A DNA stretch of 64,000 nucleotides from assembly GCA_958295525.1 (NCBI GenBank), contig OY282355.1:1029504-1093503 (forward strand). Direction: 5' to 3'. Positions 1 to 64,000 of this stretch are shown one piece after another. The position numbers were made by a program, and so were the translations under genes. Under the pieces are notes generated by a model that saw only the letters and a list, made by a program, of their open reading frames with translations, had not been told where the DNA came from and searched no databases. Origin of the DNA: an uncultured Dehalococcoidia bacterium. Lineage in GTDB: Bacteria; Chloroflexota; Dehalococcoidia; Lucifugimonadales; Australimonadaceae. Position 1 is the stretch's first letter; each line of letters opens with the position of its first letter.

Positions 1-122
1 AACAATGCCGCCATAGCCAGCGCGAGGAGCGCCATCGGCGTCCAGGCGCGGAACTTTCCCGCCAGCGAGGGAGGGCGCGGGGCGGCGTCCGGGGCGGAGG
101 GGTCGCCAGGCGAGGCGCGCAT
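1..122 (-). CDS. Partial membrane protein, N-terminus only
   Basis: An ATG on the minus strand at 122 opens a frame that runs off the window edge. The visible 40 residues are a short hydrophilic, Pro/Ala-rich leader followed by a hydrophobic stretch (roughly residues 28-40) that looks like the first membrane helix of an integral membrane protein. A weak AGGG lies just upstream. It would be transcribed in the same direction as the sulfite reductase gene behind it. Too little is present to name a family. Confidence 0.45.
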   Translation of the reverse strand, partial: MRASPGDPSAPDAAPRPPSLAGKFRAWTPMALLALAMAAL

Positions 123-218
123 CGCCCTAGCGGGGCGCTGCTGTCAGAGCGGGCGCCCGCATCCCCAAGCGCCCCAGCGGAGCGCTGTCGGGGCGGACGC
201 TGCGGCCCCCGCGGCGCG

Positions 219-2048
219 CTACACCGCGCACTCGCCCTCTCCGCGCTCCACCTTGTAGAGGATCGTCTTGCCCCAGTCTATGTAGGAGTCGAGGTTCTCT
301 TTGTTCAGCGCGCCCACCTCGCGGTATTTGGCCGCGATCTCCTCGAACGGCGCCGTGCCGGAGCGGTCGACGAAGTCGTTGAACGTCTCGCCGTCCCCCC
401 GGTTGGACCGGTAATGCGAGAGAACGTCGTTGAGGAACGCCGGCGCGCGCTTGGCGGGCACTTTGCTCTTGACGCGGTGGCCAAACCTCGCCGGGTCCTG
501 GTTCCCGTAGTTGCCCGCGAGAAACACTTCGTAGGCGGGCGCCTGGTTGCCGTCGCCCTTCATCGCCGCGCCGTGGAAGCCGATGTTGGCGATGTGATGC
601 CGCGAGCATCCGTTGGGGCAGCCGCTCACCTTGACGTGCAGATTCTTGACGAGCGGGTCGTCCGCGCCGTACTCGCGGATGCTCTTCCTCAGCGCCTCCG
701 CGACGCCCATCGAGGAGGTGATGCCCATCTTGCAACTGTCCGTGCCGGGGCAGGCGACGACGTCGGTGATGGAGTTCGCGCCGTCCTCGGCGAGGCCGAT
801 GGCCTTGAGTTCCGTCCAAACGTCGTGCAGTCGCCCCTCGGGAACCCAGCGGTAGAGCAGGTTCTGCTCCGTCGTGGCGCGGACGCCGCCCGCGCGCTTC
901 CGCGCGATCTCCGCGAGAACGGGGAACTGGCGCTCGTAAATGTCGCCGAGCGGCAGCGTCACGTAGACGACGCAGTAGCCCTCCTGCTGCTGCGGCCGGA
1001 CGTTGGACTCGCGCCACGCCAGGAAATCCGGCTCGTCATGGGAGGCGTCCACGGGAACGAGCGGCGGCGGCTGGTCGATCATCTCCGGCGGCAACTCCAT
1101 CCAAGGCGCGGGGTCGAAGTCGGCGTTCGCCCACTCGCCCTCCAGTTCCTTCTCGACTTCGGCGCGGAAGGCTTCGATGCCGACGCGGTCGACGTAAAAC
1201 TTGATGCGGGCGCGCATCCGGTTTTTGCGGAGTTCGTCGGTGCGGTGGAACACCCGGATGGCGGCCTCCGCGACTTTCAGGTACTCGGTGACCGGAACGA
1301 ACTCGTAGAGCGTCCAGGCGAGGCGCGGCATTATGGAGGTGCCGCCGCCGATGCGGATTTCGAAGCCCTTCTCCGGCGGGCTGCCGTCCTCGGGGTCACG
1401 CAGTTTGGGAATGAACGCGAGGTCGTGGATGTCGGCCACCACCTCGTCGTCGCCGCCGCTGGAGAACGACGTCTTCCATTTGCGGGGGAGCGCTTGCGTG
1501 TACTCGTGGCGCAGGAAGTAGCGGGCGTAGGCGGCGAGGTAGGGCGCGACGTAGAAGGGCTCCTCGGGCTTCACGCCGGAGAGCGGGTCGCCCGCGACGT
1601 TTCGCACCGTGTTGCCGCACGCCTCGCGCGTGACCAGCCCGGCGTCGCCGAGGATTCGCATCACGTCGGGGGTGTCGGCGAGCGGGATGAAGTGAATTTG
1701 CATATTCTCCCGCGTCGTGATGTGCCCCTTCTTCAGCGGGGCGTGCTTGGCGACGACCTCGCCGAAAGCGTCGAGTTGGTCCGCGGTGAGCGCGCCGCCG
1801 GGGACCTTGATCCGCATCATCTGGACGTCGGGCTGCCGCTGTCCGTACACGCCCCGCACGAGGCGGTACATAATGAACTGCTCTTCGGTGGGCCACTCGC
1901 CGTTGAGGAAGCGGGTCGCCTCCGTCTCGAAGTCGTCGGCCTCCTCCGGCAGGTAGGGGAGAACGCTCTTGGCGTAGTCGTAGGTTTTCTTTTCCGCCGG
2001 GGATTTCACGCCCCTAATGATGGGGCCAACGGGCGCGGTGGTGGTCAT
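219..2048 (-). CDS. Ferredoxin-type nitrite/sulfite reductase, siroheme and 4Fe-4S
   Basis: A 609-residue assimilatory nitrite/sulfite reductase that reduces nitrite to ammonia or sulfite to sulfide with electrons from ferredoxin. Two ferredoxin-like half domains and two catalytic halves are in the usual order. The siroheme/4Fe-4S cysteines are visible as CPGTDSC (about residues 435-441) and GCPNGC (about 476-481). The catalytic arginine/lysine stretch around TTRENMQIHF is present. The ATG at 2048 is chosen because AGGAG lies six bases before it; the longer frame from 2087 adds 13 residues without a ribosome site. A TATGCT box sits just upstream. Sequence alone does not separate nitrite from sulfite as substrate, and no nitrate reductase or nitrite transporter is nearby, so a sulfite reductase role is at least as likely. 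Confidence 0.93.
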   Translation of the reverse strand: MTTTAPVGPIIRGVKSPAEKKTYDYAKSVLPYLPEEADDFETEATRFLNGEWPTEEQFIMYRLVRGVYGQRQPDVQMMRIKVPGGALTADQLDAFGEVVAKHAPLKKGHITTRENMQIHFIPLADTPDVMRILGDAGLVTREACGNTVRNVAGDPLSGVKPEEPFYVAPYLAAYARYFLRHEYTQALPRKWKTSFSSGGDDEVVADIHDLAFIPKLRDPEDGSPPEKGFEIRIGGGTSIMPRLAWTLYEFVPVTEYLKVAEAAIRVFHRTDELRKNRMRARIKFYVDRVGIEAFRAEVEKELEGEWANADFDPAPWMELPPEMIDQPPPLVPVDASHDEPDFLAWRESNVRPQQQEGYCVVYVTLPLGDIYERQFPVLAEIARKRAGGVRATTEQNLLYRWVPEGRLHDVWTELKAIGLAEDGANSITDVVACPGTDSCKMGITSSMGVAEALRKSIREYGADDPLVKNLHVKVSGCPNGCSRHHIANIGFHGAAMKGDGNQAPAYEVFLAGNYGNQDPARFGHRVKSKVPAKRAPAFLNDVLSHYRSNRGDGETFNDFVDRSGTAPFEEIAAKYREVGALNKENLDSYIDWGKTILYKVERGEGECAV

Positions 2049-2122
2049 CTGCTGCTCCTGCGCGACATCGTTGGTCAAGCATACCACGCCTCGCTTCCGC
2101 GCGCCACGCGGCGCGGCGCCGT

Positions 2123-2462
2123 CATTCCCGCACAGGCGGGAATGGGCGCTTCCAGTAGGTTCCCGCTTTCGCGGGAATGACGACTATTGGACGGCGCGGC
2201 GCCGGACGGCGAATGCGAGTCGTCGTCCGCAGGCGAGGCGTTATGGGATGCGAGATTCCCGCCTGCGCGGGAATGACGGCAGAGGGGGGCGATATGGAGA
2301 CGATGCGCTCACGCGCATCGTCCGGCGCTTGCGCGCCGCTAGATTCCCGCCTTCGCGGGAATGACGACTATTGGACGGCGCGGCACCGGGCGGCGAATGC
2401 GAGTCGTCGTCCGCAGGCGAGGCGTTATGGGATGCGGGATTCCCGCCTTCGCGGGAATGACG
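2123..2462. repeat. Palindromic repeat cluster with a 108-bp direct duplication
   Basis: Four or five copies of the palindrome family TTCCCGC-N4-GCGGGAA occur here. Two segments, 2171-2278 and 2355-2462, are near-identical 108-bp direct copies that each begin and end in a palindrome, with only a few substitutions. Between them 2289-2340 holds a second short GC palindrome. No gene is supported in this stretch. Confidence 0.85.
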
Positions 2463-2509
2463 ATGGGGAAGGGGATGGGAAGGGCGCTGCGCTGCGCGCT
2501 AGGACGCCG

Positions 2510-2758
2510 CTATCTGCGCGGGAGAATCTCGTGCCCGTTCGTTGCCCTGAGGAATATCCTGAAGCCCGCCCGGTAATTCCAAGTGAGGCGATGGCTCCAC
2601 GTGACGTAGGATTCCCACACCTGCGCGCCGCCTTCTCCCGAATTTGCTCCCCGAACCTTGTGCGAGCGCAGGCTAGGATGGCTTGGCCCCGAGGCCGCTA
2701 GGAAACGCAGCGCGGCGTCAAGTTCCCGCTGAACGGCGGGAGTCTTCCGCGTCGTCAA
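2510..2758 (-). pseudogene. RelE/HigB-like toxin, probably 5'-truncated
   Basis: The frame encodes a C-terminal RelE-fold toxin signature: an amphipathic helix, the [11 protein letters not shown] stretch, VWESYVTWSHRLTW, and a terminal NGHEIL strand, as in HigB/RelE mRNA interferases that cleave ribosome-bound mRNA. An intact family member would have about 20 more N-terminal residues. Here the frame runs back into the 3' end of pgk. The only near start is a TTG at 2758, inside pgk, giving 82 residues. No antitoxin gene is present on either side. I read it as a decayed or recombined toxin whose 5' end was replaced by pgk, but a short functional protein from the TTG cannot be excluded. Confidence 0.55.
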
Positions 2759-3932
2759 GGGCGGCGACGCCGGGCAACTCCTTCCCCTCCAGGAACTCCA
2801 GCGACGCCCCGCCGCCGGTGGAGACGTGCGACATTCGCTCCGCGAAGCCGAACCGGGCGACGGCTTCCGCCGTGGAGCCCCCGCCAATGACGGTGACGGC
2901 GCCTGACGCGGCGAGCGCTTCCGCGACGGCTTGCGTTCCGCGATGAAACGGCTCGACCTCGAACACGCCCATCGGCCCGTTCCATACGACCGACCCCATC
3001 GCGGCGAGGCGGCGGGCGTAGCGTTCCGCCGCGCGCGGCCCAATGTCGAGAATCATCGCGCCTGGCGGGATCGCGCCGACCGGCACGGCTTCCGTAGGGG
3101 CGCCCTCCTCGATGCGCTCCGCGACGACGACGTCCTCCGGCAGCGTGATCGGCGTCGACGCGGCGGCGGCGCGCTCCATCGTCTCCGCGCAGAAGCCGGT
3201 GAGATTCTCCTCGAGCAGCGACGCGCCGATCTCGCAGCCCTGCGCCTTGAGGAACGTTCCCGCCATTCCGCCGCCGACGAACAACTCGTCCGCGTGGCCG
3301 ATCAGCCGCCCCAGCACCTGCAGTTTGTCGCTGACTTTCGCTCCGCCGAGCAAGGCGGCGAGCGGGCGCGCGGGGGACTCCAAGATTCCGCCGAGGAAGG
3401 CGATCTCCTTCTCCATCAGCAGCCCCGCCATCGCCGGAAGATGATGCGCCGCGCCCTCCGTCGAGGCGTGCGCGCGGTGCGCCGTCCCGAAAGCGTCGTT
3501 GACGTAAGCGTCGGCGAGAGAGGCGAGCGCGGCGGCGAACGCGGGATCGTTGCGCTCCTCCTCGGGCCAGAAGCGAACGTTTTCGAGGAGCAGAACGCCG
3601 CCGGGCTCGAGGGTTTCGGCCGCGGCGCGGGCCTCGTCCCCAACGGCGTCGTTCACGTAGGGGACGGGCGCGCCCAGCAGTTCGCTCAGCCGCTCGGCGA
3701 CCGGCTCCAGTTGGAGATTCGCGTCGCGCTTGCCGTCGGGCCGCCCCAGGTGAGCGCAAAGGACGACCGAGGCGCCTTGCTCCCGCAGGTAGGCGATCGT
3801 CGGCAGCGCCTCCCTGATGCGGACGTCGTCGGAGATGCGGCGCGTCCCCCGCTCGAACGGAACGTTGAAGTCGACGCGGACGAGCGCGCGCTTGCCCCGC
3901 CAGTCGAAGTCTCGAACGGTTCGCTTCGTCAT
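2718..3932 (-). CDS. pgk: Phosphoglycerate kinase
   Basis: A 404-residue phosphoglycerate kinase of normal length, interconverting 1,3-bisphosphoglycerate and 3-phosphoglycerate with ADP/ATP in glycolysis or gluconeogenesis. Visible hallmarks are RVDFNVP near the N-terminus, [10 protein letters not shown], the hinge KVSDKL, and the nucleotide-binding GGGSTAEAV and [13 protein letters not shown] at the C-terminus. The ATG at 3932 overlaps the stop of the preceding gene as ATGA, so it is the last gene of a translationally coupled tsaC / prenyl-synthase-like / pgk operon. The last dozen residues after PGVAALDDA are atypical and overlap the toxin frame, which suggests recombination at the 3' end. 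Confidence 0.96.
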
Positions 3933-5074
3933 CGCCGTTCTCCGATGATGCCGTGGAACACGTGGGCCCACTCGTCCATCGCAAGGATGGTCAGGTCGTG
4001 CTCTATCGCTTGGAACACACCGCGCGCTTCATGGTCCATCACGTCCTGCATCCGGCGCAGGATTTCCTCCTCATCCAGGATGGCGCGCACGCCCTCCATA
4101 TCGCCGGGCTCCATAACGCGCTTGAAGTAGTAGGCGCCGAGCGCCCGTTTCTGTTTCAGGGTTCCGTGCTGCAAGCCGACGACGACCGGAAAGAGTTTGC
4201 TTTTGTTCAGCGCGCGCCCGGATTCGGCTTCTCCCTTGCCCCAGACCTCCCGGTAGTCGCGCGCCATCGCCGCCGCGGCGCCAAGCGCGACGCCCGAGGC
4301 GCGCCATCTCGCGGCGAGCGGCTCGTCGGCGCCGCCGGCCAGCGCGCCCATCGCCATCGCCGCGCCGACGAGCGCGCCGTGCTTGCCCCGCGCCATCATC
4401 AGGTATTGCTCCTCTGTGACGTCCACGCGCTCTTGCATCTGCAGATCCTGATGCTGCCCCTGGTAGTACGCCAGCGCCGCGCCGTCCAACTCCGCCAGCG
4501 CCGCGAGCGTCAGCGCGACGTCCGCGCCCTCTTGCGAGGCGTTGAGAAGCGTTAGGCGGGCGAGCGCGTGGAGCCCGTCGCCCGCGTTGATCGCCTGCGC
4601 GGGGCCCCACACGCCCCAGAGCGCGTCTTGCCCGTTGCGGCGTTGCGCCGCCGTTTGCAAATCCTCGTGCGCGGCGACGGACGCGCCCATCAACTCAATG
4701 GCCGCCGCGCACGCGAGGCTGCGCTCCGCCCCTTCCTTCTGCAAGCGCTCGGCTTCCTCTTGCGAGCCCTCCGGCTCCCAATCGAAGGCGTCGCGGATCT
4801 GAGCGGATGCGGCCTCGACGCAGAGCATCCCCAGCACGCGGTCGGGGCTAGGCGCGGCGCGCTCCTCGCCCGCGGCGTCAACCCAGCCCAGGTGATAGCG
4901 CATCATCCTGTAGAGCGGCAAGGACGGGTCGCCCGGCAGATCGAAACTCGCCCGCAGCGCCTCCTCGACCGCCGGCTGACGCCGTTGGATGCGTTCGGGA
5001 AGCCACGGCTCGCGGTCGGGGAACGGGAGTATCTTGTCCGGCGCGCGCTCCAGATGAATAGGCTTGCTCGTCAT
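3929..5074 (-). CDS. Polyprenyl synthetase-like protein with degenerate aspartate motifs
   Basis: A 381-residue, all-helical protein resembling trans-prenyl diphosphate synthases, which condense isopentenyl units. The fold markers are present: WGPAQAINAGDGLHALAR after the first motif region, GKHGALVGAA in the middle, and NKSKLFPVVVGL near the C-terminus. The two DDxxD metal-binding motifs are altered. The first reads HEDLQTA where HDDIED is usual, and the second reads RDYREVWG where DDILGIWG is usual. It is therefore probably catalytically changed or inactive. It overlaps tsaC and pgk by ATGA on both sides, so it is clearly maintained in an operon. Function cannot be assigned further. Confidence 0.75.
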   Translation of the reverse strand: MTSKPIHLERAPDKILPFPDREPWLPERIQRRQPAVEEALRASFDLPGDPSLPLYRMMRYHLGWVDAAGEERAAPSPDRVLGMLCVEAASAQIRDAFDWEPEGSQEEAERLQKEGAERSLACAAAIELMGASVAAHEDLQTAAQRRNGQDALWGVWGPAQAINAGDGLHALARLTLLNASQEGADVALTLAALAELDGAALAYYQGQHQDLQMQERVDVTEEQYLMMARGKHGALVGAAMAMGALAGGADEPLAARWRASGVALGAAAAMARDYREVWGKGEAESGRALNKSKLFPVVVGLQHGTLKQKRALGAYYFKRVMEPGDMEGVRAILDEEEILRRMQDVMDHEARGVFQAIEHDLTILAMDEWAHVFHGIIGERR

Positions 5075-5715
5075 CGCAACTCCTCTCCCGCCTGCGCTTC
5101 GACGTTCCATGCTTCGCGCAAGGCTTCCAGCGAAATGCCCCCCTGCCGGAGAACGCGGGGCGGGCTCTGCGTCGCGTCCACAATGGTGGAGGGAACCGAC
5201 GCGGGGCTTTCGCCGCCGTCGAGGATGATGCTCAGGCGGTTGCCGATCTGCCGCTGGACTTCCGCCGCGCTCGTGGGCTCCGGCCCGTTGTGGCGGTTCG
5301 CGCTCGTGCCGGTGATCGGCCCGCCGACGGCTTGGACGAGCGTCTGCGGGCAGGGGTGGTCGGGGAAACGGACGGCTATCGTGGGGCCGTGCCCGGCTAC
5401 GAGCGCGGGGACGTTCGGGTTGCGCGGCAAAACGAGCGTCAGCCCGCCAGGCCAGAAGCGCTCGGCGAGCGCGTAGGCGGCGTCGGGCACGTCGGACGCC
5501 ACCTCGCTCAACTGCGACTCCGACGCGATCAGCGCGGGCACGCCCTGGTCGCGGCTGCGGTTCTTGATGACGAACAGCGTCGAAACCGCCGCGTGGTTGT
5601 AGACCGACGCGCCTAGCCCGTAGACCGTGTCGGTCGGAAACGCGACGACGCCCCCCTCGCGCAGCAAGATGGACGCGACGGAGCGGTAGTTGGGATTGTC
5701 GGGCGCAAGCGGCAT
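5071..5715 (-). CDS. tsaC: Threonylcarbamoyl-AMP synthase (Sua5/YrdC/YwlC family)
   Basis: A 214-residue YrdC-domain protein that makes L-threonylcarbamoyl-AMP from threonine, bicarbonate and ATP for the t6A37 modification of ANN-decoding tRNAs. GGVVAFPTDTVYGLGA near the N-terminus, FWPGGLTLVL, VAVRFPDHP-like and GTSANRHNG stretches fit the family. The C-terminal Sua5 domain is absent, so this is the short TsaC type. The ATG at 5715 has a strong GGAGG eight bases upstream, and a TATACT box lies about 20 bases before that; the longer frame to 5793 is not needed. First gene of the operon with the prenyl-synthase-like gene and pgk. Confidence 0.93.
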   Translation of the reverse strand: MPLAPDNPNYRSVASILLREGGVVAFPTDTVYGLGASVYNHAAVSTLFVIKNRSRDQGVPALIASESQLSEVASDVPDAAYALAERFWPGGLTLVLPRNPNVPALVAGHGPTIAVRFPDHPCPQTLVQAVGGPITGTSANRHNGPEPTSAAEVQRQIGNRLSIILDGGESPASVPSTIVDATQSPPRVLRQGGISLEALREAWNVEAQAGEELR

Positions 5716-5864
5716 CAGGAACCTCCAGGAGGCGCAAGTATACCCCGCTCCCGCCGCCACCCCGTAAGCGCCCGCTGTCCGATCGCTCTCCATCCGCCCT
5801 GCCCTCCCGTCGTCCCCGCCCCCTGCCCGCGCAGGCGGGAACCTCGCCCCCTGTCCCCTACTGC

Positions 5865-5870
5865 TATACT
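5865..5870 (+). promoter_or_regulatory. -10 box TATACT, leaderless type
   Basis: TATACT lies nine bases before the ATG of the first glycosyltransferase. Transcription would begin at or within about three bases of the start codon and there is no Shine-Dalgarno, so the mRNA is predicted to be leaderless. Confidence 0.6.
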
Positions 5871-5879
5871 CTGCGCGCT

Positions 5880-7808
5880 ATGCGGTCAGCCCTCGCTTCG
5901 CTATTCACGGCCTGCGCCGCCCGGCTGCGCTCCGCCCTGCATCGTCCCGACGGGTTCACGCTTCTGATCGCCGGCGCGGCGCTGCTGGGCGTCGCGCTCG
6001 TGATGGCGCGGCAAGTTGAGTATGGGGTTGGACTACCGTGGGATTCGGTCAACTACATCGGCGTCGCCAGGAATTTGCTCGACGGAGCAGGTTTCGTTGA
6101 AATTACCGGAAGGGCATACACCTACTGGGCCCCGCTTTACCCTGTTCTGCTCGCCGGGGCAAGTCTCCCGGCGCTCGACCCTCAGGACGTGGCCGGTCCG
6201 CTCAACGCCGCGGCGTTCGGCTTGGCCATAGTCATATCCGGCGCATGGCTGCGGAACAGGACGCAATCGCGTTTCTTGGCGGCTTGGGGCGTCTTCGCCG
6301 TCGCGCTTTCGCTCCCTTTGGCTTGGGGGGCTTCCGTCGCCTTGGTCACTATTCCGTTCAGCGTATTGATCGTGCTTGCGCTGGTTCAACTAGAGCGATT
6401 TCTCCATACGCACCGGATGCGGCATCTGATTCTTGCATCGTTGTTTTCCGCTCTTGCTTGGGCGACGCACTATACAGGCATCGCGCTGGTTGTTTTCGCG
6501 GCGGCTCTGCTTGCGCTTCAGCCCGAAGTTCCGCTTTCAGCAAGAGTGAAACGCCTAGGCGCATACGGAGTAATCGCCTCGCTGCCGATAGGACTATGGA
6601 TGACGAGGAATTTTCTGCTAACCGGGTTTGTCGCCGGCGAGCGAGCGTTGGAGACTGAGTCTGTTCTTGCTTTGATGGGCGACACTATCGCCAGGATGAG
6701 TCAGTGGGCGTTCGTTAATTTATTCGTGGACAGCCGTTACTTGGGAATTAATCAATGGCCCGTCGCCACTGTTCTCACGGCGATCGCCCTTCCGTTGCTT
6801 GCGCTGGGAACGGCTTACACGTTCGCGCGGGCGGCGCGGAACAAGGAACTGTGGGTGAAGTGGTCATCTATTTACGTTTTCGCCGGTTTCTCGCTAACCT
6901 ACGCGGCGCTGCTAACGCTTGCAATCGGGTTGGGGAACGTCTCCGGAGGGAATGACCGATTTCTTCTGCCTGCGTATATTCCTCTTCTGCTGGGCGGCGT
7001 CTCCGCGTTGGACAAACTTTTCATTTTCGCCCGCAGCCGTGGAACGCTTTACGCAAGGCGTCTGCGTATTGGAGCGTCGGCGGGGCTTTGCGCTTGGCTG
7101 GCGCTTAGCGCGGGGCTGCACCCGCTTGCGGCGCGCGAAGCGAACACCTATGGAATTGGACGTTACGATGCGATCAGGGACTCGGAGATTCTGCAATACG
7201 TCTCGGAAAACCTGATTGGGAGCGAGACGTACAGCAACGATACGTGGGCGGTCTACGTTCGCACGCGCGGACGGCTGGCGCCTGAGTGGAAGTTTAGGCT
7301 CGACGACGACGGGGCTTTCATTATCTGGTTCCACGACATCCGGCGCGCGGAGCACGACGCCGCAGACCTCCGCGCAACGCCGGGCCTGCGAACCGTCGCG
7401 GAATTGGCCGACGGGGCGGTGTTCAGGATCGACACGGCGCACGACCCGCGCCTCGCCTATCAGTCCGCCTACGACTCCTTCGCCGCCCGCGAGCCTTCCG
7501 CCCGCGCCGCCTACGACCTCTATCTCGACGGGCGAACGCTTGCCTACGCCAAGTCGCCGTGCGCCCGCGAGGACACCGCCGCGCGCTTCTTCCTGCACGT
7601 CATCCCCGCTGACGTGAACGACCTGCCGGACGAACGCAAGCGGTACGGATTCGACAATCTCAATTTCTCGTTCGTGGACAACGGCGCGCGCTGGGAAGGG
7701 AAGTGCTTGGTGGAGCGCAGCCTTCCCAATTATCCCGCTGCGGCGGTCAAAACCGGTCAGTTCGGGGGCGGCGCGCGCTCGTGGGAGGCGAACATTCCCT
7801 TTCCCTGA
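5880..7808 (+). CDS. GT39-like (ArnT/PMT family) membrane glycosyltransferase with C-terminal FFLH module, copy 1
   Basis: A 642-residue polytopic protein with about ten membrane helices in residues 25-420, followed by a soluble extracytoplasmic region. It resembles dolichyl-phosphate-mannose/ArnT-type GT-C transferases, which move a sugar from a polyprenyl-phosphate donor at the outer membrane face; the acidic first loop (LPWDSVNYIGVARNLLDG) is the expected catalytic loop. Residues from about 530 to the end form a separate module with FDLYL-like, RFFLH, GFDNL and TGQF marks and two conserved cysteines, shared with the two following genes and with the lipoprotein at 15146. The substrate is unknown. 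First of three tandem paralogues. Confidence 0.8.
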   Translation: MRSALASLFTACAARLRSALHRPDGFTLLIAGAALLGVALVMARQVEYGVGLPWDSVNYIGVARNLLDGAGFVEITGRAYTYWAPLYPVLLAGASLPALDPQDVAGPLNAAAFGLAIVISGAWLRNRTQSRFLAAWGVFAVALSLPLAWGASVALVTIPFSVLIVLALVQLERFLHTHRMRHLILASLFSALAWATHYTGIALVVFAAALLALQPEVPLSARVKRLGAYGVIASLPIGLWMTRNFLLTGFVAGERALETESVLALMGDTIARMSQWAFVNLFVDSRYLGINQWPVATVLTAIALPLLALGTAYTFARAARNKELWVKWSSIYVFAGFSLTYAALLTLAIGLGNVSGGNDRFLLPAYIPLLLGGVSALDKLFIFARSRGTLYARRLRIGASAGLCAWLALSAGLHPLAAREANTYGIGRYDAIRDSEILQYVSENLIGSETYSNDTWAVYVRTRGRLAPEWKFRLDDDGAFIIWFHDIRRAEHDAADLRATPGLRTVAELADGAVFRIDTAHDPRLAYQSAYDSFAAREPSARAAYDLYLDGRTLAYAKSPCAREDTAARFFLHVIPADVNDLPDERKRYGFDNLNFSFVDNGARWEGKCLVERSLPNYPAAAVKTGQFGGGARSWEANIPFP

Positions 7809-7822
7809 CGGGCAAAGGGGGC

Positions 7823-7850
7823 GAGATTCCCGCCTGCGCGGGAATGACGG
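7823..7850. repeat. Single palindromic repeat between glycosyltransferase genes
   Basis: One copy of the TTCCCGCCTGCGCGGGAA palindrome followed by TGACGG lies 15 bases after the stop of the first glycosyltransferase gene. It could form a terminator-like hairpin but lacks a T-run. Confidence 0.8.
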
Positions 7851-7867
7851 GGCAAGGGGGCGCCTGC

Positions 7868-7873
7868 TACAAT
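7868..7873 (+). promoter_or_regulatory. -10 box TACAAT, leaderless type
   Basis: TACAAT ends nine bases before the ATG at 7883 and no ribosome-binding site lies between, as in the neighbouring paralogues. Each of the three glycosyltransferases thus seems to have its own promoter. Confidence 0.6.
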
Positions 7874-7882
7874 CCCTCCGCT

Positions 7883-9859
7883 ATGCGCCCTAACGCAGCC
7901 TCGCCGCTCACTGCCCGCCTTGTCGGCCACATCCGCGCCAATCGTCTCACGCTGCTCATCACCGCCGCCGGCTTGCTCGGCGCGACGCTCGTTCTCGCCC
8001 GGCAAGTTACGTACGGAGTAACCATTGGCTACGACGGCGTGCAGTACATCGCCGCGGCCCGAAGTCTTTTGGAGGGAAACGGGTTCACGAATTACGACGG
8101 ACGGGCGTTCATTCTCCATCCTCCGCTGTACTCTTCCACGCTTGCCGGAGCGAGTCTCGGCCTGTTCGATATACGGAACATCGCGGGGCCGCTGAACGCG
8201 GCGGCGTTCGGATTGACCATTTTCGTTATGGGGCAATGGCTGCGGCGCAAGGGCGTGTCGCATTGGCTGATCGCGTGGGCATGCCTCGCCGTCGCGTTCG
8301 CAGCCTCGCTTACTCGCTTCGCGTCAGACGTTCTTTCTGAGGCGTTCTTCATCTTATTCACAGTAGCCGTCTTGGCGCAGACGGATAGTTATATGAGCGC
8401 GAATAAAAAATCATCGCTAGTGTGGATGGGAACGCTCACCAGCCTTGCTTGGCTAACTCGCTACATAGGCGTCGTCGTTCCCATGGTTATAGCGGTGTTT
8501 CTCGCGCTCCAACCTGGGGTCAAATTGTCCGGCAAAGCAAAGCGCATAGTTGTCTACTGCCTGATTGCGTTCGCGCCTATGGCGATTTGGCTGACGCGAA
8601 ATGCGCTCGTCGCAGGGTCGCCCACAGGCGTCAGGCGTTCGGCGGATTACGAAACGGCCGAAATTTTGACGCGGATCATGGAAGTTATAGGCGGGTGGCT
8701 CATCCCCGGACCCCCTGAATTGGTTTACCGCTTCGTCGCTCCACTCGCGGCAGGAGCGTTTTTGCTCGCGCTTGCCCTGGCGGCGTTGAGAGCCGTTAGG
8801 CGAACGCGCAAGGATTGCGGCCAAGACGAATGGCTTCCGTTCGCGCTGAACGTCGGATTCGCTCTTGCATTCATAATTACGCACGTCTCGCTAATTCTTT
8901 ACAGAAACCCGCATGGCATCCAGGAGCGGCATTTGCTTCCGATATACATCCCGCTTTTATTCGCATCGGTCTTGGCCATAGATAAGTTTTACAAGCGCGC
9001 GCAAGCGAAAAGTTCGCTCAGGAGCGCCGGCAATCCGGCGTCGGGCGGAAGTTTGCTTCCCAGGAAAGCGCGCGAAGCCGGAGCCGCAACCGTTTTGGTT
9101 GGCTTGATTCTTCTCTCGTGGTCGGCCTGCAACGCCGCGCTCACCATCGAACAGATACGGGACAACAACGAGGGCGTCGATATCGGTTATTCGGCTCCGG
9201 CATATGTGAAGTCCGAACTAATCCGATATGTGAAAGATACCCCTCTTACAGGCGGAATGGTAAGCAATGAAGCCTACGCTGTCTATATCCATACGGAAAA
9301 ACCTGCCCTGTGGATAGGTTATCCGGTGGGCGGGGATACTCTTGCGAAGGTCGCCTCCGATTTGGACGATGGGACGCACATCGCTTTCTTCTACTTCGGG
9401 AATTATCCTTATACGGCGAGCCAATTCAGAGCACACTCGGGCTTTGAGACGGTCGCCAATTTCAACGACGGAATTCTTCTGCGGGTGAACAAACAAGCGC
9501 AGAGCAATTTCTCATCCGTCTACGCGGCCTTCGCCGCCCGCGAGCCCGCCGCCCGCTCCTTCTACGACCTGTATCTTGATGGCCGAACGCTCACTTACGC
9601 CAAGTCGCCGTGCGCCCGCGAGGACGCCGCCGCGCGCTTCTTCCTGCACGTCACGCCCGTCAACGCGGACGACTTGCCCAACGACCGCAAGCGTCACGGC
9701 TTCGATAACCTCGACTTCTCCTTCGAGCGCGGGGGCGTTCGATTAGACGACGCCTGCCTGGTCAGCGCTGCTCTCCCCCCCTACCCCATCACCGAGATCA
9801 GAACCGGCCAGTTCGCGGACGGCGCGCGCTTGTGGGAGGCGAACATTCCATTCCGCTGA
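7883..9859 (+). CDS. GT39-like membrane glycosyltransferase with C-terminal FFLH module, copy 2
   Basis: A 658-residue paralogue of the flanking genes. The N-terminal region has about ten hydrophobic helices; the first extracytoplasmic loop holds IGYDGVQYIAAARSLLEG, matching the acidic catalytic loop of GT-C enzymes. The middle part is more diverged from copy 1 than the two ends. The C-terminal module (9518-9856) is very like the one in copy 3, with YDLYLDGRTL, the two cysteines, RFFLHV, GFDNLDF and RTGQF. The upstream frame begins at 7703 inside the previous gene; the ATG at 7883 is chosen because the promoter box lies just before it and the protein then begins like its paralogues. Confidence 0.8.
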   Translation: MRPNAASPLTARLVGHIRANRLTLLITAAGLLGATLVLARQVTYGVTIGYDGVQYIAAARSLLEGNGFTNYDGRAFILHPPLYSSTLAGASLGLFDIRNIAGPLNAAAFGLTIFVMGQWLRRKGVSHWLIAWACLAVAFAASLTRFASDVLSEAFFILFTVAVLAQTDSYMSANKKSSLVWMGTLTSLAWLTRYIGVVVPMVIAVFLALQPGVKLSGKAKRIVVYCLIAFAPMAIWLTRNALVAGSPTGVRRSADYETAEILTRIMEVIGGWLIPGPPELVYRFVAPLAAGAFLLALALAALRAVRRTRKDCGQDEWLPFALNVGFALAFIITHVSLILYRNPHGIQERHLLPIYIPLLFASVLAIDKFYKRAQAKSSLRSAGNPASGGSLLPRKAREAGAATVLVGLILLSWSACNAALTIEQIRDNNEGVDIGYSAPAYVKSELIRYVKDTPLTGGMVSNEAYAVYIHTEKPALWIGYPVGGDTLAKVASDLDDGTHIAFFYFGNYPYTASQFRAHSGFETVANFNDGILLRVNKQAQSNFSSVYAAFAAREPAARSFYDLYLDGRTLTYAKSPCAREDAAARFFLHVTPVNADDLPNDRKRHGFDNLDFSFERGGVRLDDACLVSAALPPYPITEIRTGQFADGARLWEANIPFR

Positions 9860-10292
9860 CGGGCAAAGGGGGCGAGATTCCCGCCTACGCGGGAATGACG
9901 GGCAACGGGATACGAGATTCCCGCCTGCGCGGGAATGACGGGGCAATGGGATACGAGATTCCCGCCTACGCGGGAATGACGGTAGAGGGCAGGAATGACG
10001 GGGCCCGTAGGTTCCTGCTTTCGCAGGAATGACGCGGCGCGTGGGGCGCTTTGGAGACGGGGCGCATTGCGCCCCGTCCGGGGGCGGGGTTCCCGCCTAC
10101 GCAGGAATGACGGTAGAGGGCAGGAATGACGGGGCCCGTAGGTTCCTGCTTTCGCAGGAATGACGCGGCGCGCGGGGCGCTTTGGAGACGGGGCGCGTTG
10201 CGCCCCGTCCGGCGCTTGGGCGCCTCTGGATTCCCGCCTACGCGGGAATGACGGCAGGAGGAAGCATCGTCGTTCCCGCGCAGGCGGGAACC
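9860..10292. repeat. Palindromic repeat array with a 122-bp tandem duplication
   Basis: This stretch has no gene. It contains about nine copies of the TTCCCGCCTACGCGGGAA family. Segments 9959-10080 and 10090-10211 are near-identical 122-bp direct copies; each contains two diverged palindromes and a second, longer GGGGCGC...GCGCCCC palindrome. The last copy (around 10272-10292) is in the opposite orientation, directly before the next promoter. Confidence 0.88.
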
Positions 10293-10305
10293 TCGCCCCT
10301 GCTGC

Positions 10306-10311
10306 TATACT
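10306..10311 (+). promoter_or_regulatory. -10 box TATACT, leaderless type
   Basis: TATACT ends ten bases before the ATG at 10322, in the same arrangement as upstream of 5880 and 7883, with no ribosome site. Confidence 0.6.
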
Positions 10312-10321
10312 CGCCCGCGCT

Positions 10322-12379
10322 ATGAACAACATCCTCCCGCGCCTTCGTCCCGGCCACCCCGCGCTCTTCATCATCGCCGCCGCCTTTCTCGGCGCTGCGC
10401 TCACGCTCGCCCGGGAGGTTTCCTACGGGCCAGGATTCGGCCCCGATCAGTCCATCTACGTCGAAACCGCCCGCAACCTCCTCAGAGGCGAAGCCTTTAC
10501 GCAACTCGACGGAAACCCTTACGTGCTTTATGCCCCGCTCTATCCCGTGCTGCTGGCCGCCGCAAGCATCTCCGTATTCGACCCCAGAGACGTCGCCGGC
10601 CCGCTCAACGCCGCAGGGTTTGGGTTACTCATTATTGTCGCCGGCAAGTGGCTCTGGAACCGCCTAGAGTCGCGCTTCCTCGCCGTATGGAGCGTCCTCG
10701 CCGTCGCTCTTTCCCTTCCCCTCGCCCACGCCGCATCCATTGTGTTCCCCATCGTTTTTTTTACGCTGTTCGCAACGCTCGCGCTCATCAACACAGACAA
10801 CTTTTTTCGAGAGAATCGACGTTCCTCTCTCATATTGGCCGCAATGTTTTCCGCCCTTGCCTGGCTCACGCACTACACGGGACTCGCGGTTGTCGTCAGC
10901 GTATCCGCGCTGCTGGCCGCTCATCCGCAATCGCCGCTCTCCGAAAAGGCCAAGCGCATCGCTTCCTATGGACTTGCAGGTTCGACGCCAATAGCAATTT
11001 GGGCGCTGTGGATCTTTTACCGAACCGGAGAATTCACAGCGAACAGGCGGCCTGTGGACTACTACTTGCCAGAGTTGGCGCGCGACGTCATCGCGGAAAT
11101 GAGCGAATGGGCGTTCATCAACCTTTACGTCGGCAATCTCCGCCCGCAATCGGAGATTGAGCGGTGGCCAATTGCGTTCGCGCTCACCGCCGCCGCCCTC
11201 ATTGCGCTCTTCAGCGGCGTCTGCTGCGGAATAGCGCGCGCTTCCATCCTACGCCGACCTTTGCATAACCCGCCGTCATCTCCCCGCAGGCAGGGTTCCG
11301 GCGAACTCGCAGCGCCGCCTCTCATGAACAGCGGCATGGAAACATGGGCGCGCTGGAGCGCGCTTTTCGTATTCGGCGGATTCGCTGTGACCTACCTCTG
11401 CCTCTATCTCGTCGCGCTTATGGCAGGCAGCACGTGGAGCGGAGCGCAACCCAGGCACCTCCTTCCCATCTACCTCCCGCTTCTCATCGCGGCGACGATC
11501 GCTCTCGACAGATTCCTGCTCTTCCTGCGTAACAACAAACGCCCATTCGCTCTTGGCGCGCTGCCCTTTCCTTTCTCTCTCGCAAGCCTTGCGATGGCGG
11601 TTCCGGCGCTGTGGCTTGCCCTCGCCGCCGCCTTGCAGCCGGTCGCCATACGCAACGCCAACGCCTACGGCATAGCCAAGTGGGACATAGGCTTCTACAG
11701 CCTGCCGCGTTACGTGAATTCAGAACTCATCGAGCATGTCCGCGATCAGCCGCCAGGGGCCAACGTCTACTCCAACGCGCCATGGACGCTCAACCTCTAC
11801 GCTCCGCGCAGGCCGCCTCCGCGGCGTCTCCTTCGTATGATCACCTCCTTCCCCCCGTGGATAGCGACCGCGCCCGACGGCGCATCCGTCGCCTGGTTCC
11901 ACGCCACCGGAGGGCCTCGCGATTACGACGCCGCCGACCTCCGGGCGACTCCCGGCCTGGAAGTCGTTGCGGAACTGACCGACGGCGTCCTGCTCAGCGT
12001 CAACAGAACGCACGACCCGCGCCCCGCCCGCCAAGCCGCCTACGACGCTCTCGCCGCCCGCGAGCCCGTCGCCCGCTCCGCCTACGACCTCTATCTCGAC
12101 GGGCGAACGCTCGCCTACGTCAAGTCGCCTTGCGCCCGCGAGGACGCCGCCGCACGCTTCTTCCTGCACGTCGTCCCGGTCAACGCTGACGACTTGCCCA
12201 GCGACCGCAAGCTCCACGGCTTCGACAACCTCGACTTCTTCTTCGAGCACGACGGCATTCGATTCAACGAGGTCTGCATGGTCAGCGCCGCTTTGCCCCC
12301 CTACCCCGTCGCCGAGATCAGAACCGGCCAATTCGACGGCAACGAACGCGTATGGGAGGCGAACATTCCCATTCCATGA
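10322..12379 (+). CDS. GT39-like membrane glycosyltransferase with C-terminal FFLH module, copy 3
   Basis: A 685-residue paralogue of copies 1 and 2 with the same plan: hydrophobic N-terminal two thirds, an acidic first loop (FGPDQSIYVETARNLLRG), then the cysteine-paired module at 12038-12376. It has an extra hydrophilic insert around residues 305-340, where the DNA includes a Pro/Arg-rich stretch (SSPRRQGSGELAAP) that looks like an in-frame relic of a palindromic repeat of the type found between genes. The enzyme would transfer a lipid-linked sugar outside the cytoplasm, possibly to envelope glycans or proteins; the acceptor cannot be read from sequence. Confidence 0.8.
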   Translation: MNNILPRLRPGHPALFIIAAAFLGAALTLAREVSYGPGFGPDQSIYVETARNLLRGEAFTQLDGNPYVLYAPLYPVLLAAASISVFDPRDVAGPLNAAGFGLLIIVAGKWLWNRLESRFLAVWSVLAVALSLPLAHAASIVFPIVFFTLFATLALINTDNFFRENRRSSLILAAMFSALAWLTHYTGLAVVVSVSALLAAHPQSPLSEKAKRIASYGLAGSTPIAIWALWIFYRTGEFTANRRPVDYYLPELARDVIAEMSEWAFINLYVGNLRPQSEIERWPIAFALTAAALIALFSGVCCGIARASILRRPLHNPPSSPRRQGSGELAAPPLMNSGMETWARWSALFVFGGFAVTYLCLYLVALMAGSTWSGAQPRHLLPIYLPLLIAATIALDRFLLFLRNNKRPFALGALPFPFSLASLAMAVPALWLALAAALQPVAIRNANAYGIAKWDIGFYSLPRYVNSELIEHVRDQPPGANVYSNAPWTLNLYAPRRPPPRRLLRMITSFPPWIATAPDGASVAWFHATGGPRDYDAADLRATPGLEVVAELTDGVLLSVNRTHDPRPARQAAYDALAAREPVARSAYDLYLDGRTLAYVKSPCAREDAAARFFLHVVPVNADDLPSDRKLHGFDNLDFFFEHDGIRFNEVCMVSAALPPYPVAEIRTGQFDGNERVWEANIPIP
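12038..12376 (+). other. FFLH module, C-terminal domain of glycosyltransferase copy 3
   Basis: A 113-residue module shared by five other places: 7467-7805, 9518-9856 (plus strand) and 15167-15505, about 15506-15862 and about 15863-16243 (minus strand). Ordered marks are AREPVARS, YDLYLDGRTL, a Cys after SP, RFFLHV, a DLP turn, GFDNLDF, a second Cys, LPxYP and RTGQF. Cysteine pairing outside the cytoplasm is likely. I do not recognise the family. Confidence 0.75.
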
Positions 12380-12650
12380 CGGGCAAGGGGGGACGGGCAA
12401 GGAGGCGAGATTCCCGCCTACGCGGGAATGACGGGGCAAGGGGGCGCTTGCACGCCTCTGGATTCCCGCCTACGCGGGAATGACGGTAGAGGGGCGCTTG
12501 CGCGCCGACTGGATTCCCGCCTACGCGGGAATGACGGTAGAGGGGCGCTTGCGCGCCGACTGGATTCCCGCCTATGCGGGAATGACGGGACGGGGGGGGG
12601 CTCCCAGTAGGTTCCTGCTTCCGCGGTCTAGGGCGTGGCGCGTGGGGTGA
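12380..12650. repeat. Palindromic repeat array
   Basis: Five copies of the TTCCCGCCTACGCGGGAA palindrome in one orientation, spaced by about 45-50 bp of related sequence containing GGGGCGCTTGCGCGCC. It continues into a partial copy of the longer composite unit near 12640. No gene is supported. Confidence 0.85.
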
Positions 12651-12782
12651 TTTGGAGACGGGGCGCCGCGCGCTGCGTATGAGGGCGCGCTTCCCCCAGG
12701 CAGCGCGCCGTTCGCCCCGCAGCGCAGTGGGGTATCCTCAAGCCCGCCCCGCACGCACGCAAACCCTACACGGAGACTGCCG

Positions 12783-14099
12783 ATGTCCGTCCCCTACGCC
12801 TCTAAAGTGTTTCCCGCGACAACCGCCGTCAACGACGCCGGACGCCTCGAAATCGGCGGGTGCGACGTCGCCGACCTCGCCCGCGACTTCGGAACGCCGC
12901 TGTACGTGTTCGACGAGGCGACCCTGCGCGGCCAGGCGGAGGGGTTCCTCCGCGAGTTCCGCTCACGCTACGCCAACAGCCGCGTTGTCTACGCCTGCAA
13001 GGCGTTCATCAACGTTCCGCTCGCGCGCTACCTCGCGGGGCTGGGGCTCGGCTTCGACGTCGTGTCGGGCGGCGAGGCCGCGGTTCTGCGCGCCGCCGGA
13101 GCGGACATGGCGACGGTGGACTTCCACGGCAACAACAAGACGCCGCAGGAGATCGCGCAGGCGGTCGAGTGGGGCGTCGGCCATTTCGTGATCGACAGTT
13201 TCCACGAATTGCGTCTGCTGAACGAGACGGCGGGCGCGGCGGGGCGCGTTCAGCCCGTTCTCATCCGCGTCTCGCCTTCCATCGACCCGCATACGCACCG
13301 CCTCACCACCACCGGCGTGCTGGACAGCAAGTTCGGCTTCCCCATCGAGACGGGCGACGCGGAGGAGGCCGTCCGGCAGGCGATGGCCGCCGCGAACCTC
13401 GACCTGCAGGGGCTCCACTTTCATCTCGGCTCTCCGATCTTCGAATTGGAGCCGTACACGGAGGCGACGGAGCGCGTTCTGCGGTTCGCGGCGCGGATGC
13501 GCGAACACGGGATGGAACTCCGGCGGTTCAGCCCCGGGGGTGGGTTCGCCATCGCTTACACGGAGGACGACGAGCCGCCGTCCATCGCCGCCTATGCGGA
13601 GGCCATCGCCGGCGCGCTGACGGAGGGCTGCGCCGCCAACGGCCTCCCGCCGCCGGAACTGACGATCGAGCCGGGGCGCTCGCTCTCCGGCCCGGCGGGC
13701 GTCGCGCTCTACACGGTCGGCGCGATCAAGCGCGTGCCCGGCGTCCGCACCTACGTATCGGTGGACGGCGGAATGGGCGACAACATCCGTCCCGCGCTCT
13801 ACGGCTCACGCTACGTCGCGGTCGCGGCGAACCGCGCGAACGCCCCGGCGACGGAGACCGTCACCATCGCGGGCAAGTATTGCGAATCCGGCGACGTGCT
13901 GATTCACGACGCGCGACTCGCGCCCGTGCAGGCGGACGACCTCATCGCCATCCCCGCGTCCGGCGCCTACGCGCCTTCTATGGCGAGCGTCTACAACCTG
14001 AACGGACGCCCGGCCATCGTTATGACGTCGGAGGGCGAGGCGGCGCTGCTCCGCCGCCGCGAAACCTACGAAGACCTTATCGCGCAAGACGCGCTCTGA
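12783..14099 (+). CDS. lysA: Diaminopimelate decarboxylase
   Basis: A 438-residue PLP enzyme of fold type III that decarboxylates meso-diaminopimelate to L-lysine, the last step of lysine synthesis. The PLP lysine lies in VYACKAF (about residue 73). HGNNKTPQEI, GLHFHLGS, the glycine loop SPGGGFAI, EPGRS and the substrate-contacting CESGDVL are all in place. The ATG at 12783 is preceded by GGAGACTGCCG. HolB follows after three bases, so the two are probably cotranscribed. Lysine and threonine pathway genes also occur at 20-22 kb. Confidence 0.95.
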   Translation: MSVPYASKVFPATTAVNDAGRLEIGGCDVADLARDFGTPLYVFDEATLRGQAEGFLREFRSRYANSRVVYACKAFINVPLARYLAGLGLGFDVVSGGEAAVLRAAGADMATVDFHGNNKTPQEIAQAVEWGVGHFVIDSFHELRLLNETAGAAGRVQPVLIRVSPSIDPHTHRLTTTGVLDSKFGFPIETGDAEEAVRQAMAAANLDLQGLHFHLGSPIFELEPYTEATERVLRFAARMREHGMELRRFSPGGGFAIAYTEDDEPPSIAAYAEAIAGALTEGCAANGLPPPELTIEPGRSLSGPAGVALYTVGAIKRVPGVRTYVSVDGGMGDNIRPALYGSRYVAVAANRANAPATETVTIAGKYCESGDVLIHDARLAPVQADDLIAIPASGAYAPSMASVYNLNGRPAIVMTSEGEAALLRRRETYEDLIAQDAL

Positions 14100-14102
14100 T
14101 CG

Positions 14103-15110
14103 ATGCTGCGGCTTCACGGCCAGGAACTCGCCGTCCGAACGCTGGAGCGCTCCCTCGCCGAGGGGCGGGTGCATCACGCCTATCTCTTCGCAGGCCCCGC
14201 GCATTTGGGAAAGACGGCGCTCGCGCTGCAACTCGCTCAAGCGCTTAACTGCACGGGCGAGGATCCGCCTTGCGGGGCGTGCGCGGCCTGCAAGCGCATC
14301 GCGGCGGGAACGCACGCCGACGTCCGCGTCGTCGCAGTGGATCCGCAAGCGGCGGAGGGCCCGCGCACGCTCATCGGCATCGGCGCGGTGCGCGAAATCA
14401 TCAACTCCGCGCATCTCCGCCCCTACGAAGGCCGCGCCCGCGTGTTCATCATCGCCGACGCTCACCTGCTGAGCAACGAGGCCGCCAACGCGCTCCTGAA
14501 AGTTCTGGAGGAGCCCCCGCCCGACGTCGCGCTCATTCTCCTCTCGAGCGCGCCTGACGGCGTGCTCCCCACCGTGCAATCGCGCTGCCAAACGCTCGCG
14601 TTCCGTCCGCTGCCGACGAGCGACGTCGCGCGCGTTCTGCGCGAGGAGCGCGGGGTCGGCGCGGAGCAGGCGGAGACGCTGGCGCGCCTCTCGCGAGGCT
14701 GCGTCGGCTGGGCCATCGCCGCCGCGCAGGACGAGACGCTCTACGCCGCGACGCATCAGCGCATAGAGCAGATCGCGGACGCCATCGAGGGCGGCTTGGA
14801 GGCGCGGTTCGCCTACGCCGCCGAACTCGCCCGCCGCGCCGAGCGCGACCGCGCCGCTGGCCGCGACGAACTGCTCCTATGGCTCCGCTGGCTCCGCGAC
14901 GTGATGCTGGTTCAGCAAGGGCAAGGCGAGCGCGTCGTCAACCTCTCGTGGAAAGACGCGCTCGAACGGCACGCGGCGGCGTTGCAGCCGGCGGACGCAG
15001 TCCGGTGGGCGCGGGGCGTCATTCGGGCAATCGAGGCGATGGAGCGCAACGCCAACGTCCGCCTCGCCATCGAGTCGCTGATGCTCGATGCGCCCGCGCT
15101 GGCGGCGTGA
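14103..15110 (+). CDS. holB: DNA polymerase III clamp-loader subunit delta prime
   Basis: A 335-residue AAA+ protein of the replicative clamp loader. It has a P-loop-like GPAHLGKT at about residues 31-38, a zinc-binding cysteine cluster (CGACAACKR, with the earlier Cys in NCTGEDP) and the sensor region NALLKVLEEPP followed by SRCQTL. The order matches DnaX/HolB proteins, and the length and lack of a tau-like tail favour HolB. The start lies three bases after lysA. No tmk is adjacent, unlike many genomes. Confidence 0.88.
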   Translation: MLRLHGQELAVRTLERSLAEGRVHHAYLFAGPAHLGKTALALQLAQALNCTGEDPPCGACAACKRIAAGTHADVRVVAVDPQAAEGPRTLIGIGAVREIINSAHLRPYEGRARVFIIADAHLLSNEAANALLKVLEEPPPDVALILLSSAPDGVLPTVQSRCQTLAFRPLPTSDVARVLREERGVGAEQAETLARLSRGCVGWAIAAAQDETLYAATHQRIEQIADAIEGGLEARFAYAAELARRAERDRAAGRDELLLWLRWLRDVMLVQQGQGERVVNLSWKDALERHAAALQPADAVRWARGVIRAIEAMERNANVRLAIESLMLDAPALAA

Positions 15111-15145
15111 GGACGGCGGTCGCGCAAGGCTGCATCCATGGATGG

Positions 15146-17560
15146 CTAGGGCGCAGGCGGCTCGCCGCCGAGCGCGAACTCCGCGCTCCACAGTTCGCCT
15201 TGCGGCCCGAACTGCCCCGTTTGGACGCTTACGACGGGATACTCCGGCAACGAAACCGACACAACGCACTTCCCGTCGAACAACGCGCCGTTGAGAAAGA
15301 AATCAAAGTCCAAGTTGTCGAAGCCGCGCTCGCGCCGCTCCTGCGGCAAGTCGTCCGCCCGCTCAGGGGTAATATGCAAGAAGAAGCGATGCCCCGTATC
15401 TTCCTGATCGCACTCCTCTTTGACGTACGTCAACTGGCCGTCCGTCACGTAAAGATCGAATACGGAGCGCGCAACCGGCACGCCCGCCGCAGCGGCGCGG
15501 TAGGCTGCTCGGTAGGGTTCGAGATTCAGCCGGACGTTCTCGCTCCACAGTTCGCCTTGCGGCCCAAACTGCCCCATTCGGACGCTTACGGCGGGGTACT
15601 CCGGCAACGAAACCAACACAACGCATTTCCCGTCGAACAACGCGCCGTTGAGAAAGAAATCAAAGTCCAAGTTGTCGAAGCCGTGCTCGCGCCGCTCCTG
15701 CGGCAAGTCGTCCGCCCGCTCAGGGACGATATGCAAGAAGAAGCGCTGCTCCGTATCTTCCTGATCGCACTCCTCTTTGACGTACGTCAACTGTCCGTCC
15801 GTCACGTAGAGATCGAATACGGAGCGCGCAACCGGCTCGCCCGCCGCGGCGGCGCGGTAGGCTGCTCGGAAGGGTTCGAGATTCAGCCGGACGTTCTCGC
15901 TCCACACGAAATTCGCGATCCACAGGCCGCTCTCGACCTGCGGGTTCCACTGTCCCGTGCGGAAGGCGGCGACGGGGTGGTCGGGCAGAGGAAAGCGCGC
16001 AACGCACACGCCGTCGAACAGCGCCCCGTAGTGGGAGAATTGGAAGCCCAAGTTGTAGTGGCCGGACTCACGCCGTTCCTGCGGCAAGTCGGTCGCCCGC
16101 TCCGGGACGATATGCAAAAAGAAAGGACTCCCTGTGTCTTTTTGATCGCACTCTTCTTTGACGTACACCACCTGTCCGTCCGTCACGTAAAGATCGAATA
16201 CGGAGCGCGCGACCGGCTCGCTCGCCGCAGCGGCGCGGTAGGCCGTCAGGTGGTAGGGCGTCAAGTCCAGCCCTCGGAGCCCCGGATGGTCAGGCGCGTA
16301 ACGATAGGCGCGATAGACCCGGTCGTAGCCCGCCGTGGGATGCACGAATTCCCAAACCGTCTCGCCTGCCTGCGTGACCTCGAAAATCCGTCCGGCCTGC
16401 CCGTCTGTGATCAGCGTGCCGCCGTTCGGCAGCCGTTGCGCGCTCGATCCTCCATGAGCGTAAAAGGAATCGGGCGGATCGGCGGCGTATCGCCAAATGC
16501 GCTCATTAGGGCCGTAGACGAAGCCTTCGTCCAAGCGGTAGTTGTAGCCGTCGGCGGGCAAGGATATCTCGTCCACGGACGAGTAGCCGCGCTTCATTCC
16601 TTGGTATTCGGCTCCGTTATTGAATATGAGGACGTTGCCTGCGCCCGGCGACCCTTCCGGGATCCAGTGGGCGTCGTGCGGCCAGAAGAGGCGCTGATCG
16701 GCTAATGTTCCCCTTTGGTAAGCGCGGGGGTTGCCCCAGCGGTAGAGCAGATCGCCGCCTTCGCCGCCGTTCCCACCGGCGCTCCCTGCGGCCTCTTCCG
16801 CGCTCGTGGAGTGGTCAATGATCCATATCTCGCTGAAATGCCGGACGGTGATCATAACCTGATCCAAGTCCTCGTTGTAGTCCAATGCATTGGCATGATG
16901 CCAATCGAGTCGGAGGTTATCCCGGCACGGCGTATTGGCGAGCGTGAAATTGATGTCTATGCGTTCAGGATGGTCGGCGACCACTCCGTAGTTGGGTTTC
17001 TCCGGGTCGAAGTCCTGGATGAGGTGATCGAGCGCCGACCATTGCCAGACGATCTCGCCGCCTATCGGTCCCGTAGGCCGGATTTCGACGATATGCGTCG
17101 CCCGTAAGGCAGGGCAAGCAATCGAGTCGGGGTTGGCGCCGAGCGCAATGGCCTCCTCGGGCGGAATGACAACTCCGGACAGGCTGAGTATGTTCCCATT
17201 CGGCATTTCGAGGAGGTCGTGATGCTGGAGGTAACGATAATTCCAGACGGCGTTCCCGTCAGCGTCAAATATCCTGTTGGCGCTTGTCAGCAAGTTTCCA
17301 TTATCGAGCAGTTTCACCAGAGGAGGCCTATTCCTCAACGTCCACATGTGAATGACTCGCCCGTGGTTGTCGATCAAGTAGGCAAGGCCTGAGTGCTCTG
17401 GCGTGAACAGCGTGTAGCCATCGAACGCCTCCGGTTCGTTGACGAGCAGCCCCGTTGCCCGAAGGGTTGGCTCCGGGGCGAGCGCAGGCGTCGGCGATGG
17501 AGCGCAGGCAGCGAGCAGCGCAAGCAGGAGCGCCGATGCGATTCCGCTCCAAACGCGCAT
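15146..17560 (-). CDS. Aryl-sulfotransferase-like lipoprotein with three FFLH modules
   Basis: An 804-residue secreted lipoprotein. The signal peptide is short (MRVWSG, hydrophobic run, then LLAAC with the lipidated Cys at residue 19 or 20). Residues about 35-430 form an ASST-like beta-propeller region: HHDLLEMPNGN, DWHHANALDYN, RHFSEIWIID and the WPHDAHW stretch contain histidines expected in arylsulfate sulfotransferases. Three tandem FFLH modules follow, starting at residues 440, 567 and 686. The last two are almost identical at DNA level. The ATG at 17560 gives a clean lipoprotein signal; an in-frame ATG at 17608 would add 16 residues. The much longer open frame upstream is a shadow. Neighbouring glycosyltransferases with the same module suggest a shared envelope process. 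Confidence 0.8.
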   Translation of the reverse strand: MRVWSGIASALLLALLAACAPSPTPALAPEPTLRATGLLVNEPEAFDGYTLFTPEHSGLAYLIDNHGRVIHMWTLRNRPPLVKLLDNGNLLTSANRIFDADGNAVWNYRYLQHHDLLEMPNGNILSLSGVVIPPEEAIALGANPDSIACPALRATHIVEIRPTGPIGGEIVWQWSALDHLIQDFDPEKPNYGVVADHPERIDINFTLANTPCRDNLRLDWHHANALDYNEDLDQVMITVRHFSEIWIIDHSTSAEEAAGSAGGNGGEGGDLLYRWGNPRAYQRGTLADQRLFWPHDAHWIPEGSPGAGNVLIFNNGAEYQGMKRGYSSVDEISLPADGYNYRLDEGFVYGPNERIWRYAADPPDSFYAHGGSSAQRLPNGGTLITDGQAGRIFEVTQAGETVWEFVHPTAGYDRVYRAYRYAPDHPGLRGLDLTPYHLTAYRAAAASEPVARSVFDLYVTDGQVVYVKEECDQKDTGSPFFLHIVPERATDLPQERRESGHYNLGFQFSHYGALFDGVCVARFPLPDHPVAAFRTGQWNPQVESGLWIANFVWSENVRLNLEPFRAAYRAAAAGEPVARSVFDLYVTDGQLTYVKEECDQEDTEQRFFLHIVPERADDLPQERREHGFDNLDFDFFLNGALFDGKCVVLVSLPEYPAVSVRMGQFGPQGELWSENVRLNLEPYRAAYRAAAAGVPVARSVFDLYVTDGQLTYVKEECDQEDTGHRFFLHITPERADDLPQERRERGFDNLDFDFFLNGALFDGKCVVSVSLPEYPVVSVQTGQFGPQGELWSAEFALGGEPPAP
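15167..16243 (-). repeat. Three tandem FFLH module repeats inside the lipoprotein
   Basis: Module 1 starts at 16243, module 2 at 15862 and module 3 at 15505, each about 113 residues plus a linker built on ENVRLNLEPYR. Modules 2 and 3 differ by few residues, pointing to a recent duplication; module 1 is more diverged (GHYNLGF instead of GFDNLDF, TGQW instead of TGQF). Confidence 0.85.
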
Positions 17561-17672
17561 CGGAATGTGAAATTCGCAACGGAGGGGGGTAACGGAACTC
17601 AGAGCCATTATTACGGTGACGCCTGACGCATTTCGTAATCCGCAGGCGCTGGGGCCGCCTGCGGCGTTGGCC

Positions 17673-17678
17673 ATTATA
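17673..17678 (-). promoter_or_regulatory. -10 box TATAAT for the lipoprotein gene
   Basis: A perfect TATAAT on the minus strand about 110 bases upstream of the chosen ATG. Transcription from here would give a leader of roughly 60-105 bases, unlike the leaderless genes nearby. Confidence 0.5.
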
Positions 17679-17709
17679 GCACGGCGGTCAGCGCGGGAAG
17701 GTGTAGGGG

Positions 17710-17822
17710 ACGGGATTCCCGCTTTCGCGGGAATGACGGGGCGCGTGGGGTGGTTTGGAGACCGGGGCGCGTTGCGCCCCGTCCGAGAGGCAAGATTCCC
17801 GCATGCGCGGGAATGACGAGGC
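17710..17822. repeat. Palindromic repeats with composite unit
   Basis: Two short palindromes (TTCCCGCTTTCGCGGGAA and TTCCCGCATGCGCGGGAA) flank a copy of the longer GGGGCGC...GCGCCCC palindrome, the same composite seen near 10050, 10180 and 57780. No gene is present. Confidence 0.85.
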
Positions 17823-17841
17823 AAGGGGCGGGATTCGCGGC

Positions 17842-19101
17842 TCACTTGTCTCCCGCCGTCTCGCGCAGGTCCCGCAGGCGCCGCATCTGCTTGCTGCGCC
17901 ATCCATAGCCCAGCGCGAACGCCAAGAGCGCGGACGCTCCGATCATGACGGACAGGGGCGCGGACAGCAGCCAGGCGACTCCGCCGAATTGCAATTCGCC
18001 CAGGGGCCGCACGCTCGTGTGCACCATGCTCCACACTCCCATCACCCGCCCGCGAAACTCGTTCGCCACGAGCATCTGCAGGTTCGTCTGCACGGCGACG
18101 TTCAGCGTGGAGGCGCCCGCCCCCACCGCGAACAGCAGGCCCAGGGACAGCCAGTACTGCTGGGACAGCGCGAACCCGAGCATAAACGCCCCCATCGCCG
18201 CCGGCCCGCCGGTCAGCAGCGTCCGTTGCTGACGCGGGCTCGTCATTCCGGACGCGATGAACACGCCCGTCACGCTGCCGACGCCCGTGGCTGCCCACAT
18301 AAGCCCCAGCCCCTCCGGCCCGACGCCGAGCACGTCCTTTGCGAACACGGGGAAGAGCACGCTCACGGATATGCCGAACGTCGCGTTGTAGTACGCCGTT
18401 CCGATGAGGAACGCGAACACGCGCTCGCCCGAAATGTAGCGCACCGCGGCGCCCATATCCGCCAGCACGCTCCGGCTGCGCGACCGGGCGACCGCAGGCA
18501 GCCGCACGCGCAGCAGCATCGCGGCGTACACGCCCACCGCCAGCGCGGTCAGCCCGAACACCACGCCGCCCGCGACGCTCGCCGACCCGGAGTAGTCCAG
18601 CGCGAACGCGCTCACCAAACCTCCGGCGACCGGAGCGACCGCCCGCGTCACCGGATGGATCATCGCGTTGAGCGCCACTGCGCTCGGCATCGCCTCGCGG
18701 GGCACGAGGTGCGGGAACATCGCCTGCCGCGCCGGGCCTTCGAACGATCCGATCGCCGATAGGACAAATCCGCCTGCGATCACGTGCCACGCCGTCATCA
18801 GCCCGAGAATTCCCACCGCCGCGAGCGTTCCCAGCACGGCGATGAACAGCAATTGCACGGCGATCAGCAGGCGGCGCTGGTCGAACTTGTCGGCCAGCGC
18901 GCCGCCGAACAGCGTCAACGCTGTGGACGGAATGAATTGGGCGGCTCCGTTCACGCCCAGCAGGAACGCCGACCCGGAGAGTTGATAGATCAGCCACCCC
19001 TCCACCATCCACTGCATCTGCTGCCCGAACACGGACACGACGAATCCTACCCAGTACAGGCGGAAATCGCGGCGGCGCAGCGCGTCGAACCTGCTCGTCA
19101 T
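17842..19101 (-). CDS. MFS exporter (enterobactin-exporter/MFS_3 type)
   Basis: A 419-residue, 12-helix major facilitator protein. RRDFRLYWVG at the N-terminus, GGALADKFDQRRLL (the loop 2-3 MFS signature), GPARQAMFPHLVPREAMPSAVALN and FRGRVMGVW between helices 10 and 11 are typical of the EntS-like MFS_3 family. The substrate is unknown. The ATG at 19101 follows a TATACA box by ten bases, so the mRNA is likely leaderless; the longer frame to 19293 is rejected for that reason. A second member of the same family lies at 43340. Confidence 0.85.
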   Translation of the reverse strand: MTSRFDALRRRDFRLYWVGFVVSVFGQQMQWMVEGWLIYQLSGSAFLLGVNGAAQFIPSTALTLFGGALADKFDQRRLLIAVQLLFIAVLGTLAAVGILGLMTAWHVIAGGFVLSAIGSFEGPARQAMFPHLVPREAMPSAVALNAMIHPVTRAVAPVAGGLVSAFALDYSGSASVAGGVVFGLTALAVGVYAAMLLRVRLPAVARSRSRSVLADMGAAVRYISGERVFAFLIGTAYYNATFGISVSVLFPVFAKDVLGVGPEGLGLMWAATGVGSVTGVFIASGMTSPRQQRTLLTGGPAAMGAFMLGFALSQQYWLSLGLLFAVGAGASTLNVAVQTNLQMLVANEFRGRVMGVWSMVHTSVRPLGELQFGGVAWLLSAPLSVMIGASALLAFALGYGWRSKQMRRLRDLRETAGDK

Positions 19102-19111
19102 AGACGAGGAG

Positions 19112-19117
19112 TGTATA
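19112..19117 (-). promoter_or_regulatory. -10 box TATACA, leaderless type
   Basis: On the minus strand TATACA ends ten bases before the MFS start codon at 19101. Confidence 0.5.
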
Positions 19118-19228
19118 CCCCTCGCGCTCGACCGCCGCGCAGCGGCGACGCAGAGGGGCGGCGCGCGCCCCGCCGCCGCGTTTTGTAGTAGGCTTGCCCC
19201 AACATCGGGCGCTAGGGAGGGCATGCCA

Positions 19229-20278
19229 ATGACCACCGCCGTTGCGACGCGAGTGATAGACGCCGATTGCCACGTGATCGAGACGCCGCGCACGTTCGAC
19301 TATATGCGCGAGGAGGACGAGAAACTCAAGCCGGTCGTGCTGGTTCGGGAGGAGGGCGCGAACGACGAGAAGTACTGGTTCCTCGAGGGGCGCGCCTGGC
19401 GGATGAACCAGAACGTCGGCCCGGAGTTCCCCACCGCGGCGCGGGAGGCGGCGGACATTCAGGCGCGGCTGGCGCATATGGACGAGTTGGGCGTGGACAC
19501 CCACATTCTCTACCCCACGATGTTCCTCCGCCCGCTGACGCGCCACGCGGACACCGACTACGCGCTTTCCCGCGCCTACAACCGCTGGCTCGCCGACGTT
19601 TGGGCGCAGGGCGGCGGGCGCCTCCGCTGGGCCGTCATTCCCCCGCTGATGAGCATAGACAAGGCGATAGAGGAGATCAACATCGGCAAGGAGCACGGGG
19701 CTTGCGCCGTATTCTTCCGGGGCCACGAGCAGGGCATGCTGCTCTCCGACTCGTACTTCCATCCGATCTACGCGGAGGCGCAGCGCCTCGACTTGCCCAT
19801 CGCGGTGCACGCCGCCACCGGGGACTTCGCGGCGATGGACCTCAACGACCGCAGTTTCGGGCTGCCGACGTTCAAGTTCCCGACGGTGGGGGCGTTTAGC
19901 GACCTCGTGCTGCACAAGACGCCGGAGAAGTTCCCCGACCTGCGCTGGGCGTTCATCGAGGTCACCTCGCAGTGGCTGCCCTACGTGCTGAACGACCTCG
20001 TGCTGCGGAACCGCAAACTCGTTCCCGGCTCGTATCCCCGCGACGCGCAACTGATGGAGGAGTACCGCCTCTACGTCGGCTGCCAGACGATAGACGACCT
20101 CGCCTACGTGGTCGACCGGGTGGGGGACGACCATCTCGTCATCGGAACGGACTACGGGCACGCGGACACGACGGCGGAGATGAACGCGCTCAGCAAAGTG
20201 CGCGACGAGGGCAAAGCGTCGGAGGCCAGCCTGGCCAAGTTCCTCTACGACAACCCCAAGCGCCTCTACGGGCTGTAG
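19229..20278 (+). CDS. Metal-dependent amidohydrolase (amidohydrolase_2/ACMSD family)
   Basis: A TIM-barrel hydrolase or decarboxylase of about 349 residues in the ACMSD-like amidohydrolase_2 family. The first metal motif DADCHVIE, the strand IAVHAATGD with its histidine, and the C-terminal IGTDYGHAD aspartate are present. The substrate is not determined; relatives act on aromatic ring-cleavage products. Two ATGs are possible, 19223 and 19229. The second is chosen because the GGGAGGG site would be too close to the first. Amidohydrolases also occur at 31638 and 62861. It precedes thrB by 21 bases, perhaps by chance. Confidence 0.85.
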   Translation: MTTAVATRVIDADCHVIETPRTFDYMREEDEKLKPVVLVREEGANDEKYWFLEGRAWRMNQNVGPEFPTAAREAADIQARLAHMDELGVDTHILYPTMFLRPLTRHADTDYALSRAYNRWLADVWAQGGGRLRWAVIPPLMSIDKAIEEINIGKEHGACAVFFRGHEQGMLLSDSYFHPIYAEAQRLDLPIAVHAATGDFAAMDLNDRSFGLPTFKFPTVGAFSDLVLHKTPEKFPDLRWAFIEVTSQWLPYVLNDLVLRNRKLVPGSYPRDAQLMEEYRLYVGCQTIDDLAYVVDRVGDDHLVIGTDYGHADTTAEMNALSKVRDEGKASEASLAKFLYDNPKRLYGL

Positions 20279-20299
20279 GCGAGGGCCTCGCTTACCCCT

Positions 20300-21235
20300 A
20301 TGCCGGACGACGCAGTAACCATCCGAGTCCCCGCGACCACCGCCAATCTCGGCCCGGGCTTCGATTGCTTGGGCATGGCGCTGTCGCTTTGGAACACGCT
20401 GCGCCTCGCTTGGGCCGAGGAGCCCGCCGTCCGGCTCCACGGGTTGGGGGCGGACAGCCTGCCCCGCGACGCGGGCAACCTGATCCTCCGCTCCGCGCAG
20501 CGCGTGCTGGACGAGACGGGCAACGGAGCGCGCGGCGTCTCCATCGAGGCTTGGCAAGAGATCCCGCTCAGCCGGGGGCTCGGCAGCAGTTCCGCCGCCA
20601 TCGTCGGGGGCGTCTACGGCGCCAACGCGCTGCTCGGCCATCCGCTTCCGCCCTCCCGCCTGCTGGAGATCGCCGCCGAAATCGAGGGGCATCCCGACAA
20701 TGTCGCGCCCGCGCTGATGGGCGGCCTCAGCATCGCAATCGCCGGCGAGGACGGCGGCGTCCAAGCGGCGCCCGTTCCTTTGCCCGCCGATCTGCAATGC
20801 GTCGTCTACGCGCCCGACGCGCCGATGCCGACCCACGAGGCGCGGAGCGTTCTGCCGCCGGAGGTTCCGCGCGCCGACGCGGTGTTCAACACGGGGCGCG
20901 CCGCCCTCCTGATCGCCGCGCTCGCGCTCGACAGGCCGGAGTACTTGCGCCTGGCGACGCAAGACAGGCTGCACCAGCCGCAGCGCCAGCGCGTCTTCCG
21001 GCAGATGAAAGTAATTTTCGATCACGCGCTCGCCGCCGGAGCGCTCGGCGTCTTCCTGTCGGGCGCGGGCTCGTCCGTCGTCGCGCTCACAAAGCGGAGC
21101 GAGAACCGCGCATTCACCATCGGCTACGAGATGGCGGACGCGGGCGACAAGTCCGGCCTCACGGGGACGTTCCTCGTGCTGGAGCCCGCTCCGAACGGAG
21201 CGGAGCCGGCTGCGGCGCCGCCGGAGGCCGCCTGA
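20300..21235 (+). CDS. thrB: Homoserine kinase
   Basis: A 311-residue GHMP kinase that phosphorylates homoserine in threonine synthesis. VPATTANLGPGFDCLGMAL at the N-terminus and the ATP loop IPLSRGLGSSSAA are diagnostic; GHPDNVAPAL and the C-terminal GVFLSGAGSS complete the family pattern. Its stop overlaps the start of the aspartate kinase gene by one base (TGATG), so the two are translationally coupled. Confidence 0.95.
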   Translation: MPDDAVTIRVPATTANLGPGFDCLGMALSLWNTLRLAWAEEPAVRLHGLGADSLPRDAGNLILRSAQRVLDETGNGARGVSIEAWQEIPLSRGLGSSSAAIVGGVYGANALLGHPLPPSRLLEIAAEIEGHPDNVAPALMGGLSIAIAGEDGGVQAAPVPLPADLQCVVYAPDAPMPTHEARSVLPPEVPRADAVFNTGRAALLIAALALDRPEYLRLATQDRLHQPQRQRVFRQMKVIFDHALAAGALGVFLSGAGSSVVALTKRSENRAFTIGYEMADAGDKSGLTGTFLVLEPAPNGAEPAAAPPEAA

Positions 21236-22464
21236 TGGCCGCCGTCGTCGTCCAGAAGTACGGGGGCACGTCCGTCGGCGACGCCGAAAAGATACGCCGC
21301 GCCGCCGAGCGCGTCGCCACGACCCGCCGAGGGGGCGCCGCCGTCGTCGTGGTCGTCTCGGCGATGGGCGACGCGACGGACCGGCTCATCGAACTCGCGG
21401 AGTCGGTGACCGCCGCGCCCGACCCCCGCGAACTGGATATGCTGCTCTCCACCGGCGAACTCGTCTCTTGCGCGCTGATGGCGATGGCGCTCCGCGACAT
21501 CGGCGAGGAGGCCGTCAGCATGAGCGGCGCGCAGGCGGGCATCCGCACCGACGCGGCGCACGGGCGCGCGTCCATCATCGGGTTCGACCCGGCGCCCGTG
21601 CGCCGCGCGCTCGACGCCGGACGCATCGTCATCGTCGCGGGCTTTCAGGGCGTCACGGAGGACAGCGACGTCACGACGCTTGGGCGGGGCGGGTCGGACA
21701 CGACCGCCGTCGCGCTCGCCGCCGCGCTCGAGGCGGAGCGCTGCGAGGTCTACACCGACGTCGACGGCATTTACACCGCCGACCCGCGCGTCGTGCCCGA
21801 CGCCCGCAAGTTGGCGCGGATCGGCTGCGAGGAGATGCTGGAACTCGCCAGTTACGGGGCGAAGATGCATCCTCGGTCCATTGAACTCGCCGCTTGGCGC
21901 AACGTTCCCATACTCGTCGCGTCCAGCGCCGGCGGCGTTCCCGGAACCCTGATTCACGACGCGGAGACGGAGGCGGAAAGCATGGAAGTCGCCAACAAAG
22001 TGCGGGGGGTAACCTACGAGCGCGGGGTGGCGCGCATCACGCTTCGCGCAGTGCCCGACCGCCCGGGCGTCGCGGCCGCCGTCTTTCAGCCGCTCGCGGA
22101 GGCCAACGTCAGCGTGGACACGATCGTCCAGAACGCCAGCGGCGAGCGCCTCACCGATCTGTCGTTCACCGTGGCGCGCGCCGATCTCCGGGCTGCGCTG
22201 GAGGTCACCCGCCGCGTCTCGGAGTCCGTCGGCGCGCAGCAGTGCGTCTCCAACGACGGACTTGGGCAGGTAAGCATCGTCGGCGCGGGAATGCAGAACG
22301 CGCCGGGCGTCGCCGCTTTGATGTTCTCCGCGCTCGCGGATGCGGGCGTCAACATAGAAATGATCACCACCTCTCAAATCCGCATCACGTGCATAGTGGA
22401 CGAGCCTAAGGTGGACGCCGCCGTCCGCGCGCTCCACGCCGCGTTCGAGTTGGCGGACGATTAG
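21235..22464 (+). CDS. lysC: Aspartate kinase with ACT regulatory domains
   Basis: A 409-residue aspartokinase, the first enzyme of the lysine/threonine/methionine pathway. VVQKYGGTSVGD opens the kinase domain; STGELVS, GFQGV, LGRGGSDTTAVALAAAL and EVYTDVDGIYTADPR are canonical. Residues from about 265 contain two ACT domains (ITLRAVPDRPGVAA and VSIVGAGMQNAPGVAALMFSAL), so feedback control by lysine and/or threonine is expected. There is an internal in-frame start potential, as in Bacillus-type enzymes that make a separate beta subunit, but no clear ribosome site was seen. Confidence 0.96.
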   Translation: MAAVVVQKYGGTSVGDAEKIRRAAERVATTRRGGAAVVVVVSAMGDATDRLIELAESVTAAPDPRELDMLLSTGELVSCALMAMALRDIGEEAVSMSGAQAGIRTDAAHGRASIIGFDPAPVRRALDAGRIVIVAGFQGVTEDSDVTTLGRGGSDTTAVALAAALEAERCEVYTDVDGIYTADPRVVPDARKLARIGCEEMLELASYGAKMHPRSIELAAWRNVPILVASSAGGVPGTLIHDAETEAESMEVANKVRGVTYERGVARITLRAVPDRPGVAAAVFQPLAEANVSVDTIVQNASGERLTDLSFTVARADLRAALEVTRRVSESVGAQQCVSNDGLGQVSIVGAGMQNAPGVAALMFSALADAGVNIEMITTSQIRITCIVDEPKVDAAVRALHAAFELADD

Positions 22465-22485
22465 GGCGCTGCGCGCCCCGTCCGG

Positions 22486-23045
22486 CGCTTGCGCGCCGCT
22501 GGATTCCCGCCTGCGCGGGCAGGGCGGCAAAGGGGGGCGGGATTCCCGCCTACGCGGGCAGGGCGGGACAGGGGCGGGCGAGGTTCCCGCCTACGCGGGC
22601 AGGGCGGACAATGGGGGCGAGGTTCCCGCCTACGCGGGGGAATGACGGGAGAGGGGGCGGGGTTCCCGCCTTCGCGGGAATGACGATGCGCTGCGCGCTC
22701 CGTCACGGGGGCGGGATTCTCGCCTGCGCGGGCAGGGCGGCAAGGGGGGGCGAGGTTCCCGCCTACGCGGGAACGACGATAGGGGGCAAGGGGCGGGATT
22801 CCCGCCTACGCGGGAATGACGATAGGGGGCAAGGGGCGGGATTCCCGCCTACGCGGGCAGGGCGGCAAGGGGGGGCGAGGTTCCCGCCTACGCGGGAACG
22901 ACGATAGGGGGCAAGGGGCGGGATTCCCGCCTACGCGGGAATGACGATAGGGGGCAAGGGGCGGGATTCCCGCCTACGCGGGCAGGGCGAGACAATGGGG
23001 GCGAGATTCCCGCCTATGCGGGCAGGGCGGGGCAATGGGGGCGAG
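22486..23045. repeat. Large palindromic repeat array
   Basis: About a dozen palindromes, all in the same orientation, fill this 560-base gap. Spacers of 20-35 bases are G-rich and themselves repeat: GGGCAGGGCGG and GATAGGGGGCAAGGGGCGG alternate. Internal units of about 60-120 bp recur (for example around 22750-22850 and 22865-22960). No gene is supported here. Confidence 0.88.
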
Positions 23046-23143
23046 GCAACGCAAGGCTGTCCCGGTTCGCCTGCGGGAGGCAAGGCGGCGGATCGCCCAA
23101 TGCGCTACAATCCCCCCAACGAACGGACGCAGGAGGCGCGATT

Positions 23144-24409
23144 ATGCTCAGCGTTGCGGAGAACGAGCAACTGACGCGGGTGAGCGCGGGGACGCCGATG
23201 GGCGATCTGATGCGCCGCTACTGGCACCCCGTCGCCGCGGCCGCCGAACTCGACGACCGCCCCACCAAAGCCGTGCGGCTCCTCGGCGAAGACCTCGTCC
23301 TCTACAAGGACAAGTCGGGGACGATGGGGTTGATCGAGCGCTTCTGCCCCCACCGCCGCGTCGACCTCTCCTACGGCATCCCCGAGGAGCACGGCCTGCG
23401 CTGTATGTACCACGGCTGGATGATGGACGAGACCGGCCAGTGCATCGAGCAGCCGTTCGAGGAGACCGTCCATCCCGACGGGCGCTTCAAAGAGAAGGTG
23501 AAGATCGCGGGCTACCCCGTTCAGGAGATGGCGGGGCTGGTGTTCGCGTATCTCGGCCCCGCGCCCGCGCCGCTGCTCCCGCGCTGGGAGCACTTGCTGT
23601 GGGACAACGCCGTCCGCGACATCGCCATCACGGAGATTCCGTGCAACTGGCTGCAATGCCAGGAGAACTCGCTCGATCCCGTGCACGTCGAGTGGCTGCA
23701 CGCCTATATGGGCGAGCGCCGCAACACCGACCGGATCGCCGTCTCCCAGCAGGGGTCGTCGCGCCGGCATCAGCGCATCGGCTTTGACGAGTTCGAGTTC
23801 GGCGTCATCAAGCGGCGCGTGCTGGAAGGGAAAGACGAGACAGACGAGGAATGGGCGGAGGGGCACCCCGTGCTCTTCCCCAACATTCTGCTCGTGGGCA
23901 ACGAGGCTCGCGCGACGTTCCAGTTCCGCGTGCCGGCGGACGACGCGAACACGCTGCACGTCTCGGTCTACAACTACCGGGCCGCTCCGGGCGCGCCCGC
24001 CCCGACGCAGGAGCACGTGCCTTACCGCTACGTGCCGCTGAAAGACGACGCCGGACGCTACATCCTCGACTGGACGTTCAATCAGGACTATATGGCATGG
24101 GCGACGCAAGGCCCGATCGCCAAGCGCCACTTGGAGCGGCTTGGGCAGTCGGACGTCGGGATCATCCTGTTCCGCAAGCAGTTGCAGCGCAACATCGCCG
24201 TGATGCAGGACGGCGGCGACCCGATGAACGTGTTCCGCGGCGACCGCGGCCTGCTCCCCGCGCCGGTCGAGAAAGTGAAGTTCGGAATGCGCGCGCAGGC
24301 CCGCTACATTCCCCCGGAGGCCGGCGACACCTCGGCGGTGGAGGACATCGAAGAGGTGATGCGCTCGTGGACGGACTACCTCGGCGCGGAGGCGACGCTG
24401 GGGCGGTAA
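23144..24409 (+). CDS. Rieske-type aromatic ring-hydroxylating oxygenase, alpha subunit-like, copy 1
   Basis: A 421-residue Rieske non-heme iron oxygenase terminal component, expected to hydroxylate or demethylate an aromatic or cyclic substrate using electrons from a separate reductase. The 2Fe-2S site is CPH (about residue 67) plus CMYHGW (about 86). The mononuclear iron site is in the stretch ENSLDPVHVEWLH. A TACAAT box at about 23105 and AGGAGG 8 bases before the ATG give good expression signals. No reductase or ferredoxin gene is adjacent. The N-terminal 150 residues are nearly identical to the gene at 33166, whereas the catalytic domain differs. Confidence 0.9.
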   Translation: MLSVAENEQLTRVSAGTPMGDLMRRYWHPVAAAAELDDRPTKAVRLLGEDLVLYKDKSGTMGLIERFCPHRRVDLSYGIPEEHGLRCMYHGWMMDETGQCIEQPFEETVHPDGRFKEKVKIAGYPVQEMAGLVFAYLGPAPAPLLPRWEHLLWDNAVRDIAITEIPCNWLQCQENSLDPVHVEWLHAYMGERRNTDRIAVSQQGSSRRHQRIGFDEFEFGVIKRRVLEGKDETDEEWAEGHPVLFPNILLVGNEARATFQFRVPADDANTLHVSVYNYRAAPGAPAPTQEHVPYRYVPLKDDAGRYILDWTFNQDYMAWATQGPIAKRHLERLGQSDVGIILFRKQLQRNIAVMQDGGDPMNVFRGDRGLLPAPVEKVKFGMRAQARYIPPEAGDTSAVEDIEEVMRSWTDYLGAEATLGR

Positions 24410-24660
24410 GGGGGGCGGGCGCCTCTTCCGCGCGCAGCGACCAGCGGCGAACCGGCTTGTCCGCGCCTCGCTTGCCGGTCTCGCTCGCCTACGCGATAGG
24501 AGGATCGCTGAATTCCGCGTTGGCGAGGGACGAGATTCCCGCCTACGCGGGAATGACGGGGCAAGGGACGAGATTCCCGCCGGCTGCGCCAGAGGCCATC
24601 CGCGCTCGCGGTTGGTTGTCGCAACGACCTCGCCTCGCGGGGCGTTCGCCCAGTCGTCCT
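24410..24660. other. Gene-free stretch with two palindromes
   Basis: The 250 bases between the Rieske and thrS stop codons hold one complete palindrome (24534-24556) and a partial one. Nothing else is recognisable. It probably ends both convergent transcripts. Confidence 0.6.
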
Positions 24661-26409
24661 CTACTCTCGCCGCGCCGCCTCCGCCGCGATGCGCGCGGCG
24701 ATCTCCGGCAGGGGCGTCAGGCCGAGGTTTTCGCCGGAGCGCAGGCGCGCCGCGGCCCCGCCCGCCTCCGCCTCCTTGTCGCCCACCACGAGCATATAGG
24801 GCGTCTTCTGCAATTGCGCGTCGCGTATCTTCGCGTTCATCCGCTCGCTACGGGCGTCGACGTGAGCGCGGACGCCCGCAGCCTCTAGGCGCTCGCGCGC
24901 CTGCTCCGCGTAGGCCAGGTGGCGGTCGGCGATGGGGATGATCTCGGCTTGCACCGGCGCGAGCCAAACGGGGAACGCGCCGCCGTAGTGCTCGATGATC
25001 ACGCCCAGAAAACGCTCGAGGCTGCCCAGCATCGCCCGATGAATCACGACCGGGCGCTTGCGCGCGCCGTCGGAGTCCACGAACTCGAGATCGAAGCGCT
25101 CCGGCAAGTTGTAGTCGAGTTGCACGGTGCTCAACTGCCACTCGCGCCCGATGGCGTCGGCGACGAAGAAGTCGATCTTGGGACCGTAGAACGCGCCTTC
25201 GCCCTGCGCGAGTTCGTACTCCATGCCCCGCCCGTCCAGCGCCGAGGCGAGCGCGCCCTCCGCCGCGTCCCACAAATCGTCGGCGCCGATGCGCTGCTCG
25301 GGCCGGAGCGACAGCGCGACGCGGACGTCGTCGAATCCGAACACGCCGAACGTCTCTTGCGTCATTCCGATGAACGACGCGACCTCGCTCTCGACCTGCT
25401 CGGGCGCGCAGAAGATGTGCGCGTCGTCCTGCGAGAACGTCCGCACGCGGGTGAGGCCATGCGTCACGCCGGAGCGTTCGTAGCGGTGGAGGCGTCCGAA
25501 GTCGGCGTAGCGGAGGGGCAACTCGCGGTAGGAATGGAGTTGCGAGCCGTAGAGGAGCGCCGCCGCCGGGCAGTTCATCGGCTTCACGGCGAACTCCTGA
25601 TCGTCCACGTAGGTGAAATACATATTCTCGCGGTAGTTGTCGTAGTGGCCGGAGCGCTTCCACAACTCCGCGTCGAACACCTGCGGCGTGATGACTTCCT
25701 GATAGCCATAGCGCTCGTAGAGGCCGCGCACGTAGGCGGTGAGCGCGTTGGCGAGCGCCGCGCCTTTCGGCAGAAAGAACGGGCTCGCCGGAGCGAGCCG
25801 GTCGAAGAAGAACAGCCCCAATTCCTGGCCGAGCCGCCGGTGATCGCGCCGCGCCGCCTCCTCCAAACGCCGCAGATGCGCGTCCAGCGCCTCTTGCGAC
25901 TCCCACGCGGTTCCGTAGATTCGCTGCAGCATTTCATTGCGCTCGTCGCCGCGCCAGTACGCGCCCGCCACGCTCGTCAACTTGAACGCCGCCGCCTCGC
26001 CGGTCGAGTCCACGTGCGGGCCCCGGCAAAGGTCAACGAACCCGTCGTGCTCGTAAGTCGTGATCGCCTCGCCGGCAGGGATGCCCGCGATGATCTCCAA
26101 CTTGAAGGGCTGACCGGCGAATCGCGCCTCCGCCTCGTCCCGCGTCAACTCCTTTGCCCGGAACGGCGCGTTCGCCGCGATCGTCTCGCGCATCCGCTCC
26201 TCGATGCGGACGAGGTCGTCGGGCGAGAACGGGCGCTCGACGGAGAAGTCGTAGTAGAAGCCGTCGGCGATGGGCGGCCCGACGGCGAACTTGGCGCCGG
26301 GGAAAAGATCGAGCGTCGCCTGCGCCATAACGTGCGCCGCCGAGTGGCGGATGCGGAACCGCAGGTCGTCGAGCCGTTGCTGTTCGGGAGACTTCTGCTT
26401 GACGGGCAT
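24661..26409 (-). CDS. thrS: Threonyl-tRNA synthetase lacking the TGS domain
   Basis: A 582-residue class II synthetase charging tRNA-Thr. The editing (SAD) domain is present, with RHSAAHVMAQ and CRGPHVDSTG metal/histidine motifs. The catalytic core has KPMNCPAAALLY, ADFGRLHRYERSGVTHGLTRVRTFSQDDAHIFC, YGPKIDFFV and the motif 3 stretch HRAMLGSLERFLGV. The C-terminal anticodon-binding domain ends the protein. The usual N-terminal TGS domain (about 60 residues) is missing, since the protein begins just before the SAD domain. A TAGAAT box ends six bases before the ATG, so this housekeeping gene is predicted to be leaderless. Confidence 0.95.
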   Translation of the reverse strand: MPVKQKSPEQQRLDDLRFRIRHSAAHVMAQATLDLFPGAKFAVGPPIADGFYYDFSVERPFSPDDLVRIEERMRETIAANAPFRAKELTRDEAEARFAGQPFKLEIIAGIPAGEAITTYEHDGFVDLCRGPHVDSTGEAAAFKLTSVAGAYWRGDERNEMLQRIYGTAWESQEALDAHLRRLEEAARRDHRRLGQELGLFFFDRLAPASPFFLPKGAALANALTAYVRGLYERYGYQEVITPQVFDAELWKRSGHYDNYRENMYFTYVDDQEFAVKPMNCPAAALLYGSQLHSYRELPLRYADFGRLHRYERSGVTHGLTRVRTFSQDDAHIFCAPEQVESEVASFIGMTQETFGVFGFDDVRVALSLRPEQRIGADDLWDAAEGALASALDGRGMEYELAQGEGAFYGPKIDFFVADAIGREWQLSTVQLDYNLPERFDLEFVDSDGARKRPVVIHRAMLGSLERFLGVIIEHYGGAFPVWLAPVQAEIIPIADRHLAYAEQARERLEAAGVRAHVDARSERMNAKIRDAQLQKTPYMLVVGDKEAEAGGAAARLRSGENLGLTPLPEIAARIAAEAARRE

Positions 26410-26415
26410 AGCGTG

Positions 26416-26421
26416 ATTCTA
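26416..26421 (-). promoter_or_regulatory. -10 box TAGAAT, leaderless type, for thrS
   Basis: On the minus strand TAGAAT ends six bases before the thrS ATG, which places the transcription start at or next to the A of the ATG. Confidence 0.55.
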
Positions 26422-26565
26422 CCAGCAACGCCGCCAGGCGGCGCGCGGCGAAGTTGACGCCGATGCAGCGCGACAGCAGCCCATTGCGCCGTCCGCCCCT
26501 TGTCGCGGAGACTGCGTTTAGGCGGCCTCGACGCCGCCCGACAACAACTCGCAGGGAGTCCCGAA

Positions 26566-27096
26566 ATGCAGGCCAGCGACGCCATCGCCCCGCAGTCCGG
26601 CGGAACCGCCGAGCGCAGAGAGTCCATCTGGAGCGTCAACGAGCGCTGGCGGGGGCTCTACTTCGCCTTCTTCCTGTTGCTGATGAGCGCGGGCTCCGTG
26701 TTCGTCGCGTGGCACGAGGCGCTCGGCGCGGGAGCGGGCGGCGGGGTGGTACAATGGGTCGTGGACGTTCTCGCGGGCGAGGCGTCCGCGGCAGTGGCCT
26801 CGGCGGGGCTGTCCCTGTGCATAACGGAGGTTGTGATGCTCTCAACGCTGCTGGGCAGGAAACTGGACGAGCGCAAGACGCGCCTTCTCAACGAAGGCCG
26901 ACGCGAAGGGCGGCGCGAAGGTCGGCGCGAGGGGCGCGCAGAGGGGCGCAACGAAGGCCGCCTCAGGGAGCGCGCCGTGCGGGACGCCGCATGGGACGCC
27001 TGGCTGGAGCGGATGATGGCCGCTCAGTCGAAAGGCGAGCCCTTCACGGAACCGCCGCCCTCCCGCCGCGCCGACGACGCCAACGGCGCGGCGTAG
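26566..27096 (+). CDS. Two-helix membrane protein with EGR repeats
   Basis: A 176-residue protein of unknown function. Residues about 30-50 and 70-95 are hydrophobic membrane segments. They are followed by a charged cytoplasmic tail with five to six tandem EGRR/EGRA/EGRN tetrapeptides, likely a helical or coiled segment, and a Pro-rich end. The ATG at 26566 is chosen for the AGGGAG site eight bases upstream. The region from STLLGRKLDE to the stop is duplicated immediately downstream. Confidence 0.65.
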   Translation: MQASDAIAPQSGGTAERRESIWSVNERWRGLYFAFFLLLMSAGSVFVAWHEALGAGAGGGVVQWVVDVLAGEASAAVASAGLSLCITEVVMLSTLLGRKLDERKTRLLNEGRREGRREGRREGRAEGRNEGRLRERAVRDAAWDAWLERMMAAQSKGEPFTEPPPSRRADDANGAA

Positions 27097-27103
27097 CGCC
27101 TCG

Positions 27104-27340
27104 ATGCTCTCAACGCTGCTGGGCAGGAAACTGGACGAGCGCAAGACGCGCCTTCTCAACGAAGGCCGCGTGGAAGGTCGGCGCGAAGGCCGCAACGAAG
27201 GTCGCGCGGAAGGCCGCCTCAGGGAGCGCGCCGCGTGGGACGCCTGGCTGGAGCGGATGATGGCCGCTCAGGCGAAAGGCGAGCCCTTCACGGAACCGCC
27301 GCCCTCCCGCCGCGCGGACGACGCCAACGGCGCGGCGTAG
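27104..27340 (+). pseudogene. Tandem partial copy of the EGR-repeat gene 3' end
   Basis: A 78-residue frame that is nearly identical to the last 87 residues of the preceding gene, starting at the same MLSTLLGRKLDERKTRLLNEGR stretch but with fewer EGR units and a short deletion. It lacks the membrane part. There is an ATG seven bases after the preceding stop but no convincing ribosome site. It is most likely the by-product of a tandem duplication of about 240 bp; a free soluble tail protein is possible. Confidence 0.6.
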
Positions 27341-27379
27341 CGACAGCGGCTGCGGGAGAATTCCTAAGTCTGCGACGAC

Positions 27380-27545
27380 GGGACAGGGGGCGAGATTCCC
27401 GCCTACGCGGGAATGACGGGGCAGGGGGCGAGGTTCCCGCCTGCGCGGGAATGACGGGACAGGGGGGCGGGGTTCCCGCCTGCGCGGGAATGACGGGACA
27501 GGGGGGCGAGATTCCCGCCTACGCGGGAATGACGGGGATGACGAT
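27380..27545. repeat. Palindromic repeat array
   Basis: Four palindromes in one orientation with a 40-45 bp period lie between the convergent EGR-repeat gene and otsA. Confidence 0.85.
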
Positions 27546-27574
27546 GAGGGCAGGGGCGACGGGGGAGCCTGCTC

Positions 27575-29098
27575 TCATCCGTCGAGCGCGGCGAGGTCGG
27601 ATAGTTGGCGGCGCAGCCAGTCAACGATGTCCTCGCGCTCGATGCAGTCGCGCATTAGGTTGGCGCGGCGTTCGCGTTCCTCCGGGGGCATCGTGAGCGC
27701 TTGATGCAGCGCCCGCGCCGCCCCTTCCACGTCCGCCGGAGCGACCGGCAGCGCGCCGACGCGCAACTGCTCGTAGGCGCCCGCCGTCTCCGAAAGAATT
27801 AGCACGCCGTTCTTGCGGTTGACGATGGGGCCTTCCTTCGCAACGAGGTTCATGCCGTCAATGACCGCGTTGACCAGCAGGGCGTCGTAGCGCCGCATTC
27901 CCGCGATGGCCTGCGCGTAGTTGTTCTCGTAGAAAACCTGAATCGGCGTCCAATCCGGCGTTCCGAACCGCTCGTTGACGCGCCGGACGGCCGCGTCCGT
28001 CTCCTCGACGTAGCGCTGATATTGCCGGATGTGCGTGCGGGAGGGGACGAGAAACGCGAGGAAGCGCACCTCGCCTTGAAACTCGGGATGACGGTCGAGC
28101 AGCGTCTCGTAGGCCAAGAAGCCGCGGATGATGTTCTTGCTGGGCTCGGCGCGGTCCACCCGGACGATGGTTTGCTTGCCCAACAGCGGACGGATGCGCT
28201 CGTCGTGCTCGATGGCGCGGGGGGAATCGGCGATCTGGCGCACCTCGTTCACGTCGATGGAGATGGGGTAGTTGCGGACGAGGGTCACGCGCCCGTTGTA
28301 GGTCACCGAGCGCTCGCGGTAGTCCACTGAGGCGTTGTCTAGGAAGGCGTCGCAACTGCCGAGGAACGAGCGGACGTCGCGCCCCGCTTGGAAGCCCACG
28401 ATGTCGGCGCTGCAGAGGCTTTCGCAAATGGCGGAGCGGATCATCGCGGGCAGGAGTTCCCAGTAACTCGCGGTCGGCCAGGGAATATGCACGAACTGGT
28501 GGATGCGGGCATGCGGCAACCGCTTCCGCACCATTCCTGGGACGAGGTACAACTGATAGTCGTGCACCATCACGAGCGGCCTGTCGTCCGAGCGGTTCGC
28601 CTCCTCCACGGCGGCCTCCGCGAATTGGCGGTTGACCTCCACGTAGCCGTTCTCCCAGGCGTCGTAGACGGCGGCGTCGACCCGCGGGGTGTAGGGCGAA
28701 CTCCACATATAGTGCTGAATGAACCACAGCAGCGGGTTGCAGATGATGTTGTAGTGCTTGTGGTAGGCGCGGCGCGGGGTGTTGATGAAGCGGACGGAGA
28801 CGCGCTGCCCCGGGAGGGGCGAGGGGACGGCCCGCCCTTCGTTGGCGACTGCGGCGCGGCGGTCGCCGTCGCTCATCGCCGAGGCGATCCACGTGAAGTC
28901 GACGTGATTCGTCAGGCCGCTGAGCGCGGTGACCACGCCGCCGCTGCCTCGCCGCGCCTGCAGCGCTCCGCCTGCGGCGGCGTGATACTCCATCGGGCCG
29001 CGGTTGGAGACGAGAATCAGGCGCTGGCCGCGCAGAAGATCGGCGGCGAGCGATTGCAAGGAGTTCTGCTCGGCGGAGCCGGGGGCGCGTTCAGTCAT
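27575..29098 (-). CDS. otsA: Trehalose-6-phosphate synthase-like glycosyltransferase (GT20)
   Basis: A 507-residue GT20 retaining glycosyltransferase that would join a nucleotide-activated glucose to glucose-6-phosphate. The N-terminal LILVSNRGP loop, VMVHDYQLYLVP, HIPWPTASYWELLP, VDRAEPSKNIIRGFLAYE and the C-terminal VIDGMNLVAKEGP are characteristic. No otsB phosphatase is adjacent, and several OtsA residues differ, so glucosylglycerol-phosphate synthase is an alternative. The role is probably compatible-solute synthesis. GGAGG precedes the ATG. Confidence 0.83.
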   Translation of the reverse strand: MTERAPGSAEQNSLQSLAADLLRGQRLILVSNRGPMEYHAAAGGALQARRGSGGVVTALSGLTNHVDFTWIASAMSDGDRRAAVANEGRAVPSPLPGQRVSVRFINTPRRAYHKHYNIICNPLLWFIQHYMWSSPYTPRVDAAVYDAWENGYVEVNRQFAEAAVEEANRSDDRPLVMVHDYQLYLVPGMVRKRLPHARIHQFVHIPWPTASYWELLPAMIRSAICESLCSADIVGFQAGRDVRSFLGSCDAFLDNASVDYRERSVTYNGRVTLVRNYPISIDVNEVRQIADSPRAIEHDERIRPLLGKQTIVRVDRAEPSKNIIRGFLAYETLLDRHPEFQGEVRFLAFLVPSRTHIRQYQRYVEETDAAVRRVNERFGTPDWTPIQVFYENNYAQAIAGMRRYDALLVNAVIDGMNLVAKEGPIVNRKNGVLILSETAGAYEQLRVGALPVAPADVEGAARALHQALTMPPEERERRANLMRDCIEREDIVDWLRRQLSDLAALDG

Positions 29099-29604
29099 CG
29101 GCCATCCTCCGCGCCCCGCCGCGCCGCGTGCGTTCGGATGTAGGCCATGCGCTCACGCTACCACACGAACGCGGGCGGGTCAAACGCGCGGGGCGTCTGC
29201 GGAGGGGGAGGGGGCGCCCCTCTTACCGTCATTCCCGCGCAGGCGGGAATGACGCCCCCTGTCCTCTGACCTGCCCTGACAGCGCAGGCGGGAACCTACC
29301 CCCCGGCGCAAAACCCGTTCCCCGCCTTGCCCAAGCCGATCCCTCAATTATGACACGCGCTCGTTGCGCCGCGCTGTCACGCCCTGCTACGATGGATCCG
29401 CCGCCTGCCTGCAACCCTCTCAACGGCGCGGCCGACGCCCCAACTCAACGGAGGAATGAGCGCAAATGAGCGCTTTTGAGCGCTTTTCCACGGAAACCGG
29501 CCTTCCCGCCGCCCATCGGGACCCTTGCATAACTGTCCGTCCTGACCGCGAAAGCGGGAACCTCCTGGGGCATAGGCGGGAACCTCGCCTGCTCTCTTCT
29601 CCCG
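29099..29604. other. Gene-poor stretch with inverted repeat copies and a dispersed duplicate
   Basis: Two palindromes lie near 29230-29294, one in each sense. From about 29306 to 29492 the sequence is an imperfect copy of 39848-39966 and ends in the same ATGAGCGCTTTTGAGCGC stretch. A frame of about 50 codons could start at 29466 but shows no protein-like features. No gene is supported. Confidence 0.5.
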
Positions 29605-30456
29605 ATGGGCGAAAGGGATAGAGCGGTGACGGAGGCAAAGCGAGGAGCGGCCAATGCGCTCCGCCTCGCGCTGCCGCTGATCGCCGCGCTCGCGCTCGCC
29701 GCGTGCGGGGATGCGTCGGCTACGCCTACGGCGACCCCAACGCCTAGCGCAGCGCCTACCCTCGCGGCCATCCCGACGTCGCCCGCCGCGACCCCTACCC
29801 TACCCGCAACGCCCCCCGCGCCTGCTCCTCCAGCAACCTCAACCCCTACCCCAACGCTTACGCCTGCTCCCGCCGCGACGCCGACTCCGACGTCCGTCCC
29901 GACGGCGCCCGCCGCGCCTACGCCAACCTCTATACCCACGCCCACCCTCACGCCCATCGCCACGCCTGCGCCGACTTCTCCGCCCGCTCCTGAGCCTACA
30001 CTCGCGCCTACGCCCACCGCCGCACTTGCGCCGACCTCTCCCCCCACGCCTGGGCCTACGCTCGCGCCCGGCTATGATCAGGTTGACGTCGTCGTGGGGG
30101 GGTTCACGTTTAGGGCTGACGTAGCGGACACCCCCAGCCTGCGGACGCTTGGGCTCGGCGGCCGCGATTCCCTCGCGCCGGACAGAGCGATGTGGTTCGT
30201 GTTCGACCGCGCCGCGCCCCGATCGTTCTGGATGCGCGGCATGCGCTTTCCTCTCGACATCGTGTGGGTTTCGGACGGCTACGTGGTGACGGGCGTCGCC
30301 GAGCGCGTTCCTCATCCCGAACCCGGGACGCCCTCCAGGGAACTTCCCACCTACTACTCCATCGTCCCCGCGCGCTACGTGCTGGAGATCAACGCCGGAC
30401 TCGCCAGCGAATTGGGCATCGTCCCTGGCTCGCGGATAACCGTCGCGCCCCGCTGA
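29605..30456 (+). CDS. DUF192 lipoprotein with long Pro/Thr-rich linker
   Basis: A 283-residue predicted lipoprotein. The signal has LIAALALAAC, with the lipid Cys near residue 34. About 120 residues of Pro/Thr/Ala-rich low-complexity linker follow, then a C-terminal DUF192 domain: FRADVADTPSLRTLGLGGR, WFVFDRAAPRSFWMRGMRFPLDIVWV and YVLEINAGLASELGI. The function of DUF192 is not established; it is often secreted or membrane-bound. The start may instead be the GTG at 29626, which has AGGG eight bases upstream and gives a more usual signal length. Confidence 0.8.
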   Translation: MGERDRAVTEAKRGAANALRLALPLIAALALAACGDASATPTATPTPSAAPTLAAIPTSPAATPTLPATPPAPAPPATSTPTPTLTPAPAATPTPTSVPTAPAAPTPTSIPTPTLTPIATPAPTSPPAPEPTLAPTPTAALAPTSPPTPGPTLAPGYDQVDVVVGGFTFRADVADTPSLRTLGLGGRDSLAPDRAMWFVFDRAAPRSFWMRGMRFPLDIVWVSDGYVVTGVAERVPHPEPGTPSRELPTYYSIVPARYVLEINAGLASELGIVPGSRITVAPR

Positions 30457-30579
30457 CACCCCGTTGCGCTATCCTTCGCCGGACTCGCCCCGTTCCGGCG
30501 GACTCGGCTTGTCCGCTCCGCCTGCACAGGCAGGAATCCAAGAGGCGGGAACTCAAGAGGCGCGTCAGGAGGCTGCCCG

Positions 30580-30921
30580 ATGATCTACGAAATGCGAACC
30601 TACGAGGCGCTGCCCGGCAAACTCCGCACCCTCGTTGCCCGATTCGCCGGCGTCACGCATCCGCTCTTCCTCAAGCACGGCTTCCGCCCGGTGGGCTATT
30701 GGACGGAAGCCGTCGGCGAGAACAACAAACTGCACTATATGCTGGCATGGCGGGACGACGCTGAGCGGGGCGAGAAGTGGGCCGCGTTCCGCGACGACCC
30801 GGAGCGCGTCCGCGCGTTCGCCGAATCCGAAAAGGACGGACTCCTCGTCGCCAAGATCTCCAACCGCATCTGGGAGGCGACGGCGTTCTCTCCGCCCATT
30901 CCGTTCCCCAACGACTCCTAG
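30580..30921 (+). CDS. NIPSNAP-family protein
   Basis: A 113-residue dimeric alpha-beta-barrel-type protein of the NIPSNAP family. MIYEMRTYEALPGKL, the LFLKHGFRPVGYWT strand-helix region and LAWRDDAERGEKWAAFRDDPE are typical. Family members are often encoded near catabolic genes and their activity is unclear. AGGAGG lies eight bases before the ATG. Confidence 0.85.
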   Translation: MIYEMRTYEALPGKLRTLVARFAGVTHPLFLKHGFRPVGYWTEAVGENNKLHYMLAWRDDAERGEKWAAFRDDPERVRAFAESEKDGLLVAKISNRIWEATAFSPPIPFPNDS

Positions 30922-30978
30922 CCGCGCCGCGCGCGTCTCCGGGGTTCCGGGGGCGCGCTCTCTAACGGCGGCATGCGC

Positions 30979-30984
30979 TACAAT
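30979..30984 (+). promoter_or_regulatory. -10 box TACAAT for tRNA-Gln
   Basis: TACAAT lies 22 bases before the mature 5' end of the tRNA-Gln gene, consistent with a short 5' leader removed by RNase P. Confidence 0.55.
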
Positions 30985-31006
30985 AGAGGGAGCGAAGGCG
31001 CATCAA

Positions 31007-31080
31007 TGCCCCGTAGTGCAGCGGTAGCACAGCAGACTTTGGATCTGTTGGCCCTGGTTCGAATCCAGGCGGGGCAGCCA
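31007..31080 (+). tRNA. tRNA-Gln (anticodon UUG)
   Basis: A full cloverleaf can be drawn. The acceptor stem TGCCCCG (31007-31013) pairs perfectly with CGGGGCA (31070-31076). The anticodon stem CAGAC/ATCTG holds the loop CTTTGGA with anticodon TTG. GGTTCGAATCC forms the T arm, and CCA is encoded at 31078-31080. Confidence 0.95.
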
Positions 31081-31138
31081 GCCGCCTTGTTATCCGACGC
31101 TGCAGACATTCGCGTAACTTCCATGCCCCAATGGAACG

Positions 31139-31572
31139 ATGGGGCAAGGGGCGAGGTTCCCGCCTGCGCGGGAACGACGGGGCAAGGGGGGCGAGGTTCC
31201 CGCCTGCGCGGGAACGACGGGGCAAGGGGGGCGAGGTTCCCGCCTGCGCGGGAACGACGGGGCAAGGGGCGAGGTTCCCGCCTGCGCGGGAACGACGGGG
31301 CAAGGGGGGCGAGGTTCCCGCCTCGCGGGAACGACGCAGGGCAAGGGGCGAGATTCCCGCATGCGCGGGAACGATGGGGCAAAGGGGCGAGGTTTCCGCC
31401 TGCGCGGGAACGACGCAGGGCAAGGGGCGAGATTCCCGCATGCGCGGGAACGACGGGGCAAGGGGCGAGATTCCCGCATGCGCGGGAACGTCGGGGCAAG
31501 GGGCGGGGTTCCCGCCTGCGCGGGAACGACGGGGCAAGGGGCGAGGTTCCCGCCTCGCGGGAACGACGGGGG
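31139..31572. repeat. Tandem array of palindromic repeats, about 40-bp period
   Basis: About eleven palindromes in a head-to-tail array with a regular unit of about 39-42 bp. Most read TTCCCGCCTGCGCGGGAA; three read CATGCG in the centre and two have shortened loops. Spacers are nearly identical G-rich sequence (CGACGGGGCAAGGGG), so this is a tandem repeat and not a CRISPR. A TATAAC box follows at about 31597. Confidence 0.9.
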
Positions 31573-31637
31573 GCGGCAGGCTCCAGTTTGCGGTACTATA
31601 ACGCCGCCATTCCCACGCGCCGGAGGAACCGAACCCG

Positions 31638-32660
31638 ATGATCATAGACGCGCACGGCCACTACACCACCGCGCCGGCGGGCGTGCAGATTTTCCGCGCC
31701 ACCCAGATCGCCTCGATGGGCGCGCCGGTCAAGCACCCCGTCAACGTCAGCGACGACCAGATACGCGCCTCGCTGGAGAACGGCCAACTCAAACTGCAGA
31801 ACGAGCGCGGCACGGACGTCGCCTTCTTCTCGCCGCGCGCCTCCTGGATGGGGCACCACTTCGGCGGGCCGCTCGTCAGCCGCTATTGGACGGAGGTCAA
31901 CAACGACGTCATCAAGCGCGTCTGCGACCTCTACCCCGACAGATTCATCGGCGTCTGCTCCCTCCCCCAGTCGCCCGGCGTCCCCCCGGAGAAGGGCGTC
32001 GTCCAGGAACTCGAGCGCGCCGTCAACGACCTCGGCTTCGTCGGATGCAACCTCAACCCCGACCCCTCCGGCGGCTACTGGACCGACCCGCCGCTCGGCG
32101 ACCGCTACTGGTATCCCCTCTACGAGAAGATGGTCGAATTGGACGTTCCCGCGATGATTCACGGCTCCGCCACGTGCAACCGCGCATTCACGACCACCGG
32201 CTCCCACTATATGAACGTGGACAACACCGGCTTCGTCCAGTTGCTGGACTCCAGCGTCTACAAAGACTTTCCCACGATCAAGTTCGTTATGCCGCACGGC
32301 GGCGGGGCGATCCCCTACCAGTACGCCCGTTTCAAGGGGCTGAGCATTATGGCCAAGCGCGAGCCGTTCGACGAGTTCCTCAGCCGGATGTTCTTCGACA
32401 CGGCGATTTACAGCCAGGCCGCGATGGAATATCTGCTCAAGACCATCGGCGTGGACAACGTGCTCTTCGCGTCCGAAATGATCGGCGGCGTGCAGGCCGA
32501 GGATCCGCTCACGGGCCGTCAGTACGACGACAACAAGCCTTACCTCGACGCCATCGAGTGGCTCACGGACGACGACAAGAGCAAACTCTTCCGCGGCAAC
32601 GCCCTCCGCGCCTATCCCCGCGCCCGCGCCCGAATCGAGCGCATCGAGAGCGGAGGATAG
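31638..32660 (+). CDS. Amidohydrolase_2 family protein, 4-oxalomesaconate hydratase (LigJ)-like
   Basis: A 340-residue metal-dependent TIM-barrel enzyme. MIIDAHGHYTT gives the first metal histidines; MIHGSATC, MPHGGGAIPY and the acidic residue in LFASEMIGG follow. This pattern resembles LigJ-type 4-oxalomesaconate hydratases of the protocatechuate/gallate 4,5-cleavage route more than classical deacetylases. No other gene of that route is seen here, so the substrate is uncertain. A GGAGG site lies 11 bases upstream of the ATG. Confidence 0.8.
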   Translation: MIIDAHGHYTTAPAGVQIFRATQIASMGAPVKHPVNVSDDQIRASLENGQLKLQNERGTDVAFFSPRASWMGHHFGGPLVSRYWTEVNNDVIKRVCDLYPDRFIGVCSLPQSPGVPPEKGVVQELERAVNDLGFVGCNLNPDPSGGYWTDPPLGDRYWYPLYEKMVELDVPAMIHGSATCNRAFTTTGSHYMNVDNTGFVQLLDSSVYKDFPTIKFVMPHGGGAIPYQYARFKGLSIMAKREPFDEFLSRMFFDTAIYSQAAMEYLLKTIGVDNVLFASEMIGGVQAEDPLTGRQYDDNKPYLDAIEWLTDDDKSKLFRGNALRAYPRARARIERIESGG

Positions 32661-32677
32661 GGGCGCAAGCGCCGCGC

Positions 32678-33073
32678 CTACGCCGCGTCCCGCACGGTGA
32701 CGGCGACGACTCCCTGCGACTCCCGCGTCTTGTAGAGATCGGGCCGCATAGACGGCGGGAACGCATCCCGAACCCGCTGCGCGTCCACCGCCGTCACCGT
32801 GCTGGGCTTCCGCCACTGGAAGAGCACGCCCGCCTCGAACGCGCGACCCCTCTCGCCGGCGCCGCCCTCCAGCCGGGGCTGCATCCCCGCCCTCGCCGCT
32901 CCCGTCAGCGTCGCGCCGACGCTGCTGAACGCCGCGCCCAGCCGCGCCAGTTGCCCGCACGTGAATCGGGCGTTCGGCTCGGCCAGCAGTCCGGCCAGAC
33001 TCTCCAGCGCGTCGCCGGGCAGAAGCGCGCCCAACTCTTCTATGGGATTGACATTCGGATTCGCAGTCGCCAT
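32678..33073 (-). CDS. Conserved-looking hypothetical protein
   Basis: A 131-residue soluble protein of unknown function. It has an N-terminal helical half (PIEELGALLPGDALESLAGLLAEPNARFTCGQLARLGAAFSS region) and a basic C-terminal half. AAGGAGG lies five to six bases before the ATG at 33073, which supports translation. The codon pattern is like its neighbours. It sits downstream of the second Rieske gene on the same strand with a 92-base gap. I do not recognise the family. Confidence 0.6.
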   Translation of the reverse strand: MATANPNVNPIEELGALLPGDALESLAGLLAEPNARFTCGQLARLGAAFSSVGATLTGAARAGMQPRLEGGAGERGRAFEAGVLFQWRKPSTVTAVDAQRVRDAFPPSMRPDLYKTRESQGVVAVTVRDAA

Positions 33074-33165
33074 TGTCCGCCTCCTTGCGAAGTTCGCTGG
33101 CGTCCACTCTACAGGGGGGAGCGGGGCGCCGCGCAAGGGGCGGGTGTCCGCCTTCCTAATGCCCC

Positions 33166-34413
33166 CTACCCCGGAAACATCCCCACGATCTCGCCTATCG
33201 CCGGGTTGTACCGCTGATGGCCGTGATAGATCATCCGCGCCTGATTGCGGTCGGGCGTGTAGTACACCTTCTCCTGCGTCATCTCCAGGCATTCGTTCGA
33301 CGCCGGATCCCGGAACACGTTCATCGGATCGCCGCCGTCCGCCACCGTCGCCATCGCTTCGTTCAGCATCCGGCGCAGTTGAATCACGCCCACGTCCGAC
33401 TCCCCAAGCCGCTCCCGCGTCCTGTCGGCCACCGGCCCTTGCGTGACCCACGCCATAAAGTCCTGCGGCAGCGGCACCTCCACGTTCAACTCTCCGTTCC
33501 GGTAGAGCGGAATCTCGTAGTACGGAACGCGCTCCTGCGGCGGAACCTCCGCCTCCGGCGGAAACTGATAGCGCGTGTACACCACGTGCAGCGTGTGCTC
33601 GTCGTCCACCGGCACGCGATACTGAAACTCCGTGCTCGTCGTGCCGGTCGTCGAGCGCAGAATGTTCGGAAACACCCACGGATGCCCAACCTTCCAAATG
33701 TCGTCGTCCTCGCTCGTCCCCTCCACAACGCGGCGCTTGAAAACCCCGTGCGCGAACTCGGTGAATCCGATGCGCTTGTGCGGACGCATCATCGCCTTCC
33801 GCCACGGCGGAACCTCCTCGCCCGACCGCTGCGCCAGCCACCAGCCGTACACGCCGTGCAGCCACTCCGCGTGCACCGGATCCGCCGAGTTCTCCTGACA
33901 CTGCAGCCAGTTGCAAGGCAGCATCGTAAAGCCGATGTCCCGCCAGGCGTGCTCTGTGACGAACAAGTCCCAGCGCGGCGTGAGGGGCGCCGGCGACGGG
34001 CCCAGGTACGCGAACAGCAGCCCGCCCAGTTCCTCGACGGGGTAGCCCGCGATTTTCACTTTCTCCTTGAACCGCCCGTCCGGGCGCACCGTCTCCTCGA
34101 ACGGTTGCTCGACGCACTGCCCCGTCTCGTCCATCATCCAGCCGTGATACATACAGCGCAGCCCGCGCTCCTCCGGGATCCCGTAGGAGAGGTCGACGCG
34201 CCGGTGCGGACAGAACCGCTCGATCAGGCCCAGCGTGCCGGACTTGTCCTTGTAGAGCACGAGGTCCTCGCCGAGCAGCCGCACCGCTTTCGTGGGGCGG
34301 TCGTCGAGTTCCGCCGCCGCGGCGACGGGATGCCAGTAGCGGCGCATCAACTCGCCCATCGGCGTCCCCGGCCCGACCTGCGTAAGCCGTTCGTTCTCCT
34401 CTTGCGTCAGCAT
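33166..34413 (-). CDS. Rieske-type aromatic ring-hydroxylating oxygenase, alpha subunit-like, copy 2
   Basis: A 415-residue paralogue of the gene at 23144. The Rieske centre CPH plus CMYHGW and the iron-site stretch ENSADPVHAEWLH are intact. The first 160 residues are almost identical to copy 1, while the catalytic domain from about residue 185 diverges strongly, suggesting the same electron donor but a different substrate. AGGAGG precedes the ATG. It is divergent from the ParB/SNF2 operon with only 113 bases between start codons. Confidence 0.9.
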   Translation of the reverse strand: MLTQEENERLTQVGPGTPMGELMRRYWHPVAAAAELDDRPTKAVRLLGEDLVLYKDKSGTLGLIERFCPHRRVDLSYGIPEERGLRCMYHGWMMDETGQCVEQPFEETVRPDGRFKEKVKIAGYPVEELGGLLFAYLGPSPAPLTPRWDLFVTEHAWRDIGFTMLPCNWLQCQENSADPVHAEWLHGVYGWWLAQRSGEEVPPWRKAMMRPHKRIGFTEFAHGVFKRRVVEGTSEDDDIWKVGHPWVFPNILRSTTGTTSTEFQYRVPVDDEHTLHVVYTRYQFPPEAEVPPQERVPYYEIPLYRNGELNVEVPLPQDFMAWVTQGPVADRTRERLGESDVGVIQLRRMLNEAMATVADGGDPMNVFRDPASNECLEMTQEKVYYTPDRNQARMIYHGHQRYNPAIGEIVGMFPG

Positions 34414-34475
34414 CGCGCGCCTCCTGTGTGGGCGAGGATATGGGCAATGGTAGCGGATTTGGGGGGGAGGGGAGG

Positions 34476-34504
34476 TTGACGGATAGCCCGACCTCCGGTA
34501 TATG
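34476..34504 (+). promoter_or_regulatory. sigma70-like promoter of the ParB/SNF2/radical SAM operon
   Basis: TTGACG at 34476-34481 and TATATG at 34499-34504 are spaced by 17 bases. Transcription would start near 34511, just before the GGAGG ribosome site of the first gene. Confidence 0.6.
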
Positions 34505-34526
34505 TAAGATAGAGGAGGGTTGCACG

Positions 34527-35525
34527 ATGCGCTTTGACATGCTGCCAGTGGCGGACTTGGAACTTGATGTCTCCAATCCCAGAGTCGCTAGGGTCGTCGA
34601 GATGTACGGCGACGAGGTTACCTACGACCGCATGCGGTTGGCGCTGGGCGTATCCGCTAGCGACGACTCCAACAACGGCACGACCTTCTACAGCCTGCGG
34701 GAATCTATACGCACGAATGGGGGGATCATCCACCCCATCATCGTTAACGACCTCAGTGGCCGGATGGTCGTGATTGAGGGGAATACGCGAGCGATGATCT
34801 ACAAGGAATTCGTCGACTCTGACCTGGACGGCGACTGGAGCGTCATTCCCGCCGTCGTTCACCCGAACTTGGGGCAGGCGGAAATTGACGCGATTCGCTT
34901 GCAATCCCACCTCGTGGGCCCTCGGGAATGGGACCCTTACTCCAAGGCTAAGTACTTGGAGCACTTGAGGAATTCTCAGCACCTGACCTTCAGCCAGATC
35001 GTCGACTTTTGTGGAGGGCAACAACAAGAAGTTGCTCGCTACATTGATGCTTACAACGACATGGAGCGATATTATCGGCCTATCCTCGCAGATGACCACA
35101 GTTTTGACCATACTCGATTTAGCGCGTTTGTAGAATTGCAGCGAGGTCAAGTAGCCGAAGCCTTGTCGCAGGCTGGATTTTCGAAATCCGCCTTTGCCCA
35201 ATGGGTAGATGACAAGCGAGTGTACCCATTGAATCTCGTCCGCAGTTTGCCTCGGATACTCAGGAACCCCAAAGCTAAAGAGGTTTTCTTGACGGACGGA
35301 GCGCAGGAAGCAGTCAAAGCGCTAGATTCTCCTTTGCCTGAGGAATCGTTGAAGAGCGCGAGCCTGTCTCAATTGCTCAACGAAGTGAAGCGTCGGATAT
35401 GGGAAATGCCCTACGCCCAGTTGCGGCAACTTAAGGAGCAAGTTGGTTCAGCGGAGGGCGAGAGCATTGTAGAGACTCGCTATGCCTTGGACCAGCTGTG
35501 CCAAGACATAGCGTCCGACGAGTAA
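34527..35525 (+). CDS. ParB/Srx-like domain protein, operon gene 1
   Basis: A 332-residue protein. Residues about 5-115 form a ParB/sulfiredoxin-like domain: LPVADLELDVSNPR, SLRESIRTNGGIIHPIIVND and VIEGNTRAMIYKEF replace the usual ParB boxes, and DAIRLQSHLVGPREWDPYSKAKYLEHL resembles the segment leading to the helix-turn-helix. The C-terminal half is helical and unrecognised. ParB-fold proteins bind CTP or DNA, and some relatives are nucleases or kinases; the catalytic role here is unknown. AGGAGG supports the ATG at 34527. Base composition is distinctly more AT-rich than the flanks. Confidence 0.78.
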   Translation: MRFDMLPVADLELDVSNPRVARVVEMYGDEVTYDRMRLALGVSASDDSNNGTTFYSLRESIRTNGGIIHPIIVNDLSGRMVVIEGNTRAMIYKEFVDSDLDGDWSVIPAVVHPNLGQAEIDAIRLQSHLVGPREWDPYSKAKYLEHLRNSQHLTFSQIVDFCGGQQQEVARYIDAYNDMERYYRPILADDHSFDHTRFSAFVELQRGQVAEALSQAGFSKSAFAQWVDDKRVYPLNLVRSLPRILRNPKAKEVFLTDGAQEAVKALDSPLPEESLKSASLSQLLNEVKRRIWEMPYAQLRQLKEQVGSAEGESIVETRYALDQLCQDIASDE

Positions 35526-35531
35526 TGTCCT

Positions 35532-35942
35532 ATGCCGGAATCCCGTGCCCACATGAACCTTGTCAAGCATTTGCTGGACTACGTCGTCAGCGTATGGATG
35601 AATGGCGATAAAGGATTGGTTTTCCTAGACTCCCCGGATAGCCCTAGGCAGATGAAGCCCCCTTTGGTCAACGGCTTCACCCCCGACCTTTTTGCGCGTA
35701 ACGCTCACACGGGAGTCACTATCATAGGAGAAGCAAAGACGGCGCGTGACCTGCAAAGCCCGCATACGGAGAACCAGATCAGAGGTTTCCTAGCCAAATG
35801 CGTAGAAGAAACGCCATCAACCTTCGTGCTGGCCGTTCCTTGGGATATGGTGCGCCACGCACGTTGGATCTTGCGAATAATTCAAAAGGATGCTAGTGTG
35901 GCGGAAGCCCAAACCATCGTACTGGAGGAATTGGAAGGATAG
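35532..35942 (+). CDS. Small PD-(D/E)XK-like nuclease, operon gene 2
   Basis: A 136-residue protein with a probable PD-(D/E)XK core: FTPDLFARN supplies the PD, and IIGEAKTARDL supplies the E-x-K about 17 residues later. An ENQIRGFL helix follows, as in Holliday-junction-resolvase-like and restriction-type nucleases. It begins six bases after the first ParB-like gene and its stop is one base before the helicase start, so coupling is likely. Its size fits a stand-alone nuclease subunit that works with the adjacent helicase. Assignment rests on short motifs. Confidence 0.65.
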   Translation: MPESRAHMNLVKHLLDYVVSVWMNGDKGLVFLDSPDSPRQMKPPLVNGFTPDLFARNAHTGVTIIGEAKTARDLQSPHTENQIRGFLAKCVEETPSTFVLAVPWDMVRHARWILRIIQKDASVAEAQTIVLEELEG

Positions 35943-35943
35943 C

Positions 35944-37443
35944 ATGCAACGTCCGTCCTCAGCGCAGCGCTCTCTTCCTTTGCGCCTTGGCAGGGAACCT
36001 GTGGTTACGCCTAAGCTGGAGGCGTTCCCTTATCAGTTGGACGCGGTGGAGGCTATCAGAGACCTCGAGTACGCTGCTGTTTTCCACGAGCAAGGACTGG
36101 GGAAGACGAAGATCGCCATCGATGTCTTGTTGTATTGGCTTCGGACCAAGGTTATCGATACGGTGATGCTTGTCACCAAGAAGGGGCTAATTGCGAATTG
36201 GGAACGCGAGTTTGCCGTCCATGCCTATGTCAGGCCTCGCTTGCTGACCTTAAACGCAAAGGCGAACTACTACGTTTTCAACAGCCCTGTGAGGGTGATA
36301 TTGACTCATTTTGAGGCAATTCAGAAAGAAGAGAAGCGTATAGAAATCTTTTGCAGAACTCGTAAATTGGGCATAATTATAGATGAATCTGCGCGCCTAA
36401 AGAATCCTGATACAGGCTTAACTCAGTCTTTCATCCGTTTATCGGCCGGCTTCATACGCCGCATTATTATGACAGGAACCCCTGTCGCCAACAGGCCAGA
36501 AGACGTGTGGTCGCAAATATGCTTTCTCGACCATGGGGTGAGCCTTGGCGAAAACTTCAAGGAATTCCGCGCTCGAGTCCAGTTGCAAAAAGGCTTGGAG
36601 GGAAACGCTGAGGGACAGCAACGGTTTCAATATGAACTCGAGGACGTGCAGCAAAGAATCGCCCCTTTTTCTGTCAGAGAAACGAAAAACAGCGGAGTCA
36701 TTACTTTGCCAAATAAACTCATTCACGCAGTCCCAACCGAATGGGAGCGCATCCAGTTCGATATGTACCGACAAGTTCGGAATGACTTGAGAGCAGTTCT
36801 CATTAGAGACGGACAGCCCGTCGAAGAAAATGAAGAACCTGTGCTGAGGCGACTTGTCCGTTTGATTCAGATCGCTTCTAATCCGAGAATGTTGGACACT
36901 ACTTACGCGGGAGAACCCGGTAAAATGGCGGCATTGCAAGACATTCTGTACACTGCTCACGACCAAAACGAGAAGGCTATCGTATGGACGTCGTTCACGG
37001 ATAACGTTGACTGGCTCACACGTGAACTGCGAAATTTTGGAGCACGGCGCGTTCATGGCAAGCTTGGGATAGAAGCGCGGGAACGCTCCCTATCCGCATT
37101 TCTCACCGACTCTCGCGTCGAAGTGCTCGTTGCCACTCCCGCGTCAGCCAAAGAAGGCTTGACTCTAACCGTCGCCAACCACGTCATTTTCTACGACCGC
37201 ACCTTCAGCCTTGATGACTACTTGCAAGCCCAAGACCGTATCCACCGAATTTCCCAAGAGAAAATCTGCCACGTCCACAACTTAATTATGACCGACTCGA
37301 TTGACGAGTGGGTCGCCGTGCTCCTCGAGGCTAAGCACACGGCGGCTCAACTTGCCCAAGGCGATCTCTCCCCCCTTGACTTCCAGGCGAAGATGCGTTA
37401 TGACTTTGGACAGGTTCTTGCGGGAATCCTAGGAACAGGCTGA
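35944..37443 (+). CDS. SNF2-family DNA helicase/translocase, operon gene 3
   Basis: A 499-residue superfamily 2 ATPase with all Snf2 boxes. Motif I is HEQGLGKTKIA (about residues 45-55), motif II is IIIDESARLKN, motif III is MTGTPVANRPED, motif V is AKEGLTLTVAN and motif VI is QAQDRIHRISQ. There is no long insert, extra zinc finger or fused nuclease, so it is a compact single-module translocase. It probably moves along duplex DNA to deliver or activate its partners. The ATG at 35944 follows the nuclease stop directly; the longer frame from 35890 overlaps the nuclease gene. Confidence 0.92.
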   Translation: MQRPSSAQRSLPLRLGREPVVTPKLEAFPYQLDAVEAIRDLEYAAVFHEQGLGKTKIAIDVLLYWLRTKVIDTVMLVTKKGLIANWEREFAVHAYVRPRLLTLNAKANYYVFNSPVRVILTHFEAIQKEEKRIEIFCRTRKLGIIIDESARLKNPDTGLTQSFIRLSAGFIRRIIMTGTPVANRPEDVWSQICFLDHGVSLGENFKEFRARVQLQKGLEGNAEGQQRFQYELEDVQQRIAPFSVRETKNSGVITLPNKLIHAVPTEWERIQFDMYRQVRNDLRAVLIRDGQPVEENEEPVLRRLVRLIQIASNPRMLDTTYAGEPGKMAALQDILYTAHDQNEKAIVWTSFTDNVDWLTRELRNFGARRVHGKLGIEARERSLSAFLTDSRVEVLVATPASAKEGLTLTVANHVIFYDRTFSLDDYLQAQDRIHRISQEKICHVHNLIMTDSIDEWVAVLLEAKHTAAQLAQGDLSPLDFQAKMRYDFGQVLAGILGTG

Positions 37444-37457
37444 CAGAGGAGGGCCAG

Positions 37458-38450
37458 ATGCCGTTTGTGCAGGAAGGTGCAGAGAGCAGCATCCCGCTTA
37501 GGGGGGAACAGGTTCTCGTCCACCAAGGCGTCATGCCTCACAGCGACCTGCGGTTCTACGCCGACAACCCTCGGATCTACACGCTCGTTGGGCGCAATGA
37601 GTCAATTCCTTCCCAAGAGGAGATAGAGGCAACCCTGTGCGAGATGGACCACGTGAACGGGCTTATCCAGTCTATCCGCGCCCACGGAGGCTTGATTGAC
37701 CCCGTGCTGGTGAGAGACGGTGACTACGTGGTGCTTGAAGGGAACAGCCGCCTCGCTGCCTACCGAAAGCTGGCGCGTCTCGACCCGATCAGATGGGGTA
37801 GGATGCGCGTAACCTTGCTGCCAGCCGACATAAGGGATGACTTGGTGTTCGCATTGCTTGGACAATACCACCTCGTAGGCAAAAAGGATTGGCAGCCTTA
37901 CGAGCAGGCCGGATACTACTATCGGCGGCATATGGATCACAATGTTCCAATCACTACAATCGCCTCAGAGATGGCCATACCCAGCCAGAGAGTCCGACGT
38001 CTCATAGACACGTATGACTTCATGGTCAGACACAACGAATCCAGCATTGACCGCTGGAGTTATTATGAGGAGTACCTGAAGAACCCCGCCATTAAGCAGG
38101 CGAGACGTGACAATCCTACAATGGACGAAGTGGTGGTTCGGAAAATCCGCAGCGGAGAGATACCGCGTGCAATCGAAATCAGGGACAACTTGTCGGTTGT
38201 TGCCAAGTCGGGAGGAAGGGCACTGAATAAATTCTTGCGAGAAGAAAATTCGTTCGAAGAGGCCGTTGAAATGACCGCGGACCGCAGCGATTGGTACAAA
38301 AGAATCAATCGTTTCAAGAAACAGCTGGCAAGTTCTGAACAGGAATTGCGTAGCCTTTCTGACGAACAGCGTAAGAAGTGTGTCTATGAGTTGAGGCAAA
38401 TTCAGCGAATCCTCAACGGGATACTCCCTAAGATACAAGGCCCAGGATGA
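37458..38450 (+). CDS. Second ParB-like protein, operon gene 4
   Basis: A 330-residue protein distantly like operon gene 1. It has SIRAHGGLIDPVLVRDGDYVVLEGNSRLAAYRKL, with the ParB-type EGNSR loop, then LGQYHLVGKKDWQPYEQAGYY and a probable DNA-binding helix-turn-helix (ITTIASEMAIPSQRVRRLIDTY, about residues 155-178). The end is a basic helical region. GGAGG precedes the ATG. Its last four bases (ATGA) overlap the radical SAM gene. Two different ParB-like proteins in one operon are unusual for a partition locus, and no ParA ATPase is present. Confidence 0.8.
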   Translation: MPFVQEGAESSIPLRGEQVLVHQGVMPHSDLRFYADNPRIYTLVGRNESIPSQEEIEATLCEMDHVNGLIQSIRAHGGLIDPVLVRDGDYVVLEGNSRLAAYRKLARLDPIRWGRMRVTLLPADIRDDLVFALLGQYHLVGKKDWQPYEQAGYYYRRHMDHNVPITTIASEMAIPSQRVRRLIDTYDFMVRHNESSIDRWSYYEEYLKNPAIKQARRDNPTMDEVVVRKIRSGEIPRAIEIRDNLSVVAKSGGRALNKFLREENSFEEAVEMTADRSDWYKRINRFKKQLASSEQELRSLSDEQRKKCVYELRQIQRILNGILPKIQGPG

Positions 38451-39820
38451 AAATCCTTCTCGTCCAACCCGCTTACTACACGCGCTACCCGCCTTTGGGG
38501 TTGCTCAAATTGGCCGCCATGCACAAGAACAAGGGAGACGAAGTCCTCTTTGTGCGCGGCCTAGAGCATCCCGAATTGCGGCCTGACGTCGTCTACGTCA
38601 CAAGCCTCTTTACGTATGCGTGGAAGCACGTCCACAACACCGTGGCCTATTACAGAGCGCTCTACCCGGAGGCCAAGGTTGTGCTGGGCGGCATATACGC
38701 AACCCTGATGCCTGAGCACGCTAGGTTGTCAGGAGCGCACGAGGTTCACACGGGATTGGTAACCGAAGCCGAGGGCTACCGCCCCGACTACTCCCTTGTC
38801 CCCGAATGGGACTCCAGCATAATGTTTTCGATGCGGGGTTGCATCCGTAAGTGCGCTTTCTGTGCGGTTCCTCGACTCGAAGGCAAGACGAGTGGGAAGG
38901 CGCAAACAGTCCGTGACTTGATAGAGCCAGGTCACAAAAAGGCCATTCTATGGGATAACAACGTCTTGGGTGTTCCCAATTGGTCAGACGTGGTTGACGA
39001 ATTGAAGGATGCAGGCGTAAGCGTGGACTTTAATCAGGGATTAGACGCTCGCCTTATCACTGATGATATAGCACGAAAATTGCGCGAAATTCGGGTCAAT
39101 CCTATACGCCTTGCCTACGACATACCTAGCGAAAAACCTGCAGTGGAATCCGCGATAGAGTCACTGCATTCCGCAGGGTTCAGTCGGCGCAGAATTATTG
39201 TCTACACCTTGTATAATTTCACTGACACGCCGGAGCAGTTTTGGGGCCGAGTCACCGACCTTATCTCTTGGGGGTCAGTGTCGTACCCAATGCGCTACGA
39301 ACCTCTCAATTCCTTGACAAAAAACCGCTATGTTTCTCCGCATTGGACCGCCGAACAACTTGAGATGGTGGCCGCTGCCCGTCGTGTAATCGGGGCAGGA
39401 GGAGCCTTCCCTCCATACCAAGCACTCATAGACAAGATGACCCAGGCCAGCAGTTTCGAGGACGCGTTTAGCCTTCGAGGAACATCGCGGCGTACCAAGA
39501 TAGGAATTGCTGGAACCATTGAGGAACCCACCCCTAACCTGTCCCCGGAGCGCACATTGTTCCGTGACCTCTTCAATGACCCTGCTACGCTTCAGTCTGG
39601 TGTCCATTGCGCGGAGTGTGGGTCTTGCCTTGCAGTCAGCGATAGGGCTTTCGCCATACAGGACTATGCGGGGCGCTACGTTGCCTACCTTTGCCCAGAC
39701 TGCCATCCCAACAAGAAGTGGATCAACGGGCTGTGGCGTTCTACCCTGGGCGACGGGTTCACACTGAACGGAGAGGCAAGCCCACTGACGATCCCCGTGC
39801 TTGCCAGCACAGTCCATTAG
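38447..39820 (+). CDS. Radical SAM protein with B12-binding-like N-terminus and zinc ribbon, operon gene 5
   Basis: A 457-residue radical SAM enzyme. Residues 1-110 have the fold pattern of B12-binding radical SAM proteins (MKILLVQPAYY, PPLGLLKLAAM, VVLGGIYATLMPE), though the cobalamin DxHxxG motif is not evident. The 4Fe-4S motif is RGCIRKCAFCAVP (about residues 129-141). The C-terminal region has CAECGSC and YLCPDCH, a probable zinc ribbon that could bind nucleic acid. It is translationally coupled to the ParB-like gene. A role in modifying DNA, RNA or a protein is possible; the substrate cannot be read. Confidence 0.88.
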   Translation: MKILLVQPAYYTRYPPLGLLKLAAMHKNKGDEVLFVRGLEHPELRPDVVYVTSLFTYAWKHVHNTVAYYRALYPEAKVVLGGIYATLMPEHARLSGAHEVHTGLVTEAEGYRPDYSLVPEWDSSIMFSMRGCIRKCAFCAVPRLEGKTSGKAQTVRDLIEPGHKKAILWDNNVLGVPNWSDVVDELKDAGVSVDFNQGLDARLITDDIARKLREIRVNPIRLAYDIPSEKPAVESAIESLHSAGFSRRRIIVYTLYNFTDTPEQFWGRVTDLISWGSVSYPMRYEPLNSLTKNRYVSPHWTAEQLEMVAAARRVIGAGGAFPPYQALIDKMTQASSFEDAFSLRGTSRRTKIGIAGTIEEPTPNLSPERTLFRDLFNDPATLQSGVHCAECGSCLAVSDRAFAIQDYAGRYVAYLCPDCHPNKKWINGLWRSTLGDGFTLNGEASPLTIPVLASTVH

Positions 39821-39842
39821 GCTATGCCTCCCCCTCCCTCCC

Positions 39843-40051
39843 CTACCCCACGGCGCGAATCCGTTCCTCGCCTTGCCCGCCGCCCCGCCTGCTATCCTGA
39901 CTCCCAATGCGCCTCCGGCAACCGGCCTTAACGAACGAAATGAGCGCTTTTGAGCGCTTTATCCACGAAAACGCGCCCCATCGGAGTACAATAGCCCCCG
40001 GCGCGCGAGGGGTTGCGCCGGACGAGAGCGCGAGACGAGAGGAGACGCGAG
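39843..40051. other. Intergenic region with dispersed duplicate and TACAAT box
   Basis: Sequence 39848-39966 resembles 29306-29492 and ends with the same ATGAGCGCTTTTGAGCGC stretch (39940 on). A TACAAT at 39987-39992 probably drives the isochorismatase-family gene. No coding region is supported. Confidence 0.5.
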
Positions 40052-40753
40052 ATGGCGACCGACTACGGGTTCGAAGACCACTGCTGGCAAGACGTCGTGA
40101 GCCCCGAAGACTTGGAGTTGTACAAGCACTACGAGCGCGACCTCTACGTTGGGCGTCGCCCCGCGCTGCTGGCGATAGACCTCTACAACATGGCCTATCA
40201 GGGCGGCGCGCGCCCCGTCCACGAGGTGGCGAAGGAGTTCCCCAGCGCCTGCGGCGAGTACGCTTGGAACGCCATCGAGCCCACCAAGCAGTTGTTCGCA
40301 ATGGCGCGGGCGCGCGGCTTCCCCGTCGTCTACACCACCGGCGAGGACCGGACCGAGGCGCGCCCCAACCGCGTCCGCGCCACGAACCGCCGCCCCGCCA
40401 ACGGCGGCGAGGAGCCGTTCGGCATCTTCGAGGCGTTCGCCCCGCAGCCCGAAGACCTGATCATCTACAAGCAGCGCGCCAGCGGCTTCTACGGCACGCC
40501 GCTCGCCGCCCACCTCACGCAGGCCGGCGTCGACACGCTGCTCGTCTGCGGCGAAAGCGTCAGCGGATGCGTGCGCGCCTCCGTCGTCGACGCCTACTCC
40601 TGCGGCTTCCACGTCGTCGTCGCTGAGGAGTGCGTGTACGACCGCAGCCTCCTGTCGTGCAAGGTCAACCTCTTCGATATGCACCACAAGTACGCCGACG
40701 TGATGCGCCTCGGTCAACTCGCCGAGCACCTCGAAGCCTTCCCCGAAGCGTAA
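40052..40753 (+). CDS. Isochorismatase-family cysteine hydrolase
   Basis: A 233-residue hydrolase of the isochorismatase/N-carbamoylsarcosine amidase family. The catalytic triad is visible: Asp in LLAIDLYN (about residue 36), Lys in YKQRASGFYGT (about 140) and Cys in GESVSGCVRASV (about 173). The residues around the Cys fit amidases acting on small C-N bonds better than true isochorismatases. GAGGAGACGCGAG precedes the ATG at 40052, so the longer frame from 40013 is rejected. Substrate unknown. Confidence 0.87.
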   Translation: MATDYGFEDHCWQDVVSPEDLELYKHYERDLYVGRRPALLAIDLYNMAYQGGARPVHEVAKEFPSACGEYAWNAIEPTKQLFAMARARGFPVVYTTGEDRTEARPNRVRATNRRPANGGEEPFGIFEAFAPQPEDLIIYKQRASGFYGTPLAAHLTQAGVDTLLVCGESVSGCVRASVVDAYSCGFHVVVAEECVYDRSLLSCKVNLFDMHHKYADVMRLGQLAEHLEAFPEA

Positions 40754-40756
40754 GCC

Positions 40757-40990
40757 TGGATTCCCGCCTACGCGGGAATGGCGGGGCAGAGGGCGGGATG
40801 GCGATGAGGGCGAGGTTCCCGCCTACGCGGGAATGACGGGGCAAGGGGGCGGGATTCCCGCCTTCGCGGGAATGACGGGGCAAGGGGCGGGGTTCCCGCC
40901 TTCGCGGGAATGGCGGGGCAGAGGGCGGGAGTGACGATGAAGGGCGAGGTTCCCGCCTTCGCGGGAATGACGATGTGGGGCGCGCGGGAA
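40757..40990. repeat. Palindromic repeat array
   Basis: Six palindromes in one orientation, spaced by 35-50 bp; the loop alternates between CTACG and CTTCG types. No gene is supported. Confidence 0.87.
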
Positions 40991-41051
40991 TCCCGCCCCC
41001 CTCTGCCGTAGGGGAGAGCCGGCGCGCCCTTGACGCTACCCTCCTTCTTCG

Positions 41052-41057
41052 TATAAT
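41052..41057 (+). promoter_or_regulatory. -10 box TATAAT, leaderless type
   Basis: A consensus TATAAT ends six bases before the ATG at 41064 with no ribosome site, so transcription should start at the ATG. Confidence 0.65.
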
Positions 41058-41063
41058 TGACGC

Positions 41064-42569
41064 ATGAGACTTGCGCCCATCCGCGTCATCCTCGGCGCGG
41101 CGCTTTTCGCCGCCGCCGCTTGCCAGACGGCCTCCCCCGACCCGACTCCCACGCCGACGGCCACGCCTGTTCCGCCCCGCGTAACGAGCCATTCCGCCGC
41201 GATCAGCGAGGCGAACTCGCTCATCGCCGAGGTGAAGGTCGCGCTGACGGAGCCCGCGCGCGTCGTCATCGAGTACGCGAACCCGGAGGCGGGGCGGTTC
41301 CGAACGGCGGCGAGCGGCCCGGCGGCGGAGCACGCGATTCCCGTCGTCCGCCTGCGCGCCGAAACCGCCTACTCCTACGCCGTCGGCGTCGAGGGGGCGG
41401 ACGGTTTCGCGTTCGGGCCGGAGGTTGGCTCGTTCACGACCGGCCCGCTGCCCGACGGCCTCGCCCGCGCCCGGCGGACCGTCTCCGGCCGGAGCACGCA
41501 GCCGCTCATCCTCACGGACTACACGCAAGGCATCGAATATCCCGACGTCGCGTCCTACGTCGTGGTCTTGGACGACGAAGGGCGCATCGTCTGGCACTAC
41601 AAGGACGTCCACGTGGCCCCGCCCCTCGGTCGCTCCGGCGTCAAAGGGGTCAAGCAAACCCCCGACGGCAACTTCGCTTACGCCATCAATAGTTGCTGCA
41701 TCAAGGAGGTCACTCCGCTGGGGCGCCAGGTGGATCAGATCGTGGGCAACGCGGTTGACGGCGTGATGCACCACGGCTTCCTCTATCTGGACGACGACCG
41801 CGTCCTCTACCTCGCGGACAGAGAGATCGTGTTCGACGATTCAGCCAACGGCGGAGATGCGGAGACCGCCGCCATCGTGGAAACGCTCCGCGTCTGGGAT
41901 CAAAGCAGCGGACGGACGGATGAGGTCTGGAACGCGACCGACTTCTGGGACATCGCCTCTCCCGACCAGCGCGTGCAATGGAACGCCGCCCGCCCGCCGG
42001 TGCGCTGGACGCACGTCAACTCCCTCAACCGCGGGCCCCGAGGCTCCTTCATCCTCTCATCAAGGAACCGCAACCAGGTCTTCTCGGTCAGCCCCGACTT
42101 CAGCGCGGTGGAGCGGCTCCTCAACGGCCCCGACAGCGACTACGTTTTCTCCGACCCGAACGACCTGTTCCACCGGCAGCACTCGGCGAGCGAACTGGCC
42201 AACGGGAACATCCTGCTCTTCGACAACGGCGCCACGCGCCCCGACGAAGAGGGCGGAGCGTACTCGCGCGCGCTGGAACTGCGCCTCGACGACGCTAACG
42301 GAACGGCGGAGAAGGTTTGGGAATTCCGCGCCGACCCCGACATCTACTCGCGCAATCTCGGCGACGTCCAACGCCTCGCCAACGGCAATACGCTCGTCAA
42401 TTTCGGCAGATCAGAGGACGCCCTCCAAATTCCCATTGCGCTGATCGAGACGACGCCCGCAGGCGAAGAAGTGTTCCGCCTAGAGGCAGTCAGCCTCGCC
42501 GGCGAGCATCTGCGCTCCTTCGCCCATACGGACATACCCAGCATTATGGGCGAGACCAAGATTGAGTAG
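41064..42569 (+). CDS. Aryl-sulfotransferase (ASST)-like lipoprotein
   Basis: A 501-residue lipoprotein with the signal MRLAPIRVILGAALFAAAAC and a short Pro/Thr-rich tether. Residues about 40-130 look like a fibronectin-III-type or Big domain (RVTSHSAAISE, TAYSYAVGV). Residues 150-490 form the ASST propeller: LDDEGRIVWHYKD, MHHGFLYLDDDRVL, WTHVNSLNRGPRGSFILSSRN, FHRQHSASELANGNILLFDNG and RLANGNTLVNFG. It belongs to the same broad family as the lipoprotein at 15146 but has no FFLH modules. Its acceptor is unknown. Confidence 0.85.
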   Translation: MRLAPIRVILGAALFAAAACQTASPDPTPTPTATPVPPRVTSHSAAISEANSLIAEVKVALTEPARVVIEYANPEAGRFRTAASGPAAEHAIPVVRLRAETAYSYAVGVEGADGFAFGPEVGSFTTGPLPDGLARARRTVSGRSTQPLILTDYTQGIEYPDVASYVVVLDDEGRIVWHYKDVHVAPPLGRSGVKGVKQTPDGNFAYAINSCCIKEVTPLGRQVDQIVGNAVDGVMHHGFLYLDDDRVLYLADREIVFDDSANGGDAETAAIVETLRVWDQSSGRTDEVWNATDFWDIASPDQRVQWNAARPPVRWTHVNSLNRGPRGSFILSSRNRNQVFSVSPDFSAVERLLNGPDSDYVFSDPNDLFHRQHSASELANGNILLFDNGATRPDEEGGAYSRALELRLDDANGTAEKVWEFRADPDIYSRNLGDVQRLANGNTLVNFGRSEDALQIPIALIETTPAGEEVFRLEAVSLAGEHLRSFAHTDIPSIMGETKIE

Positions 42570-42592
42570 GAGTTTGCGGGGCGGTCCGCACC

Positions 42593-42800
42593 GCTCGTCA
42601 TTCCCGCGCAGGCGGGAATCCAGGAATCCTGACGCGGACGCCGCAGCAGCAGCCTACGCCGAGGAGACCGCGCGGCTCGTCATTCCCGCGCAGGCGGGAA
42701 TCCAGGAATCCTGACGCGGACGCGGAGGCAGCAGCAGCCTACGCCGAGGAGACCCCTGCGACCACGTCGTTCCCGGGTAGGCGGGAACCTACTGGGCATA
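42593..42800. repeat. Tandem duplication of about 78 bp containing inverted-orientation palindromes
   Basis: Units 42593-42669 and 42675-42754 are near-identical, each with one palindrome (TTCCCGCGCAGGCGGGAA) followed by a CAGCAGCAGCC-containing stretch. A third, diverged palindrome follows. Here the repeats lie in the opposite orientation to most arrays. Confidence 0.87.
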
Positions 42801-42842
42801 GGGCGCGATTCCCCGCTGCCCGCCCCTCCACGGAAGCGGGGC

Positions 42843-43166
42843 CTACTTCTGCCTCCCGCGAAGCCCGGACAGCAGACCGATCAGAATGCCCATTCCGTTG
42901 GCGAAAGACGCCGCTTTGCTTTCGTTCCCGGGCGCCGTCATAAACTTGATCGCCGACTCCGAGGCCTTGTTCACGTTCTCGGCGGCCTTGTTGACGTTGT
43001 CAGCCGCGCTCGTCATTGCGCCAAGCAACCGGCGGAGCGCCTTGAAGAGCAGGCACGCCGCCACGAGGAGAAAAAGCGACAGCAGCACGCCCACCGCCAA
43101 GTAGGAGCTGAGCAGGATGTCCCGGACTACCGCTACGGTCGTTTCGTCTAGCAAGGCTCTCTCCAT
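42843..43166 (-). CDS. Small single-pass membrane protein
   Basis: A 107-residue protein with one membrane helix (about residues 20-43: SYLAVGVLLSLFLLVAACLLF) and a C-terminal region with heptad-like NVNKAAENVNKASES repeats, resembling DUF948-type or YtxH-like proteins. A TAGAAT box lies near 43210. The GGAG directly touches the ATG at 43166, so the in-frame TTG four codons on, with better spacing from a second GGAG, may be the real start. Confidence 0.6.
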   Translation of the reverse strand: MERALLDETTVAVVRDILLSSYLAVGVLLSLFLLVAACLLFKALRRLLGAMTSAADNVNKAAENVNKASESAIKFMTAPGNESKAASFANGMGILIGLLSGLRGRQK

Positions 43167-43234
43167 CTCCTTCGGGCGCGGGCGCCCGTCGCGCTTCGTC
43201 GCGCGCTATTCTACCGCACTCTCTCCACCGCCCG

Positions 43235-43335
43235 TCTATGCGGGCAGGGCGGGGCAATGGGGGGGCGCTGCGCGCCGACTGGATTCCCGCCTATGCGGGA
43301 ATGACGGCAACGGGGAATGACGGGCAACGGGGGGG
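43235..43335. repeat. Two palindromic repeats
   Basis: A diverged and a complete palindrome (TTCCCGCCTATGCGGGAA near 43283) lie downstream of the MFS gene. Confidence 0.8.
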
Positions 43336-43339
43336 GCGA

Positions 43340-44605
43340 CTAGCCCGCCCGCGCCGGAACGGCCACCGCGCCCCGGTAGACGCCGCGCAGAACGCCGAGC
43401 GCGAGGCTCGCCGCCACGACGACGACGAACCCCATTCCCAGCGCCCAGAGGACGCTCGGCGCTCCGAAGGCGTCCGCCGCGAAGCCGTTGGCCAAGTTCA
43501 CCGCCGCCATCGTTCCGCCCACGTTCACCTGATTCAGCCCGGTCAATCTCCCGCGCATTCCGTCCGGCGCGAGCGATTGCACCATCGCTTGGCCCGTCGC
43601 CATAAACGCCGCTTGCGCGCATCCCATCGCGGCCATTCCCAGCAGCATTCCGGGGATCGAGCCTGCCATCGCCACGAGGAGCATCGCGGCGCCGCTGACC
43701 GCCCCCGTGATGAGCAGGAGCCTCCCCCTTGCGGCGGCACTCCGCACTCCTGCGATGCCGATCACGCCCACGAGCGCGCCCGCGCCGACCCCCATCATTA
43801 GGTAGGTCGCGCCGCCCTCCGTGTCTCCCAGAACGTCGCGGGCGAGCACAGGCAGCATAGACTCGAACGACATCGTCATCGCGCAGTGGAGCGCGATCAG
43901 GACGAACAGCGCCCGCAGGCGCGCGTCCGACCAGGCGTATCGCACCGCCGCCCACAGGCTCGCGCCCACCTTGTCGCCGCGGGTGAGTTCGCCGGTCGAG
44001 CGCGTGCGGACGGCGAAGATGCAGGCGATGCCGATAGCGTAGAACGCCGTGCTCGCCAGGAACGCCGCGCTTGGGCCGACGTGGATCAGCGCGGGCGCGA
44101 TAAGCCCCGGCCCGAAGAGCCGCGCGCCTTGCAGCGACATCTGATTCAGCGCAATTGCGTTGAGCCAGCGCTCGCGCGGCACGAGATTCGGAATCAGCGT
44201 CTGCGTCGCCGTCATTTGGAACGCGCGGAAACTCCCGTTGAGGAACGAGAGGACGATGACGTGCCACACCGTGAGCGCGTCGGAGAAGGCGAGCGCCGTG
44301 AGCGCGACGGCGTGGCCGAGTTGCAGCGTGTAGCCGGCGGCCAGCACCGTGCGGCGGTCGAAGCGGTCGGCCACGTACCCGGCCAGCGGCGGCATCAGGA
44401 ATCGGGGGGCCATCGCGGCGAACGTGGTTATGCCGACCAGCGCGGACGAACCGGTCATCTCCAGGACGAGCACGCCGCGCGCGACGATGAGCGCCCAGTA
44501 CGCCGATTGTCCGCTGAGGCTTCCGAGCCACACCCAGCGGAAGTCCCTGTGCTGGAGCGCCGCGCCGTAGCGGTCCCAAGCGGCTCTGAGGAGAGGAGAT
44601 CGCAT
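43340..44605 (-). CDS. MFS exporter (MFS_3 type), second copy
   Basis: A 421-residue, 12-helix transporter of the same family as the gene at 17842. HRDFRWVWLGSL, AGYVADRFDRRTVLAAGY, RAFQMTATQTLIPNLVPRERWLNAIALNQ and GMRGRLTGLNQVNVGG are the matching blocks. The substrate is unknown. A TATACT box ends nine bases before the ATG, so this too is a leaderless gene. The longer frame in another phase at 43236-44579 is a shadow. Confidence 0.85.
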   Translation of the reverse strand: MRSPLLRAAWDRYGAALQHRDFRWVWLGSLSGQSAYWALIVARGVLVLEMTGSSALVGITTFAAMAPRFLMPPLAGYVADRFDRRTVLAAGYTLQLGHAVALTALAFSDALTVWHVIVLSFLNGSFRAFQMTATQTLIPNLVPRERWLNAIALNQMSLQGARLFGPGLIAPALIHVGPSAAFLASTAFYAIGIACIFAVRTRSTGELTRGDKVGASLWAAVRYAWSDARLRALFVLIALHCAMTMSFESMLPVLARDVLGDTEGGATYLMMGVGAGALVGVIGIAGVRSAAARGRLLLITGAVSGAAMLLVAMAGSIPGMLLGMAAMGCAQAAFMATGQAMVQSLAPDGMRGRLTGLNQVNVGGTMAAVNLANGFAADAFGAPSVLWALGMGFVVVVAASLALGVLRGVYRGAVAVPARAG

Positions 44606-44614
44606 CGCGCCGGG

Positions 44615-44620
44615 AGTATA
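44615..44620 (-). promoter_or_regulatory. -10 box TATACT, leaderless type
   Basis: On the minus strand TATACT ends nine bases before the ATG of the MFS gene at 44605. Confidence 0.6.
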
Positions 44621-44804
44621 CGCCTACACGGAGCGCGCCGAATGAACGCGCGGGCGCGAACCTCGCCCCCTGTCGTCCTTCCCGCCCCCATCCCCCCCCT
44701 CGCCCGCCCCTTACCCCCGCGATTGTTGCGATTCCGTTACAAATGCCCCCGCGCCGCCCGCGCCCCCTTGCCCCCGCGCCCGCTAGCGCATAACCTTAAC
44801 CCCA

Positions 44805-45482
44805 ATGAAACTGCGTTTCCGCGCAACCATCGCCGCGCTCGTTTTAGGAGCCGCGCTTTCAGCCGCTTGCGGCGCCGAGAGCGCGGCGACGCCCACTCCC
44901 GCCCCAACCGCGACGCCGGCCCCGCAGTCCCAGCCGACCGCCGCCCCAACGCCAGCGACCACAGGAGCGACAATGCCGCAGCAGTACGACGCGCCCCCGC
45001 CTCTGACGATAGACCCGGCCAAGCGCTACACCGCCACGTTCGTGACCGGAAAGGGCGACATCGTCGTCTCCCTCTTCGCCGACAAAGCCCCCAACACGGT
45101 CAACAACTTCGTCTTCCTCGCCCGCGAAGGCTTCTACGACAACACGACCTTCCACCGCGTCATCCCCGGCTTTATGGCGCAAGGCGGCGACCCCGACGGC
45201 ACAGGCAGAGGAGGCCCCGGCTACCGCTTCGCCGACGAATTCGCCCCCGGCCTCAAGCACGACAAGCCCGGCGTCCTCTCGATGGCCAACGCGGGGCCCA
45301 ACACCAACGGCAGCCAATTCTTCCTGACCTTCGTCCCCACGCCCCACCTGGACGGCAGGCACGCCGTCTTCGGCGAGGTCGTCGAAGGAATGGACGTCCT
45401 GCTCAGCGTCAGCCCACGCGACCCGCAGTCCGCGGCCGCCCCGGGCGACGCGATTGAGACGATCAGCATCGCGGAGGAGTAA
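44805..45482 (+). CDS. Lipoprotein peptidyl-prolyl cis-trans isomerase (cyclophilin)
   Basis: A 225-residue protein with a lipoprotein signal ([11 protein letters not shown], Cys near residue 22), a Pro/Thr-rich linker to about residue 70, and a full cyclophilin domain. [41 protein letters not shown], the active-site arginine in FHRV, and [15 protein letters not shown] are present. It would catalyse proline isomerisation outside the membrane during protein folding. No ribosome site is evident before the ATG. Confidence 0.93.
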
Positions 45483-45566
45483 CATTCGCCTTGCGCCGCC
45501 ATCCGGCACAGGGCGGCGGCGACCTCCGCGGAGAGCGGAAGGAACACGGAACACAGGAGGAGAACG

Positions 45567-46577
45567 ATGATCCGCGCGGAATACATTTGGGTGGACGGCT
45601 CCCAGCCGACCGCGAAGTTGCGCTCGAAGACGAAGATCGTCGAGAGCGCCGAACTCGCCGACCTGCCGATCTGGGGATTCGACGGCTCGTCCACGAACCA
45701 GGCCCCCGGCGACCAGTCCGACTGCGTGCTCCGGCCCGTCTTCGTGTGCCCCGATCCCATCCGGGGCGGCGACGACGTGCTCGTGATGTGCGACGTCCTC
45801 CTCGCCGATATGAGCCCGCACCCCACCAACACCCGCGACGCCTGCGCCGCCGCCGCCGAAAAGTACGCCTCCCTCGAGTTCATCTTCGGCATCGAGCAGG
45901 AGTACACCTTCTTCAAAGGCTCCCGGCCCCTCGGCTTCCCCTCCGAAGGCTTCGCCGCGCCCCAGGGCGGCTACTACTGCGGCGTCGGCGCCGACGAGGT
46001 CTTCGGACGCGAGGTCGTCGAAGACCACCTCGAGGCCTGCCTCGACGCCGAACTCCTCATCTCCGGCATCAACGCCGAGGTGATGCCCGGCCAGTGGGAG
46101 TTCCAAGTCGGCCCGCTCCCCGCGCTCGAGGTCTCCGACCAACTGTGGATCGCCCGCTGGCTCCTCTACCGCATTGGCGAGGAGCACGAAATCAGCGCCA
46201 CGCTCTACCCCAAGCCGGCGCGCGGCGACTGGAACGGCGCGGGCGCCCACACCAACTTCTCCACGAGCGCTATGCGCTCCTCCTACCAGCCCAACATTGA
46301 CGCCGCCGAAGCCCTCGGCACGCGCCACGACCTCCACATCGCCAACTACGGCTTCGGCATCGAAGAGCGCCTCACCGGCCGCCACGAGACCGCCTCCTAC
46401 AAGGAGTTCAAGTACGGCGTCTCCGACCGCGGCGCCTCCATCCGCATCCCCTGGCAAGTCGAGCGCGAAGGCAAGGGCTACATCGAAGACCGCCGCCCCA
46501 ACGCCAACATGGAGCCCTACACCGTCACCCGCCTCATTATGGAGACGGTCGGCGACGCCGCGATGGCCCAGCAGTAG
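45567..46577 (+). CDS. glnII: Glutamine synthetase type II
   Basis: A 336-residue enzyme of the short, eukaryote-like GSII class, which makes glutamine from glutamate and ammonia with ATP. LPIWGFDGSSTNQAPGDQSD, FGIEQEYTFF, GINAEVMPGQWEFQVGP, NGAGAHTNFST and the DRRPNANMEPY C-terminal motif are diagnostic. GSI-type adenylylation sites are absent, so control must differ from GlnA. AGGAGGAGAACG precedes the ATG. A strong terminator hairpin follows the gene. Confidence 0.95.
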   Translation: MIRAEYIWVDGSQPTAKLRSKTKIVESAELADLPIWGFDGSSTNQAPGDQSDCVLRPVFVCPDPIRGGDDVLVMCDVLLADMSPHPTNTRDACAAAAEKYASLEFIFGIEQEYTFFKGSRPLGFPSEGFAAPQGGYYCGVGADEVFGREVVEDHLEACLDAELLISGINAEVMPGQWEFQVGPLPALEVSDQLWIARWLLYRIGEEHEISATLYPKPARGDWNGAGAHTNFSTSAMRSSYQPNIDAAEALGTRHDLHIANYGFGIEERLTGRHETASYKEFKYGVSDRGASIRIPWQVEREGKGYIEDRRPNANMEPYTVTRLIMETVGDAAMAQQ

Positions 46578-46650
46578 CGCGCCCCGCCCGCGTCCTCCGG
46601 CGGCTGCGGCGACCGAACGGCGGTCGCCGCAGAGGTCTCACAACGGAGAA

Positions 46651-46681
46651 AAGCCCCCGCACGCAATGCGCGCGGGGGCTT
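46651..46681. terminator. Hairpin terminator between glnII and tRNA-Asp
   Basis: AAGCCCCCGC at 46651-46660 pairs with GCGGGGGCTT at 46672-46681 around an 11-base loop. It is followed by TCTTCTC on the plus strand and preceded by A-rich sequence, so it can end both convergent transcripts. Confidence 0.85.
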
Positions 46682-46698
46682 CTTCTCGCTATCGCCGC

Positions 46699-46777
46699 TG
46701 GCGACCCGGACCGGATTTGAACCGGCGATCTCCGCCTTGACAGGGCGGTGTGTTAAACCAGGCTACACCACCGGGCC
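46699..46777 (-). tRNA. tRNA-Asp (anticodon GUC)
   Basis: On the minus strand the acceptor GGCCCGG pairs with CCGGGTC (one G-T pair). The anticodon stem CCGCC/GGCGG holds the loop CTGTCAA with anticodon GTC. GGTTCAAATCC forms the T arm and CCA is encoded at the 3' end. Confidence 0.94.
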
Positions 46778-46817
46778 GCGGTAGCGATGCCCCGGCTCCG
46801 CCGGGGCGTCAGAACGC

Positions 46818-47042
46818 TCAGCCGATCCCATGATACCCCACGATGACGAGGCTGCCCTCCACCATCACAGGCGTCACACGCTCGCCGCCCGTCAGCCGCT
46901 CCAACTCCCCAACCAGGTCGGGGCGCTCCTCCAAGTCAACTTGCCGGTACTCGACCCCGTCCTTGTCGAGGTCGTGCAACAGCGCGTCCGAGTAGGAGCA
47001 ATCGGGGCGCGTATAGACGACGAGCGCAGGTTCGCTGACCAT
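46818..47042 (-). CDS. Glutaredoxin-like protein with CSYS active site
   Basis: A 74-residue thioredoxin-fold protein of glutaredoxin/NrdH type. VVYTRPDCSYSDALLHDL holds the active site with only the first cysteine (C-S-Y-S), so it is monothiol-like. The TPVMVEG cis-proline loop is present. A TATGCT box ends ten bases before the ATG at 47042, so the upstream ATG at 47057, which lies inside that box, is rejected. Confidence 0.82.
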   Translation of the reverse strand: MVSEPALVVYTRPDCSYSDALLHDLDKDGVEYRQVDLEERPDLVGELERLTGGERVTPVMVEGSLVIVGYHGIG

Positions 47043-47052
47043 CTCGCCGACT

Positions 47053-47058
47053 AGCATA
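47053..47058 (-). promoter_or_regulatory. -10 box TATGCT, leaderless type
   Basis: On the minus strand TATGCT ends ten bases before the glutaredoxin start at 47042. Confidence 0.5.
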
Positions 47059-47207
47059 ACACACCGCGCCGCGCTACGCCATGCGCTCGTTCAACGCATA
47101 TGAGACAGCGGGGTCGCGGGGGCGCCTCTATGCGCTGCATGGCAAGATGCTCCGCCGGCGGCGGACTGCGGGACATATGCTATCCTCAAATGGGCAAGGA
47201 GCGTGCG

Positions 47208-47435
47208 ATGGCAAGGCGGTTCGAGCCTCTGGGAGGCGTCATAACGAGCGTCGAAGTCGACGAGGACGGCTTCGCTCTCGTCGGAGTCGCCCATCCGGCG
47301 TGCGGCGCAAGCGCGTCATACGCATCGGGCCCGCTGGACGACGGGCGAGAACCGGTCTCCTGCGGCAAGTGCGGCGAGCCGCTGTTGATGTATCGGGGAG
47401 AAGAGAGCGAATTGACGGCGGACGCCACGTTGTGA
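47208..47435 (+). CDS. Small zinc-ribbon-like hypothetical protein
   Basis: A 75-residue protein. It has HPACGAS and, 20 residues later, SCGKCGEP, which could bind one zinc. An AAGGAG site seven bases upstream supports the ATG at 47208 over earlier ones at 47100 and 47190. The function is unknown. It precedes the PLD nuclease gene by 40 bases and may be cotranscribed with it. Confidence 0.55.
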   Translation: MARRFEPLGGVITSVEVDEDGFALVGVAHPACGASASYASGPLDDGREPVSCGKCGEPLLMYRGEESELTADATL

Positions 47436-47475
47436 GCGCGAGCGTCCTTGCTCAGCAAGGCGCGGAGGACTCGGC

Positions 47476-48336
47476 ATGGTGCAAATTATCAGCAGCGGCT
47501 GGCGGGATGACCTCGCTGACATCGCCGCTTCCGCGCGTCGTTCCGTTCTGGTCGTCGCGCCTTTTATCAAATACAAGGAAGCCGATTGGCTTTGCGGCCT
47601 TCTGCGTTCGGGCGTTGAGGTCGTTACGCTAGCGAACATTGACGCCGAGGCGGTCAGCGCGTCGGCGTTGGATATTGCTGCGCTGCGCCGCCTCGTGGAA
47701 GCATCTCCTACTTCCCGCCTAGTCGCGTTATCCAACCTCCACGCAAAAGTATTCGTCGCCGACGCGAAGGCGGCGATTGTCACGTCCGGCAACCTCACGA
47801 GGGCAGGCTTGGATGACAATATTGAATGTGGCGTCTTGATCCGCCAACCCAAATTGGCGAGGGAATTGCGCGAGAGGATGCTAGCCTTCGCTCGCCTGGG
47901 GAGCCCTATGGACGCTCAAGCAATTGGCCAATTCGCGCCTCTGGAAGCCGAACTACGGGAAACGCGCGCCCAAGTCAGCCATTCCGCCACGCCAACTGCG
48001 ATGAAACGTTTCGCAGCGTTGATGAAGGACGCCCGGCAGAAGTTCGCCGCCGCGCAGGTCGGCGACCGCAGCCCGCATGCCGTATTCGCGGACGCCATCC
48101 AATTCATCCTCGCTCGGGGGCCGCAGAAAACCAAAGCAATTGAGGCGGAAACGCAACGACTTATGCCGCACCTCTGCGACGACAATGAGTACTTTGAGAT
48201 CAAAGGGGAGCCGTACGGAAGAACGTGGAAACGCCGTCTGCGCCACGCCCAATTACACCTCAAGCGAAGAGGAATTATTGTATACGACGGGAAGGATCAG
48301 AATTGGGCGTTGACGCAAGGTTTCGCGCCTGAGTAA
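47476..48336 (+). CDS. Phospholipase D-like (single HKD) protein with C-terminal winged helix
   Basis: A 286-residue protein. Residues about 15-130 form a PLD-like half: SVLVVAPFIKYKEA, then NLHAKVFVADAKAAIVTSGNLTRAGL, where HxK and the trailing SGN match the HKD motif. A single copy implies a dimer, as in Nuc/BfiI-type nucleases. The C-terminal 110 residues resemble an Mrr-N/winged-helix DNA-binding domain (TWKRRLRHAQLHLKRRGIIVYDG, WALT). A DNA-cleaving role, perhaps restriction-like, is inferred. GGAGGACTCGGC precedes the ATG. Confidence 0.75.
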   Translation: MVQIISSGWRDDLADIAASARRSVLVVAPFIKYKEADWLCGLLRSGVEVVTLANIDAEAVSASALDIAALRRLVEASPTSRLVALSNLHAKVFVADAKAAIVTSGNLTRAGLDDNIECGVLIRQPKLARELRERMLAFARLGSPMDAQAIGQFAPLEAELRETRAQVSHSATPTAMKRFAALMKDARQKFAAAQVGDRSPHAVFADAIQFILARGPQKTKAIEAETQRLMPHLCDDNEYFEIKGEPYGRTWKRRLRHAQLHLKRRGIIVYDGKDQNWALTQGFAPE

Positions 48337-48360
48337 AGGCAGGTCCCCCCCACTCCCCTC

Positions 48361-48966
48361 CTACCCCAAAACCGAAAACCCCTCGCCGAGCGGGGCGCGG
48401 CCCGTCGCGGCGAGCGCCAGTTGCGCGCCGCGCCCCGACTCCAGCGCGAGGTCGGCCAGCGTCCGCAGCGTGAGAGCGAGCGCCTCGCGCGGAGGCTGCG
48501 CCTCGACGCCAATCGCGTTCGCCAGGTCGAGCGCGTGAATCGTCAACTCGAAGACGCGCGTCTCCAGGTAGTCGCCGAAGCGGATGCCGCCGTTGTCGTA
48601 GGCGATGATTTCGTCTTCGGAAGTCGCACCGAGAATCCGCTCCGCGCGGGCCCAGTCCTCCCGCATCGCGGCCAACGGGTCGCCGCCGAGCGCCTTCGCC
48701 GCCTCGCGCCCGCGCTCCGCGACCTGCTCGTTTGCGTTGGGACGCCCGAGCGACCGCCGGTAGTGATCAGCAGCGGACGCGACATCGACGGCGGAGGCGC
48801 GGCGCGCCCCGAACTCCTCGATCCGCGTGATGGAGCGGCTCGCGTGCCCGACGAGGTCGCGGACGCTCCATACGCCCAGCGCGGGCGCGTCCCACTGCTC
48901 AGGCCGAACTTTGCCTGCGGCGTCCAGAAAGAACGCGACGGCCTGGCGGCAAGCGGCCTTGCTCAT
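48361..48966 (-). CDS. DinB-like maleylpyruvate isomerase-family protein
   Basis: A 201-residue four-helix protein of the mycothiol-dependent maleylpyruvate isomerase N-terminal (DinB-like) superfamily. WSVRDLVGHASRSITRIEEF gives the first metal histidine, and RVFELTIHALDLANAIG the second histidine region. Its true substrate and thiol cofactor are unknown. The start at 48966 overlaps the metE stop by ATGA, so it is coupled to metE. The long open frame upstream of it on the same strand is a shadow of metE. Confidence 0.8.
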   Translation of the reverse strand: MSKAACRQAVAFFLDAAGKVRPEQWDAPALGVWSVRDLVGHASRSITRIEEFGARRASAVDVASAADHYRRSLGRPNANEQVAERGREAAKALGGDPLAAMREDWARAERILGATSEDEIIAYDNGGIRFGDYLETRVFELTIHALDLANAIGVEAQPPREALALTLRTLADLALESGRGAQLALAATGRAPLGEGFSVLG

Positions 48967-51254
48967 CGCTTTCTCCGCATCTCCTTCGCCGCGGCGACCA
49001 TATTCCGCAGCGACGGCTCGACCTCTTCCCAGCGGCGCGTCTTCAGACCGCAGTCCGGGTTGACCCACAAGCGGTCTTTCGGGATCACCTCCACGGCGCG
49101 GCGAAGCAGCGCGACCGCCTCCGCGCGCTCCACGACCCGGGGCGAGTGAATGTCGTAGACGCCCGGCCCGATCTCGTTCGGGTAGGGATGCTTCTTGAAC
49201 GTTTCCAGCAGCGCGCCGTCCGACCGCGAGTTCTCCATCGAAATCACGTCCGCGTCCATCGCGGCCACCGCGTCTATGATGTCGTCGTAGGCCGCGTAGC
49301 ACATATGCGTGTGCATCTGCGTGCGGTCTTCCACGCCGGAGGAAGCGATGCGGAAGCACTCCACCGCCCACTCGAGGTAGGAGTCCCAGTCCTCGCGGCG
49401 CAGCGGCAGCCCCTCGCGGATGGCGGGCTCGTCCACTTGAATGACGCGAATGCCGGCGCGCTCCAGATCGCCCGCCTCGTCGCGGATGGCGAGCGCCAGT
49501 TGGCGGCACGTCTCGGAACGCGGCTGATCGTCCCGAGCGAACGACCACTGCAGCATCGTCACCGGCCCCGTGAGCATTCCCTTGACCGGCGAATTCGTCA
49601 GCGACTGCGCGTAGCCGATCCAGCCGACCGTCATCGGCGCTGGGCGGCTCACGTCGCCGAAAATGATCGGGGGCTTGACCGCCCGCGAGCCGTAGGACTG
49701 CACCCAGCCGTTGGAGGTGGAGGCGTAGCCCTTCAACTGCTCGCCGAAGTACTCCACCATATCGTTGCGCTCCGGCTCGCCGTGCACCAGCACGTCCAGC
49801 CCCGTCTTCTCCTGGAATCGGACGGAGCGCGCGACCTCCTCGCGGATGAATCCCTCGTACTCCTCGGCGGTCAGTTCGCCCCGGTTGCGGCTCGCCCGCG
49901 CCTTGCGAATCTCCGCCGTCTGCGGAAACGAGCCGATCGTCGTCGTCGGGTAGGCCGGAAGCCGGAGCGCCTGCTGCTGCGCCTTCCGCCGCTCCGGATA
50001 AGGGCTGGCGCGCTCCGCCATCTCCGGCGTCACGGCGGCGCTGCGCTCCTTCACTTTCGGATCGTGGACGCGCTTGGACGCCCGCCGCGCCGCGACCGCC
50101 GCCGCGTTCGCCTCCAACTCGCTCCGCGCCGACGAGTCGCCGTTCACCGCCGCCGTGACGACCGCGATCTCGCGCGCCTTCTGCTTGGCGAACGCCATCC
50201 ACGACTTCATCTCCGCGTCCATCCCCGTCTCCGCGTCCAGGTCCACCGGCGAATGAATGAGCGAGCACGAGGGAGCGATCAGCACGCGGTCGGGGCCGAG
50301 CGCGGAGGTCGCCTTGCGGGCGGTCGCAACCGCCTCCGCGAGGTCGGTCTTCCAGACGTTGCGCCCGTCAACGAGCCCCAGCGAAAGCGTCATATCCTGC
50401 CGCAGTTTCGGCAGCAGGTTCTCCAAATCGCCCCTGCCGCGGACAAGGTCTATGTGCAAGCCCTGCGTCGGGAGCGCGAGCGCGGCTTTCGTGTTCTCCC
50501 GCAAGTCGCTGAAATAGACGGCGGCCAGTATCTTGAGCGTAGGCGAGGCGGCCACCAGCCGCGCGTAGGCCCGCCCGAACGCCGACCGCTGCCGGTTGTC
50601 CAGCGTCAGCCCCAGCGCGGGCTCGTCCATCTGCACCCAGTCCGCGCCCGCCGCCGCGAGTTGCCGCAGCACGGACTCGTAGACGTCCACCAGCCCCTCC
50701 AGCAGCGTGAGCGGATCGAACGCGGGGTCGGCGGACTTGGAGAGCAGCAGGAACGTGACCGGCCCCAGGAGCACGGGGCGCGTGTGAATCCCCAGCGCCT
50801 TCGCCTCGCGGAACTCGTCCACCGGCTTCTCGGAGCGGATGGTGAATATCTGCCCTTTGTTGATCTCCGGCACGATGTAGTGGTAGTTCGTGTCGAACCA
50901 CTTCGTCATTTCCATCGCGGCGACGCCCGGCCTGTCAGGCGAGGCCGTCCGGCCCCGCGCCATTGCGAAGTAGGAGTCGAGCCCGGTCGTCCCGTCCGGC
51001 TCCTCGTAGCGCTCCGGGATCGCCCCCACCATCACGCTCGTGTCGAGCACATGGTCGTAGAGGGAGAAATCGTTGGAGGGGACGTGCGTTATGCCGGCGT
51101 CGCGCTGCAGCGCCCAGTTCGCGCGGCGTATCTCGGCCGCCCGGCGCAGCAACTCCCGCCGGTCGACCTTTCCGGCCCAGTAGGCTTCGACTGCCCACTT
51201 CAGTTCGCGGTTCGCGCCGATGCGCGGAAACCCGAGGTTCGTCGACGTGGCCAA
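48963..51254 (-). CDS. metE: Cobalamin-independent methionine synthase
   Basis: A 763-residue MetE that methylates homocysteine with 5-methyltetrahydropteroyltri-glutamate. LGFPRIGANRELKWAVE at the N-terminus and the zinc residues in the C-terminal barrel (MHTHMCYAAY, DADVISMENSRSD, VNPDCGLKTR) are canonical. The start codon is TTG at 51254, supported by GAGGAG seven bases upstream and by the conserved N-terminus; no ATG is available. A TACAAT box at about 51350 implies a leader of about 90 bases, in which no known riboswitch was recognised. Confidence 0.95.
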   Translation of the reverse strand: MATSTNLGFPRIGANRELKWAVEAYWAGKVDRRELLRRAAEIRRANWALQRDAGITHVPSNDFSLYDHVLDTSVMVGAIPERYEEPDGTTGLDSYFAMARGRTASPDRPGVAAMEMTKWFDTNYHYIVPEINKGQIFTIRSEKPVDEFREAKALGIHTRPVLLGPVTFLLLSKSADPAFDPLTLLEGLVDVYESVLRQLAAAGADWVQMDEPALGLTLDNRQRSAFGRAYARLVAASPTLKILAAVYFSDLRENTKAALALPTQGLHIDLVRGRGDLENLLPKLRQDMTLSLGLVDGRNVWKTDLAEAVATARKATSALGPDRVLIAPSCSLIHSPVDLDAETGMDAEMKSWMAFAKQKAREIAVVTAAVNGDSSARSELEANAAAVAARRASKRVHDPKVKERSAAVTPEMAERASPYPERRKAQQQALRLPAYPTTTIGSFPQTAEIRKARASRNRGELTAEEYEGFIREEVARSVRFQEKTGLDVLVHGEPERNDMVEYFGEQLKGYASTSNGWVQSYGSRAVKPPIIFGDVSRPAPMTVGWIGYAQSLTNSPVKGMLTGPVTMLQWSFARDDQPRSETCRQLALAIRDEAGDLERAGIRVIQVDEPAIREGLPLRREDWDSYLEWAVECFRIASSGVEDRTQMHTHMCYAAYDDIIDAVAAMDADVISMENSRSDGALLETFKKHPYPNEIGPGVYDIHSPRVVERAEAVALLRRAVEVIPKDRLWVNPDCGLKTRRWEEVEPSLRNMVAAAKEMRRKR

Positions 51255-51476
51255 CGGCGTTCTCCTCTGCGCCGAGGGAAGGCGCGGCGCCTCCGCCCGT
51301 CCGCGGATTGGCGCTCCGTGCGGACGAGGGTCAGGGCGCGGGCCTATTGTACCCCGGAAGGCGCCCCGCCCGCTACTGCCCGCCGGCGTTCACCGCCGAT
51401 AGAGAACTCGCCCTTCCGCCCTTCCCGCGTAGGCGGGAACGACGCCCCCTCGGACAAGGCGCCCCGCCTCCTCCTC
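51255..51476. other. metE leader and intergenic region
   Basis: Contains a TACAAT box on the minus strand at about 51347-51352 and a 90-base GC-rich metE leader that can fold but shows no recognisable SAM or cobalamin riboswitch. One palindrome (CTTCCCGCGTAGGCGGGAAC) lies at about 51420-51440. Confidence 0.5.
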
Positions 51477-52943
51477 CTACTTCCTCCCGCCCCGCAGCCA
51501 TAGCGAGGGAACGACGGCCAGCGCGCTGAGGGCCGCGCCAACCCAAAAGAAGAGGCGTATCGCCGCGAACGACGCTCCCGACAGCCCAGCCTCGTAGGCC
51601 GCGACCCGCTCCGCGAACGCGAACGCGCTCTCATCGGGCAACCGGATGGGCGTCGGCAGCCCTCCCGCGAGCGATTGGAAGTAGTCCACGCCCGCCGCCG
51701 CCATGCCCGCTAGCCCCAGCGTCATTCCGAACGTGCGCGCCGCCGTAACCCACGCCGCCGCCGTCGCGCGGTACTCCTCGCGGGCGGCGTCCACCGCGGC
51801 GGCGGTGAACGGCGCGATCAGCAGCCCGAATCCGAACCCGCCCAGCGCCAAGTGCAGCGTGAGGCGCGGCTCCGCGATGGCCTCGTCCCAAGTCGTGAGC
51901 AGCAGGAAGCAGGCGACGGCGAGCGCAAGCCCGGCAACCGCCGGAGGGCGGACGCCGATTCGTGCGGACGCCCAGCCGCCGATCAGCGCGCCGGCCGGAA
52001 TCGCGCTGGTGAAGCGCATCAGCCGCAGCCCGCCCTCGAACGCGCTCTCGCCCAGCACGGCCGTGGTCATCAGCGGAATCGCCGCGAGGATCAGCACGAG
52101 CGCCGCGCCCGCGAGCGTCTGCGCGCTCATCGCCGCCGCGAATCCCCGCGCCCGGAACAGCGCCGCGCTTACGATGGGCGCCGCTGTCCGCTGCTCCGCG
52201 AAAGCCAGCGCGGCGAGCGCGGCGCATCCGCCGCCGATGAGAGCGTAAGGCGGCAGCGCGCCTCCGCTGAAGAGCGAGCGCTGCGCGAGCCCCGCCGTGA
52301 GCAGCGACAACCCCGCCGCCAGCAGCGCGCCGCCCGCAACGTCCAACCTTCCGCCGGAGCGTCCGGCTTCCCGCGCTCCGATCAGCCCGAAGGCCAGCGC
52401 GCCGACCGCCGGCAGGTTGCTCCAAAATATCCAGCGCCAGCCCAGCCACTCGGCGAGCGCGCCGCCGTAGAGCGGCCCCATCACGCCCCCGGCTTCCGCC
52501 GACGCGCCGACGACGCCGAAAATGATCGCCCTGCGCCCCGACGGCAGCCCCGCTCCCGCGAGCGCGAGCGCCGCCGGAATCAGCGCTCCGCCGCCCACCG
52601 CTTGCGCCGCCCGCGCCGCGATCAGCCAGCCAAGCCCGTCGGCGAGCGCGACGGCGGCGGAGCCCGCCCCGAACAGCGCGAGCGCTCCAACGTACAGGCG
52701 GCGGTAGCCGTAGACGTCCCCTGCCCGCCCCAGCAGCGGCATCGCCGCCGTGAAGCCCAGCAGATAGGCCGTCACCACCCAGGCCATATCGTCCAGGCGG
52801 TCTATGCTGACGCCGACGTCCGTCATCATCGCGGGCAGCGCGGTCACGACCGACGTCTGGTCGAGCGACGCCAGGAAAACGCCCGCGCACAGAACGGCGA
52901 GCGTGAACGCAGGAGGCGGACGGCGCGGCGCGCGCGCGGCCAC
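51477..52943 (-). CDS. MFS multidrug exporter, DHA2 (14-helix) type
   Basis: A 488-residue transporter with 13-14 hydrophobic helices. FLASLDQTSVVTALPAM (DHA2 motif C-like start), WVVTAYLLGFTAAMPLLGRAGDVYGYRRLY and GPLYGGALAEWLGWRWIFWSNLP are typical of EmrB/QacA-type proton antiporters. It starts with GTG at 52943. It lies 12 bases after the LppX-like gene on the same strand; coupling of an LppX/LprG-type lipoprotein with an MFS pump is known from actinobacterial lprG-p55 pairs, so a joint export role is a reasonable inference. Confidence 0.88.
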   Translation of the reverse strand: MAARAPRRPPPAFTLAVLCAGVFLASLDQTSVVTALPAMMTDVGVSIDRLDDMAWVVTAYLLGFTAAMPLLGRAGDVYGYRRLYVGALALFGAGSAAVALADGLGWLIAARAAQAVGGGALIPAALALAGAGLPSGRRAIIFGVVGASAEAGGVMGPLYGGALAEWLGWRWIFWSNLPAVGALAFGLIGAREAGRSGGRLDVAGGALLAAGLSLLTAGLAQRSLFSGGALPPYALIGGGCAALAALAFAEQRTAAPIVSAALFRARGFAAAMSAQTLAGAALVLILAAIPLMTTAVLGESAFEGGLRLMRFTSAIPAGALIGGWASARIGVRPPAVAGLALAVACFLLLTTWDEAIAEPRLTLHLALGGFGFGLLIAPFTAAAVDAAREEYRATAAAWVTAARTFGMTLGLAGMAAAGVDYFQSLAGGLPTPIRLPDESAFAFAERVAAYEAGLSGASFAAIRLFFWVGAALSALAVVPSLWLRGGRK

Positions 52944-52955
52944 GGCGCAGGCCGC

Positions 52956-53669
52956 CTAGACCGGCGGCTCGACGGCGACCGGGGCGTCGAAGCGCGAAAG
53001 TTCCAGCGTCCGCGTGATGTCCGGCGGGTCGCTCGGGAAGAGGGCGCCGGCGACCTTGACCTTCCGCGTGAGGAAGTCCTCGCGCCCCACCCAGAGCGTC
53101 ACGTCCAGCGTTCCGCCCTCGGGCGCGCTCGGGACGAAGCCGCGCAACGACTCCGCGTCCGCGACGCCGCTGAGCAAGTGGACGTCCGCGCCGCCGCCGT
53201 CGCTGATCGTTGCGCCGCGGATGGACGCGAGCGCGTCGGCGATGCTTCCGGCGACGTTGGAGAACTCTATGCCGAGCGTTCCGGCGGGAAGCGTTTGCCA
53301 TTGCTGGCTGATGGCGTCGCGCAGATAGGTCGTCTCGCCTATCTGGATGACGTCGATCTCCAGCGTGGCGTTGCGGAAGAGCGCGGCGGAGGCTTGCACG
53401 GTGAACCGCGCGCGGTCGGGGAAGAGGCCGTCGCCTTCGGCTTCCATCAGAGACGCGAATCCGATGTCCGTGCTGGCGCCGTCCTCGTGCGTCACGCGGA
53501 AATGCGCGGAGGACAGGCCGCGCAGCGCTTCCGCCGCCTTGTCGCGCAACTCTTCCGGCGTAACGGCGGGCGCCGGCGCCGGCTGGGAGCCGCAACCGGC
53601 GGCGAAGAGCGCGGCGGCGCCCGCGCAGAGCAGCGCCCGCGCCAGGGCCCGCGCCCGCAACGCCGTCAA
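52956..53669 (-). CDS. LppX/LprAFG-like lipoprotein
   Basis: A 237-residue lipoprotein (FAAGC lipobox near residue 26) with the LppX_LprAFG pattern: EELRDKAAEALRGLSSAHFRVTHEDG, VIQIGETTYLRD and the DVTLWVGREDFLTRKVKVAG strand pair near the end. Relatives carry lipids across the envelope space. It starts with TTG at 53669, overlapping the stop of the SPFH gene by TTGA. It is followed by the MFS pump, as in lprG-p55 operons. Confidence 0.82.
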   Translation of the reverse strand: MTALRARALARALLCAGAAALFAAGCGSQPAPAPAVTPEELRDKAAEALRGLSSAHFRVTHEDGASTDIGFASLMEAEGDGLFPDRARFTVQASAALFRNATLEIDVIQIGETTYLRDAISQQWQTLPAGTLGIEFSNVAGSIADALASIRGATISDGGGADVHLLSGVADAESLRGFVPSAPEGGTLDVTLWVGREDFLTRKVKVAGALFPSDPPDITRTLELSRFDAPVAVEPPV

Positions 53670-54556
53670 CTGGGTTGCTCCCGCGTCTGCTCGCCGCCGC
53701 CGGACGGCGCGGCGTTTTGCGCGCTCCGTATGAACGGCTCCAGCATCGAGGTGAACTCCATCGGAAAGATGAACTTCGTGGCGGGGCTGCCGCCCATATC
53801 TTTCAGCGTGTCGAAGTACTGCAGGCTCATCGTGCGGGGGTCGGCTTGCATCGCGGCCTCGTTAATGCGCTCCATGCCCAGGCTGAACCCTTCGGCGCGG
53901 AGGATTGCGGCCTCGCGCTGACCCTGCGCTTCCAGAATGGCCGCCTGCTTGGAGCCCTCGGCGCGGAGCACCGCCGCCTGACGCTCGCCCTCGGCGAGGT
54001 TGATCTCCGCGTCGCGCTGTCCCTCCGCCTCGGTGACGGCGGCGCGGCGCGTGCGCTCGGCGGAGAGTTGCCGGTTCATCGCGTCCTGCACGTCGCGCGG
54101 CGGCTCCACCTCCTTGATCTCGACACGGGTGACCTTCACCCCCCAGTTGGCCGTCACCTCGTCGAGTTTCACCTGCAACTGCGCGTTGATCCGCTCGCGC
54201 TTGGAGAGAACGTCGTCCAAGTCCATCTCGCCGACCACGGCGCGGAGCGTCGTCATCGCCAGCGCCTGCGCCGCCGCCTGAAAGTTGCTCACGTTCAGGA
54301 TCGTGTCCTGGGGGCGGTTTTCGATCACGCGCATATAGACGAAGAAGTCGATGTCTATCGGCGCGTTGTCGCGGGTGATGCTCGTCTGGCGCGGAATCGG
54401 CACCGGCGCTTCCCGCAAGTCCACGGTCGTCGTTCCGTTGTTCACGAACGGCCACAGCCAGCGCAAGCCCGGCCCGCGCGTCCCCGTGTACGACCCGAAA
54501 GTGAAAATGACCAGCCGCTGGTACTGCTTGACGACGTTGAGTCCCCAGTTCGCCAT
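53666..54556 (-). CDS. SPFH/band 7 (stomatin-like) membrane protein
   Basis: A 296-residue stomatin/prohibitin-type scaffold. After a short N-terminus the SPFH core shows GPGLRWLWPFV, VDLREAPVPIPRQTSITRDNAPIDIDFFVYMRV, ALRAVVGEMDLDDVLSKRERIN and GVKVTRVEIKEVEPP. Then there is a long Ala/Glu/Arg-rich helix (residues about 170-240) with repeated AEGERQAA-type heptads. There is no clear N-terminal membrane anchor, so a hairpin or lipid anchor is likely. The ATG at 54556 is preferred over 54646 because the protein then begins like the family. Confidence 0.88.
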   Translation of the reverse strand: MANWGLNVVKQYQRLVIFTFGSYTGTRGPGLRWLWPFVNNGTTTVDLREAPVPIPRQTSITRDNAPIDIDFFVYMRVIENRPQDTILNVSNFQAAAQALAMTTLRAVVGEMDLDDVLSKRERINAQLQVKLDEVTANWGVKVTRVEIKEVEPPRDVQDAMNRQLSAERTRRAAVTEAEGQRDAEINLAEGERQAAVLRAEGSKQAAILEAQGQREAAILRAEGFSLGMERINEAAMQADPRTMSLQYFDTLKDMGGSPATKFIFPMEFTSMLEPFIRSAQNAAPSGGGEQTREQPS

Positions 54557-54666
54557 TGTGTGCTTGCGCTCCTTGCTCCGCCCCGTATTCAGCCGCGCCC
54601 CGTGCTCGGGCGCGCTCATCGTAGGGCAAAGGGCAAGGATCGGCAAGGGGCGGATGCGCTTGCCCC

Positions 54667-54690
54667 GTCATTCCCGCGCAGGCGGGAACC
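54667..54690. repeat. Single palindromic repeat
   Basis: One copy of the TTCCCGCGCAGGCGGGAA palindrome between the divergent SPFH and NucS-like genes, followed by a TACAAT box at 54720-54725. Confidence 0.8.
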
Positions 54691-54748
54691 TCGCCTCCTC
54701 CCTCCCCCGTCGGGCGTAGTACAATGCGCCGACGGAGGGCGCAAGCGC

Positions 54749-55903
54749 ATGGCCGAACGCATCTACATTCGTGACGGAGACAACTTGGAGCCGATGGAAG
54801 AGCAGCCGTTCGCGTTGGAAGACGACCTGCAGGAACTGCTCGCCAAACATCCTCACTTGCTGGACGGGGAGCGAGTGAGTCCGGGCAACCCCCGCCGGTG
54901 GCTGCTCGTCAAGCGCGAAGTGGGCGTCCCCGCCGCCGCAGGCGAGTCCGCCCGCTTTTCGCTCGACCACCTGCTCGTAGACCAAGACGCCAGGCCGACG
55001 CTCGTCGAAGTGAAGCGCGGTTCGGACACGCGGATACGGCGCGAGGTCGTCGGCCAAATGCTGGACTACGCCGCCAACGCCTCGCTGTTCTGGGACGCCG
55101 GAACCTTGCGCCGGTCCTTTAAAGAGACTTGGAAGGACGGAGCCAATAAGGCTCTGTATAACCTGCTCCAGCCCGAGGACGAAGAGGTGGATGAAGAAGC
55201 GTTTTGGGGTGAAGTCGCCACCAACCTCGCCGCCAAGAACCTGCGCTTGCTGTTCGTGGCCGACGCCATCCCCATCGAACTCGCCCGCATCGTGGAGTTC
55301 CTAAACGCGCAAATGCGCGACAACATTGAGGTCCTGGCCGTTGAGGTCAAGCAGTTCAAGAGCAAGTCCGAGACGCGCAGCGCGCTCGTGCCGAACGTCA
55401 TTGGGCACACGGCTGCTCCGCCAGGAGGCAAGAGCGCCGCCGGGTCGCGCATCCGCTCCAAGATCTCCATTGAGGCTTTCATGGCTCTGTTGCCTAGCGA
55501 TGAAGTACGCGAGGCAACACAAAGACTCTTTGGCATTGCCAGAGAGCGTGGCGCCAAAATTGAACCAGGCGATAGGGGGTTCTCCATCAGGGTGAAACTT
55601 CCCGAAGAGACCTACCACTACCTCGTGACAGTGGCGTGGCTCTATCCTCCAGGCGGCTCCTTCTGGATGGGCCTACGCAACTACGCATTCGGAGAAAGCG
55701 TCACCGATGACTCCAACCTGCCTCCACGTCGGCGGGAAAAACTGAACGCTTGGGTCAGTCAGTTCGAACGGGACTCTTTCGGCGAGCAGCACCAGAGTGA
55801 CGCCGTGCGGGCTCGGGTAATCACGCACCAAGACGTGGCGACGCACGCAGACACGCTGGCGAAGCGGCTCGGCCAAGCGCTTGACGACTTGCAAGCCCCA
55901 TAG
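54749..55903 (+). CDS. NucS/DUF91-like PD-(D/E)XK nuclease
   Basis: A 384-residue protein. The nuclease core is FSLDHLLVDQDARPTLVEVKRGSDTRIRREVVGQMLDYAANA (about residues 70-110), with D, E-x-K and QMLDY positions as in NucS/DUF91 mismatch or ssDNA nucleases. The remaining 270 residues contain WKDGANKALYNLL, LLFVADAIPIELARIVEFLN and a C-terminal domain (HYLVTVAWLYPPGGSFWMGLRNY) that I do not recognise. It stands alone with its own TACAAT promoter and GGAGGG site. Repair or phage-defence roles are both possible. Confidence 0.7.
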   Translation: MAERIYIRDGDNLEPMEEQPFALEDDLQELLAKHPHLLDGERVSPGNPRRWLLVKREVGVPAAAGESARFSLDHLLVDQDARPTLVEVKRGSDTRIRREVVGQMLDYAANASLFWDAGTLRRSFKETWKDGANKALYNLLQPEDEEVDEEAFWGEVATNLAAKNLRLLFVADAIPIELARIVEFLNAQMRDNIEVLAVEVKQFKSKSETRSALVPNVIGHTAAPPGGKSAAGSRIRSKISIEAFMALLPSDEVREATQRLFGIARERGAKIEPGDRGFSIRVKLPEETYHYLVTVAWLYPPGGSFWMGLRNYAFGESVTDDSNLPPRRREKLNAWVSQFERDSFGEQHQSDAVRARVITHQDVATHADTLAKRLGQALDDLQAP

Positions 55904-56058
55904 CGGTCGAGGGCCCTCAAGAGCGCGCTCAGCGAAGCGGATGAACGGGAAGCAGCGCGCGTCATCGCGCCATAAGTCTATGCGCGGCGCATCGATGACC
56001 GCCCCTTGCGCGCTCCCCCGCCGCCGCCTGCGATGATTCCATGCGCTCGCCCGCCGGG

Positions 56059-56064
56059 TAGAAT
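56059..56064 (+). promoter_or_regulatory. -10 box TAGAAT for the acyl-CoA synthetase gene
   Basis: TAGAAT lies 31 bases before the GTG start, which also has GGAGGAG seven bases upstream; a normal leadered transcript is expected. Confidence 0.45.
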
Positions 56065-56095
56065 ACCGCCGACCCGCCCGCATCGGAGGAGACTC

Positions 56096-57715
56096 GTGGA
56101 CAACAGCGTCTTCCGGCAGAACCTTGACCCGTTCACGTTCTTGGAGCGCAGCGCGTTCGTCTATCCCGACAAGCCCGCCGTTGTCTACAAGGAGCGCGTC
56201 TACACCTACCGCGAACTGCGCGAGCGCGTCAACCGCTTCGCAGGCGCCCTCCGCGCCGCAGGCGTGGGGCCCGGCGACCGCGTGGCGTTCATCGTTCCGA
56301 ATCTCCCGCCGCTGCTGGAGGGCCACTACGCCCCGATGAGCATCGGCGCCGCTCTCGTCGCGGTCAACACGCGCCTCTCCGCAAGGGAGATCGCCTATAT
56401 CCTCAACCACTCCAAAGCGAAGGTTGTCGTGTTCGATTCCGAGTTCGCCCCCGTCGTCCGCGAGATTCGCGGCGAGGCGCCGGGCGTCGAGTTGTTCGTG
56501 CAGGTCGTGGACGAGGCGCCGAAGGCCGGCGACGTCCCCGGCCCGGAGTACGAGGAGTTCCTCGCGTCCGCCCCCGAGGGCGAGCATCGCGTTCCCATCG
56601 CATCCGAAATGGACGTCATCGCCGTCAACTACACCTCCGGCACGACCGGAACGCCGAAAGGCGTGCAATATCACGCGCGCGGCGCCTACCTCAACGCGCT
56701 GGGGGAAGTGATCGAGACGGGGCTGAACTGGCGCAGCGTCTACCTCTGGACGCTCCCGATGTTCCATTGCAACGGCTGGTGCAACACGTGGGCGGTCACG
56801 GCGGTCGGCGGAACGCACGTCTGCCTTCGCCGCGTCGAGCCCGCCGAGGTCTACGCGCTCATCGAGCGGCATCGCGTGACGAATATGTGCGGCGCGCCCA
56901 CCGTTCTCACCGCAATGTACGCCTCGCCCGCCGCCGAGGGGCGCGACCTCTCCGGCCTGACCATCGCCACGGGCGGCGCGCCCCCGGCTCCGCAGGTCGT
57001 GCGGACGATGGAAGCGATGGGCGCGTCCGTCATTCACCTCTACGGCCTCACGGAGACCTACGGGCCGATCACGCTCTGCGTTCCGCAGCCGTCGTGGGAC
57101 GCGATGAGCGCGGAGGAGCGCGCGTTCGCCAAGGCGCCGCAAGGCGTGCCCTACGTCCACGCCGGCGCCGGCGTCCGCGTCGTGGACGAGCGGATGCGCG
57201 ACGTTCCCCGCGACGGCGAGACGATGGGCGAGGTCGTGATGCGCTCCAACGGCGTGATGTCGGGCTACCTCGACGACCCGGAGGCGACGGCGGCGGCGTT
57301 CGCGGGCGGCTGGTTCCACTCCGGCGACCTCGGCGTATGGCGCCCCGACGGTCAGATCGAACTGAAGGACCGCGCCAAGGACGTCATCATCTCCGGCGGC
57401 GAGAACATCTCCAGCCAGGAGGTCGAGAAGGTGATTATGGAGCACCCGGGCGTGCTGGAGGTCTCCGTCGTCGCGGTTCCCGACGACCGCTGGGGCGAGA
57501 CGCCGAAGGCGTTCGTGACGCCCCGCGACGGCGCGGCGCTCACGGCGGAGGAGGTCACCGCCTTTTGCCGCGAGCGCCTCGCTCATTTCAAGGCGCCGCG
57601 CCTCGTCGAATTCGGCTCGCTCCCCAAGACCGCCACCGGCAAGATCCAGAAATACGTTCTCCGTGAGCGCGAATGGGCGGGCCGCGAGTCCCGCATTCAA
57701 GGCTCGCAGGGGTAG
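56096..57715 (+). CDS. Acyl-CoA synthetase (AMP-forming), fatty-acid/aryl type
   Basis: A 539-residue ANL-superfamily ligase that activates a carboxylic acid through an acyl-AMP to the CoA thioester. The P-loop NYTSGTTGTPKGV (about residue 180), LYGLTETYGP, the hinge-region WFHSGDLGVWRPDGQIELKDRAKDVIISGGENISSQEVE and the catalytic lysine in KTATGKIQK are all present. The start is GTG at 56096, chosen for the GGAGGAG site; the longer frame from 56006 is unlikely. Chain specificity cannot be read. The gene resembles those for medium-chain or methylthio-propionate-type CoA ligases. Confidence 0.93.
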   Translation: MDNSVFRQNLDPFTFLERSAFVYPDKPAVVYKERVYTYRELRERVNRFAGALRAAGVGPGDRVAFIVPNLPPLLEGHYAPMSIGAALVAVNTRLSAREIAYILNHSKAKVVVFDSEFAPVVREIRGEAPGVELFVQVVDEAPKAGDVPGPEYEEFLASAPEGEHRVPIASEMDVIAVNYTSGTTGTPKGVQYHARGAYLNALGEVIETGLNWRSVYLWTLPMFHCNGWCNTWAVTAVGGTHVCLRRVEPAEVYALIERHRVTNMCGAPTVLTAMYASPAAEGRDLSGLTIATGGAPPAPQVVRTMEAMGASVIHLYGLTETYGPITLCVPQPSWDAMSAEERAFAKAPQGVPYVHAGAGVRVVDERMRDVPRDGETMGEVVMRSNGVMSGYLDDPEATAAAFAGGWFHSGDLGVWRPDGQIELKDRAKDVIISGGENISSQEVEKVIMEHPGVLEVSVVAVPDDRWGETPKAFVTPRDGAALTAEEVTAFCRERLAHFKAPRLVEFGSLPKTATGKIQKYVLREREWAGRESRIQGSQG

Positions 57716-57734
57716 ACAGATCCTGGGGCGTTTC

Positions 57735-57845
57735 CAGTAGGTTCCCGCCTACGCGGGAATGACGTGGCGCGTGGGGGGCTTTGGAGACGGGGCGCTGCGC
57801 GCCCCATCCGGGGATGCGAGATTCCCGCCTGCGCGGGAATGACGG
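57735..57845. repeat. Palindromic repeats with composite unit
   Basis: Two palindromes flank a copy of the composite GGGGCGCTGCGCGCCCC unit, as at 10050 and 17770. No gene is supported between 57716 and 58035. Confidence 0.85.
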
Positions 57846-57945
57846 AGATGGGGGCGCCCTCCCCTGCCCCACTGCGACATTCGCCCCTTGCGCCGACGGC
57901 GGCGCGGTTCCCCGCCTACGCCCGCCGAGAGGAGCCAACCCCCCT

Positions 57946-58012
57946 ATTGACAAATGCGGCGGCTTGTGTCGACATCGAGGCATACCGAGCGTAGCCCTCT
58001 ATGCAGTAGAGG
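57946..58012 (+). promoter_or_regulatory. -35 box TTGACA and upstream hairpin
   Basis: A consensus TTGACA at 57946-57951 has only a weak -10 candidate (TCGACA, 17 bases on). Then CCTCTA (57996-58001) and TAGAGG (58007-58012) form a six-base stem around TGCAG, eleven bases before the ribosome site of the next gene. It may be an operator or a leader hairpin. Confidence 0.4.
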
Positions 58013-58035
58013 CCAACGCCCTAGGAGGATGCACT

Positions 58036-58395
58036 ATGATGCGCACGACAAGCACAGCCGACATAACGATGAGCGACGCCGTAGCCAACGGCGTCAGCGG
58101 AGTCATCTTCACATTCCTCGACCCGGGGCCTCTCGCTTGGGCTCGCATCCATATGGCTGGACGCGCTTGGCTGGACGACGACATCCTGTGGGTCACCGAC
58201 GACGAAGCCTCGGACACTGGGGAAATGTTTGAGGACGAGGGCTACAAAGTGCTCTACTTGCACGACATGGAGCGGTTCACTATGATGGGGATTGAGCGCG
58301 AAGCCCGCAGGAAGCAGGCAGAGGAAGAGAGCAAAGGGGCGAGCAACCCCAACCCTTCCAAGCTCAGTCGGTTCTTGTGGTTCCGAAGGAGGTAG
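58036..58395 (+). CDS. Hypothetical protein, accessory region
   Basis: A 119-residue acidic-then-basic soluble protein. No domain is recognised. The first 85 residues could form an alpha/beta fold (GVIFTFLDPGPLAWARIHMAGRAWLDDD region). The last 30 are charged and lysine-rich. TAGGAGGATGCACT before the ATG at 58036 supports translation. It is six bases upstream of the HNH gene, so they are probably one operon. Confidence 0.65.
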   Translation: MMRTTSTADITMSDAVANGVSGVIFTFLDPGPLAWARIHMAGRAWLDDDILWVTDDEASDTGEMFEDEGYKVLYLHDMERFTMMGIEREARRKQAEEESKGASNPNPSKLSRFLWFRRR

Positions 58396-58401
58396 AGCGG
58401 C

Positions 58402-59106
58402 ATGGCTAGGTCCGACCATGCGTACAGACAAACCGCATTAGCGCAATTGGGGGAGACTGGCCAACACGAAACTGGCCACTGTCCGCTGTGCGTAATCCCG
58501 GTCCGCAAGGTCGCTGAGGGGAAGACGCGAACCCCCGTCTATGGAGTCATCGCGGAGTTCGTGCAAAGGCGCAACTGCGTGACGATGAATGAGGCGGTGA
58601 GCGCACTCCTCGGTAAAGTCTGGAACTTGAACGGCAAGATGGCCTCTCGAGGCTACATCCGCTGGGGTCTGGAAGATCTGTCCATAGCCGGATACCTCGG
58701 CAGGCACAAAGTGGGTAACCACGTGTTCTTCTTCTCTGCTTTTAACGGCGATGCCTTCGAGACGCTAGGCATCGTGCCTCGTAAAGATGACGAACGCTAC
58801 CAAGCCGCGCTCGCCCAGAAGCGCACGACCATCCCCAAATGGTTGCGCGACAAGAAGATTGACGCGACGGACGGATGCTGCCCCCTGTGCATACGAGAGG
58901 GATTTTGGCGGATTGACTTTGAGATTGACCACATACTCGCTTGGAGCAAAGGAGGTCCGGATGACGAGGAGAACCTCCAAGCCCTCTGCCGGACGTGCAA
59001 CCACGTCAAGTCAACGCTGTCTATGGCAGAGGCGCGCTTGCGCCTCCAAGTCTTGGAACCCGATAAGGGGTTGCCTGCTTGGGAAGAAGGCGCTGTTATC
59101 CTCTAA
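58402..59106 (+). CDS. HNH endonuclease
   Basis: A 234-residue protein. The C-terminal part is a canonical HNH domain with a zinc site: CCPLC, FEIDHILAWSKGGPDDEENLQALCRTCNHVKS (about residues 155-205). The N-terminus has a second CPLC pair near residue 27, and a middle region resembling a winged helix (VSALLGKVWNLNGKMASRGYIRWGLEDL). The combination suggests a DNA-binding nuclease; target unknown. AAGGAGG precedes the ATG. Likely cotranscribed with the gene before it. Confidence 0.83.
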   Translation: MARSDHAYRQTALAQLGETGQHETGHCPLCVIPVRKVAEGKTRTPVYGVIAEFVQRRNCVTMNEAVSALLGKVWNLNGKMASRGYIRWGLEDLSIAGYLGRHKVGNHVFFFSAFNGDAFETLGIVPRKDDERYQAALAQKRTTIPKWLRDKKIDATDGCCPLCIREGFWRIDFEIDHILAWSKGGPDDEENLQALCRTCNHVKSTLSMAEARLRLQVLEPDKGLPAWEEGAVIL

Positions 59107-59380
59107 TGCGCTACGTGACCACTGCCCAGGACGCCTGAGGAATGCCAATACGGAAATGTCTAAAATCCAAGAGGAGATGCGGTTGCATGTCGTAGGAAAT
59201 ACGTTTTCCGATCGCAAAATAAGAGGCATGAACATCGGTCGTTTTGGGCCAGATAGCAAAGAGGGATCATTGGCAGAAATGCGCCTATTTAGCGCAGCCA
59301 CGCCAACGCACTATGGCTCTGCGAAGGATATAATGGAACCCCAGAGAGGCTGAAAGACAGGCATTCACAGGAGGCGATCT
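59107..59380. other. AT-richer gene-poor stretch with TATAAT box
   Basis: No convincing gene. A 65-codon frame from 59156 lacks a well-placed ribosome site. A consensus TATAAT at 59329-59334 probably drives the small gene at 59381. Confidence 0.45.
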
Positions 59381-59668
59381 ATGACGACGGAACTGCAAAT
59401 GGACACCGAACAGCAGGCGTCACCCAAGACCCCTTGGGTCTTCGTTGACAAGCATGAGAACTTGATCACCTGCGGCCCGGGGATTCTGTTCGTCTACCCG
59501 TTTATGGTTCCCGAAGCCTACGGTGAGTTCTTCAAGGACTGCGGCGGCTACGTCAACACGGACGACTACGACGCCATAGAGAAACTCCACGAGGCGGTTC
59601 AGAAGTTCGTGGACGAGTGGGAACGGGAAAGGGCAGCCGAACGGGAAGCCGAGGGTGGAACGGCATAG
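59381..59668 (+). CDS. Small acidic hypothetical protein
   Basis: A 95-residue acidic protein of unknown function, with aromatic residues in the middle (ILFVYPFMVPEAYGEFF) and a charged C-terminal helix (VQKFVDEWERERAAEREAE). It has a TATAAT promoter 47 bases upstream and an AGGAGG site eight bases before the ATG, so it is well supported as a gene. It lies between the HNH and TIR genes. Confidence 0.65.
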   Translation: MTTELQMDTEQQASPKTPWVFVDKHENLITCGPGILFVYPFMVPEAYGEFFKDCGGYVNTDDYDAIEKLHEAVQKFVDEWERERAAEREAEGGTA

Positions 59669-59707
59669 CCGGTCCCCTACCCTTCCCTTACCCGTCGCGC
59701 GCGGGCC

Positions 59708-59815
59708 TCACGCGAAGGCGAAGAGCAGCCCGGCGGCGGCGAGGGCGAGGTAGGCGGCGGCGAAGGCGAGCGCTTGACGCGGAGGCCAACGCTCGGCTAG
59801 GCTGTCCCTCACCAA
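59708..59815 (-). pseudogene. C-terminal remnant of a membrane protein
   Basis: A minus-strand frame of 35 codons closed by a stop at both ends reads as a charged RDSLAERWPPRQ stretch followed by a hydrophobic Ala/Leu-rich helix and stop. It looks like the last helix of a membrane protein. Only this tail is present, so it is probably a deletion relic left when the TIR region was inserted. Confidence 0.35.
59774..59803 (+). promoter_or_regulatory. Candidate promoter of the TIR-SLATT pair
   Basis: TTGACG at 59774-59779 and TAGGCT at 59798-59803 are spaced by 18 bases, and the TIR start codon lies 30 bases on with an AGGGGG site before it. Confidence 0.45.
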
Positions 59816-59833
59816 TTACAGAAGGGGGACGAT

Positions 59834-60244
59834 ATGACCAACCAGCCGAAAAAGCGCGTTTTCTCCAGTTTCGCCCACGAGGATCTTGCCCAAGTCAACG
59901 GGTTGCGCGGACTCATGCAGAACCCGAATCACGAGTTGGAGGCGTATGACGAGTCCGTGCGTGAGGCCATCCACAGCAAGAACGCGGGGTACATCAAGCA
60001 GCGGATCGGAGAGAAGATCAAGCGCTCGTCGGTGACCCTCTGCTTGATCAGCGCAACAACGCACAAGAGCGGATGGGTTGAATGGGAATTGGAGGAGAGC
60101 GCGCGGCAGGGCAAAACGATCATCGCAATGGCGCTGAAGGGCGTCAACCATGCCACCGCTCCGAAATTGATTCGGGAGCGGAACATTAAGTTCCATGGCT
60201 GGGATCCGTCCCGCTTGCACATGCTGATCGCAACGGCTAAGTAG
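59834..60244 (+). CDS. TIR-like domain protein (MTH538/ThsB-like)
   Basis: A 136-residue single-domain protein of the MTH538 TIR-like family. RVFSSFAHEDLAQVNGLR forms the first strand and helix; YDESVREAIHSKNAGYIKQRIGEKIKRSSVTLCLIS the middle; and SGWVEWELEESARQGKTIIAMAL carries the WxxWE signature with the acidic residue expected in NAD-processing TIRs. ThsB proteins of Thoeris make NAD-derived signal molecules after phage sensing. Here the partner is a SLATT protein, not ThsA. The ATG is preceded by AGGGGGACG. Confidence 0.83.
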   Translation: MTNQPKKRVFSSFAHEDLAQVNGLRGLMQNPNHELEAYDESVREAIHSKNAGYIKQRIGEKIKRSSVTLCLISATTHKSGWVEWELEESARQGKTIIAMALKGVNHATAPKLIRERNIKFHGWDPSRLHMLIATAK

Positions 60245-60253
60245 GGAACCCCG

Positions 60254-60691
60254 ATGATGGACGAGCAAGGCTACGGCCGGCTGGAAGACCAGATTGCCTG
60301 GTATGACCGGCGAAGCGCGAGCAACAAGCTCCTGCATCACGCGCTCAAAATCATCGTCATCGTTGCGGGCGCGCTAATTCCGTTCTTCACAGGTTTCCTG
60401 TGGTCAGTGCAAGGGGCGGAGGTTGGCAGGTGGGGCGCCGCCATCGCAGGCGTCATTGTCGTCATACTTGAGAGCATGCAGCACCTCTTTCAGTTCCAAT
60501 GGAACTGGCTCCGGTACCGCGCGACGGCCGAGGCGTTGAAGCGTGAGAAGCATTTGTTCCTCGGAAAGGCAGGGCCCTACGCGGACGCTGACGATCCGAG
60601 GAAAATGCTCGTGGAGAGAACCGAGGCGTGCATTTCGCAAGAGCACGGCGCTTGGGTCGCGACGCATAAGCGCGGCGATCAGGGCAAGTAG
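60254..60691 (+). CDS. SLATT/DUF4231 two-helix membrane protein
   Basis: A 145-residue protein with two membrane helices (about residues 32-52 and 60-78), flanked by amphipathic helices and ending in the DUF4231 pattern WLRYRATAEALKREKHLFLGKAGPY. SLATT proteins are predicted pore-forming effectors activated by nucleotide signals. It begins nine bases after the TIR gene, so the two are almost certainly one operon and act together: the TIR enzyme would produce a signal and the SLATT protein would permeabilise the membrane. Confidence 0.82.
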   Translation: MMDEQGYGRLEDQIAWYDRRSASNKLLHHALKIIVIVAGALIPFFTGFLWSVQGAEVGRWGAAIAGVIVVILESMQHLFQFQWNWLRYRATAEALKREKHLFLGKAGPYADADDPRKMLVERTEACISQEHGAWVATHKRGDQGK

Positions 60692-60734
60692 CCCTCCTGC
60701 GCCACTCTCCTCTTGCGCGCCGCCGCCCGTACCG

Positions 60735-60786
60735 CCTACGCGGGGATGACGATGGGGGCGAGGTTCCCGCCTGCGCGGGAATGACG
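60735..60786. repeat. Palindromic repeat, one full and one diverged copy
   Basis: A complete TTCCCGCCTGCGCGGGAA at 60763-60780 follows a degenerate copy. The remaining part of 60692-60946 holds a TATACT box at about 60890 that could drive the permease genes. Confidence 0.8.
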
Positions 60787-60946
60787 GCAAAGGGGTGGGA
60801 TGACGATGAGGGCGGGAATCCCGGGGCGCGAGCGCGAGGGAGAGGGCGGTGCGGGCGCGAGGGAGAGGCACGGCGCGGGCGCGCCTGCCCTATACTAGCC
60901 TGCGCGGCCCGCCCCTCGCCGGGAGGCGCGGGCGGCGGACAACGCA

Positions 60947-61879
60947 ATGCAACGCTACATCGTCATACGGCTCTTTCAGGCAGCGATCGCGCTCGTCGGC
61001 GTCAGCGTCATCGTGTTCACGCTCGCGCGAATCTCAGGGAATCCGCTGGACGCGCTCGCGCCGGTCGACGCCACGCCGGAAGACCTCGACCGCCTCAAAG
61101 CGCTTTGGGGCTTCGATCAGCCCCTCCACCAGCAGTACTTCGTGTTTTTGGGCAACGCCCTCACGCTGGACTTCGGCGACTCCATCAAGTTTCAGGGGCA
61201 GAGCGCGGCGGCGCTCATTCTGGATTCGCTTCCCGCGAGCCTGCAACTCGCGGGCTTCGCGCTCTTCGTCAGCGCGCTGATGGCGGTTCCCATCGGCGTC
61301 GTCTCCGCCGTCAAGAAGGGCACGCTCATCGACATCGCCGGCAAGTTCGTCGCGCTGCTCGGTCAATCGCTCCCGCCGTTTTGGTTGGGCATCGTGCTGA
61401 TCTGGATATTCTCGGTCAACCTCGGCTGGCTGCCGGTCTCCGGGCGCGGAGGCTTCACGCACATCATTCTGCCGGGCGTCGCGCTCGGCTGGTTTTCGGT
61501 CGCCGCGTTTATGCGGCTCACGCGGTCGGCGATGCTGAACGTGCTGGACAGCGAGTACGTGAAGTTCGCGCGGATCAAGGGCGCGCCGGAGTGGAAGGTC
61601 ATTTGGAAGCACGCGCTGAAAAACGCGGCGATACCGCCGCTCACGCTGTTCGGCATCATCGCGGGGATTATGGTGACGGGCGTAGTGACGCTGGAGACGG
61701 TGTTCGCGTGGCCCGGCATCGGCCAGTTGTCGCTCGCCGCCGTGCTCTCGCGCGACTACGCGGTCGTGCAGGCGCTCGTAATGATGATCTCCGCAATGTT
61801 CATCGCCATTAATCTGGTGGTGGACATCCTCTACGCCTACATTGACCCGCGCGTCCGCTACGGCGGAGGGAGGGGGTAG
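60947..61879 (+). CDS. ABC transporter permease, dipeptide/oligopeptide/nickel (DppB) type
   Basis: A 310-residue permease with six membrane helices. MQRYIVIRLFQAAIALVGVSVIVFTLARISGNPLD is the typical DppB N-terminus, and the EAA loop reads YVKFARIKGAPEWKVIWKHALKNAAIPPLTLFG. It forms a heterodimer with the following DppC-type permease. No ATPase or solute-binding protein gene is in the window, so the remaining parts are elsewhere. A TATACT box lies 50 bases upstream and the DppC gene starts three bases after its stop. Confidence 0.93.
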   Translation: MQRYIVIRLFQAAIALVGVSVIVFTLARISGNPLDALAPVDATPEDLDRLKALWGFDQPLHQQYFVFLGNALTLDFGDSIKFQGQSAAALILDSLPASLQLAGFALFVSALMAVPIGVVSAVKKGTLIDIAGKFVALLGQSLPPFWLGIVLIWIFSVNLGWLPVSGRGGFTHIILPGVALGWFSVAAFMRLTRSAMLNVLDSEYVKFARIKGAPEWKVIWKHALKNAAIPPLTLFGIIAGIMVTGVVTLETVFAWPGIGQLSLAAVLSRDYAVVQALVMMISAMFIAINLVVDILYAYIDPRVRYGGGRG

Positions 61880-61882
61880 GCG

Positions 61883-62785
61883 ATGGCGGCCACGACGGCG
61901 AACCCCGCGCTCGACCGGGCGCCGACGGCCGGAGCGCTCCGCCGCGTCTGGACGCTTCTGCGCCGCTACCCCGTCGTTCCCGTCGGCGTCCTGCTCATCG
62001 TCCTCGTCATTCCCGCCGTTTTCGCCGAGGTCGCCGCGCCGCACGACCCGATAGACGGCGACTTGCGCGCCCGCCTTCTGCCGCCCGCGTGGACGGACGG
62101 CGGCGAGTGGAGCCATCCGCTCGGCACCGACCGGCTGGGGCGCGATATCCTGAGCCGGATGATCCACGGCGCGCGCACGGCGGCGCTCGTCTCGCTCGCG
62201 GCGCTCGCCGTGGGGGGGACGATAGGCTCGCTGCTCGGCCTTCTCGCGGGCTATTTCGGCGGGTGGTGGGACCACGTGATTATGCGGCTGGTGGACATCA
62301 ATCTCTCGCTGCCGCTGATCTTGCTCGCGCTCGTGCTCGTCGTGCTTTTCGAGCCGGGGACAGCGACGACCGTGGCCGTCGTCGCGCTTTTGCTGTGGTC
62401 GCGGTACGCTCGGCAGGTGCGCGCGGAGGCTCTCACGCTCAAGGAGATGGACTTCGTGGCGCGGGCGCGCGTCGCGGGCGCGTCCAACCTCCGCATCATC
62501 TTCCGCCATATCTTTCCGAACGTCGTCAACACGATCATCGTGCTGGCGACGCTGCAGGTCGGCAACGTCATTCTGCTGGAGGCGTCGCTGAGTTTCCTGG
62601 GCGCGGGCATTCCGCCGCCGAACCCGGCTTGGGGCGTGATGATCGCGGAAGGCCGCGACTACATCACGACCTCGTGGTGGCTGTCGGTCATCCCTGGGCT
62701 CGCCATAATGCTCACCGTGCTCTCGATGAACCTCTTCGGCGATTGGCTCCGCGACCGCCTCGACCCCAAACTGCGCCAGTTGTAG
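61883..62785 (+). CDS. ABC transporter permease, dipeptide/oligopeptide/nickel (DppC) type
   Basis: A 300-residue partner permease. The long N-terminal cytoplasmic/periplasmic section contains HPLGTDRLGRDILSRMIHGARTAALVSLAA, which is diagnostic of DppC/OppC. The EAA loop is EMDFVARARVAGASNLRIIFRHIFPNVVNTI. GGAGGGAGGGGGTAGGCG before the ATG gives a ribosome site. Substrate unknown (peptide, nickel or glycoside-type). Confidence 0.93.
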   Translation: MAATTANPALDRAPTAGALRRVWTLLRRYPVVPVGVLLIVLVIPAVFAEVAAPHDPIDGDLRARLLPPAWTDGGEWSHPLGTDRLGRDILSRMIHGARTAALVSLAALAVGGTIGSLLGLLAGYFGGWWDHVIMRLVDINLSLPLILLALVLVVLFEPGTATTVAVVALLLWSRYARQVRAEALTLKEMDFVARARVAGASNLRIIFRHIFPNVVNTIIVLATLQVGNVILLEASLSFLGAGIPPPNPAWGVMIAEGRDYITTSWWLSVIPGLAIMLTVLSMNLFGDWLRDRLDPKLRQL

Positions 62786-62807
62786 GGAGCGAGGCCGCCC
62801 CCTGCCC

Positions 62808-62835
62808 CCGTCATTCCCGCGAAGGCGGGAATCCC
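62808..62835. repeat. Single palindromic repeat, reverse orientation
   Basis: One TTCCCGCGAAGGCGGGAA copy lies between the convergent dppC-like and amidohydrolase genes and may act as a shared transcription end. Confidence 0.8.
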
Positions 62836-62860
62836 GCCTCCCTGCCTCCCCTCCCTCCCG

Positions 62861-63946
62861 CTAGGCGGGCGCGGCGTAGAGGCGGGCGGCGTTGCGCCAG
62901 AGGATCGCGTCCAAGTCGTCGTCGGACAATTCGGGGTTCTCCGCCATCTCGCGCAACTCGTCGCCGCAGGTCCGCACGTTCACCTCGTGGGGGAAGTCGC
63001 TCGACCACACAAACGCCTCGCTGCCCACCGTCCGCACGGCATGCGCGAGGTCGGGCTCGTCGCCCTCGACGCCGACGTACAGCCGCCCTTCCTTGACGTT
63101 GCGCGCGATGTAGCCGCGGACGGACTCGCCGTCCTGCAAACGGACGTACTCGCCGCGCGGGTCGAGGGGCGTGAACGCTTTGTAGGAGCCGTCGGCCCGC
63201 TCCAGCGCCATCAGAAACCAGCCCACGCCGCCCTCCATAAACCCGTATCGGACATTCGGAAATTTGTCGAAAACGCCGTTGAACAGGAGCGACATAAAGC
63301 CGATGGTGATGCCGAACGGGTGCCCCATCGCGTGGATGGCCGCGAACACGTTGAGGTCGTTGAAGCCCAGGTTGGGGTAGGCGCCGCCGTGAATGGAGAG
63401 GCAGCAGCCGAGCCGGTCGGCTTCCTCGTAGACGGGCCAGTACGTCTTGGCCCCGTGGTGCTGAGGCAGCCCCGTCGCGGGGAGCATCGCGCCGCGCATG
63501 CCCAAGTCCTCGACGGCGCGCCGCAACTCGCGCACTGCGGCGTCCGGCTCCTGCATCGGGATGAGCGCGAGCCCCTGCAAGCGGGCGTCGCGGGCGAGAT
63601 ATTCCTCGGCGAGCCAGTCGTTGTACGCCCTCGTGAGGGCGATGGCCTGGTCGCGGTCGACCATCCTGCCGACGGAGAGGGCGTCCGTGGGGTAGAGCGC
63701 CGCGCCTCCGATGGAGAGTTCGTCCATAAAGCGCGCCCAGCCCGCCGCGCCGTCCGGGTTGGAGAACGACCCCTCCGGCGTGATGCTGAGCAGGCCGTGG
63801 TAGTTGTCCAGTTCGGGGATGGGGCCGATGCGGCTGACGGCGCGCGCCTCGCGCCACGCGCGCGGCATCCGTGAGACGATGCCCTCCCGGTCTTCGAAGA
63901 TGTGGCCGTCGCCGTCGTAGATGGGGCCGCTGCGCGTCCGCTCCAT
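62861..63946 (-). CDS. Metal-dependent amidohydrolase (amidohydrolase_2 family), third copy
   Basis: A 361-residue TIM-barrel hydrolase or decarboxylase. DGDGHIFED replaces the usual DxHxH of the first metal site, SIHGGAYP carries a catalytic histidine, and the C-terminal VWSSDFPHEVN has the conserved aspartate. It shares the plan of the gene at 19229 but little sequence. Substrate unknown; relatives decarboxylate aromatic intermediates. AGGAGG lies six bases before the ATG. It is convergent with the ABC permease genes. Confidence 0.85.
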   Translation of the reverse strand: MERTRSGPIYDGDGHIFEDREGIVSRMPRAWREARAVSRIGPIPELDNYHGLLSITPEGSFSNPDGAAGWARFMDELSIGGAALYPTDALSVGRMVDRDQAIALTRAYNDWLAEEYLARDARLQGLALIPMQEPDAAVRELRRAVEDLGMRGAMLPATGLPQHHGAKTYWPVYEEADRLGCCLSIHGGAYPNLGFNDLNVFAAIHAMGHPFGITIGFMSLLFNGVFDKFPNVRYGFMEGGVGWFLMALERADGSYKAFTPLDPRGEYVRLQDGESVRGYIARNVKEGRLYVGVEGDEPDLAHAVRTVGSEAFVWSSDFPHEVNVRTCGDELREMAENPELSDDDLDAILWRNAARLYAAPA

Positions 63947-64000
63947 AACGAACCTCCTCCCTCGCTCGCGCCTGCGGCGCCGCGCCGGAGCCTGCCGGCG

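What the first reader, a model, noticed from the sequence alone, without database searches (positions are those of the whole stretch)
34527..39820. Five-gene ParB-like / PD-(D/E)XK / SNF2 / ParB-like / radical SAM operon, candidate undescribed system
Seen: five genes in one direction, with gaps of 1-15 bases or an ATGA overlap, under one sigma70-like promoter, visibly AT-richer than the flanks and inserted between ordinary metabolic genes. Known: SNF2 translocases and PD-(D/E)XK nucleases cooperate in restriction and DNA repair, ParB-fold proteins bind CTP/DNA or are nucleases, and radical SAM enzymes modify nucleic acids or proteins. Inference: a horizontally acquired module that marks, scans and cleaves or protects DNA. 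It lacks ParA, methyltransferase, TGT/DpdA, DndC or recombinase genes, so it is not a partition locus or a named modification system that I recognise.
Basis: partly seen in the sequence, partly recalled or inferred. Interest (0 to 1): 0.92.

Follow-up and report, generated by a model that had tools for sequence, protein, structure and literature searches.

The report
Restriction-like operon with radical SAM modifier
A five-gene island found in scattered members of at least a dozen bacterial phyla looks like an unnamed DNA-restriction system in which a radical SAM enzyme stands where a DNA methyltransferase would normally be, which would be a new way for bacteria to mark their own DNA.

Summary
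Five co-directional genes (34527-39820) form an AT-rich insert (GC 0.534 against 0.669) between a Rieske oxygenase gene and an isochorismatase gene that lie side by side in six relatives. The cassette ParB1 / PD-(D/E)XK / SNF2 / ParB2 recurs in the same order in 74 of 74 loci holding ParB1, SNF2 and ParB2, in at least 12 phyla, on plasmids and in prophages, but rarely (under 1% of sampled genomes). 67 of the 74 carry a radical SAM gene; four lack it and have a D12/Dam-type DNA adenine methyltransferase instead; none has both. The radical SAM gene is also exchangeable: the window's copy groups with lone phage copies, not with those of other Dehalococcoidia cassettes whose core genes are just as close. 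Relatives add DndB/DpdB-like (22) and Hsp90/MutL-like ATPase (38) genes. Best reading: a restriction-modification-like defence system, with ParB-fold clamps, SNF2 motor and nuclease as restriction arm and a B12-class radical SAM enzyme as exchangeable modification arm. Defence, DNA cleavage and the modified substrate are inferred, not shown. No named system in PADLOC, NCBIfam, Pfam or the searched literature matches.

The parts
34430..40036 (.). Approximate extent of the horizontally acquired insert (empty site in six relatives)
   Evidence: Left homology to relatives ends at about 34413-34430, right homology resumes at 40036-40064; no integrase or clear target duplication seen
34476..34504 (+). 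Putative promoter TTGACG-17-TATATG
   Evidence: read in the sequence; not listed by the consensus scan
34527..35525 (+). ParB1: ParB/Noc/KorB-like protein (N-terminal CTPase-like fold with EGNTR motif, helical DNA-binding part)
   Evidence: AlphaFold2 pLDDT 84; Foldseek to ParB, Noc, KorB; phrog_3694 3e-12; NPR and EGNTR 57/57
35532..35942 (+). Small PD-(D/E)XK nuclease (P51-D52 ... E67-A68-K69)
   Evidence: motif conserved D 57/57, E 57/57, K 56/57; alignment; only a weak Pfam hint, AHJR-like REase
35944..37443 (+). SNF2/SWI2 ATPase (GLGKT, DES/DEA, TGTP, QDRIHRISQ intact)
37458..38450 (+). ParB2: second ParB-like protein, distant paralogue of ParB1 (29.5% over 183 aa)
38447..39820 (+). Radical SAM enzyme with N-terminal B12-binding-like domain, CX3CX2C cluster at C132/C136/C139 and a C-terminal CxxC/CxxC (C388, C416) extension
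   Evidence: PF02310, phrog_9298 3e-68; Foldseek to AprD4, MgmA, MTAB, TokK; CX3CX2C 57/57

Best explanation
The operon is a mobile, restriction-modification-like defence system. Restriction arm: two ParB-fold proteins bind and probably clamp on DNA in a nucleotide-dependent way, the SNF2 motor moves along DNA, and the small PD-(D/E)XK protein cuts DNA that lacks the self mark. Modification arm: the radical SAM enzyme installs the protective mark, most likely a carbon-centred (methyl or methylthio-type) change on DNA, guided by ParB-like proteins; other lineages use a Dam-like adenine methyltransferase for the same slot. SHOWN by sequence: the gene set, intact catalytic motifs, conserved order, exchangeability of the radical SAM gene, replacement by DNA methyltransferases, insertion as an island. 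INFERRED: defence function, cleavage of DNA, that the radical SAM substrate is DNA, the chemistry of the mark.
For: Core order 74/74, PD detected 69/74, radical SAM 67/74, D12 methyltransferase 4/74, both 0/74 (Fisher p 3e-5, not corrected for relatedness). The D12 genomes (L058, L059, L062, L094) have no radical SAM of this family anywhere. In L058/L059 the cassette sits inside a DpnII-type operon: D12 and N6/N4 methyltransferase genes upstream, R.DpnII directly downstream; in L062 a D12 methyltransferase and a type II enzyme gene precede it; in L094 the D12 gene ends 12 bp before ParB1. Distance correlations among core genes 0.77-0.88, with radical SAM only 0.47-0.58. Radical SAM swap: the window's core is equally close to L039, L038 and L040 (ParB1 53-55%, SNF2 52-55%, ParB2 49-53%), its radical SAM is 61% to L039 but 26-27% to L038/L040 and clusters with phage copies. 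Relatives carry DndB/DpdB (PF14072 8e-8, DpdB 8e-19), a partner type of DNA phosphorothioation and 7-deazaguanine systems. In phages, lone copies sit beside ParB-like genes (16 of 74 loci; 2000 permutations mean 4.4, max 11) and more weakly beside C5-methyltransferase genes (6; mean 1.3, max 7). SNF2 is closest among defence proteins to ZorD and DpdE. Mobile: empty site, plasmids, prophage (L109).
Against: No functional data. Three of the four methyltransferase loci are related Bacilli in which the methyltransferase also serves a type II system, so its role for the cassette is ambiguous; only L094 lacks a visible second restriction enzyme. One complete locus (L091, SAR86) has neither enzyme. 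The structural neighbours of the radical SAM enzyme act on small molecules, proteins or RNA, not on DNA (own knowledge). The lone phage copies could have another role. Neighbourhoods show only scattered known defence genes, and no baseline was measured.
Confidence: 0.55

Rival explanations
1. The cassette is a defence module, but the radical SAM enzyme does not mark DNA: it modifies a cassette protein (for example ParB) or makes a small molecule or modified nucleotide, as viperins do.
For: Class relatives by fold are AprD4 (sugar), MgmA (protein), MTAB (tRNA) and TokK (small molecule). ParB-radical SAM gene pairs in phages would also fit ParB as substrate.
Against: Does not explain replacement by D12 DNA methyltransferases or the recurrent DndB/DpdB partner. 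No PADLOC model, viperin included, matched.
Confidence: 0.2
2. A DNA repair or anti-plasmid clearance system: ParB clamps and the SNF2 motor remodel damaged or foreign DNA, the nuclease processes it, and the radical SAM enzyme repairs or edits DNA (as spore photoproduct lyase does).
For: SNF2, nuclease and ParB clamps are also repair or segregation parts; an S24 (LexA/UmuD-like) peptidase gene accompanies the cassette in 13 loci, hinting at DNA-damage control.
Against: Patchy and mobile distribution, under 1% of sampled genomes; association with restriction-modification methyltransferases and an R.DpnII partner.
Confidence: 0.1
3. A type IV-like system in which the radical SAM enzyme or methyltransferase is not a self mark but a sensor or activator, and the cassette attacks modified phage DNA.
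For: GmrSD-type type IV enzymes also use a ParB/Srx-fold domain (PMC4619093). Phages carry lone copies of the radical SAM enzyme.
Against: A modification enzyme in the same operon is unneeded for type IV systems; tight radical SAM or methyltransferase association (71 of 74).
Confidence: 0.08
4. A selfish maintenance or phage-replication module without defence function (partition-like).
For: ParB proteins, plasmid and phage location.
Against: No ParA in the operon; chromosomal island in many lineages; nuclease and SNF2 catalytic motifs under strong constraint.
Confidence: 0.05

Closest known systems
Dpd (7-deazaguanine DNA modification-restriction)
   Same: SNF2 related to DpdE (7e-30); relatives of the system carry a DpdB-like DGQHR protein (8e-19); modification arm plus ATPase/nuclease arm
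   Different: No DpdA transglycosylase; radical SAM enzyme not of the QueE family; paired ParB proteins; small separate PD-(D/E)XK protein
Dnd/Ssp/Pbe phosphorothioation systems
   Same: ParB-fold DndB-like partner in 22 relatives; interchangeable modification and restriction arms
   Different: No DndA/C/D/E or SspB/C/D/E hits among the five genes
Type II DpnII-like restriction-modification
   Same: In L058/L059 the core cassette is embedded between DpnII-type methyltransferase genes and R.DpnII
   Different: The window has no methyltransferase and no DpnII; ParB and SNF2 parts are foreign to type II systems
Zorya (ZorD), DISARM (DrmD), BREX type 3 helicase
   Same: SNF2-type motor (ZorD 1e-39)
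   Different: No ZorA/ZorB, DrmA/B/C, PglZ or BrxC; the motor here is a lone 499-aa ATPase core
Chromosome or plasmid partition (ParABS), Noc, KorB
   Same: ParB1 predicted fold matches ParB, Noc and KorB
   Different: No ParA; two ParB paralogues in one operon with nuclease and SNF2; EGNTR in place of the canonical motif
B12-dependent radical SAM methyltransferases and related (MgmA, TokK, AprD4)
   Same: B12-binding-like domain plus radical SAM barrel, CX3CX2C
   Different: Only 13-15% identity; substrate unknown; no DxHxxG motif

Membership tests
Conserved ParB-PD-SNF2-ParB plus modifier system (proposed here) | ParB1, PD-(D/E)XK, SNF2, ParB2 contiguous in this order on one strand | tested here: met
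   74/74 order, PD detected in 69/74
Conserved ParB-PD-SNF2-ParB plus modifier system (proposed here) | One modification-type enzyme: radical SAM or D12 methyltransferase, not both | tested here: met
   67 radical SAM, 4 D12, 0 both, 3 neither, of which two break at a contig end
Restriction-modification systems | DNA methyltransferase in the operon | tested here: not met
   none in the window operon; met in L058, L059, L062, L094
Restriction-modification systems | Restriction nuclease with DNA-dependent ATPase | tested here: inconclusive
   PD-(D/E)XK and SNF2 motifs intact; cleavage not testable here
Restriction-modification systems | Modification protects DNA from the nuclease | not testable with these tools
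   needs biochemistry
Dpd | DpdA tRNA-guanine transglycosylase-like enzyme | tested here: not met
   no hit among the five genes
Dnd/Ssp/Pbe | DndC/SspD PP-loop enzyme and cysteine desulfurase | tested here: not met
   no hit among the five genes
Dnd/Dpd | DndB/DpdB (DGQHR) protein | tested here: not met
   absent from the window operon; present in 22 of 74 relatives
Zorya | ZorA/ZorB motor proteins | tested here: not met
   no hits among the five genes
ParABS partition | ParA ATPase with ParB | tested here: not met
   no ParA among the five genes
ParB/Srx superfamily | ParB/Srx fold with [DE]G[NQ]xR-type motif | tested here: met
   Foldseek to ParB, Noc, KorB, Srx for ParB1; motif 57/57
ParB CTPase clamps | CTP binding and DNA sliding | not testable with these tools
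   fold only
Radical SAM superfamily | CX3CX2C [4Fe-4S] motif in a radical SAM fold | tested here: met
Cobalamin-dependent radical SAM methyltransferases | functional B12 binding | tested here: inconclusive
   PF02310 over its cut-off, fold matches, but no DxHxxG in the sequence
Prokaryotic viperins | viperin-type radical SAM profile | tested here: not met
   0 PADLOC families for the radical SAM protein

The most novel reading that the evidence does not exclude
A widespread defence system whose self mark is written on DNA by a B12-class radical SAM enzyme, a base modification chemistry not known in restriction-modification, paired with a ParB-clamp/SNF2/PD-(D/E)XK restriction engine that accepts interchangeable modifiers (radical SAM or Dam-type), and which phages evade by carrying lone copies of the modifier.
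Probability: 0.4. Interest if true: 0.93.

Novelty: new variant of a known kind. Interest (0 to 1): 0.8.

Why it matters
Restriction-modification marks known so far are mostly methylation, phosphorothioation or base replacement. A radical SAM enzyme in the modifier slot, exchangeable with DNA methyltransferases, predicts an undiscovered DNA modification and gives a directly testable candidate. The hundreds of lone phage copies would then be candidate anti-restriction enzymes. ParB clamps in a restriction engine would also extend the CTP-switch family to defence.

Tried and rejected
Known-system match in PADLOC, NCBIfam, Pfam and PHROGs: none fits. Viral scan with the single radical SAM protein: nothing confirmed, only the alignment query worked. 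Phage tblastn with ParB1, ParB2 and PD: one weak hit or none. Distant ParB hits in other Chloroflexota (L110-L114, L116, L117) are ParB-like genes without the cassette; two lie beside a weak D12 hit, not pursued. Integrase or target duplication at the insert: none found. The missing radical SAM in L043 and L064 is best explained by contig breaks: each cassette reaches a contig end, and L064's genome has the gene in pieces on other contigs. Paper searches found no description, but subscription journals and bioRxiv are mostly not held, so prior description cannot be excluded.
Full report
Observation. They are an outlier in composition (0.534 against 0.669; minimum of 482 other windows 0.607). 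In six relatives (G001, G002, G003, G005, G014, G015) the flanking Rieske and isochorismatase genes face away from each other with 77-711 bp between them; here 5.6 kb lies between them. Homology to relatives ends at about 34430 and resumes at about 40036. The simplest reading is that the island was inserted in this lineage. The genome is a single 2.5-Mb contig; the named close relatives are Dehalococcoidia.

Proteins. Gene 1 (ParB1): AlphaFold2 pLDDT 84, best Foldseek matches ParB bound to CDP/CTP, Noc, KorB, then sulfiredoxin. Gene 4 (ParB2) is a distant paralogue (29.5% over 183 aa). Both keep NPR and EGN[TS]R; the DGQHR and DGQQR motifs of DndB and GmrS belong to the same superfamily (PMC4619093), and I take them to be equivalent. 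Gene 2: PD-x-EAK nuclease core, D and E invariant and K in 56 of 57. Gene 3: SNF2 ATPase with all motifs, closest in PADLOC to ZorD and DpdE. Gene 5: B12-binding-like radical SAM enzyme, modelled at pLDDT above 80, mostly above 90, over its first 310 residues, nearest folds AprD4, MgmA, MTAB and TokK; its C-terminal 110 residues (CxxC...CxxC) are poorly modelled.

Survey. One scan of 84,980 species genomes with ParB1 gave 66 loci, and one of viral contigs gave 7; plasmid hits came from tblastn. Scored with family profiles, 74 loci hold ParB1, SNF2 and ParB2: all 74 in the same order and strand, PD found in 69. A few are near-duplicates (L071/L106, L073/L099). Phyla include Chloroflexota, Planctomycetota, Pseudomonadota, Bacillota, Bacteroidota, Nitrospirota, Acidobacteriota, Myxococcota, Thermodesulfobacteriota, Spirochaetota, Fibrobacterota, Binatota and Patescibacteria. 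The system is rare: strong matches in 2 of 400 Chloroflexota genomes, 1 of 296 genomes of the class of one Bacilli carrier, 1 of 380 of the phylum of the Daviesbacteria carrier.

The modifier slot. 67 of 74 loci carry a radical SAM gene next to the cassette: downstream (as here), upstream (L039, Bacteroidales, Lachnospiraceae), or on the opposite strand; every copy that spans the motif region has CX3CX2C. Four loci lack it and all four have a D12 adenine methyltransferase on the same strand upstream; those genomes have no radical SAM of this family at all. No locus has both. L058/L059 are DpnII-type operons with the cassette between methyltransferase genes and R.DpnII. Counting related Bacilli as one, this is two independent replacements; the Fisher value of 3e-5 overstates the evidence.

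Exchange. Pairwise distances of the four core proteins agree (r 0.77-0.88) but much less with the radical SAM (0.47-0.58). Among Dehalococcoidia the window core is as close to L038/L040 as to L039, but its radical SAM is 61% identical to L039's and 26-27% to the others. The radical SAM tree (quick method, some long branches) mixes lone phage copies with module copies, at least six label changes being forced, and puts the window beside phage copies including Marinitoga camini virus 1. Some phage-contig copies travel with the GHKL ATPase and other genes, such as a NERD-helicase in L170, and pNL1 has DndB-like, radical SAM and GHKL genes with PIN and GHKL genes but no ParB cassette. So radical SAM (with GHKL, with DndB-like) behaves as one exchangeable arm, and ParB-PD-SNF2-ParB as another.

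Phage side. Of 80 fetched, 74 had no cassette. The immediate neighbour is a ParB-like gene in 16 loci (permutation mean 4.4, maximum 11 of 2000) and a C5 DNA methyltransferase in 6 (mean 1.3, maximum 7). This links the enzyme to ParB-like proteins, and less firmly to DNA modification, outside the cassette too. That phages use it to evade the cassette is inference.

Mechanism and confidence. The simplest account is a restriction-modification-like system with an unusual modifier (0.55). Main weaknesses: no experiment, no direct proof that DNA is the radical SAM substrate, few independent methyltransferase replacements, and one complete locus without either enzyme (L091). I file it under no named family, since every named system tested lacks a defining component. 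The novelty grade reflects the inferred working principle (restriction-modification), which is known; the component set is not.

Limits. The survey query was ParB1, so cassettes without a recognisable ParB1 are undercounted; ORF calling in scripts was simple; the PADLOC copy is from 2023; the literature library lacks most subscription journals and bioRxiv.

Noticed in passing
L058 8361-14757, L059 4535-11548: DpnII-type operon (D12 and N6/N4 methyltransferases, R.DpnII) with the ParB-PD-SNF2-ParB cassette embedded inside it.
   Followed up: partly
L066, L068, L076, L078-L082, L085, L086, L088, L089, L108: An S24 (LexA/UmuD-like) peptidase-family gene near or directly downstream of ParB2 in the divergent-radical SAM subtype.
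   Followed up: partly
L170 6356-11478; L161 4801-9386; L018 3120-11119: Radical SAM plus Hsp90/MutL-like ATPase pair associated with other genes: NERD-helicase, an unknown 546-aa protein, PIN plus GHKL.
   Followed up: partly
L037 4300-5553, L092 14761-16035: Metallo-beta-lactamase-fold protein (seen in L037) next to the DndB-like gene; the L092 neighbour looks related.
   Followed up: no
L109: The cassette with radical SAM and GHKL genes sits after what look like tail and lysis genes of a prophage, as cargo genes often do.
   Followed up: no
L096, L100 (Candidatus Brocadia): Possible remnant cassette: ParB1-like gene, a 283-aa gene and a broken or partial radical SAM gene, without SNF2.
   Followed up: no
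window 31139-31600: Dense short palindrome-like repeats read through as repetitive GNDGARG/ACAGTT peptides; similar peptides recur near 40700-41000.
   Followed up: no
G000 whole genome: 38 matches of the Rieske oxygenase family next to the island, a large paralogue expansion also seen in relatives.
   Followed up: no
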